Shown in pieces: positions 1 to 64,000 of a stretch of DNA of 64,000 nt. Numbering within the stretch: the first letter of the stretch is position 1; the number at the start of each line of letters is the position of its first letter. The DNA lies in contig NC_003284.9 of assembly GCF_000002985.6 (NCBI RefSeq), positions 4,278,001 through 4,342,000 on the forward strand. Reading direction: 5' to 3'. The translations under genes were made by a program, and so were the position numbers. The notes beneath the pieces were generated by a model, which worked only from the letters and a program-made list of their open reading frames with translations, was not told the origin of the DNA and made no database searches. This stretch comes from Caenorhabditis elegans (Eukaryota; Nematoda; Chromadorea; Rhabditida; Rhabditidae).

Positions 1-407
1 AACTTTTTTTATCCAATTGTGTATTTTACTTTAGATTTAGGTGGCGCTAGAACAATTGTTCAAAATCACACCATGGTGCTAGAATGACCAAATATCATAA
101 GAGCAATGTTCAAAAATATTTTGATGTATGTCTATTTACTTTAAAAAAGGGGAATTAGCAAGTTTTTAGTTTATACCTCACATTTTAAAAATCATATATT
201 TTTAAAGTTTCATTATTTAAATCATTCTGTAGGTACTTAAAAATTGTAAAATCTCAAAATTAAACATGTTTTTCAAAATTCAAAGTTATTCACTTTTTCT
301 ACAAACTTCCCCAACTTTTTTGGAGTTGTCTGCCCTATTTTTTTACTTTTTAAGTATGTTTTGAGAAAACGCCCTACACCCGCTACTCGATCTGCAAAAT
401 TTCTCAC

Positions 408-1212
408 CTCAAGTTCCTTCGGAGCCTCCAGATATCGAAATAAAAATGCGCCGGCAATGAGATATAGGAACAGCAAAATAACCAGTCCAACGTGAGGTAG
501 GATACGTTTTGCATACTAAAATTTGAAAATATTTAAAAGTAAGGTTTTCAATTACTTTAAAATGGAGTTTTTGCAGATTTTCGTGGTGAAATAAGTATTA
601 ATATATACATATATATTTTGTAAAATTGAACAAACAACACCATTTTATAAATTTGCAAACGTTTAATTAATTTAATTTTAATTACCTGTTTAGTTTACTC
701 TCATCGTTATACTGTTGTGTTTCTTCTATGCACTTTTTTTGCACTTCTATTAAGGTTTCTATCAAAGTTTTTTTTTTTTTTAATTTCTAGGTTTCTAGGC
801 ACGTAACTCGTGAATTTTCATACGCAGTGTCAAGTCGCTGCGACGTGAATATGGTATCAAAAACATATCTGCAGTTCTAATTAATCCTGAAGTTTTATGA
901 ATCTTGCACTAAGTACCAATTTAGAAAAACATCGTATTTTTAACTTTTATATTCTCTAAGTTCATCAGATTTTTTTAATTCTTAAAAATATGAACACCTA
1001 CCACAAATAACTTTTTCTCTTTAGTCTCCACTTCTGTTTCATCATCTGAAATAGGGGGTCCAGCAGATGTCAAGTCCATTTCCATCGGAATCTCATTAAG
1101 TGATGACAGTGAGCTGTCTGCCGAGCCCTGTGAGTTGAAAATTGAGGGGTACTAAACGTTTTGTATGCCAAGTTACCATATCGAATGTGTCCACAGCATT
1201 GTGAGTGTACAT
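408..1212 (-). CDS. Two-pore-domain (TWK/K2P) potassium channel, N-terminal part only
   Basis: Three exons on the minus strand join in frame: 1177-1212 (start ATG at 1212), 1002-1127 and 408-515, 90 codons in all. Donors are GT and acceptors are TTTTAG or CACAG. Exons 1 and 2 give an acidic, Ser-rich cytoplasmic N-terminus. Exon 3 gives a hydrophobic segment of about 20 residues ending in the motif GAFLFRYLE, followed by APKELE. A first transmembrane helix ending G-A-x-x-F-x-x-L-E is the hallmark of K2P leak channels just before the first extracellular cap. The pore loops, the other membrane helices and the stop lie beyond the left edge; 1-407 is intron. The family call rests on one helix and its flank, so the exact twk member is not identified. 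An upstream exon cannot be excluded. Confidence 0.72.
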
Positions 1213-2311
1213 TTTTGTACTGCTAATTCAATTGATCCAGCAGAAGAAGCCACTTTTGCTCGGGATACACCAGAAAGTGGAGAATTGGGAGAGAGAGAGG
1301 AATAATGAACAACTGGTGGGTCCACAAGAAAATCACTACATTGTGAATTGGGATGAGCAGCCGAGACGATGAGTGTTACACATATCGCTGAAATGACGGA
1401 ACATGACGTTTTTTGACACGTTTTTGTAAAATTTTGATATCTCGGAAAAAAATGAGTTAGACATAATGATGACCAATTTCGGAAACTGGGGTGTAACCAA
1501 TGACATCAACGGTGAAATTTTAAACGAATTTATATGACAAATAAAGGTTAAAAGAAAGATAAAATAAAGGTTATGTACCCGAATACGAATAATTTCAATG
1601 TTGGTCTAGACAACAGTAACACATCTGTCTGTCTAAGTTGCAAGATAACAAAATTTGCGGTTAGCATTGTCCACTTCCAGTACATTTTTGCATTATTCCC
1701 TGCTGCTGAAATTTAGGCTTGACTATTAACTTTACTGTAAAGGTCTCATGCACTATAACCTATTTTATCAGCACATCTGCAAGTTTCGAAACGATTAGAC
1801 ATTTCCGTCTAGACATCTGTTCTTCTGTAAAAAGTTCTTGTATTGATTGTTTTTTTCATTTTTCCAAATTGTCGAAAGTGTATCTATAAATCGCTCTCTC
1901 TTATCGCATATATAGTTGATCATTCATTCATTCAAATTAGGAATTTTTCTACGCGTGTTATTACGCTATTTTTGCGACACTCTTGTTTCGTCAAAACTTG
2001 CTCCGAACCCAAAACAGCATCCATAGCGTGATAATACGTATTTGCATTGTTATTATCGAACCACACCACCCAACAATATTTCGCCATTATCATTTTAACA
2101 ATTAGTAATTGTGCTCCGGATATGCTATTCTTGTATTTTATTTTTCTTCATACTGATAATTGAAACAATCATCACATCACTTTTGATGACAAAGTGAGTT
2201 TAATTTCGCAAAATTAATATATATTTATATATATATATATAAAGAGACGTCTGCTTACTTGAGTCATTTTTTGCTTCACATTTTGTACAGTTTGTTTCAG
2301 GTAACCAGTAA
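1213..2311. promoter_or_regulatory. Intergenic region between divergent K2P and ETS genes
   Basis: About 1.1 kb separates the K2P start (minus) from the first ETS gene (plus), so it probably holds both promoters. It is AT-rich, with a short (TA)n tract near 2215-2240. A TTTCAG acceptor at about 2300, 12 nt before the ETS start codon, looks like an SL1 trans-splice site. I see no coding potential here. Confidence 0.5.
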
Positions 2312-4255
2312 ATGCAACCGCAAAAAACTATTCCAGAAAAAGAAGAAACATCAGTTTTAAAGAAAGAAGAAAGTCCTCCGCATTTGTCTTCAATTTTCGA
2401 TGGTATGTCAAATGTCTCAGATGCGGTTAATTATGTGGGTTTTTCTTATAAATTATTAGCTTTAATTTAATTTCTCATGAAAAATTTTAATTTTAACCTT
2501 TCAGTGTTTTTAATAAAAATTGCTAGTCAAAAATTTTGTATAGCACTGCGGTTTCTTATCAGTGTAAAACCATATTGATTCGGAAATGCTGTCAAACGGC
2601 GACATCATTTGAAAACTCAAACTTTTAGAAATTCCCCAGTTTACCTGATTTTAAGAAAAAACTAGCTTGTATTATTATTCTCGAATTTGATAGTTATATT
2701 ATCAAACTATTTGTTGGATTCTTTTTGAAATTTATAAGAGCTTTTTTGTTTTGATTACAAAAAATATTCTCAGACATAAAAAATTTGAAACAATGTATAA
2801 TATATTTTCACTATTAAATTTGATTCTAAACATTTTCAAAATTTTAAATTCCGGTTTTGAAATCCGAAAATTGTTTGTTTTCGAATCATGAGTTGTCGAT
2901 AAAACAATCGGTTGCAAAAATGATTGTAGTTCTTCAGTTTTTCAACTCATAAACACAAGTATAATTTCACTGTTATCAGATCGCATCTTCTTCTTCTTCT
3001 TCGCATTTTAAAGAGGAGAACACTTCCACTCGACAACCAACGAGTCTATTCGAAAATTTACAAAAACTCGCCGACATGCCGGTTAATACTGAGACTCGAT
3101 TGAAACGGAAAAGACCAAATCTTGGCAATTTCACCCATGATGTTGTAAGTTGAACTGGAAACTATTGGGCTAAATTTTTGGGGAAAAGAAACATTTGCAG
3201 AGAACTTATCCAGATATTTCGCCTCCAACTCCAACGAATTCACATATTCGTTGCTGGGCACAATTTTCGATTGCACAACAGCTTCGTGAGTATTTTTTTG
3301 AAAATGTTCCATTTCAATTTAAAACACTTTGTTCAACCTATTTTTGTTGCTGACGGCTGGAAATGCTCTGCTTACAGAAACATTTTCAAAAAACCGCTCG
3401 CACTTTTTCCACACTCTATGGAAAGGTTGAGAAACTGATAGGCAAATAGTCAATTTGGCAGAGTATAGCACTTATTCTTTGTTGAATTTGTGGGTTCTAG
3501 GCCGTTACTTACACTGAATTCGCTAAAATAATATTTTCTGTTTGTGTGTTTTTTTTTCAGATGTCCGTACAATATTTTTAACTAATTTTGAATCGGCGAT
3601 CAAATGCTGAAAAATATTTGATAATGTATTCTTTACAGCATGCGCAGTTCCATCTTTTCCAACTTCTCTTTTTCCATTACCCATCATGAATGATGAGCCA
3701 ATGACAGATGACGAACTTGTGAAAAGTTTGTGATTAGAAAAGTAATTACTAGAAATACTAACTATTTCAGTGAAAGGGCCATCCCGACTAATTGGTTTTC
3801 TGGTTCATCTAGCTATGAATGAAAGAGCCAGGAAAGCCTTAAGATGGACTGGAAACGGTCTAGAGTTTGTTCTTGTCAATAAAGAACTGGTTGCAAAGAT
3901 GTGGGGCAACCGGAAACATAACACCAAAGATATGGATTATTATAAATTGTCAAGAGCGATTCGGGAGAAATATGAGAAAAAAGATAAGGCTGACAAGAAT
4001 ATTAAACCAGGAAAGCTGAAAAAGGGAACACGTAAGTTGTTTTACTTATTTTATATGTTAGTCTCTGATAAATTTACAGGAACCTACTCATATGTTTTTA
4101 CGGAACATGCATATCCTGATCTCATGAATCAAACAGAGAAAGATATCAATTTCATTACAAGATTTGCAGCCGACATCGGGCAAAAATATAGTGACAATAG
4201 TGATTTGAACAATGTAAATTCACCGAAATCGCCAAGTCCACAAAATAGTGATTAA
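2312..4255 (+). CDS. ETS-domain transcription factor, copy A
   Basis: Six exons: 2312-2434, 2980-3144, 3201-3285, 3639-3725, 3771-4031 and 4080-4255, giving 298 aa. An alternative exon-1 donor at 2425 also keeps frame. The ETS winged-helix DNA-binding domain spans roughly residues 155-260: RLIGFLVHLA (helix 1), RWTGNGLEFVLVN (the W-x-G-x-G-x-E-F strand), then MWGNRK and YYKLSRAIREKY. That is recognition helix 3 with both DNA-contacting arginines of the KLSRxxR motif, followed by TYSYVFTEH (last strand). The Ser- and acid-rich N-terminus and the C-terminal tail show no known domain. It is a nuclear, GGA-core DNA binder by family. The ETS exon-5 intron (4032-4079) is 48 nt with no in-frame stop. 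From memory, one gene of this cluster is called ets-9, but I cannot say which, so no symbol is given. Copies B and C follow in tandem. Confidence 0.88.
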
Positions 4256-4644
4256 CTAGTTTTTGGAGTTCAACAAATATTTTGTAATTATTGTCATAGA
4301 ATCGAAGCACTGTTCTTTTTTGTCAATGTCTTTATTCATTTTTCTTATTTAAAAAATCTTATGTTCTCTTTTCTTGTTTCTCGTTTCTTTGTTTCTCTGT
4401 TTCAAGTTCAAATCTTTTCCATTCTACTTCCTTTGTAAATTTGTGAGTTTATTCGCAACATCATTTTTAAAATTCATGAGTCATTATGATAAGATGACGA
4501 TGTTATTGTAACGAGTATAAATTCTCCACATGTCTACGCTTTTCATTTGTTCTTCCAAATTGTTTGCGTTTCTGTTATCAGTTAGTGTAAAACACTGGTT
4601 TTACAACCGGCCACTCATTGCATTGAAATTTACTACTACAAAAT
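4256..4644. other. Intergenic gap between ETS copies A and B
   Basis: 389 bp of AT- and T-rich DNA between the stop of copy A and the ATG of copy B. It must hold the 3' UTR of A and the promoter or 5' UTR of B. I see no ORF, RNA gene or clear repeat. Confidence 0.5.
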
Positions 4645-5856
4645 ATGTTATCTCATGCGACTGTTGGAGCACGGCTGAATAGACGAAAGAGGCCAATTCT
4701 GAGAAATTTAATATCCGGGAATGTGGGTTAATATATTTAGAAGTTTAAATTAGAACCAACAGTGAATTCTATAAAAAAAGTTCTTTCAGGAAAATTACAG
4801 CTGCTCGCCAAAAACACCAGAGAACTCAATGGAGCAAGTTTGGTCAAGATGTGCAAACTTCGAGTTGATACGTTAGTGATTAGTACTTAAACTTGGATAC
4901 ATTTTATGGTTGCAATTAAAGAAATGTGATATTTATTTCAAGTTTCAGCATCTCCTGAGGCTCTACCAAGTTACTTCTTGCTGCACAATTTTGGAGAAGC
5001 TGAAGATCCTGAAAATGATTTATTGACCGATCAGGAACTTTTAAAACGTATTTATTTTATTTTTTCTATGCATTTATCAAAATTTCAGTGAATGGACCAA
5101 ACCGATTAATTGCATTTCTTGCCGATCTTGCGATGAATGAGAAAGCTGGCCGAGCTCTACACTGGACTGGAAATGGCTTGGAGTTTGTTATTGTGAATAC
5201 CAAGCTGGTTTCAAAATTATGGGGAAATCGAAAGCGTAATACAAAAGATATGAATTATTCGAAGCTGTCGAGAGCCATGAGGGACAAGTACAAGAGTGCA
5301 ACAAGCGGAGGGCAATTGGAGAAAAGGCCAGGTAATAATTTAATAAGCTGATAGTGGAGCAGGAAATAATCTGATTAAATATAGTCTCCATTAATAGTTT
5401 GCAATTTCATTTTAAAGTATAGCAAAATAGTATGCAGTAATATGCACTCTATTGATTGTTATTTGACAAAAAATTCATCTGTTGTCTGGTAAAACTTGAG
5501 CAATGCTCATTTTTATATTCTTTTATATTGACTCTTTGTATGCGTTCACATTATATTAAGTCAAAAAAAAAAATTAATTCTCACGATTCCCAAACGCACA
5601 GCAATTAAATATAAGACAATTAGATGCTTCAGTACTGATAGAGACTGCGAGATTATTATTTCGTAAACTATGCAGCGCACAATACTGATAAAGTAAGTTA
5701 CCACTGTATTTTGTTTTTTTTTCAGGACTTCACACCTACGCCTTCACTATACAAGCTTACAATGCTCTCAAAAATCACACAGGAAAAAATATTGAAGATC
5801 TCACAATGTTTGCAAAAAATGTTGGCAGAAAACGTCGGGAGGTTTTGACTGGATAG
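4645..5856 (+). CDS. ETS-domain transcription factor, copy B
   Basis: Five exons: 4645-4722, 4790-4871, 4949-5047, 5089-5331 and 5726-5856, giving 210 aa in frame throughout. The ETS domain covers about residues 88-185: RLIAFLADLAMNE, HWTGNGLEFVIVN, LWGNRKRNTKDMNYSKLSRA with MRDKY, then LHTYAFTIQAY. Both helix-3 arginines of KLSRxMR are kept, so DNA binding is expected. The exon-intron pattern, the pre-domain segment (TDQELLK against TDDELVK in copy A) and the R/K-rich N-terminus all match copy A, so the two are tandem paralogues. The C-terminus stops soon after the ETS domain. An AATAAA lies about 80 nt past the stop. Copy A carries a longer N-terminus and tail. Confidence 0.87.
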
Positions 5857-6277
5857 ACTTTTTTTCTAAAATGTATATAATGTGTATAGTCTCCATGTAT
5901 AGTTTGTAGTTTCATTTCACAATGTACTAGAAAAATAAATATAAAATCAAATTTGCTGATGTTTGGTGTCTGTACAATTGTACCTCCTGGTACATCATTG
6001 TTTTGACTTTTCCTCACTTTTATATTATATAATTGTAATAAATTATTCACCAATGTCCAATACGTTCATTTCTGTCTGCTCCTTTTGTCTATCGGCTTAT
6101 TTTTGTAGCTTCTTTTCAAAAGAATGCGGCGCTGAGTCAGTTGAAGTCATTTGTGGTGGTATTTATGGTTGAAAAACAAAAAAACCAGTCGCTTACACAA
6201 TTTCTTATCTATTTTAACACCGCAAACTAGCTGACAAACATGTATGATCGGAGTTGGTTTGAATTTTATGTTTCAAA
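5857..6277. other. Intergenic gap between ETS copies B and C
   Basis: 421 bp holding the 3' UTR of copy B (AATAAA near 5934) and the presumed promoter of copy C. I see nothing else. Confidence 0.5.
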
Positions 6278-6869
6278 ATGTCATTTGAGGAGAAGCTGTA
6301 AGTAATAGTGTAACAATAATGCAAACACAAACTTTTTGTTTAGCATATGAGTGGTTATGGTCGTTTGTGTTTAGATTGTTAATGAATCCAGAGGCATGTT
6401 CAATTGTTACTTTTATAGGTTAGAGTAACTAGAGTTTCGAAATACAATTTCATAAAAATTCCAGGGGATGGACTAAGATTCAGAATAATTGACATAAAAG
6501 CTCTTGCTTTTTTATACTACTATCCAAATGACCGAGACATTTTCACAGACCAGGTATAATGAATGACAATTCTTATCAGTAATTATTGTGGTTTAGGAAG
6601 TGGTGAATATTTTCAAAAGAGCGCTTTGTCGGAGTCAGGCGATTTGCAACTGCTGGGCATTGCGTAAACTACAAACCACAAAAATCAATTTTAATTCTTA
6701 TTTACATTCAGAAAATGACGTGTATGATTTCACTACTCTTCGAGACAATGAAATGATGAACTATACAGGGATGGACATGGAACAGCTTCAAAATTATGCA
6801 TACTGTGTTAGTCCGCAGACCAAATTGTACAATGACTTTTCAGATAGCGAAACTCTTATTCAGTTATAA
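6278..6869 (+). CDS. Divergent ETS-like paralogue, copy C
   Basis: Four exons can be joined in frame: 6278-6297, 6375-6418, 6465-6553 and 6597-6869, giving 141 aa. Translation aligns end to end with the ETS domains of copies A and B. The segment LMNPEACSIVTFIGDGLRFR matches their AMNExAxxALxWTGNGLEF. The tail VYDFTTLRDNEMMNYTGMD matches YAFTIQAYNALKNHTGKN. Key residues have decayed: the Trp of WTG is Phe, WGNRK is replaced by YYYPNDR, and KLSRxMR has become NIFKRALC, losing the second contacting Arg. The N-terminal domain of A and B and helix 1 are missing. It could be a non-DNA-binding ETS relic still under selection, or a pseudogene without stops. The splice model is mine and the first 20-nt exon is the weakest part. 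AATAAA motifs follow at about 6910-6940. Confidence 0.62.
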
Positions 6870-8978
6870 TATTTTTAAGTCTGTAATAATACTATTTATC
6901 GATGAAATTTGAATAAACTTTTTACAATATTTCTTCAATAAAACTCCATGCTCACTAGAGAATATTGTTAATAGGGAAATTGCTAGGAAGACAAAACAAA
7001 CTTTAAATGACAGATGAGGTCTTTGGCTACAAAAATCATTTTTTGGAATCTGCCAAACTCTGCCCCAAAGCGGAAATTTTCGGCCTTAAAAATTAGTGTT
7101 TTTTTTTGCTCAAAATGCCGTTTTTCGTGTGTAGAAGTGGCTACATAAAAGTTTGACACTGCAGCCGACGTTCGAATGGTGATCATTAGTCAACTGATCA
7201 TTAGTCTGCCCAGCTATATCCAGGTATACCGAGGTATATCCAGCTATACCCAGGCATATCCAGCTATGCCCAGGTATAACCAGCCTAAATTCATATACCG
7301 TCCTAACTTTTTGAAATTCATATACCGTTCTAACTTTTTGAAATTCATATACCGTTCTAACTTTTTGAAATTCATATACCGTTCTAACTTTTTGAACAGA
7401 CGAAAAAATAGGTTGACAGACGAAAAAATAGATTAACAGACGAAAAATAGATTGACAGACGAAAAAATAGATTGACAGACGAAAAAATAGGTTGACAGAC
7501 GAAAAAATAGGTTGACAGACGAAAAAATAGATTGACAGACGAAAAAATAGATAAAAATAGATTTAAAAAAAATAATTGTTTTTCGCATTTTTCAGTTTAA
7601 CTTTTCTGGTGTCTATATTATTTTTGGTATTTCTTGTACCAAACATATTTTAGTGGGACATTCACCTTTACATTCTTAAAAATGCCTACTTTACAATTGT
7701 CTTTTTTATGAACAGCTTATTTTTTATACCCGTAACTTTCAAATTGAATCAACATATTTCGAATGCATTTTTAGGAACGAGTTTCGCTACTTTTTTGCTG
7801 TCTGTTCAACATTCCTTCCATGTTTAAATGCGGTTATCTTCAAAGAAAAGGAAGGAGAACAAAACATAGAAAAAGGATGTGAAATCCCGAGTTACTTCAC
7901 CAGCAGTGCACAATAGAGCAAGAAAAAAAACCAACGTCTTCGTTTGGTTACGAAGCGACTTGTCTCACTTTTCCAGAAGGCTCTTTTTTGCCATCTTTCT
8001 CTAGTTTCTCGAACAGAAAACACAATGGAAGCAGATCTCTTGTCAGCTCAGTTTTCTGCTATTTCTTCCTTTTTTGCTCATCCTTTGAGCATTTTTTATT
8101 GTGGGCAATGTTTATTGTTAGTTTTTCAATGATCTCAAAGTTACCATTTTATTTCTATTTTTAGTGTTTTAGTTTTTTTAATGCGTTTTTTAAACTATTA
8201 AACTAATATTTTTTAAATATCGAACTTCTTATTTTTGTAAGTTTGCATTTTTCAGCAAGGCTTTCAAAATTAATCTACTTGGTTTGAATGTGTGATCATA
8301 TTTCATAGTAAAACACTTGGAATGAGCGTTAGATTTTTTTAAATTGTCAGTAAAAATGCTTGTATATTGACTGTAAATGAGACAATTTTTTAAAAAAATG
8401 TTTCGGAGTTCTACTACATATGATTTCCCAGTCGACAGAACCCAACGTTTAAAGTTAATACACAGCTCCACGATTGAGTTGGAAAAATTGGAAATATGAA
8501 ATTTTGGTGTTTTGTGAACTCTTCAACTATTTTATAGAAATGAGGAATTTCTACTGTCGACGTTTCAAAAAAATTTCTGCGACTAAATTTTTTAAAAGTG
8601 GAGACAAACCTACTCAGACATGTGCTTTTCGAGAAATGACAAATTAACATGAGTATATAAATAGTTGGCTAGTGTTTGTCAAACTGAAGAGCCCTCTCCT
8701 CTCCACGGTCGTTTTCTCACAGAGCACCCTCAATCTGATGAGTGTGAAAGAGAATCGAAGAGGCGCCAGGTGAAAGACGTCCAGCCCCACACACACACAA
8801 CCCCACTCGGCTGTGCACCAGCTCATAGCCACCAATTTCGTGTGAATCTCGCAGTCTTCGTTTCAAAAATCTTCCCGCGTCTCGATTTTTTTCTTTCCGC
8901 ATTCCCCAAAAAGACGTCAACTAAACTCTCATATTACGCCACATCGAATAAAAAATATTCTGATCATATTCCCTTAAA
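6870..8978. other. Intergenic region between ETS copy C and cka-2
   Basis: About 2.1 kb. It contains the composite minisatellite at 7211-7551 (listed separately). The remainder is AT-rich and ends in a GC-richer stretch (8690-8880) just before cka-2 that is probably its promoter and 5' UTR. No convincing gene is present. Confidence 0.5.
7211..7551. repeat. Composite minisatellite: three abutting tandem arrays
   Basis: Three different tandem arrays lie back to back. 7211-7280 is seven 10-bp units of the form cagctatacc/caggtatacc. 7290-7396 is four 27-bp units beginning ttcatataccgttctaac, nearly identical. 7396-7551 is about eight 20-bp units of acagacgaaaaaatagattg with single-base variants (one unit is 19 bp). 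The 27-bp array is open in one frame and translates as repeats of KFIYRSNFL, but this is a by-product of period 27 and not evidence of a gene. Confidence 0.92.
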
Positions 8979-11900
8979 ATGTCATCAAGAAAGTAAGTTT
9001 GTGAAATGAAATTTTTTTAACAGAAGTATTTTTTTTAACCACAACTTGTTCAGAAACAAGACCATGTTAGTGTAACATTTCCTTTTCCTTTGGGGCCAAT
9101 TTTAAATTTTCCCAACATTTCCTTTTTGGAACATTTGACTTTAAAGGAGGAGTAACGGTTCTGTGTGGTTTCAAATCAACGGAAATGTTTTATGGTGATT
9201 ACACATTAAAAAACGTAATTTTTGAATATAAAAACACTTTTGACGCACTTTTGAGAAGTTTCATTACAAAATTTGTTACTTTCAGCACATTTCGGTCCTA
9301 AACGTCCGAAACACCCCTAAGCCGTTACTCCTTCTTTAAAAAGAAACTAAATTCAATATTCAAAAGATCAATATATTTTTTCTTCTTATTTTTTTCTCAC
9401 ATTTTCATTGGATGAATGTGAAAACCCATAAATTTGAAGGGTGAAAAAGATAAATTGGTTTTGTGTGGGATATCTCTCTTGAAATCCATTTTTCTCTTCT
9501 TCTTCTATCCCAAACTATTTTATGTGATTTCAAAAGGAATTCCAAAAGCGAAATTCGTGTGTTTTTTTTCAGAGTTTCCCGTGCTCACTACGACGAGGAC
9601 GAACTCGCGTCGGCTGCAAACATGAGTCTCGTTGCTGAAGGACATTTCAGGTTGGGCAATTGAAAATTGAAAGTGCAATTTGGCTCTAGAACATTCAAAA
9701 AACCATGCAAATTTACTTCATAACGATTGCCCCAGCTATAAAGCAAAATATCTATAACCCACTACAATTTTCCACAAATTCAAGCACAATTCATTTCAAT
9801 TTCCATGGCAACTGTGTATCTTATTGAACCCTCTTTTACGATTTCCGTAACCAGGAGAGACAACACAAAGTGTCCCCTTTTCTCTCTTTCATTCAGTTTT
9901 AAGCCCTGATGTTTTTTCTCTTTTCCAGAATAAATTTCGAACAAAAATCCCGTCTGGGAAAGTGTTAAAACCCTGATGTAGAAGATGAACACTCTGTAGT
10001 TTTTTGTTTTATTCAGAATACTGTTCTGTTTATGAATTTTGAACTAAAAAAACCAGTTCAGAGTTTAACGGATATAGATTTCAGTTGAAATTTGAGATGT
10101 TGCTCATTTTAGTACCAACTTCATGACGTTTTTTGGTAGTCTATCAAATTTCTATAAAAAAAGAAATGTTCAAGTTTGCTGGAAAAATAAGAAAAGGTGA
10201 AACAACAAATAAGCAGTTTTAACTATTTAGGTATGTCTAATGAATAAAAATTCTCACTAGCTTTCAATAACATATTCACTACTTTTAAGAGAAAATTTAG
10301 CAAAATTTTAGATTTCTAGTCACTAATTTTGCAAATGAGTGACCCAGTTTTGGCATTTTGACGTTTTCCGACTATTTTAGTTAGTTTTTTTTTTTTAAAT
10401 CTTATTTGATATTATATTTTTATAATATGAATTTGACTAAAACTAATCATAAGACCAAGAAACTGCACCTCTTCGTGCAACTTCTACAAGTTTTGGTTTG
10501 CGGTTTCCGTGAACTTTTTGAGTATCTTCCGCAAAATCTTCTCTCTAATTTTCTATATCATCATGTAATTCTCATCTGTCATGCACCCATCGTTGGGCCT
10601 TTTTTATGTGCAAAAGAGGAGGAGGAGGACAATCTTGTACTGGCTTTCTAGAATATGCAATAAATGCACATAAAAGCTGAGGTTCTGCCTGCTTCTTCCA
10701 AACGATGCTCTCTTTGATGTGCCCGTTTAAGTTTTTTTTGCAGTCTAGAAATGTCAAATTCGATTATTTTTGTGTAGGAGGTTCGATTGTAGTCAGCTTT
10801 CGGTTACACGTGTATTTTTTTGAAACTGAACAATAAAGCAGGAAGCCAACGTGTTACTTTTTCAATTATTTATCAAAATTTTTTAATTCGTTGGTCAATT
10901 TTTAATAACGCTCAAAGTTTGCGCTTAATTTATACCCGTTTACACGTACAAAAATGATGTGAAACTCTTAAAATCTGGATTTTTGAAAAACTTGTCATTG
11001 CGCCGAAACTTTGGCCGAAAGTTTTCATAAATATAAATAGTGTTTGTTTACGATATTTGGTAGTGTGAAACGATTGTGAGTCTATGTATTCAGAAAAATC
11101 TAAAACGACACTACCTCGATTTTAAGCCGTTTTTTTAATGAGAAAATGTCGTTCGAAAAAGTTATTCAGATACCAGCCGCTGACCGCATCTCCACAACTA
11201 CATAATATCAAAATTTCAAAATAATCTGGGAGGGGTTTCAATGTTTTTGCGTATTTTCATACAACTTTCTACAGCTTGGAAAAACTTGAAGTTATCATTT
11301 CTAAATGCTTAAAAAGAATTAAATGTTCCGGAACAGCTACAATATCCTGACAATGTTCCACACTTACCAAACCCAATTCGTTTAAAAAAGTTCAAAACTC
11401 AATTTTTAGTAACTCCTACAGTAGCCTTACATTACGACTACAGTATAGAAATGCGCTTTATACAATGCAACTAATATTTTTCAGAGGCATGAAGGAGCTT
11501 CTCTCCACCATGGATCTTGACACGGATGCCAACACCATCCCTGAGTTGAAAGAGAGAGCTCACATGCTATGCGCAAGATTCCTTGGCGGAGCATGGAAAA
11601 CTGTTCCATTGGAGCATTTGAGAATCAGTCGCATCAAGTGAGTTCATGATCCTAAAGCCTATTAAAATTATTGAACAAATTAAGGGGTGGAATGAGCAAC
11701 ATGTTATTCTTATGCCGACTTTCGGAAGTCTATCCACCAATTCGTAACGAACCAAACAAGGTTCTGCTTCGTGTCTACTTCAATCCAGAGACTGAGAGTC
11801 ATCTCGTTGCGGAATCTGTCATTTTCACTCTGCTCTCTGAGCGTCATTTGGGTCCCAAGCTTTATGGAATTTTCAGTGGTGGACGTCTAGAAGAGTATAT

Positions 11901-13361
11901 ACCTGTGAGTCTAAGCCTTTCTGATGTATAAACGGAACATTGGACTTCAGTCTCGCCCACTCTCTTGCCATGAAATTTCATTAGCACACATGTCTACAAA
12001 AATTGCAAAGCGCGTTGCGAAGGTTCATCAATTGGAAGTACCAATTTGGAAAGAACCCGATTATCTGTGTGAAGCTCTGCAGAGGTTAGTAATTTATATT
12101 TGATTTTTTTGAACAAAATTCGAATTTCAGGTGGCTGAAACAACTAACTGGAACTGTCGATGCGGAACATCGTTTCGACCTTCCTGAAGAGTGTGGAGTT
12201 TCCAGTGTCAATTGTCTAGACTTAGCAAGGGAGTTGGAGTTTCTGAGAGCTCATATCTCACTGAGCAAAAGCCCTGTAACATTTTGTCACAATGACTTAC
12301 AAGAAGGCAATATTTTACTTCCAAAAGCTTCTTCCGGTAACATTCGTATGCCTTCGCTATCGGATGAGACTCAAGCGTTGGGTAACAGCTTATCAGCATT
12401 CAACCCAGCTGATCCTCGTCTTGTGCTCATTGATTTTGAGTATGCTAGCTACAACTACAGGTTATTCATGGCGATTTGAAATTTTAAAAAAATTTGTTTT
12501 CAGAGCATTCGATTTTGCCAATCACTTCATCGAATGGACTATTGACTACGACATTGACGAAGCTCCATTCTACAAAATTCAAACCGAGAACTTCCCCGAA
12601 AATGATCAAGTAAGTTTTAAAATAATTTTGTTAAATAAACAACTACTGTAACTTACAGTTTTACAAGCAAGAATGGGTTTCAATAGATCTGCAGCGCTAC
12701 AAAAGTAGTAGAGATTAATTTTCGAATCACCCAGAAATTACAAAAAAAAAGTGATTTTGAGTGTGTTTAGAGAAGAATTAGAGATCATTTAGGTTTCGGC
12801 TGAAATATATTAAAACTGACTTAAGCATTTCTCAATACAGTTTGCAATTTAGCCAAACTTACTTTGTCACAGTCACCGAAATTAGTTTTCATTTAATTAG
12901 CCTCCTATTTGCCGTTTTTCAAAACCCCATTTGTAGGCAAAAGGTATACAAAATTCTGTGAGCATCTTATGATTTTCTCCCCAAATTCCCACAAATAATT
13001 TTCGCTCTAGACACAAATTAGTGAAAAATTAGTGAACAGCTCTATTTACTCCATTTTCAGATGCTCGAATTCTTCTTGAACTATCTTCGCGAACAAGGCA
13101 ATACCAGAGAAAACGAACTCTACAAGAAATCCGAAGATCTTGTCCAAGAAACTCTTCCGTTTGTTCCAGTCTCTCATTTCTTTTGGGGTGTGTGGGGACT
13201 GTTGCAAGTCGAACTTTCCCCAGTTGGATTCGGATTTGCGGTGAGAAAATGATAAAATAAAGTAGTTTTAACAAAACCTATTATAGGACTACGGGAGAGA
13301 TCGTCTGTCGCTGTACTTCAAACATAAACAACTTCTCAAAAACCTTGCAAGTCATCAATAA
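8979..13361 (+). CDS. cka-2: Choline kinase A-type, CKA-2
   Basis: Nine exons: 8979-8992, 9573-9650, 11485-11637, 11685-11904, 11951-12084, 12131-12460, 12504-12609, 13061-13240 and 13287-13361, giving 429 aa. The enzyme phosphorylates choline with ATP, the first step of the CDP-choline (Kennedy) route to phosphatidylcholine, in the cytosol. Visible motifs are SRIKGGMSNMLF (nucleotide-binding loop), the Brenner phosphotransferase motif HNDLQEGN with catalytic D255, and the choline kinase motif VLIDFEYASYNYRAFD with metal-binding D301. The last helices (VSHFFWGVWGLLQ) form the choline pocket. Length and residue numbers agree with the C. elegans enzyme known from its crystal structure, so identification is firm. 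The 14-nt first exon and the 1.8-kb second intron are unusual for so compact a gene. I found no separate gene inside that intron. Confidence 0.96.
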
Positions 13362-13475
13362 GATCTTCTTTTAATCTCAATTTTTAATTAAACACAGCTG
13401 CTTTAATTGAACATGCTAGTTTTTCTACGCAATCTCCCACCATTGTTCCTACAAGTAGTTTGATGGGTGTAGTTA

Positions 13476-13491
13476 AATAAAAATGTTTATT
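13476..13491. terminator. Paired convergent polyadenylation signals of cka-2 and paf-2
   Basis: AATAAA on the plus strand at 13476-13481 lies 115 nt after the cka-2 stop. AATAAA on the minus strand (TTTATT at 13486-13491) lies 82 nt after the paf-2 stop. The two hexamers are separated by four bases, so with normal cleavage 10-20 nt downstream the two mRNAs would overlap tail to tail. Confidence 0.7.
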
Positions 13492-13572
13492 GGCAATTGG
13501 TTTGACTGGGAGATGATAGATACCCGTGAGATAACAAACTCGATGATAAATTCACAAAACAGGATACAAAAT

Positions 13573-16343
13573 TTAAAGTTTGTATTTTTCACGTCCATAA
13601 ATCTCGTTGCTGATGAAGCTAGAAAACTTTTCATCTTTCAACTTTTGAGCTCCATCCTTTCCATTTTCAAGAAAAGCGAGAGAAAGTTCGATGGCAGCTT
13701 GCATGCACAATGATGGTTCCGTTCGGCCCTGCAATTAAATTTTAACGTTTTAATTTTAATTTTTTTTAGAACGGTTAGTGGAAGCGACACTTATGATGTC
13801 AAAAAGAACAAGTATAACATAGTAAAACTATTCAATAATGTTTTTGAAAAATGTTTATCGACTGTGAAAAGGTAGCAATAACTGTGTTTTTGTCAGTTTT
13901 TGAAATAAAAAAGGTTTTTTTTTTTAAATTTAAAAACATTTTTATTTTGAATCAAAAAGTGGTGAACCCTGACTTTACGCCACTTTCCGAAATATCTAAA
14001 GCACTGTCACATGTTCAAACTCTTACAATGTTGAAACATTAAAACATTAATATTTTAAACACAATTAGAAGATACAACTGAAAAAATAGTTTTTTGATCG
14101 ACGACTTAAAAAAAAGAAGAACACTAAGATTTCATCATTTTTGCCTAAGAATAAAAAATACTTCCAACACTTTTAAACATTTTAGCAATGTGGGAGAGTC
14201 TATTTTTATAAAAATATCTACCTGAACTCCAAATTTCTTTGCGAGCCACGATGGGAAAATGAATGGAAAATCGGAGAAGCATTGATGCACCGCACCATTC
14301 AAAGTCAACGCAAGATTCCCATCATTGTGTGAGATGATTTTTTTCATAACGTCCAAATTCTCATTCCACTGCCAATCTCCAACATTCAAAAACAGCGTTG
14401 GCTGCTTCGCTTGCTCTTGTTGAGTTGAGTCCAGTGGGTACATCCAGCCATCGAAAACAATTGCTTTCTGAAAATAAAACAAGTTTTTGATTGACATCAG
14501 ACACATTCATTCTAACTTGGAAGTCCGTTGTGTAGGCGGATGATGCCAAAGATGTTGCGCCGCCAAATGAATGTCCAATGACAGAAGCGGATGACATGAC
14601 CAACTTATTCTTGAATTGTGCCCAGTTGTAATCATTTCCAATCAAAACTTTCTCGGGGACAGTTCCCAGGTTAAGTTGTTCCAACACATTGAGAGCCTTG
14701 ACACATTCGGTGACTCTTTTTCCAACCTAGAACATCACATTTGTTTTTAATAAATGCTAAAAATACTCTGAGGGTGACAAGACCAGCATCAAAAAACAGT
14801 CAACAAAATGACATCATATCACACAAAAACAGAAACAAAAAAGATTCAAAATTTGACAAATGTATCAATTAAGAGACCGATGAGTATATCGGAAATTTTT
14901 CAAATACCGTACTCCGTATAACATTTGTAAAAGGATTAAAAAACGATTAAGGGACGATCCGTTCTTCAAGTGCTATGCACTGCGGATCTGGGATTCAGGT
15001 ACACTGCCTGGTGGTGATCCCTCTGGGCTGTAATTTAAGCCACGTCCTAGCCGGGGACTCTGGCCGATAATTCAGTCGTGGATTGCTCCACTTCCCAATA
15101 GAGGCTGGGTGAATCTAGGGGGTGAAGCCGGACTTGAACTCGTTACCTCCAGACGGCTAGCGGTAACCACTACCGACTGAGCTATCTACCCCCCCCCCCT
15201 CCTGAGTATATTGGAAATTTTTCAATCACCGTACTCCGTATAACATTTGTAACTTTAAATAATTATAGTTACACTTTCACACTTACCTGTTGATTCCTAA
15301 TCTTGAATTCATTTTTTTCATTCTTCTCGATCAGTTTGATCTTGATCGGCTGTTCCACCAACTCTCCATTTTTCTCCGTCAATTGGTAGGTCCAACATGC
15401 GGAATGATCCCTGCAAGAAAAAGCAACATGATCACATCTTCCCCCAGATTTTCCCCACTTATGTTCGACAGCTGCGACAACGTAGCCGTGAGAGGCCAAC
15501 GACGTGCAGTACGTGGAGTAGAACGTGCGCGAACCACCGAGACCATGGGAGAACACGACAATCGGCCATTTGTCACATTTTGTTGACATCTGAGCATTCT
15601 CAATACAATCTTCCCTGGAAAAAATAAAGATGGCATACATCTAAAGGGCAGGATAATATTTCTGACGTACCTTTTTTCTCCAACAACGGTTGATGTAATA
15701 ACATTCATTTTCTGAGAAGATTGGCCTAAATATTCACCAAGTCCGTGTGCATATTGAGGTTTAGGAAGCCATAATGGATATGAAGAGATGTCGGCGGCCT
15801 ATAACAAAAATTTGCGGATTTTTTTGATTATATGAAAAATAAATTATTCAAAAAATCTATGAAATAATATCACATATATTGAATTGTTAGCACCAATAAG
15901 GTTCCGTATTTTCTTTATTAATATTGAATGTAACACGAATTTTCAGAAGGTTTCCTAGGTGAAGCGCTTATTGATAACTGCATTTTCTGTTCAAACTTTC
16001 ATAAAAAATTATACTAATAAAATTTTTAAACAAAAAAACCTAGTTCTCAAAACGTTAATTTCAAAAAATTCACGCAGTTTTTGATCAAAATTGTATCACA
16101 AACAAAATAATCAACTAATCTTTAAATGTTATACTGTAAAAACAGTTATTCTGACATTACAACCGCATCTTATATTTGAGCATTCTCGAAACTAACTTGA
16201 GAATCCGTCGGAAAATAAAGTCTCATAAACAATCCACGATCTCCGAGAACTGTTCCATCGATCATTAAATCCTTGCACCCGACTTGAAACTGACCCGACA
16301 CCTGGCGTGTTAGAACTTGTGGCGACGAGATATAGCTACCCAT
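13573..16343 (-). CDS. paf-2: Type II platelet-activating-factor acetylhydrolase
   Basis: Seven minus-strand exons: 16197-16343, 15671-15798, 15459-15614, 15287-15410, 14517-14726, 14222-14467 and 13573-13728, giving 388 aa, close to mammalian PAF-AH II. It is an alpha/beta hydrolase that removes the sn-2 acetyl (or oxidised short acyl) group from PAF-like phospholipids. The triad is visible: nucleophile S238 in GHSFGG, D261 in FDGWMYPL and H316 in [10 protein letters not shown]. The oxyanion-side motif [13 protein letters not shown] and the VEHKDHSA segment also match the family. The N-terminus MGSYIS fits an N-myristoylation signal, as in the mammalian enzyme, so membrane-associated cytosolic location is likely. 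A TTTCAG acceptor 6 nt before the ATG suggests SL1 trans-splicing. The intron at 15411-15458 is 48 nt and stop-free in frame; retention would insert 16 residues beside VEHK. The symbol comes from memory of this locus next to cka-2. Confidence 0.93.
14881..15252. repeat. 50-bp direct repeats flanking the SINE
   Basis: 14881-14930 and 15203-15252 are 50-bp direct repeats with three mismatches, starting tgagtatat and ending taacatttgtaa. They abut the SINE exactly on both sides. This is far longer than usual SINE target-site duplications, so it may be a pre-existing tandem duplication into which the element inserted, or a duplication caused by repair at insertion. Confidence 0.85.
14931..15202 (-). 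mobile_element. tRNA-derived SINE-like element in paf-2 intron
   Basis: Read on the minus strand the element begins with a tRNA-like head near 15188 down to about 15115. It has box A (TAGCTCAGTCGG), an anticodon-arm-like region, then a box-B-like AGTTCAAGTCC, and ends in CACCCCC, which can pair with the 5' GGGG. An unrelated GC-richer body of about 190 bp follows, then a T-rich tail near 14935-14950. This is the head-body-tail plan of a tRNA-derived SINE with an internal pol III promoter. A C-tract of 11 sits at the 5' end (15189-15199). The element lies in the 560-bp intron between paf-2 exons 4 and 5, in the same orientation as paf-2. The name of the family is not known to me. Confidence 0.75.
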
Positions 16344-19300
16344 TGTATATCTGAAAGTACAAACTATGAAACTATAAAACTATAAAACACAAAAACTATA
16401 CAAACTATAAAAATAACTAAAATTAGTTTGAGATTCACGAATAAAATTATTCAAAACATTTCTGAAAAAATTTTTACAAAAGTAAAGCAACAGAGAATTC
16501 AAAGTAAAAAGGAATTCTTCTCGTCGTCCTTCACTTTGAACCTAAAAAAAATGGAGGGTTCTAAAGGCAATTCTGCTGGAGGAGACAAAAAATGGAAGAA
16601 AAATGACGTAGAAAAATTGGAAAAATTACGGCGGTTAGACACCAACCGATGAAAAATTGCCGAAAATTTCCATTCTCCGTTCTTTTTTTTTTCCTTTTCG
16701 TATTCGAGGGGACATTTCTGGATTCTTGGATGGGATAATGGATGAGCCAATTTTAAAGTGTGGCTAAAGAAAAACTAGCCGTAAACAAAAAATAGTATAC
16801 TCAACAACTATCTACCTTTTTCTGCGCTTGTCTCTTCCTCTCTCAAAGACAACAAAACTGGGGGGGGGGGGGGGCAAAAATCTTGAGGGAGGAAATGTAA
16901 AAAGAAGAGGGGGCACACTGCCGGACAAATAGGGGAAGAATGTCAACGAAAAACATGACAGAAAACGGGGGACCCCACTATCGGAAAGCAGAAGAGCAGC
17001 CAATCAAATTGCAGAAACATAGATACATACGGGAACATTTTGGAGAAAAGTTCGACGAAAAAAGAATTGAAACTTGCACCAGAATTGAAGAAATTGAAAC
17101 GAAAAGAAATAAGAGAAAGAAACAAAAAGGTTTCTGTTTCTTTCGTAACAGTTTGAGCGAACAATTGGTGTGTGCAGCCTGAGAGAGGGAAGGTGGGAGG
17201 ACGGTGGGAGAAAGGGTAAAAGTGTTGTTGGGGGAGACGATGAAGATGATCATAGTACGGCCACTGTTTTGTCTACAGCGTAGTGGTTGAACCTTGCCCT
17301 ATCATACTTTGTCATGTTATTTATATGAAACGTTATAAAATGTTTCATAATTGTTCAAACCGTCAGCTGAAAGGCACACACTGTTTTTTCAGAGTGAGTC
17401 TCACACAAAATTTCAGTCAAAATGGTGCAAAAATGTACAGATGTGTTTGTTTTATGTAAAAAGTGAAGTTTATAAAAATTAAAGCTCTAAAGTGCACCGA
17501 AAAAGCGAGAAATAAAACATTTAGCACCTATTGTAACGGTTCCGCGTACGAACGATATTTTAAGTCATATTTCGACTTCCAAATGAATTTTTAAATTTAC
17601 AAAATGTCCAAAAAACGGGCTACAGAGCAGCTAGAATAAATTTGAAATGGTAATATTTTAGGCCGCTTTTTTTTTGAGCGAAAACAGCATTGGAATCCTC
17701 AAAAGTCTGCAAAAATGCAGTATACTTACGGACCACTCAAGGTCTAAAAAAAGCACTGAAAAACCAGGCTAGCAGAAAAAAATTAAAAAAAATTGCGTTG
17801 AGGGAAAAAGGTAATTCACAAGAAAACATCGAAATAGGCTCCGACATGCTTTATGTTCATTGAGTATCGGATTATTGATCTCATCACTTGGTGAGCATAA
17901 TTTCAAGGAAAACGGATCTAAACTCAGCATAAATAAATAAAAACATTTCTGTGAAATTATAAACTAGACAATTCTGAAAACATTGATCTAAAATGAACTG
18001 TTTTCCACAACTATGACCAAGACAGATGTGGTTAATTTTATTTGAGAAAATTTTTCAAAAAAGTGCTAGTATATGGAAACGTAGGAGGAATCTTCTTCAA
18101 AACAGAAGCTGAGACTAATTAGAAACAGACGGAAACGAGTGTAGAAACAAAAATGCAATATATCTGATGAGACAAACGACCAGAGAGAAGGCTCAAGGTC
18201 TCACAAAAACTTCTGGATTTTTTCCTGCACATTCTGAAACCAGACATGCTGGAGTAGAAGCCAGATTTCTAACGCTGTAAGAAAAAGTGGCGACAGCGAT
18301 AGGAGATTGCACGCATTATTGGTTTTGGGACGCGGATTTCTGCGAAACGCTTGGATGCGCACGGCTCATTTGCTAAATGAGATAATAGTGTGCTTCGTAG
18401 ACATTGGAGCAGTTGAATGAAGTCACTTAGTACTAATCCAGTTGCTGAACAAGTGTTCGCTGAGATTTTGAACAACGATTGAAAGTATTTTGATATTTAT
18501 TGTGCGGCATATTTATGATAACTTTGAAATTGAAGTTCTATACTAAAAGTTAATTAATTTGAAAATTAATTAAAGAAAAATCAATTCAGGTTTTTTTAAA
18601 AGACATTTTTGAGAAGTCTCATTGTAAAATTTGGTTTTTATTGGAAAAATAAAAAGTGTTCTAGTCCACCCTTAAACTTCAATTTGAAAAAAAGAAAAGT
18701 TCAAACCTCGAATTAACCATTGTACTTTCATCACGTGTTATAATTTTGTGCACTACTGCGTGAGCACGAAAAAAAAGGTTCTCATTTATCCTTGGTCATT
18801 TATTAGTCTATTAAGATGCTAAATTTGACGATGAATAGATAATCAAAATTGAACAGAATTTGAACTTTGAAAAAAAAAGTTGTTACATAGTAAGAAAAGC
18901 TTACAATGTTGGTACACCCCGGCATTTTACAACTGGCATACGATTATTGATTTAACATTAATTTAAATTTTTATTGCAAAAAGATTTTTGTAATTTTGTA
19001 AATTTCGCAAATTACGTTTTAATCAGACATTAAAAAAATAAGAACAGTCGATTGATATAACCGGATAACACCAAAATGTCAAAATTATAATCAGCGAGCG
19101 GGAATCTAAGATTGACTCATTCCGTTCAAACTTTTTTTTGCAAAATGGAGAAAATCAGTTATAAAAATCAGAAAAAATCAGAAAAAAAAAGAATTTTTTT
19201 GCAGTTATATTGAGTCTGTTTTCTGACATGTCAGGTAAAATACCACACGATACACCACGTTCAAATTCAGGTTGTCGATTAGGAACTTAGATTTTTGATC

Positions 19301-20094
19301 GGTACTTGTTTTCACACATCTAGTGCTTACTAAACTATATTTTCAAACGTTTTCCTAACAATATTAGATGAAAAGAGTTTCATAATAAACTCGGATTGAA
19401 TAATACACTTGACACGTTTTTTTCAAAATGATACGTGCCTAATTCCCACTTGATGTCAACGTGGGTCTGAGCAACAAATATGCACGAAAGATGGAGAGGG
19501 TGAAAAGCGGCGGACAGAATGAATTTAGAAGTGCCGGGTGCAAACGTTGAATCTCACCTCTCGCAATCCACTTCCAATGAGTGCTTTTTGATTCGTCCAT
19601 AAGTTTGTAAAGAAATAAGCGGCGAGGAATACGATGACGACGTGAATCGGAGCACACACACACACACTCACACACACACAAAGTGCTCCCTCCTTCGATG
19701 GGGTCCTTCTTTTCTTCTCCGTGCCTGCGTCGCGCCTCTGTTTATGGCCGTGTTTCATTTTTTATTCATCTGGGAATTGCAGCGATGTTTTAGTATATAG
19801 CAAGAACTTGCATAGAACTTGATATTCAAAGAAAAACATGAAAACAAAAAACAAAAAAAAAGAACGAAAGATAATGTTTATAATATTTAGTATCCATCTG
19901 TAAAAGTCTGACAAACAATGGGAAAAAAATACACGAAGTTGAAATAATGAAAAGAAAATCTTGAGACTAGTGGGTAGGAAAAAATATTTTTAAAACATCA
20001 CAAATCGCTGGCATATTCAAAATGAGATGACAATGAAGATCAGTGCAAAATAATTTTAAAAAAACGTAGAGTTATAATAATTTATGACAAAAAG
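16344..20094. other. Intergenic region upstream of paf-2 and downstream of the SWI/SNF gene
   Basis: About 3.75 kb. It must contain the paf-2 promoter at its left end and the 3' UTR of the SWI/SNF gene at its right end. It contains a run of 15 G (16860-16874), purine-rich stretches around 16900-17240, and a (CA)n tract near 19655-19680. Short open frames at 16428-16652 and 16940-17182 lack splice context or homology, and I do not accept them as genes. Confidence 0.5.
16860..16874 (+). repeat. Homopolymeric G15 tract
   Basis: Fifteen consecutive G on the plus strand, interrupted on neither side by other bases until ctg and caa. Long G tracts in C. elegans can form G-quadruplexes and are unstable without the DOG-1/FANCJ helicase. 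Confidence 0.95.
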
Positions 20095-23000
20095 TTAAGC
20101 AGATCCAGCTGCTGACAAATTCACAGTACCCGTACTACTTTCCGACTTCTCCTTTTCCAACCGTTTTTGCTCCTTTTTTGCAGCCTTTCGAGCAAGTTTC
20201 TCCTGAAGTTTAGCGTCGTCCTCCTGTTCCTCTTTTTGACGCTTCAGGCGTTTTGCTTCTTTTCGAGCACGACGCTCCTCTTCAGTTTCATCTTCACGGG
20301 ACTTCTTCTTGTGCTCCTTATCCTTGTCCTTATCTTTGTGCTTCTCCTTCTCTTTACCTTTGTCCTCTTCCTTTTCCTTTTCCTTGTCTTTTTCTTTTTC
20401 TTTATGTGGCTCCTTTTTATCTTTTTTCGAACCATCAGTCTCCTGACTGGGCATATTGAACTTAACATTCAACTTGAGTTTGATCGGAGGGTGATTTTTA
20501 TCTTCATTCGCTGCTAATGATATGGAAGGTTGACCCTGTCCAATTCGAATCTTCATCGGAGACTTTTCCTTGTCTACACTCAAAGGTGATCCCTCTCGCA
20601 GCTTTAATGCCGAATCACTATCATGCTTGTGCTTTTTCTTCTTCTTTTCTGAAGACTCGTCACTGTCGCGATGTTTTTTCTTCTTTGGAGACGAGTCGTC
20701 ATCATCGCTTCGATGCTTATGAGACTTTTCTTCTTTGCGTCCTTTATCCCTGTGCTCCTTTTTAGGAGGTTCCTCGTTAATTTTGCGATATTTCTCGCTG
20801 GGCTCCCCGGAAAACTTGATTCGAATTTTTTCGATTGGAGCCTCAATCTTTCTCTTGAGATCCTTCTCCGAATCGGTTGATTTTTCCTGCTCCTTTTCCT
20901 TTTTCTTTTCCTTTTCCTTCTCCTTGGGATGATCTTCTTTTCTATGCTTCTTCTCTTTTTTCAGACTATTATCATCCGAATCACTTTCACTTCTGTTATG
21001 CTTCCGCTTCTTCTCATCTCCACCCAATTTGATCGTGAGCCGCGGAACTTTAAATGTCAGTGGCGGAGCAGGTACATCATCAACCTTGATATCTTTTTGT
21101 GTATCGCATGATGATTCTAAACTGATTGACACTGAAGATGGTCCGGGCTGTGCAGGATTTGGCTCTTCTTCAGTTCTTGCCGAAGTCGTATCATCCTCGT
21201 CGAACAGTTTTTCCAGAAACTTATCATCCGACATTGTATCAGCAGAGTAGTCAACCTTAAAGTAAGATATGTGATAAATGTATCTTCTGGGCTTTAAAAT
21301 ACCTCTCTTCTTGTCCTCCTTGATCCAGGCATGACTTCCAAGTAAGGAACTCGACCTTCTTCTTTAGCCTTTTCAATGTAATCCGTCTCGTCAGCAGCTC
21401 GCAAAATGTCTCTTGGAATCTCATCTTCTCCAACTAGTCTGGGTTTTCTATAAAAAAAAATTTGAAATCATATTTTTATACTCATCTATTTATAGTCATG
21501 CAGATTTTTGACTTACGCTTTTTGAGCCTGCTCATTTTCGAATCTCTCTTGATCCATTTTCTGGAATAGCTCAAACTCTTCCTCACTTCTTGACAGTATG
21601 TCATTGATATCTTCGTCATTCGGCACTTCTTCGTCCTCTTCGGACTCGTTTTCCGTCCTGAAAAAAGAAATATAAAAACTATAAAATTTATGTAAAACCA
21701 ACTTAATGATATTTTCCAAAATTTCTCGCCGTTCTGCACCAGTTGATCGATTGTCAAATTTTCCCGCTTGAATAACCTTCTCATCGACATTTAACTTGTA
21801 CCTAGCTGCCGCGAGAATCTTTTCTTCCACCGAGTTAGCAGTAATCAAGCGAAACACGCGAACCTCTGCCTTCTGACCGATACGATGTGCTCTGTCCTGA
21901 GCCTGCATGTCTTGATGGGGATTCCAGTCCGAGTCGAAAATGATCACCGTATCAGCGGTTTGTAAGTTCAGTCCAAGGCCACCAGCACGCGTAGACAACA
22001 TGAACAAAAAGTACTCGCTGTTGGGCGCGTTAAATTTGTCGAGTAGTGCTCCTCTCTCATCTGGTTTTGTACTACCATCTAATCGAAGGTACTGAATTGT
22101 GCCTCCTGCTAGAAAATCCTCAACGATGGTCATCATGGAAGTCATTTGGAAGAACATCAGAACCCTGTGTCCAGTTGCTTGGAGTTTTGGTAGAATTCGA
22201 CTCAATAGCTCAAGTTTTCCAGAGACACGATACAAATCGACTCTGAAATTTTAGATTTTAAATTTACATAGGTAACCACAAAATTAAATTCTCATTTACC
22301 AGACAAAAATACTTACGCAGATATAAATCGAGCATCCCAAAAATTTCTACAAGACTCCTCCACATTTTCAAAAAGGAACGGATGGTTGCAAAGTTTCCGG
22401 AGATGAATCATCGTGTTCCTCAGCGATTTACTTCCCGTATTGGTCTTTCCATCAAGAAGCAACCCCTTCTGCATATGCTTGTAAAGAACTTTTTGAAGCG
22501 CCGACATGTCACATCTGACAACAAATTCCATTTTATCCGGTAGTTCCGACTCGACTTCCTTCTTCAATCGTCTAAGCAAAAACGGTCTCAAAACTTTGTG
22601 AAGTCGGCGAATGATGAGCATGGTTTCCTCTTGTGTGAGTTCGACTTTTTCGCCAGTTGTGGCAAATGGTGCATTGAACCATTGCTCGAAGGTCGAACAT
22701 GATGAGAAAATGGATGGAAGCAGGAAGTTCAGTAGAGCCCATAACTCCGGTAGCTGTAAATAATGTTTCTAATTATTTAGAGGGAGGGTATTGTCAGTCG
22801 TAAGGTGCTTATGTAACTAAATAGGTTTATTATTATTTTCTTAATTTTCTTCTCAGTATTTTTATTTACAGTCAAAAAGTTACAATTAAGTCGATCTAAA
22901 AAATATCTACGAGTTTTTAAAAATTTATTGTAATACCTTTTTAATAATTGTTAACGTTCGAACCAGCAAAAATGCTTTAAAAAAAATTATTTTGGCGAAT

Positions 23001-26000
23001 GACAACAGAAAATTTTGAAAAGTCTAAAAGTTCTTGGATTGCATAATAATGATATTTATTTATTTTATTAGTGTCACTACCTCGTGGAATGTTTAAACTT
23101 TCTCAAAAAAATTAATTTTTTTGGACATTTTGGCAATAAAGAAGACTGAAAATTTTTCGGTTTTCTGACAAAATTCTCACCGACGATACATAAAAATATC
23201 CTACCTTATTCTGAAGCGGTGTTCCTGTGATAAGAAGTCTCCTTTGACACTGGAATCTCGTATTCAACATTTCCGTAAGTTTACAATGTTGATTTTTCAA
23301 ACGATGCCCTTCATCAATAATCATATACTTCCATCTCAGCTTTCCCAGTAACGCCTTCTCTCTTATCACATACTCAAAAGTTGTTAACAAAACGTTAAAC
23401 TTTCCAGACTTGATTATTGGCTCGAAAACTTTTCGCGTCTCTTTGGGTCCCTTGTATGCAATCAGGTGCACATTTGCCGCCCACTTGTCAAATTCGTTTT
23501 GCCAATTGGGCACTGTGGAGAGAGGAACAATAACAAGGAATGGGCCAGACGTTTTCTTGATCTCCATCAAATAAGTAATGAACGCAATAGTCTGAAATAT
23601 GGTTGTATAGCTCATTTAACAAAATAATTCGACTACCTGAATAGTTTTTCCTAGCCCCATTTCGTCTGCCAAAATTCCATTGAGATTGTTGTTGAACAAG
23701 GATACCATCCACTCGAGACCCTTGATTTGATACGGTTTCAGCTTCAAGCTGGGATTACCTCCACCCATCATAAAGTGTTGCTCTTTGATTTCTTCTCGAA
23801 CTCCGTGAGCTGTCGTGTAGTAATCCTCAATGTTCATCTTGGTCTTGTTCTCATACTCATCATCGTCGTTTCGAGCTTTATCCAGTATACTTTTCACTTT
23901 ATCTTCTTCCGCAACTCCGTCATATTCCTTACGAATGTATGATTTGGTGGCAAGAGACCCTGCTGTTGCGTTTTGCTGCTGTTTCAGTAGGTCACATAGA
24001 CTTTTGATATAGTCGTCAGTTTGCTCCAATAGATATACAAGCCGCTGATCTTTCTTCTCATCCAACATTGCACGATATCCTTCTTCGTCTTCCTGGATCA
24101 ACTTTTGAATTCGGTTTTTCTCGTTCTTCATCTCCTCGCGGGCAATTCTCTTGTTTTCGTTGGTGATGTATTGTTGCATGGATTTTCGAACCTTTGTGTG
24201 ATTCAACATATTTCGTTTATGAAACTCTTTAAACTCCCGCGCGTGCTTGGTAAGACTTTGCAGAAAATGAAAATTTGTGACCTTTCGTCTTTTTTCCAAG
24301 ATGGCTCGATCTGGATGGCGTTTCAACTCTTGTAAATACTCATACTTCGTCCTTCGAATAGACCATGGATTGATGAGAAAATCATTCGGAGGAACTAGCA
24401 CTGTGGTTGCCAATACCTTTTTCCGAAGTTCTGTTTGAAAATCTAAAAGGCTGAGACCAAGGTACTCAATTTTCGCTTTCGTCTGTCGTTCTTCCGGAAA
24501 TGTGTGTAGGTTTTCTTTAAGATACATCTCACGGTTTTTCATGTCTTGGTCGCGGCTGAAAACTTGTATAAAAATTGGAATATTGTATCAAAAACTCACT
24601 AATGAAGAGCCTCTTTTCGAATAATATCATCGTCAATTTTCATGAAGTTGGAGTCCCACGTATTGAGAGGATAAGCGTTCTGAAAAAAATACATATTTTT
24701 TAAAGACATACAACATTGTTTTGCAGATTTCAGGGACAAGCAAAGTTGCCGAACGTTAAACATTTTGGCATCCGGAAGTTTTTTATGTTGCCAAGAAGTA
24801 AAATCCTCGGCAATCCGCAAACAAAGCTTCGGCAACAATCCTAAAATTTTTGACAATCTGAAATTGCCAAAGTTGCCGAAAACTCAAACTTTCGGCAACA
24901 TATGAAAAACATGTGGGGGTTACAAAAACTACAAATATACCAGAAAACGTATAAAATCTATGTTAATTTAAAAAAAAACTTACAGCAAGCACTTGCATGT
25001 AATCATCATATCGTGCAGCTCGATCTTCCACAGTCTCATCAACTGGCTCGTCACCAAGACTCTCTTCAGTTGGAGGATATCTTGCGGGCATTGGTATTCT
25101 TGGTGGAATAATGATTGTAAGCTTCTCCTCTTGAATCAAGGCCAACAACTTGCGAACCGAGATGTATCTTCGATCCGTCTTCATATCAGCTTTCTCCAAC
25201 TCACGCATCAAACGGTTCAGCTCTTCACACACGTATTCGATATACTGCAAATATTTATTTTTTTGTGAAGTATGTTTCACATTCTTACCTCTGGAGTCAT
25301 CTTCCTTGATCCTTTAACATGCGAAACAATTGCGTCCCGTATTACTGTCATATCTGCCTTGTTCGCTGGTGGTCTTTGCTTTGATGTTGACGGCTGCGAT
25401 AAGTCTGGTGAAGATTTCGCTTGAACCTTCCCATTGGCTTGTTGCGGTCTTGACTGTTGCTGATTCTTGGGCACATTCTTCCCAGGAGTCACTTTATTCT
25501 GATTTGGTGGATAACCTCCAGCAATGTTCTTCCCTTGCTGAATCATCGGTCCAGCGTTATTTGGAGGTAATCCATTTGGTGCTTGTTGTTGTTGGTGGAA
25601 AGTATTTGTCGTAAGAGATGGTGCCATGACTTTCCGCTCGCCCTTCGCTCCCATTGGTAAGCCCGACATGGAATTGTTCAAATCTTCAGCATTGGTTTGT
25701 TGGATTGGAGGAGGTGGTTCCTGCGCAGGATTCTTCTTTCCTCTATACCGTGGCTTTGGTGCAACTTTAGCTGGAGGTATTTGTTGCTGCTGCTGTTGTT
25801 GGATAATTGGAGGATTTTGCAGATTCTGCTGATTTTGAATGTTGGCCATATTTTGATTGTTGTTCGATTGCATTGGTTGATTCATCATATTTTGCTGCTG
25901 CTGCTGATGTTGGATCGGAATGTTTTGCTGATTTTGCATTGGTGGCTGCTGATTTTGCCCCTGGTTGTTCGGTGGTCCATGCTGTTGTTGAAAACCTTCC

Positions 26001-28961
26001 TCTTGATGACCTCCCTGATGAACTTGTTGCATTGGTTGCCCTTGTTGGTTTGGCATTTTTTGCTGGTTTTGTTGTCTCTGCTGAGGAACAAGTTTGTACT
26101 GCATTCCATTAATAATCGCGTGCTCTCCATTGATTCTAATGGTTTGATCATTGTCCGGCTCAAAATTATCTGTAACCACCGGCTGCATCATCTGGCTTTG
26201 CATTGGCGGAGTCTGATGGTGCTGCAGATGTAAATTTGGCTGAGGTGATTCTTGCAGCGGCTGTTGGGACATTGGATCTTGTTGCATTTGTTGCATATTC
26301 ATCATTTGATCAGGAATATTCTGAGGATTGTGAGGCCCTTGTTGCATGGATCTGTTTTGCTGCATTTGATGTTGTGGCTGCCGCTTTATGTTCGGGTGAA
26401 TTTGCCTTCCCGGTTGCTGCATTTGAGGCATTTGTCTATCAGACTGCGGGTTACCCTGCATAGGTGGCTGATTTTGATGATGCTGCTGCTGCTGCTGTGG
26501 TGGTGCAAGATTCATTCTCATTTGTGGATTCTGCGGCGAGTTCTGCATGGATCCATGAATCGATTGGGATTGTTGCGGCGTCATTTGGCGTGGAGGTATC
26601 TGCATGTTCTGCGGCTGTTGTGCAACCTGGAATAACTATTTTCAACAGTTAAGTACTATTTGAGCATCAATTTGGTTACCTGGGCGACACGGACTGGCTG
26701 CTGTTGCTGCTGTTGGTGCGGCGGTGGTGGTCCATTCGTTTGTCCTTGCAGCATCTGAAATGAGTATGTCATGGTCATGCGTAAAATAGCGTTTTATGAA
26801 GAAGAGAATTTCCGCGAGAGTGGCAGGAAATAGTGTGCATATAACTATGGTGAGCTCATAAATATTCAGTTTTTCTGGTCTCCCAGTTTATTTTCTGGAC
26901 TTGGTGATGATATGGAGAAAAATATCTTGAGTTTCTACTTCTTCAACAACTTTCGTTTTACTTGAACTTTTGGAAAAAAACATTTATAGTAACAATTCGA
27001 AACTATTTTGAAAGGTGAGCAAAAGGGGTTGTCAATTCATATGTACGACTTCCCTTTTGCGTTTTTTGTTGTGTGTTTTTTGAAGGGCTACGTTTTTTTT
27101 TTCAAAAATCGCTAATTACAACATACTGTATGTTTATTGCTATTATAATTGTATTTTTCAATCAATTTCTATGTATTTGTGACAAAATTGCCGTCTCCAA
27201 TAGTTTTTTTTTTCAATTACCTGTGGTTCTTGCTGTTGAATCCGAATTTGCTGTTGTGGTGGCATGTTCATGTTCGGAGCATTTTGCTGCATTTGCTGAT
27301 GCTGAAGAGGCTGCTGCTGATGAGGTGATCCGTTGTTCATATTTTGATTGTTTTGTTGAATTTGTTGCATTCTCATTTGCTGCTGCGGCGGCGTGTTCAT
27401 ACTCGATGGGCCTTGTTGTATCTGCAAAATGGGTTAAAGTTAGTTTTGAAGATCCATTTAAAGAGTATTACATAATGAGGCTGTGATGGAGGTCGGCTCA
27501 TCATCCCGCCCTGCGGCTGCACCTGAAATTTTTTGCACTTAAATTTTTGAATGCGAAATTAGATTTAATTTGAAGAAAACAAAATAACATACGCCCATTT
27601 GTGAAGAAGGCCTATTCATCAGCTGAGGTCCGCCTTGTTGGTGCATCTAAAATTTATGAATTTAGGGCACATAATTAATTAAAAGCTCACCTGTTGCGAA
27701 GGTGGTCGGTTCATGCTCATCGGTCCACCACCTTGTTGCATCTGAAAAAAATTAAGTTGGCTTATGGTATATTATAACTCTCCATTGAGAACAATTTTTT
27801 TCAATAATGGTGTCTTAAAGCACACGTACCAATCCGGGAATTGACCGCAAATTTTTGAAAAAAATAGGAACTTCATAACTAAGTTAAGAAATTTTTGAAC
27901 AAACTTTTGCGTATCGTAACTTTCATGTAACTGGTTGTTTTTTAATTTATTTTATGTTACATTTATTAAATACAATTTATCTCAAGTCTCATTTGTTTTT
28001 TGACAATTTTCACTGACCTGATGAGGTTGAGACGGCGGTCTGTTGATACTCTGTGGTCCACCTTGTTGCATCTGAAACTGTTCAAGCATTGTAAGCTTTT
28101 AATTGAAAGTTTCGCAAACCTGATGAGGATGAGATGGTGGTCCGTTCATGTTTTGTTGCTGTTGCATCTAAAAATTAAGAAAATAAATGTTTCGAATCAA
28201 TTTCTCATTAATTTCATTTTGACTCTGATCTACAAGCGTACATGCCATTTTTCTCGTACTTTCAAGCTGAAAGTTTGGTAATTTTTTTTTTAAGCGTCCT
28301 ATAAATTTTTATATTTTTGTGCTAATTTGTGACTCTGTATAATAGAGTATAATTTTTTCAGACTGTTTTTTTTAAAACAAATACTGACCTGCATTTGCTG
28401 TGGAGACACCTGCGGTATTCTCTGCTGCATTTGATTTTGTGCCTGTGGTATCCTCATTTGTTGCTGCGGATTCGGAAGATTTTGCTGCATATTCATATTG
28501 TTCGGAGCTCTCTGATGTTGTGACTGAGGAGAATTCATATTCGGTTGCTGTGGCTGCTGCTGCTGCATTCTCATTTGTGACATCTGAGGTGGTGGCTGCT
28601 GTGACTGTTGCATTGGCGGGCCTTGTTGGGGCATACCACGCATCTGCTGCGGAGGGTTCCCCCTCATCTGAATTTGTGATTGCTGAGGATTTTGCATCAT
28701 TTGGGGAGCTTGATTTTGTGGAGGACGCATTTGCTGGCCCATGTTCATCATAAGATTCTGTGCAGGTTGCTGTTGCATTTGTTGAGGGCCTTGTTGTCCC
28801 TGCATGTTCACCATTTGTGATTGTCCTTGTGGAATTTTATTTTGTTGCATGGGTGGTCCACCTTGCTGTATGACCCGATGTGGACCAGGCGGCTGAATTT
28901 GGTGTGGTCGCTGCACATTGAGTAATTGTGGAGCAGCTTGATTGTGCTGCTGGTTGAGCAT
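20095..28961 (-). CDS. SWI/SNF (Brahma/SMARCA-like) ATPase without bromodomain
   Basis: Eighteen coding exons on the minus strand from ATG 28961 to the stop at 20095, about 2171 aa in my model; all joins keep frame. Residues 1-815 are Gln/Pro/Met-rich, like the N-terminus of Brahma. About 930-1100 holds an HSA-type region ([15 protein letters not shown]) followed by [18 protein letters not shown]. The SNF2 ATPase follows: Walker [11 protein letters not shown] (~1229), IDEGHRLKN (~1330), TGTPLQN, then helicase C with [14 protein letters not shown] and [10 protein letters not shown]. After it come a SnAC-like region and RRTRREVDYS, which in Brahma precedes the bromodomain. Here the rest (386 aa, exon 20095-21255) is a K/E/D/S-rich tail with no bromodomain. 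It should be a nucleosome remodeller in the nucleus. From memory this is C52B9.8, a paralogue of swsn-4; the exact start and full Q-rich extent are uncertain. Confidence 0.9.
24716..24900. repeat. TTGCCGAA-rich repeat in a SWI/SNF intron
   Basis: The intron between 24680 and 24983 carries several copies of ttgccgaa, cggcaa and ttgccaa in both orientations (24720-24900), including aagttgccgaaaactcaaactttcggcaac, whose two halves can pair. It resembles the CGGCAATT-rich sequences in the two inverted-repeat spacers. It is a dispersed, partly palindromic worm repeat; the family name is unknown to me. Confidence 0.55.
27472..28167 (-). repeat. Tandem array of five homologous phase-0 mini-exons
   Basis: Consecutive exons of the SWI/SNF gene at 28120-28167, 28018-28071, 27691-27741, 27593-27646 and 27472-27522 are 48, 54, 51, 54 and 51 nt. 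All are phase 0 at both ends and encode variants of one peptide: [69 protein letters not shown] and [17 protein letters not shown]. The next exon (27221-27421) begins [15 protein letters not shown] and looks like a sixth, extended unit. This is exon duplication; any subset could be skipped without frameshift. Confidence 0.88.
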
Positions 28962-29463
28962 GACAACCTGGAAAAAATTTGGTTTTCTAAAGTTGTAAAG
29001 GGAGAAGTTAATTCGACAGATGGTACGGTACACAGATGGTACGGTGTAATAGACAAAAACCAGAATTTTTTTTAAAAATTTTGTAGAATTTATCGTATGT
29101 ATTGTTTTCTTAAAAAATGGTTTGCTATGATTAAAATTGCTCTCAAATCTCATATTTCCGTCAAACTACTATAAAAATTAATATGAGCAAAAAAAAACTT
29201 TTTGTTTTTTGTTTTTTGATTTTTGGAATATGGCTACTACAAGCGCATTCACTAGAACTGTCTCTCACCTTACCTCCTCAACTGTTTTTGAGCGATCAAT
29301 AGAATTGTGTGCGTGCGAGGTCGCCGAAAACCTAATTGCCGCGCAAATGCCCTTTCTCTTCACTAAACCGATATCTTGTAAGATATTAAGAAATAATTTT
29401 TTATTTGTTTTTTTTTTTCAAGTTTTGAAAAGTTGCAAATTATGAGAAAATAAAAATACTTAC

Positions 29464-29580
29464 CCGAAAATTGAAGCGAAGGACGTCAAGATTACGTCCG
29501 GTAAATTGTAGCCTCACACGAAGAACACGATTGCCGACGGCCACCCACACGTGTGAAACGCGGAGCAAGTCCTCGTTTAA
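29464..29580 (-). other. Probable 5' exon of the SWI/SNF gene
   Basis: A good acceptor (attgcag) at 29581 and donor (gtaagt) at 29463 bound 117 nt that would splice to the acceptor at 28968, 7 nt upstream of the ATG. The exon has no ATG but is open for 39 codons in frame with the CDS, so it may be 5' UTR or part of a longer N-terminus. The acceptor could take SL1. The 270 bp from 29581 to 29850, up to the methyltransferase stop, show nothing else. Confidence 0.5.
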
Positions 29581-29850
29581 CTGCAATTATTTAATAATTA
29601 ATGAAAAATCGATTAAATGCTGCAAGAAGAAAGACAATGCGGAATTAAGAGGGAGACGCGCGCAGTTCAACTTGCACTAGACAAGTTGATTGACTGACGG
29701 GCTGGGTGGCCTCCCACCCTAAGGCCCCCACGTACGCAAACACCATCACGTCAAATTACACAGTGAGAAAACGGGATTCGTCAGGTTTATTAGTGTTTAT
29801 ACCATGAAAAGTAGCAACAAAAAACAGAAGTTGGAAAAATTGATAAAAAA

Positions 29851-32800
29851 TCAATGAAGAAAACGGGACAACTTGAATTCGAACATATCATCAACTATTT
29901 CAACATTTTTGCTAAACTCTGTCTTCTGTTTTTTCCACGTCCAATTGTCTCTTTTGGAACAGAGCAGGACCTGCAAAAATCAATAGGGTCCAGTGAGAAG
30001 ATGAGTGACTCAAGGGAAATGAATTTGTTTTCAATGTTTTTCGCTATTTTTTTTCCTATTTCTTGGCTAAATATAAAAAAGTGTTGAAAGTGTGAGTGGA
30101 TGATTTATGACAAATGTCATACGCCTTGCCAACAAAGGAATGTTAACACATAGTGTGTATGTTTTATTTGCCTTTGCTTGTAATGCCATGTGCTTACATT
30201 TTTGTTTTTAAAGTATTCCAAATAGAAACAAGAGTTAAACTCGTTGGAAAATAGTTCAAAGATTTCTTTTTCTGATTTAATATTATCTTGAGTCACAAAC
30301 ACGTTCACTGCAAGAATTCCTGAAAAAAAAGCTTGGCTTTAAAATTTCAAAATACTGCTTACAAACCATTTAAGGTTAAACGTTTTTTCAAAAGTTGAAC
30401 TGTTTTTATTTTCAGCGTCTCTGAGACTGGGCACATCACATTTGTCTTTTTGTTTTCACAGGCATCGACAATAATAACGTCATATTTTTTGTCATCTGAA
30501 ATTACATTTTTTACTTTCAAATAAATTCTTTAAGTTTTCCGATTACATTTTCGTAAGTAATCCACAAAATCGGTGTTTATAATTCTCATCTCGTCCGTTT
30601 CAAAGTGATCGAAATAATTCTCCGCGATGTTGATTATAAACTCTTCTTTTTCAACAACAGTTGTATCAATCTGAAGTATGTAGTAAAAAGTTATATGTAA
30701 AACCGAAAATCTACCAACATTGAGGTAGGATATTTGAGAAAAGAAGTTGCTCATCACTCCACCACCAAGTCCGGCAATTAGAACATCTTGGTGATCGGAT
30801 TCGTCGAAATTCAGGCTCTGAAATTTTTTCGAGGAATACATAAAGAAAAACTAAACAGAAAAAGAAATAACACTGCAAAAACAAAATAAATTAACACAAA
30901 ATGTCTTTAAAGCCAGAGAAAAAAAACAAAATAAGTTAATAAGAAAAAAAAGGCAATCTGTTTTAAATATGAATTTAAGGATACTTGTGTATTGTAAGCC
31001 CGTAACTAAAATATAAATTAAAACTCCACTTATCATGCTTTTAAATTAAACGTGATATCCGTTTTCTTCTTTATGCTCATAAATTTTACATTTCAAAGCC
31101 TGAGAATTCATTATACATATATATTGTCGTAATTTATTGAAATTATTTGAATCGATCCCTCAAAAACCGTTAAAAATGTTTTGTAATCCACTGCACTCCG
31201 ACTGCCCAAACCCAGGAAAACACACCTAGTTGACACCAACTCACGTTCATTATGAATCCAGATGCAACGAGGAGTCTTGCGTATCTCGAGTTGATCACAA
31301 GTTTATTAACAGGCCAATTTCTTGAGTCAAGATTGTTCCACGAAACTGCTGAAACAATTTTATGTTGGCAACTATATTTTAATTTTATTAAAGAAATGAG
31401 ACCATCGTTGTTATAGTTGATAGTTTTTTAAAAAACTATTTTAAGTTGTTCGAAATTTAGAATTTATTGAGTTTATAAGTTTTATGATCTAGAGAAGAAC
31501 TCGTTATTAAATCAATAAGAAACACAATTTGACAAAAAGCTCTTACATCACACTCAAAAATACAGCAATTGTTTAATTTTTGGTTTTATCTGCTCAAAAA
31601 AACTTACGTTTCACTGACTCAACTTCCACTCCTGTCAGAGAATATTCAGTATTTTCCTCAAGAAGTAGATCTCGCTTTGTGGTTAATCTGTAAGTTCTGC
31701 CCATCAGAATCACATGAGACAAATAATACTGAATTCAGTAACATTTTGGTGCAATGATGTAGCATGCAACGATCAATCGATTGACTGTCGTGTGTGGAAA
31801 GCAAATTTTTGCGGAACGATGAACCGTGGGAGCCACTCCTTTTTTTGTATGGAAGCAACCAGAAAAGGAGTAGAAATGTTGAACATTTTGGTATATTGGA
31901 TAAGGAGATGCGTATAGTCTAGTAAAGTATATTTCATTTCATCAACATTTTTTCAGAATGTCAAAATCTGACTAATAAAGTCAGTTCTGTGCGGATGCTT
32001 GAAACTTTAACAGTTCAGTTCACTAATGCATCTTTTAAATTTAATTTCCTTCTTACACGTAAAAGGCTTACAAGAAAAATCGGCAATGAGGCGTATTTAA
32101 CAGCTCCTAATCAAGCCCAGGAAATTATATTTTCTCTAAAAAGACCCATTTACTCTAAAGGGTCATGAAACCCCGATAATGGCTTTTTTGATGAAAGCCG
32201 ACATTCAATAAGCTGAGATAAATGAGACTCCATTACATGAAATGGTTCTTTTTCTGGTTTTTTTTCGCATCCTCCAGCGTAAATTCAAACATTTTAAATA
32301 ATAGTTCCATACCTTCCATTTTCTAAGAAATAAGAGTCAACAATTAGAAAACAAGTGTCTTTTCCTGGAATACATTCCTTCCCCACAACTTGGTGTTTCT
32401 GAAACGATTTTGTTTCAACTTTGAGTTTATCGAACAATACCTTTTTTAAAAGCTCGTCCACTGGATCACCTTTTTCTTTTGAGGTGAATTTGAAAAAGCC
32501 GAAGTCGAAAGTATCAAAGTACCATGCTAGAATCTGGAAAATTGATATACCAAATGTTGAACATACCTATATTAGTTACGTTATCCTTAAGTTATCCTTA
32601 AGCCTTAAAGTGCTCCTAATTTTTCCTTTGACTAAAATAACTACCGTATTTTCTCTATTAGTTAGGCATCTCTATTAGTTTTGCACCTCCATTAGCTTTG
32701 CATCTCAAATCACTAATCGAAAATTAGTTTTGCACCCTCTATTAGTTTCGCACCTCTAATAGTTTTGATCCCCTTCATTTGTTCCCTAGTTTTAGGAATT

Positions 32801-33766
32801 CAAAATTTGCATTACAAAATCGTTCTAAAAATTAGGAAAACTTTTACAGACTTGGTATAACAAGTGAAAATAGGCAAAATATGAGTACAACTCGGACAAT
32901 TTTTGCGTATCAGTCGTAAAATTCGTCCATTTTGGTTCATAATTTGTTATTGAAATTGATGATATTATGCCATAACTTAATGGAAAACATGAGAAAAAAC
33001 CTGTTCGAAAATTAGTTTTGCACCCTCTATTAGTTTTGCACCTCCATTAGTTTTGCATCAAATTAGGTGTCCGAAAATTAGTTTTGCATGCCTTCCTAAT
33101 AGAGGAAATACGGTAAATACTTTTAAAATCACTATCAAAATGTCAAAAAGTGATAATTACTCAATTTTATCTTCTCGACATCCCGTCTGCAAAATCTGCC
33201 AAACCTGCCTGCTAAAGTTAAGCCCGAAATTTACTTGGTAAGAAGTTGCCAAACTTGGGGCAAACGCTGGAAAAAGTTGGGCAAGATTTTGTGGGCCGCG
33301 CGCAAGTTTTTCAAAAGGCAAAGTTATCACCTGCCAATTTTATACCAAGCATTATTGTTTAAACTTGAGAAAGATATTCGCAAGTGCTAGATCAAACTTT
33401 GGGGAGGTCAAAACAAAGTTTAGCTTGAGTTTTGTCAATTTCTAAACCAATTTAACATATTTGGGTTATATTTAGGCAACACGTGCCGAGTATCTTACTT
33501 TTGGAAGTTTGCCAAAAACAAGTTTGACTCAAAAATCGAAGTTCTTTGACTATTCGACAATGCGGAAAAATGTTGACTATATTTTCCATTTTTTGAGTAG
33601 ATTTTGACAAAATCCCCAATGACCAATAATAATAACTTACAATAGCCAGACCTACAATAGTGACTTGAGGAAGAATTGCAGGATGCATTTGAAGAAGAAG
33701 AAGACCCTCCGTTTCAAAATGATCCCAATTTAATGTGCTCTGTGCACATCTTTGTATAGCTGCCAT
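29851..33766 (-). CDS. METTL13/spermidine-synthase-fold methyltransferase-like protein
   Basis: Ten minus-strand exons: 33641-33766, 32441-32533, 32313-32398, 31608-31696, 31245-31348, 30719-30817, 30547-30670, 30367-30495, 30198-30319 and 29851-29970, giving 363 aa with every phase matching. The Rossmann-fold methyltransferase core begins near residue 177. It has the SAM-binding glycine loop VLIAGLGGGVMSNF, strand 2 ending in the acidic residue of TTVVEKEEF, INTDFVDYLRK, then KYDVIIVDACENKK (strand 4), GILAVNVFVTQ and VLLCSKRDNW. This order is typical of the spermidine-synthase-like domain in METTL13-type proteins. Residues 30-55 are hydrophobic (ILPQVTIVGLAIILAWYF) and could be a membrane anchor. 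The substrate is not predictable; METTL13 itself methylates EEF1A. The first intron (1107 bp) carries a MITE. Confidence 0.82.
32642..33115. mobile_element. MITE-like element with terminal inverted repeats
   Basis: A 474-bp non-coding element in intron 1 of the methyltransferase gene. The ends are inverted repeats of about 28 bp with a few mismatches: taccgtattttctctattag on the left, and on the right the complement of ctaatagaggaaatacggta. A terminal TA may be the target duplication. The interior repeats attagttttgcacc many times in direct orientation. No transposase is encoded. Confidence 0.78.
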
Positions 33767-34853
33767 TGTGATACAGTTTCCCCTCAAATTTTTGCAAAAA
33801 GTACAATGTTTGCAAAGCGTTGCCAACGAATCGAAAGGGAAATTAGTTTCTGAAAGAGGAAACGAAAAGTGCTAGTTGGTAGAGTGTGTGAAAGAGAGGA
33901 TAAAGGTTTTAGATTATGGCGTGTGAAAAAGTGGCAACTTGGTAGAGCACCTACTTTAAAATAGGACCCGAATCATGTGAACATAAATGTAGGTTATATT
34001 ACAAGAATTACAGAAAAATTTCAGATTAATGAATACATCCGTCGATTTTTTGTCATATGACCTACGCATGTAGCTTCTGATGATAGTGAAAATATACATA
34101 CACAGCTTCATATGTATACATATTTTGTAGTTCCCATCCGAGATATCCAGAAAAAAGAGACATATATGTGCATTTGTAAAGATACCAATAGGAGGCGGCT
34201 TAGTCGTGATAGATAGGGTAACAATTCAAAGATTAGCAAGCACTATGTGATATTATTTGGGGTGTGTATTGAAAGGTTATAGATGTTGTAATTATTTTTG
34301 AGAGTACGCACGGAAAAAACGACCATAAATGACAATTATAACATTCAAATTTGAAGTTTCACACTAGAAGTTGTAAATTTTTACATTGGCATGAAAACGA
34401 AGAAGCAAAATAATTATTGAATTTTAACGCACAGAACTAACGAGAAAAAAATCAGAAAATTTTAGGAAGCAACAGAGATATCATGAATATTACGACAAAT
34501 TGCAATGTACAAAGTGTTCACCGAAGAAAGAATGTTCAAATCTAACACAGCTGGGTCTTGTCCCAACTATGAACAAACATCTGTCAGATATTTCATTTTC
34601 CCTTCGCGTAAAGATATTAGACAGAAAACACTTAAAATAGAAAATACTTTTGAAAAATTTATCTTAATCGTTAATTTTACTTCATTCCGCCAAACTTTTG
34701 AAGGAATTATTGGGGTTACTGCAAAAATAGGCTCAGGGTACTGTCTCAGTACTGCAAAATTTCTGTAGTTTTGAAAATTTTAGTGTTTGTATTTTGGAAG
34801 GTTAAGGAGTTAGAGGTTAATGGGGAATGAAGTTGGTGGGCTGTAGTAGTAGT

Positions 34854-34899
34854 GGGGAAATGTAGAAGTACTGTGGCTTCAGTACTTCTAAATTTCCCC
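34854..34899 (+). other. Near-perfect short hairpin
   Basis: GGGGAAATGTAGAAGTACTG, a 6-nt loop (tggctt), then CAGTACTTCTAAATTTCCCC: 20 paired positions with one mismatch. The stem ends at the GGGG/CCCC pairs and does not extend, so it is short for a pre-miRNA. It may be a palindromic repeat or a regulatory site. Confidence 0.6.
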
Positions 34900-37800
34900 T
34901 ACCGAGCTATTTTTTGTCCAAATTAAATCTTCACTACAATTTTACAGCGATAAATTATTTTTTCTGCTGAAGTTTGGCTTTTGAAATATTTCAATAAGTA
35001 CTACTAATTTAGTAACATATTCATGATAATTGCAAATAACACTATTCTAGAAAAATCACAAATCGTTTTTACCAGTGAGCTACTTTTCTCCCAAATCTTG
35101 AAGTTTTAGGAACATATTAATGTTAATAGAGTGACACGTAGATTTAATTCGAGTGCTTTTTTGCTTATTTTTCTGTGTAGAAAACAAATTTTAGTACAAA
35201 ACACGATAATTTTGAAGTTGAGTAGTTCAAATAATCGACTCAAATCTATAAAGTATTATATTCCAATTGTTACATTCAGTGTCACAAAAACATTTAAGGG
35301 TTCATGGAGTGCCGTGCTAATAAAGATACATTAATACTTTAACCTAAAATGCACTTATGCTTGAGAAAAACGAGAACGGGCAGACGCCTGGAAGTTGTGG
35401 GGTGATCAGATTTTTTGAAAGTACCGCCAATTGAAAAATTATAGTTGATAACCTAAAACTTCAAAAATAGGGATTGGAAACGAAAAAGTTGTGCATTTTG
35501 GCCGTAACATATTAATTCAACTCCATGCTCACCATGATTCCCTAGCCATTAGATGGTTTGATCCTTCTGCGAGATCTTTTCCGAGCACTAACTCTGTGAG
35601 AATCCATATTCTCATATCTTAAATAGTTTTCATTCATATTTCCCGTCCCGCATGACTGGGCTCACGCTACCTAGTTTCCCACGATCATGCCAAATTATGC
35701 TACGAAGTACAGCTTCTTTGAAGTATGTATAAATAACTTTTTATATCTCTTTTCATACTTTGCGTGAATTAGTTCAGCATTATTGAGGCCTTTTGCGATT
35801 CATATTCTCACAATGTTAGCAACATCCATCCTTCTGAGTTCTTATTCAATTTGATGCCGCCAAAGTTACTGGAATTCGATGCTGCACTTTCCATTTTTTT
35901 TTCCATTAGCTTCTTTAACACTCGTTCTTGTTTTGACTCACATTTTAGTTTCGAGAATCAACGTCAAGTGACAACAAGACATGCGATGACCAGAATCAGT
36001 TATCTAAATACGAGTTGTGCTGAGAGCCTTCTTGAGTACTACTACCTCCTCTTCTATTTCAATCTTCAAATAAACTTCATACAATCATATGTGTGTTTAT
36101 CCTTTGCTCCGCTAGATGACCTATTTCCTTAAACGCAATCTTAGTCTGCTCATTATATATATTACTTCAGCGCATTATTAAAATCTCAAAAAAATCTCCC
36201 ACATTCATGTGCATAATTCGTTGAAGAAATTTTTTTCTATCGGTTTCCCTAACTATAAAATTTTTTATTAGGAAATTCTGAAAATCTGAAATCCTGACGT
36301 TTATCTCAAAAATAAATAACATTCAAAATATATAAACTGTGTTAGTCATGATAGAATACATAAAGTGTAATACAAAATCGAATACAAAATTTTTACACAA
36401 ATTGTGATTTGTATCAAGAAAATAAATCGTTGTTTAAAAGTTGAAAAGTGCTAGAATTTTTCAAAAATTGAATATTTAGAGTTGAAATTATCAACAATCA
36501 AAGTGAAACTTTCACAAACGTACCTGTATTTTTTATATTAGAAAAAGGTTAATCAAATTTTGGAACGAGACCAAAAAAATTAAAATTTGTATTCAAAACT
36601 CTATTTACTTTTGATTATATGTATCTGACTAGGTATTGTAGGGGTTCTGTAATTTTGGCAAGTTACCAAAATAGTTAAAAAAAAAGATCTTCGGATATTT
36701 TTTTTCTTCAAAAAGCGGTTAAAATCCAGTTCAGTTTCCACCAAATTTTTTGAAAGTTAGCAATAAATTTTAATCCAGTTTTATGTTTTTATTGTGTTGA
36801 AAATATTCATATTTCAACATTGCATGGTTTGAACGTGCGGCAGTGCTTGTTCATTTCGCCAACTGGCCGTAATCCACCTTTCATTAAAAAGTTTGAAACA
36901 TAACTAATTCATTTTCATTTAAATTTCTCAATAATGATTGTGATCTGACATATATGTTCACTTCGTTTCCTTGAAGTCTTGTTGTTTTTTTGTCCCATGT
37001 GCCTACTCAGTATGCCAAACAAGGAAAAAAATGAAAGCCGAAAAACCCGTGTGCATAGAAAAAAGAAAGAGAAGAGAGGAGAGCACAACTTGATTAGTCT
37101 AATCAGAACATCGGTGAATCCGCGCGGCGGGGCCCTGTCTTCGTTGTTGCTTTTCATCGCGCCTGCAACTCTTTGATTCAATTTATTGCTCTCCGACGGA
37201 ACAAAAAAAATGGAGAAAAAAAAAAGAAAAAGAGACTATTCGGACCTTTGCTTTCGCTTCTTTGCCGCTAGCACCTAAACTTTGATTCACTAGCTGAAAG
37301 CATCATGATTTGACTATTCCACATCACAAGATGTGGATTGTTGTGTTTAGGTTTTGGTCCAGAAGTGTTTGATTTTTTAATAGAAACCCTTGTATGTTTG
37401 ATGTTTTCATTAGTGTTGTGCTGGCGGAAACTGTAAAGTTTTTTGAAAAAAAAATTTCAAAAATTTTTTCAAAAAGCAAAATGTTGCTCAAGACATTCAC
37501 TATATGTTTTATGTGTTGATCTTTCCATTGCGTTATCGGACAGGGTATAGCGGCCGACATTTCGTAAGTTAATTTTTTTAAGCTAAAGAAATCATAAGCA
37601 TCACTTTTAGTTATTTCAAAATTACCAAAAAAAAAAACAACTAAACGGGGGAATTTTTCTGGTAACGCTAACCATACCTGGCCTAGTTCACTTTTCTTGA
37701 AACTAAATCATGTTTTTCATGTTCAGGAATCTGCAAGTTGGATATGTATGCTATTCATCAATTTTTCATGTCTGGAAGTTTTCTGAAAATAAGGTTTTCA

Positions 37801-40800
37801 AAAAAAAAAAACTTATTACTCACTCTAACTCCACTAAAAACACGGAAAACAGCGAACAAAAAAAAAACGAAAAGCGCAGTTCTATCCAACTGACTCAGAA
37901 TTTCGAAATAGCCAAGTATCTTTTTTACGTGAATTGCTCGTGTGTGAGGACAATATTTAAAAAATTGGTCTATCAAGTGATTTTGGTGCCTAAAGTGCAC
38001 TGCACTCCCAGGAACCAACTTTTGTTGAAATTGCGGAATTAGCAAATTTCTGGCAACCGGTAACCAGCTTGTCAAAGCTTCGATAAGTATGCTTGTTCCA
38101 TTTTTTGGGTTTTTTGTTTTCAATTAAAATATAGTTACTATTTCAAGTACGGACCAACTTTCAGTATATCTAATATTGTTATTCAAAACGTAACTTTTTG
38201 AAAAAAAAAATTTCTCGACTATCGCCAAGCTTGCCGAATGGTACAATTCTTTCATAAAGTGGTACGAGAAAAAACCAAGTCACTAGCGAGCAAGTTAGAG
38301 AAATTCACACCTTTCACAAAAATACCTAAATGGATCACGCCCATATCTTGGCATTATTGCGGTTTCGATTCTACTATTCTTAGATTTTCCGTTTTTTTAC
38401 TTGAGCTTTCTCTCACGATACGGATTTAGTAGAACAAATTACAATATACACTTTATGTATAAGGACACGTTATATATGTTATAAGTTTTCAAAAACATTT
38501 TAACTTTGTAGTTTGATGACTTCGATTTTTCATTCCCTCCTTCGCATCCTCATTTCCGTATATGAAGAACCGTCTTCTGGAAAACAACCAACCAGAAAAC
38601 ACCCACGCGATTATTTTTTTCTCCCCATTTTCTTTTGCTTCCTGTCTCGCAGCTCTTCATGTTTACGGAATTATAGAAATTCACACTTGCTCAACCATAA
38701 TTCTATCTAGAAATAGAGAATTTATAAAAGTAATCTTTTCTGTCGGATTTTGAAATTCAAATCTTAAATTCAAATTTCTTGATTCGTAGTTTGATATTGG
38801 TTTTGAAGTGGTTTTGTCGAAAATTCAATGTTACCAAATCATATAAATCCAGACCAGAATGTCTAATACTTTGGATATATTTCTTTGGATTGAAATCAAA
38901 GTATAAAATATTTTGGTTATGTATCCAACACATTAGAAGGTACACTCATACCTATTTTTTGAACCTATGACGCACACTCATAATAACGTCTAATTGAACA
39001 CCATTTCTCGACATTTTTTCTTGAACATAATGTCTTGATTAAGGTATTGATAGCATAGGCATCGTACTTCTTCCCTCTTTGGATTCTTTTTTTTCTGTAG
39101 TACTTTTCCACTATCTATTATAACCTATTATTTATTAATTTTTATTTTATTTGCTGTGGCTTCATGATCAGAATTTACTTCTTTGCAGGTTTCGGAAAAA
39201 TATAAAAGTTCCAAAGAGCTTTCGGGACTTGTCGCAGTTTCTTCCTTTATCTATTGTATTATCTAAAATCAAGTGAGCTATTCACAAAGCACATGCTGTT
39301 CTGTGAAGATTCACTCGACGTAAATCAATTTTCTAAGCAAAAAGCCTTCTGATCCCTACGTCTTTATTTTCTGTCTTTCTGATACTTTGGTGCCCAGATA
39401 GCGATGTACGCAGAAAGTTATTACATTAGTTTTAAAGATGATTCTGACCATAAAAGCGACACCCTTTTGTTGTGCCTGATAATTTTAAAAATAAATTATT
39501 TTCAAAAAGATTGAATACACGATCACTTTTTATTTTATTAATGTTCAGCGTTTAGTCCATCAACTAAAAATAGTATGTTTTGAAATTTTGTATTATAGCA
39601 AAATAAACAGTAGGAACAATTTTTCGAATAAATCTACCAATAAATCAGGAAAAGCTTATATAAAGTTTTGGGCTAGGCTGTCCACAGAAGAGCAAAACAA
39701 CTTGCAAGTCCTAAATTCTTCGTAATTTTTATTCATTGTAATTCAAAAATCAGTTTTCCAATATCTCATGAGTATATATTCCTGCGGGGAAGACCTTCTG
39801 AAGAACTTCAACTCCCCTCACCCATTTTGCGCCGAACATTTAAACATTTAATACATATTTTTTTGTTTATTTCAAGTTGATTCTCAAACACTTTTCTGAA
39901 ATTTTTTAAATCGCATGTCATTTTCTGGCACAATTCGGTTGAAGTTTCAATTTAAACATGGTTTTTGAACTGGAAAGTACCTTAACTAATCAATCCAATG
40001 AATGACTCGCATGCACCTTTTTATTAAATGAAAGGAGGTCTAAACTTTGAGCACAGTAACATAATGACTTTATTGAAAAGTGAAAGTTAGATACCATAAA
40101 AAATGATGTCGAGCACATTTTGCACATTTTGATTACATTTTGACACATTTTGACAATGTTTCCTGCTAACATATAAATTTGTTGAGATACCATATTTAGC
40201 TTTGCTCTGCCAAGTTCCAAATTTGCATATTTTAGGGTTAGATATTTTTTGTGTCTTCTTGTGACCAACTGAAATAATTAGCAACAAAAATTCATTTTTC
40301 CTGGTGTTCATAATTCACAATCGAAATCTACAACAATCTCTTTCCCATTTTTCAAAGAATCTTTGCGTTGGCTCGCGTTGCTAAGCAGAATCACATCCCA
40401 GGAGATGTCATTATAATAAAACCTACTCTCTTGTTTCAATGTGGCATCTGAATAACAACAATCCGCATCGCTCAAATATTCAATAATTCACGCCATAGCA
40501 ATTGTATCTATCCACCTGTCAGGCGTCTGGCACATGAAGCTGGTGTCTCCATTAATCGCGTCATTTTCTGTGGATTCTTGTTAAACTGATCTACTGAATT
40601 TCATGGCTTGGACCGGTCAAATCGATGAGGCTCAATTGGAGTAGCATGACGTACAAGCTGACTGACCAGAAACAATAGTGCTCGGAAGACAAAAGCTACA
40701 TGAATTTCTTATGCTCCTCTCTCTCTCACTCATTTTTCTCACTTTCACCTTTGGAAAAACTTCCAAAGCTAGATTCACGACCAGATTTCAAAGAACTTTA

Positions 40801-41225
40801 AAGTTTCATTTTGTTTCATGGAATTAGATATTTCTGTAAAATATTATATATTCTTAAAAATGTTATTAGCAGAAAAAAATTGTCTGAAACTCAACGAAAC
40901 ACTTTGCAAGTACATCAGCTTTCATAGGAGCATGCGTTGGAACTAAAACTTTCGTATGACCGCGATTTATGTTTTATTAATTGCCTGGCTCCCTTCATTT
41001 TCCACCTTTTTCTCATTTTCCTCTTCTCTATCATTTAGGATCATTATTATTGCAATCATCAAAAATGTTGCCGACGAGGTTGAAGGAAAACGGGCGATCT
41101 GAGTGCAGAAGTATGAATATTTCGGTTTCCCACCGGCGTATGTGTCGGCCCCCGGAGCACGAGGTATTTCTCAATCACTGCTCCGAGAGCACCGTAGTTC
41201 TTCTCCCTTCAAGGACACACCCACC

Positions 41226-41230
<5 letters not shown>

Positions 41231-41276
<46 letters not shown>
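41231..41276 (+). repeat. (CT)23 microsatellite
   Basis: Uninterrupted ct dinucleotides for 46 bp within a pyrimidine-rich stretch, 1.6 kb upstream of the GPCR start codon. On the minus strand it is a (GA)n tract, a sequence class common in nematode promoters. Confidence 0.95.
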
Positions 41277-41280
<4 letters not shown>

Positions 41281-42862
41281 ACCAGAGATTCCGTGTGCAA
41301 GACGTCTTTTGATATGAATATTCGATTTTGCGACGTGCCGCGCCTGTTATGGGAGTTCAATTTCCCTTTCTGCCCCCCTTTTCCCGTCCTTTCCTAACTT
41401 TCTAGTGGGCAAGGTGAATCTTTTCGAGACCATCCTTTCTTGTCACCTCGCACTTCCTCGTGTAGTGTAGTATGTGTAAAAAATCTGATTAGCACTCGCA
41501 CAAACCTCTCACTCATCGTACCGAATATTCTTTTCCCCCGAAACCACTAGGTCCCTAAGCCACTCTTCCAATCCTATTTTGGGGAGGAAGAGTAGAGCGT
41601 GCATTTTCTTTTTATTTGCAACAACTGCCTCTTGTTCTATTCGCAAAAATTTGCTTACTATTTCAAACATTTGTCTTCACCCCCCCCCCTCTTTAATGTT
41701 CACAAATTACGCTAATCAACCTTTTCCTAGGCGATTTAAGCCATCTCTCTCTCCGCTTCATTTAATTTCTCTCTCCAGGCGCCCCATTTTGCTCTTGAAA
41801 CGAACCCCCTCTCTCTTTATTTTTCCTCCCATCCTTTTTTGACCATAAAGCTCCAAATTGACTCTTCCTCCCGTTTCTTCATTATTCATTCGGTCTCGTC
41901 TAATTAAAATACGCTTTAATAGTTTGATTCTTTGGAGTCTTATATCACTTTGTACTTTTCCCGCCCAACATTCCACAAAAATACCTAAACGGTCTTACGT
42001 ATCAAGACCACAAAATCACGTCGTTTGCCATGACGTGAGAGCGTCTCTCAAGAGCCCCCTGAACAAAGAAATCAGAAATTCGGAAGTGTGAGCCTTCTGT
42101 GGAGTGATGTTGACATCTTTTCTGAATATGAAATATTCGGCTCACTCCAATTTATTTAGTTTAGTCTCAAACTAAAACTATTTTTTTTTGTTTTTGTTGA
42201 TTTTGTGTCTATCCTTGTTTTTCTCACTTACCCCTAGATCAGAGACCTCAGCTCAGTTTTTTCTAGAAAATAGTGTTATTGTTATTATCAAATTTATCAA
42301 ATGAGAACTTTTTCATCAGCTCAAGAACTTCATATTACGCTCAACCTACAAAAATAGGGATTACCTTTGATTTTTCCCATGAACTTTCGTATTGGAAAAA
42401 TTCTGTGGAAAATTGGTTTGAGAAACTCTTTAGCTTTTTTGAAATTTTGAAATACAAAATAGTGATTTTTCCCACTACATAATGGTTTTGAGATTTTGCT
42501 TAAAATAGCTCTGAAAAAACACATTTTCATTGAAAGACTTTTCAAAAAATTGTTAACAATTTATTTTGCCTGTTCAAAGTTTCAAAGAAAAAGGAACCAA
42601 TCAAATTTCGGTCCAAACTTTTTTTCTTGCCAAAGTTTAGCCCAACATTTGAGCACAGTTAAAATTCTCCTGTCAAACATTGGCATGAAGCTAGGGATAA
42701 ATCCTGAGAGACGTCCAATTTTTTCTAATAATGGAAAAAGTGATTTTCCGTTTGACAAATTGAAAAACTGAAGAGCTTATTTATGTCATTTTTTTTTAAT
42801 TCGGAAGGACAATAAAAACTTTGATAATTCATCAAAATTCACTGCTTCCAGGCTTTAAACTG

Positions 42863-45800
42863 ATGAACGAATCGGAAATCGCGGCCGCGGTGGCGGCGAT
42901 GGAGTTGGAGGACGAACTGCTCCAGCCTGAATGGGCATATCTGGTACTTTCCATTGTTCCTCTCGTCTGCATCTTGGGTAATCTTATGGTTGTGGCTGCT
43001 GTTTGGACAACCAAAAGCCTGCAAACACCTACGAATCACTTATTGGCACGTGAACATCTTAAGCCTTTTACAATTTATTCAGTTTTTTTCAGGTTTCCTT
43101 AGCAATGGCTGATTTAATAGTTGGCGCATTTGTAATGCCTTTCAGTATATATTTATCAGTAAGTATTTAAAACCTTAAACTATATACTCTACTTAAACAC
43201 TGTTTCAGGTAAACCGTCTTCACTGGCACTTGCCACTATTTGTCTGTTATTTCTATTGCGTCTTGGATGTTGCAGCAAGCACTTCGTCTATTATTCATCT
43301 CGTCTTGATAAGTATTGACAGGTATGTCAAAAAAAAGTGTGTACCCAACATAGTAGAAAGTTGCAGATTGGTCGCTGCCACAAAGCCTGCAGAGTACAAA
43401 ACAGTAAAACATAGGAAGAGGGTTTACTTGGCAATTGCTATTACATGGATATTCAGTATAGCTTTGTCTCTTCCATTAGGAACAGGATTCAACACTCGAA
43501 CCAGCTATTTTCTGGTTATAGAGCATCACTGTGGAATCTACAATCCAATTTATATGTTAGGAAGTAGCATTTTTGCATTCTACCTGCCATGTCTCATAAT
43601 GATATTTACATACGGTTATATATTTTATACACTTAGAAAACGTTTACGTGCTATTCAACTTCAGGTAGGACTTTTTTCAAATAAATTTAAAAGGATGGTC
43701 ATTTAATTTTAACTTTTTAGGAAATGGCTGGAGGTCAATTTCTTGGATTCGGAGCAGATGTCTCCAACATTACCACGTCAGCAATTCAGTCGGTCATTGG
43801 TTCGTTTTTTGCGCCCGAATTAATCATCTTTAACAGCGTAATTGTTTCTTTCCAGGCATTGCACCCAAGAATAGAAACATGATCACTTGGGAAAAGCCTC
43901 TTCTCAAAAAAATTGAAGAGACTGCAGCAGAACACGCGAGTTCATTGAACGACAGTGAACGAGAGCAGGTGAGAATCCATGGAAAGAAAACGGGAAAAAA
44001 ACGCTTCCAAATAATTCTCACTACTCTGATTTAAAATTCCAGATATCCTTCTTTCTACTTTTCACAAACTTTTATAGCAGCATATTGAGAGAAGAAGACG
44101 TTTCGCGCGGAATAGAAAATTATCGTTTTTATAGTTCTGCGAAAAAGAATGTGATATTAAGTGAGACTCGAATAGTAAGAGGAATTAAGAGATGGGAGAG
44201 AAGGGTAGAAATCGTCTAAAACGGATATTAAATGAGTCATTGGTAGACAATAGAAAATTGGTGTTTTTTTTAATGGAAATTTCAGAATAATCTAGTAATA
44301 ATATAAAATTGCGTTTAAAAAATTGTTTTAAAAAATTCAGAGTTAATTTGCAATATGCGCATTACATATTATCATTTTTTTTGTGAAAAAGTTATAAAAA
44401 TTGGTATTTATGAGTTTTGATCGTATCTCCGTCAGTTATAAAAACTAAAAACGTGTGGAACATTTTTGTATGTTTAGGCTTAGGAAAAATCTATCTCACG
44501 TTTAATTGAAAAAAGAGAACTTAATGAAAATTCAGTTTAATTTGATCCAACTTTTTGCACTGAAAATTTCAATTATAGTACTGTTTTCACACATAGGCGC
44601 TGAAGCAAAAGTAATACAAGTGTTTCAATAAATTCATAGTTCTCGTGATATAATTTATTATTTTTGAATTGCAATTTTACTAGAAAGTTTTATTTCGAAG
44701 GCATTTTATTTTCATATAGAACCCAGAACAAGATGTTATTTTATGATATATATATATATGAAAAACTTATACAGTGCGCGTGCGCTTGCTAAAGGTACCT
44801 TTCTTAATTTTGACAGTACAGTTTAGGGAGGGAGGGACACAAGATTTACAACAACTTGGTCATTTCCAAACTTTTCAATAGAGTCGTGTGTTATACGTTC
44901 TAAAATAATCCTATTTCTTAAGCTGCAAACCATCCTTGAAGCAGTTCATCCATCCTCTTCAGGAAGTCAGGAAAACACGACGATCGAGGTAGTGTCTTAC
45001 TTCTCAAGTTTTCTCTTCCCCTTCCTATTGTCAAGTATTTCCCCCTATTTTTGCAGGAAGACCCTGACCGACCTCCTTCTGTTCTGCTAGAGGCGGTCAC
45101 TTTAAAATGCGAGATCGACACCAGCGGACCCATTCTTGAACTGCCACGCCCTACGTACACAAAAAAGTGAGGACAAGAAAAGAAAAAAAAAGAAGAAGAA
45201 AAAAGAATTACAAACGAGATCTTGCAGCATGTCGCGGCGATTCTCCGATGCGGTCAATTCAATTTCGAGTCGCGGTAGAATGAAGTCGGTGTCTTTTGGA
45301 ACTTCACGAAAACGGCGACATTCACATCAGCCACAGGGAAATCGGGAAGTCGTGACGTCCGAAGAGTCCAAGAAATTGCACTCTTTGAAGCCGCCACTGG
45401 TTAGTTGCGAGGGTTAAAAAGAGAAAAATCTTTGCAAAGCCACAAGAAATTTCCGAACAAAAACCATGGTTTTTTTGTGATTTGGAAAACGTGAAGGGTC
45501 AATTTTTATAAGATGGCATGACTAGACAAATGAACATGTGCCAGGTGAAAATGTATTGTTAATTATAGAGCCAGGTGTGCGGCATCTGTTTTAAAATCCC
45601 GAGAAAAGTATATTTTTCAGCAAGTTAGAAAGCAAAAGTATATTTAGTATATCAGTGATATCAAAATGACCAAATATCCCAGTAAAGTTTTTCAGGAATA
45701 TTTGGAAAACTTTTTATTTACAGTCAAAATGTGGTGAAAAATGAGTGTTCACTTATCTTAATTTTGAAAGCCGACCATAAATATCCATAATATACCGTTT

Positions 45801-48800
45801 TTTAATGTTTCAATTGCAAATAAACTAGTGCATTTAACCAATTTAGGTATTCAGGTGATAGATTGGCCTAGACTTACAAGTTAGCAAAAAAATTACGAAA
45901 AAAGTAGCACTATTTATAATTGCCCAACATGTCCTAATAATATGGGAACTTACATTCAAATGGTCTAGATTTTTGAAAATTTCAGTAAAATATTTTAAAA
46001 ACTACCACAAATTTGGAAATTTGGAACGTTTTGTAATTCCTGGATTATCAAAGTAATCTACATATACAAATAAAGGAAACAGATTTAAAATATAAAACGT
46101 AAATACTGTGTACTGCATGTCATTTTAGCACTAAACCCTTTGACCTACTGTAGGAGACTAAAATTTGGTCATGCAACTCCACTATCTCAACACTTTGTTT
46201 TGGTTTTTATAATTTAAAAGCCTAGCTAATATCCTAATCTGTTTACCTGATATAATAGTTTTCAAATTTACCTTCTGGAAAACTTATATATTACTATACT
46301 GTCGAAACGGATGCCGCACATCCCTTTGCTGTAAAAATTGCCGAGTTCCTAACTCTTTGTCCGCAAAACTCACAAATAGTCTATGAGATAATGCATGTTC
46401 TCTTCTGAACCTTTCAAATCAACTATAGCTGGTAAGTACTCTTTCAATTAGTTCAGCTTCTTTTCTTTTCTCACCAACTACTATCTCGACTCCGACCTAT
46501 TTAGATCGGAACCAATTCTCTCCCGATCACTTCAACATATGAAAAAGACGAATTTGTGAGTTAGAGAGTATACTCGAAATAGTAACATTGATTTCCCCCA
46601 TTTTTCGACTTTCTTTTCTTCGCTATCGTGTGTACTTATCGCATGTAACATTTGCTGATTAGCTGACTGACCACGGCTTCAAGTAGCAAATTTATTTCTA
46701 GCACGTGAGGTTGCATAGATGAGTACCTTCGTTAGCTTTGCTTTCAGGAACTCAAAATTGAAAAGAGAAACATGTGGTGAAGCAGCGGTAGGTGAAACTC
46801 TTTTTCTAAGCTATTGCAAGATTTTCTCAAGATCACACGCCTAGTATGCAGGGTGAGAATGCCGGATGCATTGAAAATAAATGCAACAAGTTGCAGCTAT
46901 GATTAGCTTTTTTTAATGATTCGACTGCTTTCAGAATGGCTTTATATTGCACCAGCTCTTTGAGGGATCTTTGAATAATTTTTTTCAGGTTGAAAAGCGA
47001 AAGATGAGACGTTTATCCGAGATGATATCTGATTGGGAACGACCGTCAAGAAGTTCGATCAGTAACATGTATCTTTATGCGAGAAGAGAAAGCGTCTACA
47101 TTGCAAGGAAGAAGTTGGCCGGTCTGAAAGTAATAATTTGAGCTTTAAAAACAAACACACTATAAAGACTGAAAATAATCCGTTTTTAATACAAAACTGT
47201 TTAAAAAAATTTAAAAAAGATTCATACTTGTTGTTGTTCTAGAATGTTCATGGTTCAATTTAGATTAGCTCAAGTATGATTTTAAATATTTTTTGTTATA
47301 TCCAGATTGAAAATACGTAGAATATTCAAAGAAAGACATTGAAATTTGAATTACCTGCAAAATACGCATGTTTCAGCCACTTTTGGTAACTCAACGCTAA
47401 ATTTTCATAAAAATTTTCCATATCCTTTGAAACATCCGGAATCTAAAAAAAAACAAGAAAAAAACGGAAAATATTGGAACTATACCAAAATAAAATTACC
47501 GAATTTTCTTCAACTGTCCGATTTTCCAGGACTGGGCGCTGGACCTGTTAGCAAAACTGAAATCCAAGCAGGGAATGGCGATTCGTCGAGAGACTCGTGC
47601 AACCAAGTTGGTTGCAACTGTAATGGGTAACTGAAACTATTCTTTGACATTAAAACTAAACCAAATACATTGCAGTGGTTTTTCTCGTCTGCTGGCTTCC
47701 GTTTTTCACATTGAACATGATCAAAATTTACAAATTGATATTCAACGTTTGGTCAGCGGACCTCGAAATTTGGTTCCATTGGTTTACCGCACTGGGGTAT
47801 TTGAATTCGTCACTCAACTTTTTCATTTACTCAACAATCAATCCAGTAAGCATTTTTATATCAAATTTGATAGTAATTATAGAAATAATTATAATACATA
47901 ATTGGCTATATAATAAAAAAGTTTAGTCGAAAAAGATTATATTTTTAATTTTTCAAGTTCAATTTGCGTTGTATAAAACATTAATTCATGGAATTGAGAC
48001 AAGGTAAAACCGACAACGTTTTCCAAAATTTTGACATGTCTGTATTCCCTCTATAGGCATTGCGCCAGCTTAACTCAATTTGACAAGAAATAGTAAACCC
48101 GCTTAGCAAACTAAATATACTGAAAACTGTACTGTATAATCCATTCAACACCTCCTTTTTTCAGAAATTCCGTCATTCATTCCGCCGCTTACTTGGCTTC
48201 CGTCGATCTTCTCGACGTCAGAGAGAAAAATCGTGGATGTTACCGCCACGAGATAGCAGCAGGTGAGCCTCATTTATTCGTCCATAGCTTTTAAATGTTT
48301 CATAACAGAGGTCCTGCAAAATGTGGATGCGGTTTCCATAAAATCGTGAAAAGCCCTCTGCGCAAAACGAGCTCAGCTGGGTAAGTACGACTTTTTTGAC
48401 AGGTCACACATTTCTTCTAATAGAACACATTCTTGACATTCAGTTCTGACACTTCAAGTTCCGGTCAATCGTTCAGAAACAAAATATTCAAAAGGTGTTT
48501 GAAAGGATAATAATCATAATAATAGACAAGTGATAGTCCTTGCATGGGACCGAAACGGAAATTACTTTGTTTTCGAAATATGATGAAACCTCTTCTTTTT
48601 TCTGTTATACTCTATGTATTGGAATGATTATTTTTCTGAATTTTTCTAAATATTAAATATGCTTGAGCATGTTGAAACATTAGAAGAATACTTTATCAAG
48701 GCACGCTGGACTAAACGAATATTTTACAGACCAATGAACAACAGAAAAATTTCCATGCAAAAACCAGAAATCGTCATTGACGAAATTTCACCGAATCGAA

Positions 48801-49331
48801 TTTCAATCTCCGCCGGAGGAAACACAACTTTTAGGTAAGGATGGCTAATGTCTATATTTGGAGAATACAAAAAAAAACATCAAAAATTCGCAGATTTAGC
48901 ACATCCAGACCCCACCCGGTTTAGGTAGGACCTGAGTTGTTCAAGAACTCACAATGTTTTACTTATGTTGTGTTACTTACTGTGTTACTGTGTTGTGTTA
49001 CTTTTCTACAAAATAATAACTAGCTGATGTTAATTTCTAAATAAAAATTAATCGTTTAACTTATAATAAATGTGCTTCAATTTCAGGCGATCTTCGGATG
49101 ATTGTATTCGTAGATCATCTTCTGAAATAATCGGCGGTATCACTCTTCCATCTCAAAGTAGTAATGATAAACGAAGGTATGTATTTCCCTTCATCTTACA
49201 GATTGTGTTAACTACATGTTTGCAGAGGATCCGGTATGTCAAATAGTTCAGCATCTCTCCATATCCATGAAACGCGAATGACGTTCGAAGCAATGGTCAA
49301 CGATCAGGCTGATTGCGAAATTTTTGTTTAA
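42863..49331 (+). CDS. dop-6: D2-like biogenic-amine (dopamine-type) G-protein-coupled receptor
   Basis: Seventeen exons (first 42863-43045, last 49226-49331) give 687 aa with all phases consistent. TM1 is about 24-48 (GNLMVVAAVW). TM2 has SLAMADLIVGAFVMPF. TM3 has YCVLDVAASTSS with amine-binding D103. TM5 has the Ser pair GSSIFAFYLP, TM6 VFLVCWLPFF (CWLP 463-466) and TM7 LGYLNSSLNFFIY. Intracellular loop 3 is about 240 residues, as in D2-like receptors, and the C-tail is about 170. Oddities: spliced mRNA reads DRL instead of DRY; TM7 reads NFFIY instead of NPxxY; and intron 1 (43046-43092) has a GC donor. Exons 9-17 lie in the left arm of IR1 and are copied in reverse at 52078-54420. A TTCCAG acceptor 11 nt before the ATG may take SL1 or an upstream 5' exon. 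Amine-receptor identity is firm; the name dop-6 is from memory. Confidence 0.85.
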
Positions 49332-50106
49332 TTTTGTCCCCCCCCCCCCCCCCTCCAATTCCCGGTCACGTCTTGATCTCCTACCTATTACAACGAGTGT
49401 GTATGTATTTACAATTCTTCTTGCCACATTTTTTCTGTGGATCTCATTTTTTATAAAATTGAATTTTGTCGACTGTTTTTCCTTTTGAATAAATTATTCA
49501 GCAATTCTAACAATTTTTTTTGGAAACACAGTATAATATTCATCGAAACCATCCCTAAAATCACAAAGTTTGAGATCAAGCTTGAAAATCTATCTAAAGA
49601 AAAATTATGATTATTGTCCGTCAATCCGTGGAACTTTCGATAAATGAGGAGCTGCTGACGGTTCTGCTGTACGTGGCAATAATCGCTGAAAAACTTATTC
49701 CGGATATATTTTTTTAAAAGTGAACACCATATCTCTATCAGAATGACATGGAAAACATTTTTCAGGGTGTTAAATTGTCAAATTCAAAACTAAACCTACT
49801 AGTTTTAATTAATTAATTGAATTTTTTCCTCAAAATTTTATTACATTTTTTGATCTTATTTTTGTTCTATAAAATGTTTCGGGTTTTTTGAAAAGTGTGA
49901 CCAGAAAATTCAAAATGTTTTTTTTTTACTCTTTGTTCCATTGAATGGTTTTGGTCTTATTTTATATGGTTTTATTTAAATGTATTAATTTACCGTATGA
50001 ACAAGAATTTTTAAAAATTTGGTTCAAAATGTATAATATCTAATCCTGTTAACATCAAGATTGAGAAATCTATTTGAAAAATTTTCCAAAAAAATCGAAA
50101 ACTTAT
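46179..50106. repeat. IR1 left arm (3928 bp)
   Basis: Reverse-complement partner of 51303-55230; positions pair as x with 101409-x. The outer edge falls in GPCR intron 8, after the last shared bases gatagtgg (read on the other strand); the inner edge falls at cttat. The arm holds GPCR exons 9-17 and the last exon of the small minus-strand gene. All coding segments compared are identical between arms, and the C16/G16 tracts have equal length. Confidence 0.96.
49338..49353 (-). repeat. C16 tract (G16 on minus strand), just after the GPCR stop
   Basis: Sixteen C begin 7 nt after the GPCR stop codon, inside its 3' UTR and inside the IR1 left arm. The identical tract in the other arm reads as G16 at 52056-52071. 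Confidence 0.95.
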
Positions 50107-50873
50107 TCTTGCTACTTTATTTTTTGAATTAAAATTGGCGACCGACAACTTTGGCCATTTCTGGAATTGACCCGTTTTGGAAAAAAAATCAGTCATCTTT
50201 TTTGTATTCCGACAATCATTTTGTTTTAATTCACTAATTCAAATTTTAAGACACTTTGAGAATATTTTCGGCAATTGTCAATTCCGGCGATAATTAGCTT
50301 GAGGAAATATTTGGCAAATTCGGCAATTGCTGGTTTTTGCGGTTTTTTTTTTGATTTTTGGAAATTAATTATTGCCGCACACACCTAATTTGTATCAACC
50401 TAATAAATATATAATGGATTTAGAGTTCTGCTTTTTACAGCAAACTTCAAACACTCCTGTCCAGTCGGACTTAACAGAAGTGTTGTAATTGAATGTAGAG
50501 AATATAAAGAGTCAAATTGCGACACTAAAATTAAAAATTCACTGTCTACCTTTTCTGTAGATCGAGTGAGTCCTCTCTCATTCTCCAAAGTGGCGTTCAT
50601 CCGCGTTCTCTGAGTGCTTGGCGATGTTTCGGTAATATTTCTTTGACTTATTGATTCTTGTCCGACCCGATGTTCAGTCGATTGTTCATGTCTGCTTGTC
50701 ACGTGACCATCTTCAAACTGTTTCCAGAGTCCTGTAAATCAAATTGAAATTTTTTTAGCCCGTTAATAATTTGTGTTTTAGTAAACCATACCTGGAACAT
50801 ATTGTTTTCCAAGCATTGGAATATCGGTTAGGTGTGACAAAACATCAAAGCGAGTTTTATCGTAACTGTTCAT
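49611..50873 (-). CDS. Small unknown protein, gene straddling the IR1 boundary
   Basis: Three minus-strand exons, 50792-50873 (ATG at 50873), 50550-50731 and 49611-49685, join in frame to 112 aa. The protein is hydrophilic: it starts MNSYDKTRFDVLSHLTDIPM, has a GLWKQFEDGHV stretch, a Ser/Thr/Arg/Glu-rich centre and the end VPRIDGQ. I see no signal peptide, membrane segment or known domain. Exons 1 and 2 lie in the unique IR1 spacer while exon 3 lies in the left arm, on the strand opposite and 280 bp beyond the GPCR stop, so the two genes converge. A TTTTCAG acceptor about 40 nt upstream of the ATG could take a spliced leader. The consistent phases and good splice sites are the only support; it could still be a chance model. 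Confidence 0.55.
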
Positions 50874-51723
50874 TTGGTAATCACAAAGTAGCTATCGTTT
50901 AACAGAGCTGTATACCCTGAAAAAATACAAAGGTTGTGAGTAAGTAAGCAAACTTTGCTATTTGTTGAGAACGCGAGAAGGGCAAGTGAAAGTTGGTGAA
51001 TAGTGAAAACGAATGTTTTGGAAAATAGGAATAATAGCATACTGCATTTATCATTAGATCAACTGGCAACAATTTCTATCTTCTGCTTTGCAACGGGCAC
51101 ATTTGTTCACTCTCAACCACTTTTATCATGAAATGTTTCTCTTTTTTCGCTTGAGTTACATCTTTGAAGAAATATATGAGAAGATGCAGCATGGATAGCA
51201 ATTTGTTTAACATTTTTTGAAATGTGAAGCTTTTGAAATGAGATTCAGATTTTCGGCTGACGCAGCATATGCCACACAAGAATGAGTAAAGAAATAATGC
51301 AGATAAGTTTTCGATTTTTTTGGAAAATTTTTCAAATAGATTTCTCAATCTTGATGTTAACAGGATTAGATATTATACATTTTGAACCAAATTTTTAAAA
51401 ATTCTTGTTCATACGGTAAATTAATACATTTAAATAAAACCATATAAAATAAGACCAAAACCATTCAATGGAACAAAGAGTAAAAAAAAAACATTTTGAA
51501 TTTTCTGGTCACACTTTTCAAAAAACCCGAAACATTTTATAGAACAAAAATAAGATCAAAAAATGTAATAAAATTTTGAGGAAAAAATTCAATTAATTAA
51601 TTAAAACTAGTAGGTTTAGTTTTGAATTTGACAATTTAACACCCTGAAAAATGTTTTCCATGTCATTCTGATAGAGATATGGTGTTCACTTTTAAAAAAA
51701 TATATCCGGAATAAGTTTTTCAG

Positions 51724-51798
51724 CGATTATTGCCACGTACAGCAGAACCGTCAGCAGCTCCTCATTTATCGAAAGTTCCACGGATTGACGGACAATAA
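51724..51798 (+). pseudogene. Orphan copy of the small gene's last exon
   Basis: Mirror image of 49611-49685 in the right arm of IR1. It carries the acceptor and 25 codons ending in a stop, but upstream exons 1 and 2 are absent because they belong to the single-copy spacer on the other strand. It cannot be joined to the parent gene's exons in cis. Confidence 0.7.
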
Positions 51799-52055
51799 TC
51801 ATAATTTTTCTTTAGATAGATTTTCAAGCTTGATCTCAAACTTTGTGATTTTAGGGATGGTTTCGATGAATATTATACTGTGTTTCCAAAAAAAATTGTT
51901 AGAATTGCTGAATAATTTATTCAAAAGGAAAAACAGTCGACAAAATTCAATTTTATAAAAAATGAGATCCACAGAAAAAATGTGGCAAGAAGAATTGTAA
52001 ATACATACACACTCGTTGTAATAGGTAGGAGATCAAGACGTGACCGGGAATTGGA

Positions 52056-52071
52056 GGGGGGGGGGGGGGGG
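52056..52071 (+). repeat. G16 tract, IR1 partner of the C16 tract
   Basis: Sixteen G at the mirror position of 49338-49353. Equal length in both arms of so unstable a tract suggests a very young duplication or continuing gene conversion. Confidence 0.95.
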
Positions 52072-52077
52072 ACAAAA

Positions 52078-54420
52078 TTAAACAAAAATTTCGCAATCAG
52101 CCTGATCGTTGACCATTGCTTCGAACGTCATTCGCGTTTCATGGATATGGAGAGATGCTGAACTATTTGACATACCGGATCCTCTGCAAACATGTAGTTA
52201 ACACAATCTGTAAGATGAAGGGAAATACATACCTTCGTTTATCATTACTACTTTGAGATGGAAGAGTGATACCGCCGATTATTTCAGAAGATGATCTACG
52301 AATACAATCATCCGAAGATCGCCTGAAATTGAAGCACATTTATTATAAGTTAAACGATTAATTTTTATTTAGAAATTAACATCAGCTAGTTATTATTTTG
52401 TAGAAAAGTAACACAACACAGTAACACAGTAAGTAACACAACATAAGTAAAACATTGTGAGTTCTTGAACAACTCAGGTCCTACCTAAACCGGGTGGGGT
52501 CTGGATGTGCTAAATCTGCGAATTTTTGATGTTTTTTTTTGTATTCTCCAAATATAGACATTAGCCATCCTTACCTAAAAGTTGTGTTTCCTCCGGCGGA
52601 GATTGAAATTCGATTCGGTGAAATTTCGTCAATGACGATTTCTGGTTTTTGCATGGAAATTTTTCTGTTGTTCATTGGTCTGTAAAATATTCGTTTAGTC
52701 CAGCGTGCCTTGATAAAGTATTCTTCTAATGTTTCAACATGCTCAAGCATATTTAATATTTAGAAAAATTCAGAAAAATAATCATTCCAATACATAGAGT
52801 ATAACAGAAAAAAGAAGAGGTTTCATCATATTTCGAAAACAAAGTAATTTCCGTTTCGGTCCCATGCAAGGACTATCACTTGTCTATTATTATGATTATT
52901 ATCCTTTCAAACACCTTTTGAATATTTTGTTTCTGAACGATTGACCGGAACTTGAAGTGTCAGAACTGAATGTCAAGAATGTGTTCTATTAGAAGAAATG
53001 TGTGACCTGTCAAAAAAGTCGTACTTACCCAGCTGAGCTCGTTTTGCGCAGAGGGCTTTTCACGATTTTATGGAAACCGCATCCACATTTTGCAGGACCT
53101 CTGTTATGAAACATTTAAAAGCTATGGACGAATAAATGAGGCTCACCTGCTGCTATCTCGTGGCGGTAACATCCACGATTTTTCTCTCTGACGTCGAGAA
53201 GATCGACGGAAGCCAAGTAAGCGGCGGAATGAATGACGGAATTTCTGAAAAAAGGAGGTGTTGAATGGATTATACAGTACAGTTTTCAGTATATTTAGTT
53301 TGCTAAGCGGGTTTACTATTTCTTGTCAAATTGAGTTAAGCTGGCGCAATGCCTATAGAGGGAATACAGACATGTCAAAATTTTGGAAAACGTTGTCGGT
53401 TTTACCTTGTCTCAATTCCATGAATTAATGTTTTATACAACGCAAATTGAACTTGAAAAATTAAAAATATAATCTTTTTCGACTAAACTTTTTTATTATA
53501 TAGCCAATTATGTATTATAATTATTTCTATAATTACTATCAAATTTGATATAAAAATGCTTACTGGATTGATTGTTGAGTAAATGAAAAAGTTGAGTGAC
53601 GAATTCAAATACCCCAGTGCGGTAAACCAATGGAACCAAATTTCGAGGTCCGCTGACCAAACGTTGAATATCAATTTGTAAATTTTGATCATGTTCAATG
53701 TGAAAAACGGAAGCCAGCAGACGAGAAAAACCACTGCAATGTATTTGGTTTAGTTTTAATGTCAAAGAATAGTTTCAGTTACCCATTACAGTTGCAACCA
53801 ACTTGGTTGCACGAGTCTCTCGACGAATCGCCATTCCCTGCTTGGATTTCAGTTTTGCTAACAGGTCCAGCGCCCAGTCCTGGAAAATCGGACAGTTGAA
53901 GAAAATTCGGTAATTTTATTTTGGTATAGTTCCAATATTTTCCGTTTTTTTCTTGTTTTTTTTTAGATTCCGGATGTTTCAAAGGATATGGAAAATTTTT
54001 ATGAAAATTTAGCGTTGAGTTACCAAAAGTGGCTGAAACATGCGTATTTTGCAGGTAATTCAAATTTCAATGTCTTTCTTTGAATATTCTACGTATTTTC
54101 AATCTGGATATAACAAAAAATATTTAAAATCATACTTGAGCTAATCTAAATTGAACCATGAACATTCTAGAACAACAACAAGTATGAATCTTTTTTAAAT
54201 TTTTTTAAACAGTTTTGTATTAAAAACGGATTATTTTCAGTCTTTATAGTGTGTTTGTTTTTAAAGCTCAAATTATTACTTTCAGACCGGCCAACTTCTT
54301 CCTTGCAATGTAGACGCTTTCTCTTCTCGCATAAAGATACATGTTACTGATCGAACTTCTTGACGGTCGTTCCCAATCAGATATCATCTCGGATAAACGT
54401 CTCATCTTTCGCTTTTCAAC
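52078..54420 (-). pseudogene. Truncated inverted copy of the GPCR gene (exons 9-17)
   Basis: Reverse-oriented copy of GPCR exons 9-17, with every splice site and the stop at 52078 intact. It encodes the end of intracellular loop 3, TM6 (CWLP), TM7 (NFFIY) and the whole C-tail, about 320 codons, but exons 1-8 (TM1-TM5, ligand Asp, DRY region) are missing. The upstream neighbour on the same strand is the 3' end of cst-2. If transcribed, it would need readthrough from cst-2 or a new promoter. It could not form a receptor alone; a two-helix fragment or a pseudogene is expected. No disabling mutation is seen, which fits recent origin. Confidence 0.85.
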
Positions 54421-55191
54421 CTGAAAAAAATTATTCAAAGATCCCTCAAAGAGCTGGTGCAATATAAAGCCATTCTGAAAGCAGTCGAATCATTAAAAAA
54501 AGCTAATCATAGCTGCAACTTGTTGCATTTATTTTCAATGCATCCGGCATTCTCACCCTGCATACTAGGCGTGTGATCTTGAGAAAATCTTGCAATAGCT
54601 TAGAAAAAGAGTTTCACCTACCGCTGCTTCACCACATGTTTCTCTTTTCAATTTTGAGTTCCTGAAAGCAAAGCTAACGAAGGTACTCATCTATGCAACC
54701 TCACGTGCTAGAAATAAATTTGCTACTTGAAGCCGTGGTCAGTCAGCTAATCAGCAAATGTTACATGCGATAAGTACACACGATAGCGAAGAAAAGAAAG
54801 TCGAAAAATGGGGGAAATCAATGTTACTATTTCGAGTATACTCTCTAACTCACAAATTCGTCTTTTTCATATGTTGAAGTGATCGGGAGAGAATTGGTTC
54901 CGATCTAAATAGGTCGGAGTCGAGATAGTAGTTGGTGAGAAAAGAAAAGAAGCTGAACTAATTGAAAGAGTACTTACCAGCTATAGTTGATTTGAAAGGT
55001 TCAGAAGAGAACATGCATTATCTCATAGACTATTTGTGAGTTTTGCGGACAAAGAGTTAGGAACTCGGCAATTTTTACAGCAAAGGGATGTGCGGCATCC
55101 GTTTCGACAGTATAGTAATATATAAGTTTTCCAGAAGGTAAATTTGAAAACTATTATATCAGGTAAACAGATTAGGATATTAGCTAGGCTT

Positions 55192-58034
55192 TTAAATTAT
55201 AAAAACCAAAACAAAGTGTTGAGATAGTGGATGAAAGTTTGGACCGGTTCCATCTTGAGCAAACGGTTGGTTTTTTGAAGGGTCTGAAGCGCTTGCGGTG
55301 TGACCCGGTGGTTGAACGCGCGGTGAGTTGCCATTTTTCGACGAGCCTGGAACTATATCGGTGAATGCAATTTAACGCTCATGAAAAAACGAACTATATG
55401 CCGATTTAGGAATTTCTCCACCAATTCTCAAGCTTTCCATTTGACTTCGAAGACTTTGAGCAGTGACATAGTTGTCTGAAATTGTGAGTTCTATTTCACT
55501 AGGTAATTTTGTAATTTCTCCCTGTGTCCTGCTTCACGTTACTACTAAATATCGAGCTACAAAGTAGTGCAAATTAGGTGCGTGAGTTTTGCACTTTCCC
55601 ACGACACATATGATCAAATTACATATTCAAAACTATCATAATACCTTTGTGTTGAACTAACGTAGACTCTCCACCGTCAATCATAGTGGACATTCCCTCG
55701 CTTAGCAACGTTGCATCATTTCCGCTGCTTGCTGCCTGAAAAAACAATCAAATTTTCGTTTTCTAATGAAATTTTTTGTCAACCATTGGTGCTTGTCCTA
55801 GTATAGCTTTTTCTTGAGCATCCTGGATCATCAACTGCATAATATCGCAACCTGGTGCATTTTTGATGAATGTGTGCTGAAAAATATCTATGAAGTGAGC
55901 AATGTTCACAAACTGTGTATCATTTGTTTTTCAGCAGTATTAGTAATACTATGACAGAAAACAACAAAAAAGTGTATAAAAATAGTAGAAAATTCTATGT
56001 AAAAAGTTAAAAAATTACTCCGAAGGGGTTGTCAAATTATAAGAAATCTTCTATTTTCGGTTGAGAGTAGTTGTAGGAAATATGAAAATTTGGCCCCGTC
56101 TATATCTTGGCAGTTTTTAAATGAGTTGCCACGTAGTGGCAGCAAGTGGGAAAGAACGCTCCTCGGCATTTAAAGGCAACTTCCTGCCAACTTTTGGCAA
56201 CTTTCTGCCAAACTTTTGCACATTCCTGCCAACATTTAGATGTTTTTTCCCACTTACTGCCACTACGTGGCAACTTCCTGCCAACAACTCGGCAACTTCC
56301 TGCCAGCAATTTGGCAACTTATTTTAGTGGCACTAAATAAGTTGTCAAAGTGTGGCAGGAAGTTGCCTCTGAATACCGAGTAGAGAATTATGTTGAGTTC
56401 TAGCGTTTTTTGGATTGTTTGTTTTTATAGATTTCAAGCTTTTATCGACATCATTTTGTAGTCAAACGTGAAAGTTTATCGCTTTTCTCGCATTTTTTGC
56501 TGACATGGACATATTTTCAGCCGATTAGAACACAAGTTTAGCTGACTACCGACTAGAAACTTTAAAAAATAGAAAAAAGAAATACTACATGATTGAAAAT
56601 TAATTTCTAGTCCCTGCGACAAAAAAAAGTTGTCGAAATTTTGAATTTTAGGTGGATGTACCTTTTTTCACAGTTTTAACAAATATAACGAATATTTGAG
56701 AATTTCAATATTTTTTGGATAAATCTTATTGGGAAATTTCTTTTTTTTTAAGCCATACGTACCTCACACAATCGGAGTGCCGTTTTTCTTTCTTCTGGCT
56801 TTTTAATTAAACAGCTTCTTATGAAATCATTGAACTCGGACGACCATTCTTCAGGTTTTTTAAACGTAGGTGGTGGTTTAGTTGGAATCATGAAGATTGC
56901 TCGCATCGGATGAATATCTGAATAAGGAGGCCGTCCCTCTGCCATTTCGATAGCTGTTATTCCCAGTGACCATATATCAGCTTTTGTGTCATATCCGATT
57001 TCTTCGATAACTTCAGGGGCCATCCAGAATGGCGTTCCAATGACTGTATTTCTTTTTGCCATTGTATCAGTCAACTGTCCAGCGACACCGAAATCCGCAA
57101 GCTTTGCAATTCCATCGGTATTGAGTAGAATGTTTCCAGCCTGAAAATACAGTTTTTTTTTCAAAAAAAAACAGTTTCTAACCTTTATATCTCTATGAAT
57201 CTTCTTCAAGTCATGCAAATATTGCAATCCCTTGAGAGTATCGCGCAAAACTGCACTGATTTCTTGTTCGGATAACGGTTTCCGCCTGGCACGCATTATA
57301 TCGGAGATCGACCCAGCTCCACAGTATTCCATCACAATCTTTAAATTAGTTTTTTTGTTAGTCCAGTTTTCTTCTTGATTTTCGACTAGGGGTAGGGAAT
57401 AAAATCTTTGAATTTCAATTGGCATGCATTTGAATGAATACTTTTGAATGTTATTTCCACTTTAAGCTACATTTTTTTCTGTGGAAAAATCAGAACTTTA
57501 CTGTTTTTAACTCTAATTCACAAAACGAATATAATTTTTGTTCAATTTCTTTTATTTAGTCCCACTTGGGCACAGCATTAAAATCTTAAAATTTATCTAA
57601 ACAATCTCACCCATAGATCCGAATGTTTGAAATACGATCCATAGTATTTGACAACATATTTACTTTTACATTGTTGCATTATACTGATTTCCTTGATAAT
57701 TTCTTGAAGATCAGTATCCACTGGCACTTTTTTGATGGCTAACACATGACCTGACTCTCTGTGAATTGCCTTATGTACGCTTCCATATGATCTGAAAATT
57801 TGGAATTTTTCAATCCGATAGAATTGAAATAACAAACCCTTCGCCCAGCTTTCCAACAATGTCGAAAACTTCTTCTGGTGGTTTGTTAAGCGCCGACGAA
57901 TCCAATTTAAATCCATCGCTAAAACAAAAGAGAATGTTTATTTTGGAAGAGTAACTCTTTTTTTTTGTTTTGTGTCTGACAAACCTTGAGCCCTCTTCCG
58001 AATTCCGCCGCGAGCTGTCTGTAGACGGTGGCAT
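55192..58034 (-). CDS. cst-2: MST/Hippo-type Ste20 kinase, copy with replaced C-terminus
   Basis: Nine minus-strand exons: 57985-58034, 57838-57918, 57611-57791, 57183-57338, 56763-57140, 55784-55876, 55645-55735, 55395-55475 and 55192-55346, giving 421 aa. The kinase domain covers about 34-285: GKLGEGSYGSV loop, Lys64 in LAIKKV, HRDIKAGN (152-159), DFG (172-174), activation loop KRNTVIGTPFWMAPE with the Thr phosphorylated in MST kinases. This is the GCK-II/MST (Hippo) family, which phosphorylates Warts/LATS- or NDR-type kinases. A regulatory linker follows. The last 12 residues (PLSQHFVLVFII) and the stop lie in the IR1 right arm (55192-55230), so the protein ends in antisense GPCR intron sequence and lacks the SARAH dimerisation domain expected of MST kinases. 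A TTTCAG acceptor 10 nt before the ATG suggests SL1. The assignment of the names cst-2 (left) and cst-1 (right) is from memory. Confidence 0.9.
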
Positions 58035-59720
58035 CGGGAGGACGCTGAAATTAATGAAATTAACTTTGCTGAAATTTAAAAGTGGAGTAACGTCAGTGCT
58101 GAAATTGCTCAAAAACATGCATGCGGCACCACAATAATCAAATATTTTAGCAAAAAGTTTCTGAAAGATGTTCTAAATTTTATCTGATTTTTTTTTGAAA
58201 ATTGAAAATAAACTCAGTTTTTGCCAATTGTTGGACTTTTTGAAAGTCGTCCTTTCAAAAACTGTTCAGCATTTTTATTTGTTTAATATTTAGTCATTTT
58301 GACACCATAAGAGTAGTTTTAAACAATTTTCCAACTTGCGCTACTCCACCTTTAACTGTGTACAAGTTGAAGGATTTATAAAAAAGTGTTGTAAGATCTT
58401 GTGTGAGTATAGGAATGAACACCCAATGAGATATAAGTAAGATGAAGAGCAGATGTTGTCCGTCCGACCGACGAGAACTATGGGGCAAGAAAATCGAAGA
58501 AAGAAGAAGAAAGAAGAAGAAGAAGATAAAACCTATCCTTGAGGACACATTAGTCGCATGTTTCTCTGCGTTCTCTTGGTTGCACATGCACTCTGCTTGT
58601 TCAATTAGAACGTCAACAGTGCATGTATGGTCATATTCTGAAGGGAGGCGAGAAGAGTGAGAAGAGAAAGACAGGCGAATCGATTTGGACGTCGTTTTGA
58701 AAGCGAAAAGACGTCTGCGGGGTTCCACCCATGTGGCCCCGATGGCCCGAAGAATGAATAATTGACTACGGCAATTGTCTTTTGGAAAAAAAAGTAATCC
58801 GACAAAGTCCAACGTTTTTAGATTAAGATTTCATTGGTAAAATGGTTGAAAAAGCCGAGAAAAACTAATTAATAAATTTTATAATTTATGAAATCTTTGA
58901 GATAGACCTGAGCATATTTTAAAACAATACAAATTTAGAAGAACCTTATTTTTCATGAAAGAGATTGAAGTATCATGATTTTCAATTCTATTTCGCAATG
59001 TTAGCATTTCATTTAAGATTGAAATATCCTTTTTGAAAGTGTGAGAATTAAATATTCCCATTGAAACTATCAAACTATCAAAGACCAGAGAACAACTCAA
59101 AAACAGTACTCTATTTCAGATAAGTTGTACCGTGATAAAAAAAAAGAAGTTAATATAACCGACCGCAGGCGCTACATTCGACGAGCATTCGTAATGCCCT
59201 CGGCTCACTCTACGTTATTTGAGCAGTGTGTGGTCGAGGCGAAAGGGGGAAAAGGACGGGAAAGAGTGCGAAGTGTGTACTGCGCTCGTTTCATAAGACT
59301 TGACCCTTCACACGTCAGGATGTTTGAATGCGGAATATCGTATTGCTAACTGTGTCCTTCCTGGTGCTGTTTTGCGGTACTGTTTTATTATGAGAGTTGT
59401 TGGGTAGTCATCACCTGATTCACGTATGTTTACTATCTTTACTTGTCAGTAGACTTTATTTGTTATGGTGCATAGTAGTTGATTGCTTTTTGTCAGTTTG
59501 GACAATTATTCTAGTTGATTTTATAAAGCATGTTTCATCCATTTTTTCAAGCAAAGAGATGTCATAAATTCAAAAACAATTTCCAAGTTATTCTTTAATT
59601 TCAATCTATTTAACTTTAAAGAACTGTTAATTGATTTTTCAAAAATATATACACCCATAATATGAAAAAGTATTTTCAACTATCAATAAACACCGAGAAA
59701 AGCGGAATATCAAAATTTTT
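55678..59720. repeat. IR2 left arm (visible part at least 4043 bp)
   Basis: Reverse-complement partner of 59958-64000; positions pair as x with 119678-x. The inner edge is at caaaattttt. The outer edge cannot be seen because the partner runs off the window; it may extend to 55231, where IR1 begins. The arm holds cst-2 exons 1-7 and its promoter. Confidence 0.96.
56124..56366. repeat. Palindromic GGCAACTTCCTGCC repeat in a cst-2 intron
   Basis: This segment of the intron between cst-2 exons 5 and 6 is a partial palindrome: gttgccacgtagtggcag at 56125 is answered by ctgccactacgtggcaac near 56270. Between and after these, ggcaacttcctgcc recurs several times in both orientations. It is a non-coding MITE-like or satellite-type repeat. 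Its mirror copy is at 63312-63554 in cst-1. Confidence 0.75.
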
Positions 59721-61643
59721 ATGAATTAGGGGTGGGAGGCAATTGTTAAAATGCGGAAAATATTGAATTGCTGATGAATTCAAGATTCGGCGATTCCCGA
59801 AAATACCGAATATTTTCAAACTCGGCAATCTGGAATAGCAGACATTTAGTAGGGAAACGTTGTATGTCTTCCCAAAAATATTTATTACAATGAACTATTG
59901 TTTGTTTGTTTGTTTTTGAATTTTATTTGTTCAAAATTATCGATTGTCAAATTGCCAAAAAATTTTGATATTCCGCTTTTCTCGGTGTTTATTGATAGTT
60001 GAAAATACTTTTTCATATTATGGGTGTATATATTTTTGAAAAATCAATTAACAGTTCTTTAAAGTTAAATAGATTGAAATTAAAGAATAACTTGGAAATT
60101 GTTTTTGAATTTATGACATCTCTTTGCTTGAAAAAATGGATGAAACATGCTTTATAAAATCAACTAGAATAATTGTCCAAACTGACAAAAAGCAATCAAC
60201 TACTATGCACCATAACAAATAAAGTCTACTGACAAGTAAAGATAGTAAACATACGTGAATCAGGTGATGACTACCCAACAACTCTCATAATAAAACAGTA
60301 CCGCAAAACAGCACCAGGAAGGACACAGTTAGCAATACGATATTCCGCATTCAAACATCCTGACGTGTGAAGGGTCAAGTCTTATGAAACGAGCGCAGTA
60401 CACACTTCGCACTCTTTCCCGTCCTTTTCCCCCTTTCGCCTCGACCACACACTGCTCAAATAACGTAGAGTGAGCCGAGGGCATTACGAATGCTCGTCGA
60501 ATGTAGCGCCTGCGGTCGGTTATATTAACTTCTTTTTTTTTATCACGGTACAACTTATCTGAAATAGAGTACTGTTTTTGAGTTGTTCTCTGGTCTTTGA
60601 TAGTTTGATAGTTTCAATGGGAATATTTAATTCTCACACTTTCAAAAAGGATATTTCAATCTTAAATGAAATGCTAACATTGCGAAATAGAATTGAAAAT
60701 CATGATACTTCAATCTCTTTCATGAAAAATAAGGTTCTTCTAAATTTGTATTGTTTTAAAATATGCTCAGGTCTATCTCAAAGATTTCATAAATTATAAA
60801 ATTTATTAATTAGTTTTTCTCGGCTTTTTCAACCATTTTACCAATGAAATCTTAATCTAAAAACGTTGGACTTTGTCGGATTACTTTTTTTTCCAAAAGA
60901 CAATTGCCGTAGTCAATTATTCATTCTTCGGGCCATCGGGGCCACATGGGTGGAACCCCGCAGACGTCTTTTCGCTTTCAAAACGACGTCCAAATCGATT
61001 CGCCTGTCTTTCTCTTCTCACTCTTCTCGCCTCCCTTCAGAATATGACCATACATGCACTGTTGACGTTCTAATTGAACAAGCAGAGTGCATGTGCAACC
61101 AAGAGAACGCAGAGAAACATGCGACTAATGTGTCCTCAAGGATAGGTTTTATCTTCTTCTTCTTCTTTCTTCTTCTTTCTTCGATTTTCTTGCCCCATAG
61201 TTCTCGTCGGTCGGACGGACAACATCTGCTCTTCATCTTACTTATATCTCATTGGGTGTTCATTCCTATACTCACACAAGATCTTACAACACTTTTTTAT
61301 AAATCCTTCAACTTGTACACAGTTAAAGGTGGAGTAGCGCAAGTTGGAAAATTGTTTAAAACTACTCTTATGGTGTCAAAATGACTAAATATTAAACAAA
61401 TAAAAATGCTGAACAGTTTTTGAAAGGACGACTTTCAAAAAGTCCAACAATTGGCAAAAACTGAGTTTATTTTCAATTTTCAAAAAAAAATCAGATAAAA
61501 TTTAGAACATCTTTCAGAAACTTTTTGCTAAAATATTTGATTATTGTGGTGCCGCATGCATGTTTTTGAGCAATTTCAGCACTGACGTTACTCCACTTTT
61601 AAATTTCAGCAAAGTTAATTTCATTAATTTCAGCGTCCTCCCG
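58035..61643. promoter_or_regulatory. Divergent upstream region of the two kinase copies
   Basis: 3.6 kb between the start codons of cst-2 (minus) and cst-1 (plus). Apart from the 237-bp spacer it consists of two mirror-image 1.69-kb segments, so both genes should have identical proximal promoters. A 172-codon open frame at 58294-58812 and its mirror at 60866-61384 contain a poly-Phe run and no domain; I do not regard it as a gene. Confidence 0.55.
59721..59957. other. IR2 spacer (loop of the large palindrome)
   Basis: 237 bp of single-copy DNA between the IR2 arms. It is AT-rich, with several cggcaa, ggcgatt and aatattttc motifs, a (gttt)4-like stretch near 59897-59917, and no coding potential. 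It separates the duplicated upstream regions of the two kinase genes. Confidence 0.6.
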
Positions 61644-64000
61644 ATGCCACCGTCTACAGACAGCTCGCGGCGGAATTCGGAAGAGGGCTCAAGGTTTGTC
61701 AGACACAAAACAAAAAAAAAGAGTTACTCTTCCAAAATAAACATTCTCTTTTGTTTTAGCGATGGATTTAAATTGGATTCGTCGGCGCTTAACAAACCAC
61801 CAGAAGAAGTTTTCGACATTGTTGGAAAGCTGGGCGAAGGGTTTGTTATTTCAATTCTATCGGATTGAAAAATTCCAAATTTTCAGATCATATGGAAGCG
61901 TACATAAGGCAATTCACAGAGAGTCAGGTCATGTGTTAGCCATCAAAAAAGTGCCAGTGGATACTGATCTTCAAGAAATTATCAAGGAAATCAGTATAAT
62001 GCAACAATGTAAAAGTAAATATGTTGTCAAATACTATGGATCGTATTTCAAACATTCGGATCTATGGGTGAGATTGTTTAGATAAATTTTAAGATTTTAA
62101 TGCTGTGCCCAAGTGGGACTAAATAAAAGAAATTGAACAAAAATTATATTCGTTTTGTGAATTAGAGTTAAAAACAGTAAAGTTCTGATTTTTCCACAGA
62201 AAAAAATGTAGCTTAAAGTGGAAATAACATTCAAAAGTATTCATTCAAATGCATGCCAATTGAAATTCAAAGATTTTATTCCCTACCCCTAGTCGAAAAT
62301 CAAGAAGAAAACTGGACTAACAAAAAAACTAATTTAAAGATTGTGATGGAATACTGTGGAGCTGGGTCGATCTCCGATATAATGCGTGCCAGGCGGAAAC
62401 CGTTATCCGAACAAGAAATCAGTGCAGTTTTGCGCGATACTCTCAAGGGATTGCAATATTTGCATGACTTGAAGAAGATTCATAGAGATATAAAGGTTAG
62501 AAACTGTTTTTTTTTGAAAAAAAAACTGTATTTTCAGGCTGGAAACATTCTACTCAATACCGATGGAATTGCAAAGCTTGCGGATTTCGGTGTCGCTGGA
62601 CAGTTGACTGATACAATGGCAAAAAGAAATACAGTCATTGGAACGCCATTCTGGATGGCCCCTGAAGTTATCGAAGAAATCGGATATGACACAAAAGCTG
62701 ATATATGGTCACTGGGAATAACAGCTATCGAAATGGCAGAGGGACGGCCTCCTTATTCAGATATTCATCCGATGCGAGCAATCTTCATGATTCCAACTAA
62801 ACCACCACCTACGTTTAAAAAACCTGAAGAATGGTCGTCCGAGTTCAATGATTTCATAAGAAGCTGTTTAATTAAAAAGCCAGAAGAAAGAAAAACGGCA
62901 CTCCGATTGTGTGAGGTACGTATGGCTTAAAAAAAAAGAAATTTCCCAATAAGATTTATCCAAAAAATATTGAAATTCTCAAATATTCGTTATATTTGTT
63001 AAAACTGTGAAAAAAGGTACATCCACCTAAAATTCAAAATTTCGACAACTTTTTTTTGTCGCAGGGACTAGAAATTAATTTTCAATCATGTAGTATTTCT
63101 TTTTTCTATTTTTTAAAGTTTCTAGTCGGTAGTCAGCTAAACTTGTGTTCTAATCGGCTGAAAATATGTCCATGTCAGCAAAAAATGCGAGAAAAGCGAT
63201 AAACTTTCACGTTTGACTACAAAATGATGTCGATAAAAGCTTGAAATCTATAAAAACAAACAATCCAAAAAACGCTAGAACTCAACATAATTCTCTACTC
63301 GGTATTCAGAGGCAACTTCCTGCCACACTTTGACAACTTATTTAGTGCCACTAAAATAAGTTGCCAAATTGCTGGCAGGAAGTTGCCGAGTTGTTGGCAG
63401 GAAGTTGCCACGTAGTGGCAGTAAGTGGGAAAAAACATCTAAATGTTGGCAGGAATGTGCAAAAGTTTGGCAGAAAGTTGCCAAAAGTTGGCAGGAAGTT
63501 GCCTTTAAATGCCGAGGAGCGTTCTTTCCCACTTGCTGCCACTACGTGGCAACTCATTTAAAAACTGCCAAGATATAGACGGGGCCAAATTTTCATATTT
63601 CCTACAACTACTCTCAACCGAAAATAGAAGATTTCTTATAATTTGACAACCCCTTCGGAGTAATTTTTTAACTTTTTACATAGAATTTTCTACTATTTTT
63701 ATACACTTTTTTGTTGTTTTCTGTCATAGTATTACTAATACTGCTGAAAAACAAATGATACACAGTTTGTGAACATTGCTCACTTCATAGATATTTTTCA
63801 GCACACATTCATCAAAAATGCACCAGGTTGCGATATTATGCAGTTGATGATCCAGGATGCTCAAGAAAAAGCTATACTAGGACAAGCACCAATGGTTGAC
63901 AAAAAATTTCATTAGAAAACGAAAATTTGATTGTTTTTTCAGGCAGCAAGCAGCGGAAATGATGCAACGTTGCTAAGCGAGGGAATGTCCACTATGATTG
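61644..64000 (+). CDS. cst-1: MST/Hippo-type Ste20 kinase, 5' part (window edge)
   Basis: Plus-strand mirror of cst-2. Exons are 61644-61693, 61760-61840, 61887-62067, 62340-62495, 62538-62915, 63802-63894 and 63943 onward, cut at 64000. The first 282 residues contain the whole kinase domain, identical to cst-2. Exons 6 and 7 begin the linker. The 3' end, where a SARAH coiled coil is expected for a full MST kinase, lies to the right of the window. The acceptor of exon 4 is the unusual tttaaag. MST kinases in worms act in a Hippo-like pathway upstream of WTS-1 or SAX-1 type kinases; that role is family knowledge and is not read from this sequence. Confidence 0.9.
63312..63554. repeat. Palindromic repeat in cst-1 intron, IR2 partner
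   Basis: Mirror image of 56124-56366. It opens several reading frames of 60-70 codons on both strands, all rich in WQEVA- or NFLPT-type repeats. These are repeat translations, not genes. Confidence 0.75.

Follow-up and report, generated by a model that had tools for sequence, protein, structure and literature searches.

Chimeric gene duplicates in C. elegans have been described as pairs in which both paralogues carry unique coding sequence and in which the end unique to the derived copy can be traced to a genomic donor (Katju and Lynch; PMC3449122); in the first survey, 116 of 290 young pairs were scored as chimeric, a figure judged to be an overestimate. Tandem inversion/duplications have likewise been described in this species for rcan-1, where two complete and two truncated copies of the gene are present, and this event arose during the building of a panel of laboratory lines and was resolved into five inversion/duplications (PMC7058356). 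Among kinases, the nearest described proteins are human MST1/MST2 (STK4/STK3): the kinase domain of the CST proteins matches STK3/STK4 best and the SARAH domain of CST-1 matches STK3 best.

For cst-1 and cst-2 themselves, the text of Huynh et al. 2026 (PMC13147543, of which PMC12407797 appears to be the preprint) reports that CST-2 lacks SARAH and differs in its final 13 residues, that the shared exons and some upstream sequence are 100% identical in DNA, that both genes are "roughly equivalently expressed" and that the Caenorhabditis relatives examined have one, SARAH-bearing orthologue. The loss of SARAH and the 13-residue difference are, thus, already published, and the published number of differing residues agrees with our count. 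In PMC11520455, the pair is called a tandem duplication specific to C. elegans at X:4333057-4343700, an interval that falls on both cst genes. The functional studies address the two genes jointly: PMC13147543 describes a MosDEL and a CRISPR deletion, each of both genes, and a single RNAi clone was used against both in PMC5862515. With regard to activation of Warts/LATS, the published data likewise come from the double deletion. Moreover, C24A8.4 is listed in a table on gene expression in motor neurons of the embryo (PMC1079822), and arrays may not distinguish it from cst-1.

Figures and supplements aside, PMC13147543 contains no description of a compound palindrome, of the exact join or of a receptor intron as the source of the tail, and "palindrom" and "inverted" are absent from its main text. 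The terms cst-1, cst-2, dop-6, C24A8 and F14H12 are absent from the main text of the structural-variant paper PMC10634987, and our search found no literature joining cst-2 with CB4856. As far as the literature covered shows, the exact join, the sense orientation of the tail, its donor and the reading of the locus as the outcome of a single event are new.

The cst-2 locus shares with the chimeric duplicates of PMC3449122 the unique coding sequence in both copies and the genomic donor, here an intron at 46178-46217 on the plus strand. In contrast to these duplicates, the donor block at cst-2 has itself been duplicated alongside, giving rise to two abutting palindromes. Unlike the rcan-1 rearrangement, that at cst-2 is part of the reference genome and, unlike human MST1/MST2, CST-2 has no SARAH helix. 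Combining these comparisons with the anatomy described below, we consider it probable that cst-2 arose recently from cst-1 as a chimeric duplicate and encodes a SARAH-less kinase, which is redundant, weakly contributing or idle.

The window analysed is a stretch of 64,000 bases that fits X:4278001-4342000 of C. elegans, and positions beyond its end are given in extended coordinates (Table 1). The window alone shows palindrome I1 from 55678 up to 64000; with the flanking genome included, I1 extends from 55232 to 64446.

Table 1. Coordinates of the features of the cst-1/cst-2 locus.
Feature	Position	Strand	Remarks
cst-2 coding region	55192..58034	minus	9 exons, 421 aa; modelled from splice consensus and reading frame
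cst-2 exons 1-5	58034-57985, 57918-57838, 57791-57611, 57338-57183, 57140-56763	minus	
cst-2 exons 6-9	55876-55784, 55735-55645, 55475-55395, 55346-55192	minus	
cst-2 exon 9 (last)	55346-55192	minus	55346-55232 from I1 (common to cst-1 exon 9), 55231-55192 from I2
cst-2 stop codon TAA	55194-55192	minus	
TGTAAA, weak variant polyadenylation-like hexamer	55074..55079	minus	115 nt past first base of cst-2 stop
cst-1	61644-65512 (extended coordinates)	plus	12 exons, 495 aa; exons 1-6 in window
cst-1 exon 7	63943-64033	plus	crosses window end (64000)
cst-1 SARAH-coding exons	64949-65037, 65452-65512 (extended coordinates)	plus	also matched directly in genome
Palindrome I2, left arm	46178-50106		3929 nt
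Palindrome I2, loop	50107-51302		1196 nt
Palindrome I2, right arm	51303-55231		3929 nt, 0 mismatches to 46178-50106; contains 3' part of receptor gene, minus strand
Palindrome I1, left arm	55232-59720		4489 nt, 0 mismatches
Palindrome I1, loop	59721-59957		237 nt
Palindrome I1, right arm	59958-64446		extends beyond window end
Tail donor, receptor intron sequence	46178..46217	plus	copy encodes PLSQHFVLVFII and stop; frame 46089-46214
Receptor open frame (rhodopsin family), full-length left copy	43197..43703	plus	outside duplication; 7tm_1 E=9.5e-20
Receptor fragment, last transmembrane exon in duplicated arm	53564..53733	minus	mirror of 47676-47845:+; sub-cut-off 7tm_1 match

The models for cst-1 and cst-2 were built from splice consensus and open frame and not from cDNA; they are supported by an in-frame second acceptor at 64326 in cst-1, which corresponds to the alternative exon 9 start, differing by two codons, that the text of PMC13147543 mentions. 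CST-1 and CST-2 are identical through residue 408, and 87 residues are unique to CST-1 and 13 to CST-2. An earlier note on this DNA held that the last exon of cst-2 crosses the palindrome boundary in frame, and our model reproduces both ends of this exon exactly. The same note placed the join at 55230/55231, which is off by one base: base pairing of the arms shows that I2 and I1 abut between 55231 and 55232 in a blunt contact with zero overlap and zero added bases, at which 55231 has its mirror partner at 46178 and 55232 at 64446. I1 contributes 1226 nt to the cst-2 open reading frame and, therefore, a His codon straddles the join and takes its third base from I2, which in addition contains 12 full codons and the stop, as had been counted before. 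The last 13 residues of CST-2, HPLSQHFVLVFII, make use of the I2 arm, and the C-terminal tryptic peptide is NQPFAQDGTGPNFHPLSQHFVLVFII in CST-2 versus NQPFAQDGTGPNFQLGTSESSYK in CST-1. The 40 bases that close the coding region, followed by the 3' end, are specific to cst-2, and knowledge of the exact point of divergence makes single-gene tests of the function of a SARAH-less Hippo kinase possible. In addition, the join shows the locus to be part of a compound inverted duplication that also includes a receptor fragment and, in that way, bears on the origin of chimeric genes.

What exceeds chance at this locus is the perfect inverted repeats with arms of 3929 and 4489 nt, not the reading frame of the tail. 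Over both arm pairs of I1 and I2 there are 0 mismatches in 8418 nt, and the outer flanks of the arms diverge into different sequence on each side. Simulation of 200,000 joins to random positions on both strands of the window gave tails with a median length of 13 residues (50% had at most 13). The length of the CST-2 tail equals this median and, therefore, neither the in-frame join nor the exact number of 12 codons is meaningful, and the in-frame join does not indicate selection.

A run of 16 G at 52056-52071 and its mirror in 46178-50106 have equal length in the two I2 arms. Long homopolymer runs of this kind are expected to be unstable, and their equality, therefore, points to a very recent event, to conversion between the arms or to arms that were not separately resolved in the reference. 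If 2.7e-9 mutations occur per base and generation and gene conversion is absent, the lack of any difference limits the age of the duplication to approximately 66,000 generations (upper 95% bound); arm-to-arm conversion could make the duplication older. That the perfect arms are an artefact of a collapsed reference assembly, which would account for zero mismatches in both arm pairs including the 16-G run, appears very improbable given that the arms run out into different sequence at each outer side and that, according to PMC13147543, the locus has been deleted independently by MosDEL and by CRISPR. Part of the identity between the arms may stem from collapse in the assembly.

The tail had been proposed to be antisense to an intron of a G protein-coupled receptor gene. 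This orientation is wrong. The left copy of the receptor occupies the plus strand and the right I2 arm is the reverse complement of the left arm, which puts the receptor fragment of the right arm on the minus strand together with cst-2. The tail, therefore, reads in the sense direction of the receptor intron. The assignment of 46178-46217 to an intron depends on a receptor model read by hand. The shared strand also raises the scenario that read-through transcripts of cst-2 are in some cases spliced to the receptor fragment, generating a kinase-receptor fusion. A phase-0 donor-like site (55207) could pair with an acceptor at 54420, from which phase 0 stays open over 50 codons. However, the donor at 55207 is weak, a phase agreement is expected by chance in 1 of 3 cases and the published interval, which is an input range and not a stated gene end, stops near 55057 (PMC11520455); we consider such fusions highly unlikely. 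The TGTAAA hexamer lies 17 nt before 55057, the position that corresponds to the edge of this interval at X:4333057 and, down to 54500, the single other occurrence of any of the 11 hexamers sought is AATAAA at 54533.

The order of the segments is A-B-loop-B'-C'-loop-C-D with a blunt contact between B' and C'. We suggest that one rearrangement copied a block with one end inside cst-1 exon 9 and the other end inside the intron of the neighbouring receptor gene, that the two ends of the block were joined bluntly end to end, and that the copied block was left inverted between the originals, giving rise to the two abutting palindromes. The stub of cst exon 9 would, in this way, have come to lie ahead of receptor intron sequence that supplies 13 codons, the first of which is shared with exon 9, together with a stop and that probably also provides the 3' end of cst-2. 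That this was a single event, and the order of its steps, is what we infer from the anatomy. The loops differ in length (1196 versus 237 nt) and do not match each other (no similarity in BLAST at E<=1). Tandem duplication with one clean inversion afterwards is, therefore, not sufficient as the full origin, and either template switching or the loss of sequence at the inner ends is needed in addition. In a whole-genome search, the 1196-nt loop of I2 matched itself and no second copy was found. Alternatively, two separate foldback events made the two palindromes. Given that the arms abut exactly, this alternative is less economical and we favor the single rearrangement.

The earlier note also suggested that the cst-2 copy has lost SARAH and left it to a search of the right-hand copy past position 64000 whether that copy lacks it as well. 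Both points were settled by domain profile searches: residues 444-491 of CST-1 match the full length of the Mst1_SARAH profile (48 positions, E=1.3e-21), whereas CST-2 gave no Mst1_SARAH match at E<=0.01. Consistently, the SARAH stretch of CST-1 matches the solved SARAH domains of STK3, STK4 and fly hippo, with STK3 best. When the entire genome was searched in six frames, 2 of the 3 candidates scored matched Mst1_SARAH; both are in cst-1 exons and, thus, on the strand opposite to cst-2. Splicing of cst-2 in cis into a SARAH exon is, therefore, rejected; trans-splicing to a SARAH exon is possible. The corresponding search for Nore1-SARAH gave 1 match among 3 scored, in a stretch that includes one TGA on another contig (C2:11311305-11311406, L010), a location that rejects it as a target for cis-splicing of cst-2. 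This match suggests that a RASSF-type partner, possibly of CST-1, probably exists.

The Pkinase domain is complete in CST-2 (E=6.5e-69), and 122 of the 157 residues that separate the Pkinase and SARAH matches in CST-1 are kept. For CST-1, which is identical to CST-2 through residue 408, the 10 best solved-structure matches are STK3/STK4 among the best 60 of 169. By these profile and structure matches, CST-2 is an MST-type kinase by descent and an incomplete member of that group: its kinase domain is of the Ste20 type and falls in the MST1/2 group, and it has no SARAH domain.

With its kinase domain intact, most of the linker retained and the SARAH helix gone, CST-2 should be unable to associate via SARAH with CST-1 or with partners of the Salvador or RASSF type. 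Judged from the sequence, CST-2 is most likely either a redundant kinase with a weak contribution or an idle by-product. Of the two fates suggested in the earlier note, a dead-end duplicate is possible, and a constitutive monomer is a conjecture. The readings considered here overlap, and our degrees of confidence in them need not sum to one. SARAH dimerization normally promotes activating trans-autophosphorylation, which argues against a CST-2 that is deregulated, i.e. freed from SARAH partners, active or directed to different targets and retained for that reason. The complete kinase domain and the roughly equal expression of both genes reported in PMC13147543 are in favor of this alternative; however, the 0 differences in 8418 nt give no indication at the sequence level that the copy has been under selection, and the deletions in PMC13147543 remove both genes together. 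On balance, we regard deregulation as quite unlikely.

Alternatively, CST-2 barely accumulates, with its hydrophobic end of non-coding origin acting as a degradation signal, a scenario that overlaps with idleness. The last nine residues of the tail have a mean Kyte-Doolittle value of 2.23, which is reached by 2.4% of the 122,404 simulated tails with at least 10 residues, and PMC12817085, on human stop-loss extensions, cites reports in which hydrophobic C-terminal extensions favor BAG6-mediated degradation. The tail is short, however, and for the full 13 residues the value of 1.41 is reached by 6.3% of the same simulated tails and does not pass the 5% level. Moreover, the measure was picked after the tail had been seen, so that hydrophobicity is a lead and not a test. 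Among the papers listed, our search found no literature on read-through tails in worms. We regard degradation of CST-2 as possible but doubtful. The more specific scenario in which one recent blunt rearrangement, perhaps present in part of the species only, left a cst-2 that is transcribed like cst-1 and a protein that is destroyed via its hydrophobic intron-derived tail is unlikely in our estimation. If true, it would represent a natural case in which a newborn gene comes under surveillance of translated non-coding sequence. The redundant, weakly contributing or idle kinase is the reading that we prefer over these alternatives.

The best solved-structure matches of the receptor open frame are the serotonin 2C and dopamine D2 receptors, and the best 60 of 77 also contain other serotonin, dopamine, histamine and adrenergic receptors. 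These matches suggest that the neighbouring gene, which we take to be C24A8.1/dop-6, encodes a putative amine-type receptor. The same frame weakly matches UPF0182 (E=0.0027), below the cut-off of that family. In the left I2 arm, 47660-47923 on the plus strand matches 7tm_1 with E=5.4e-5 and 23.2 bits, under the cut-off of 30.5, and the receptor pieces 42833-43096, 46920-47138 and 47494-47631 gave no domain match. The minus strand of the right arm contains a 5'-truncated copy of the receptor gene, the 3' exons of which lie downstream of cst-2 in the same sense. By eye, a possible small gene with an ATG at 50873 is present on the minus strand of the I2 loop. Finally, the large intron 5 of cst-2 contains a short degenerate repeat (56175-56320 and its mirror), with GGCAACTT occurring five times and CTGCCA six times within 56120-56400.
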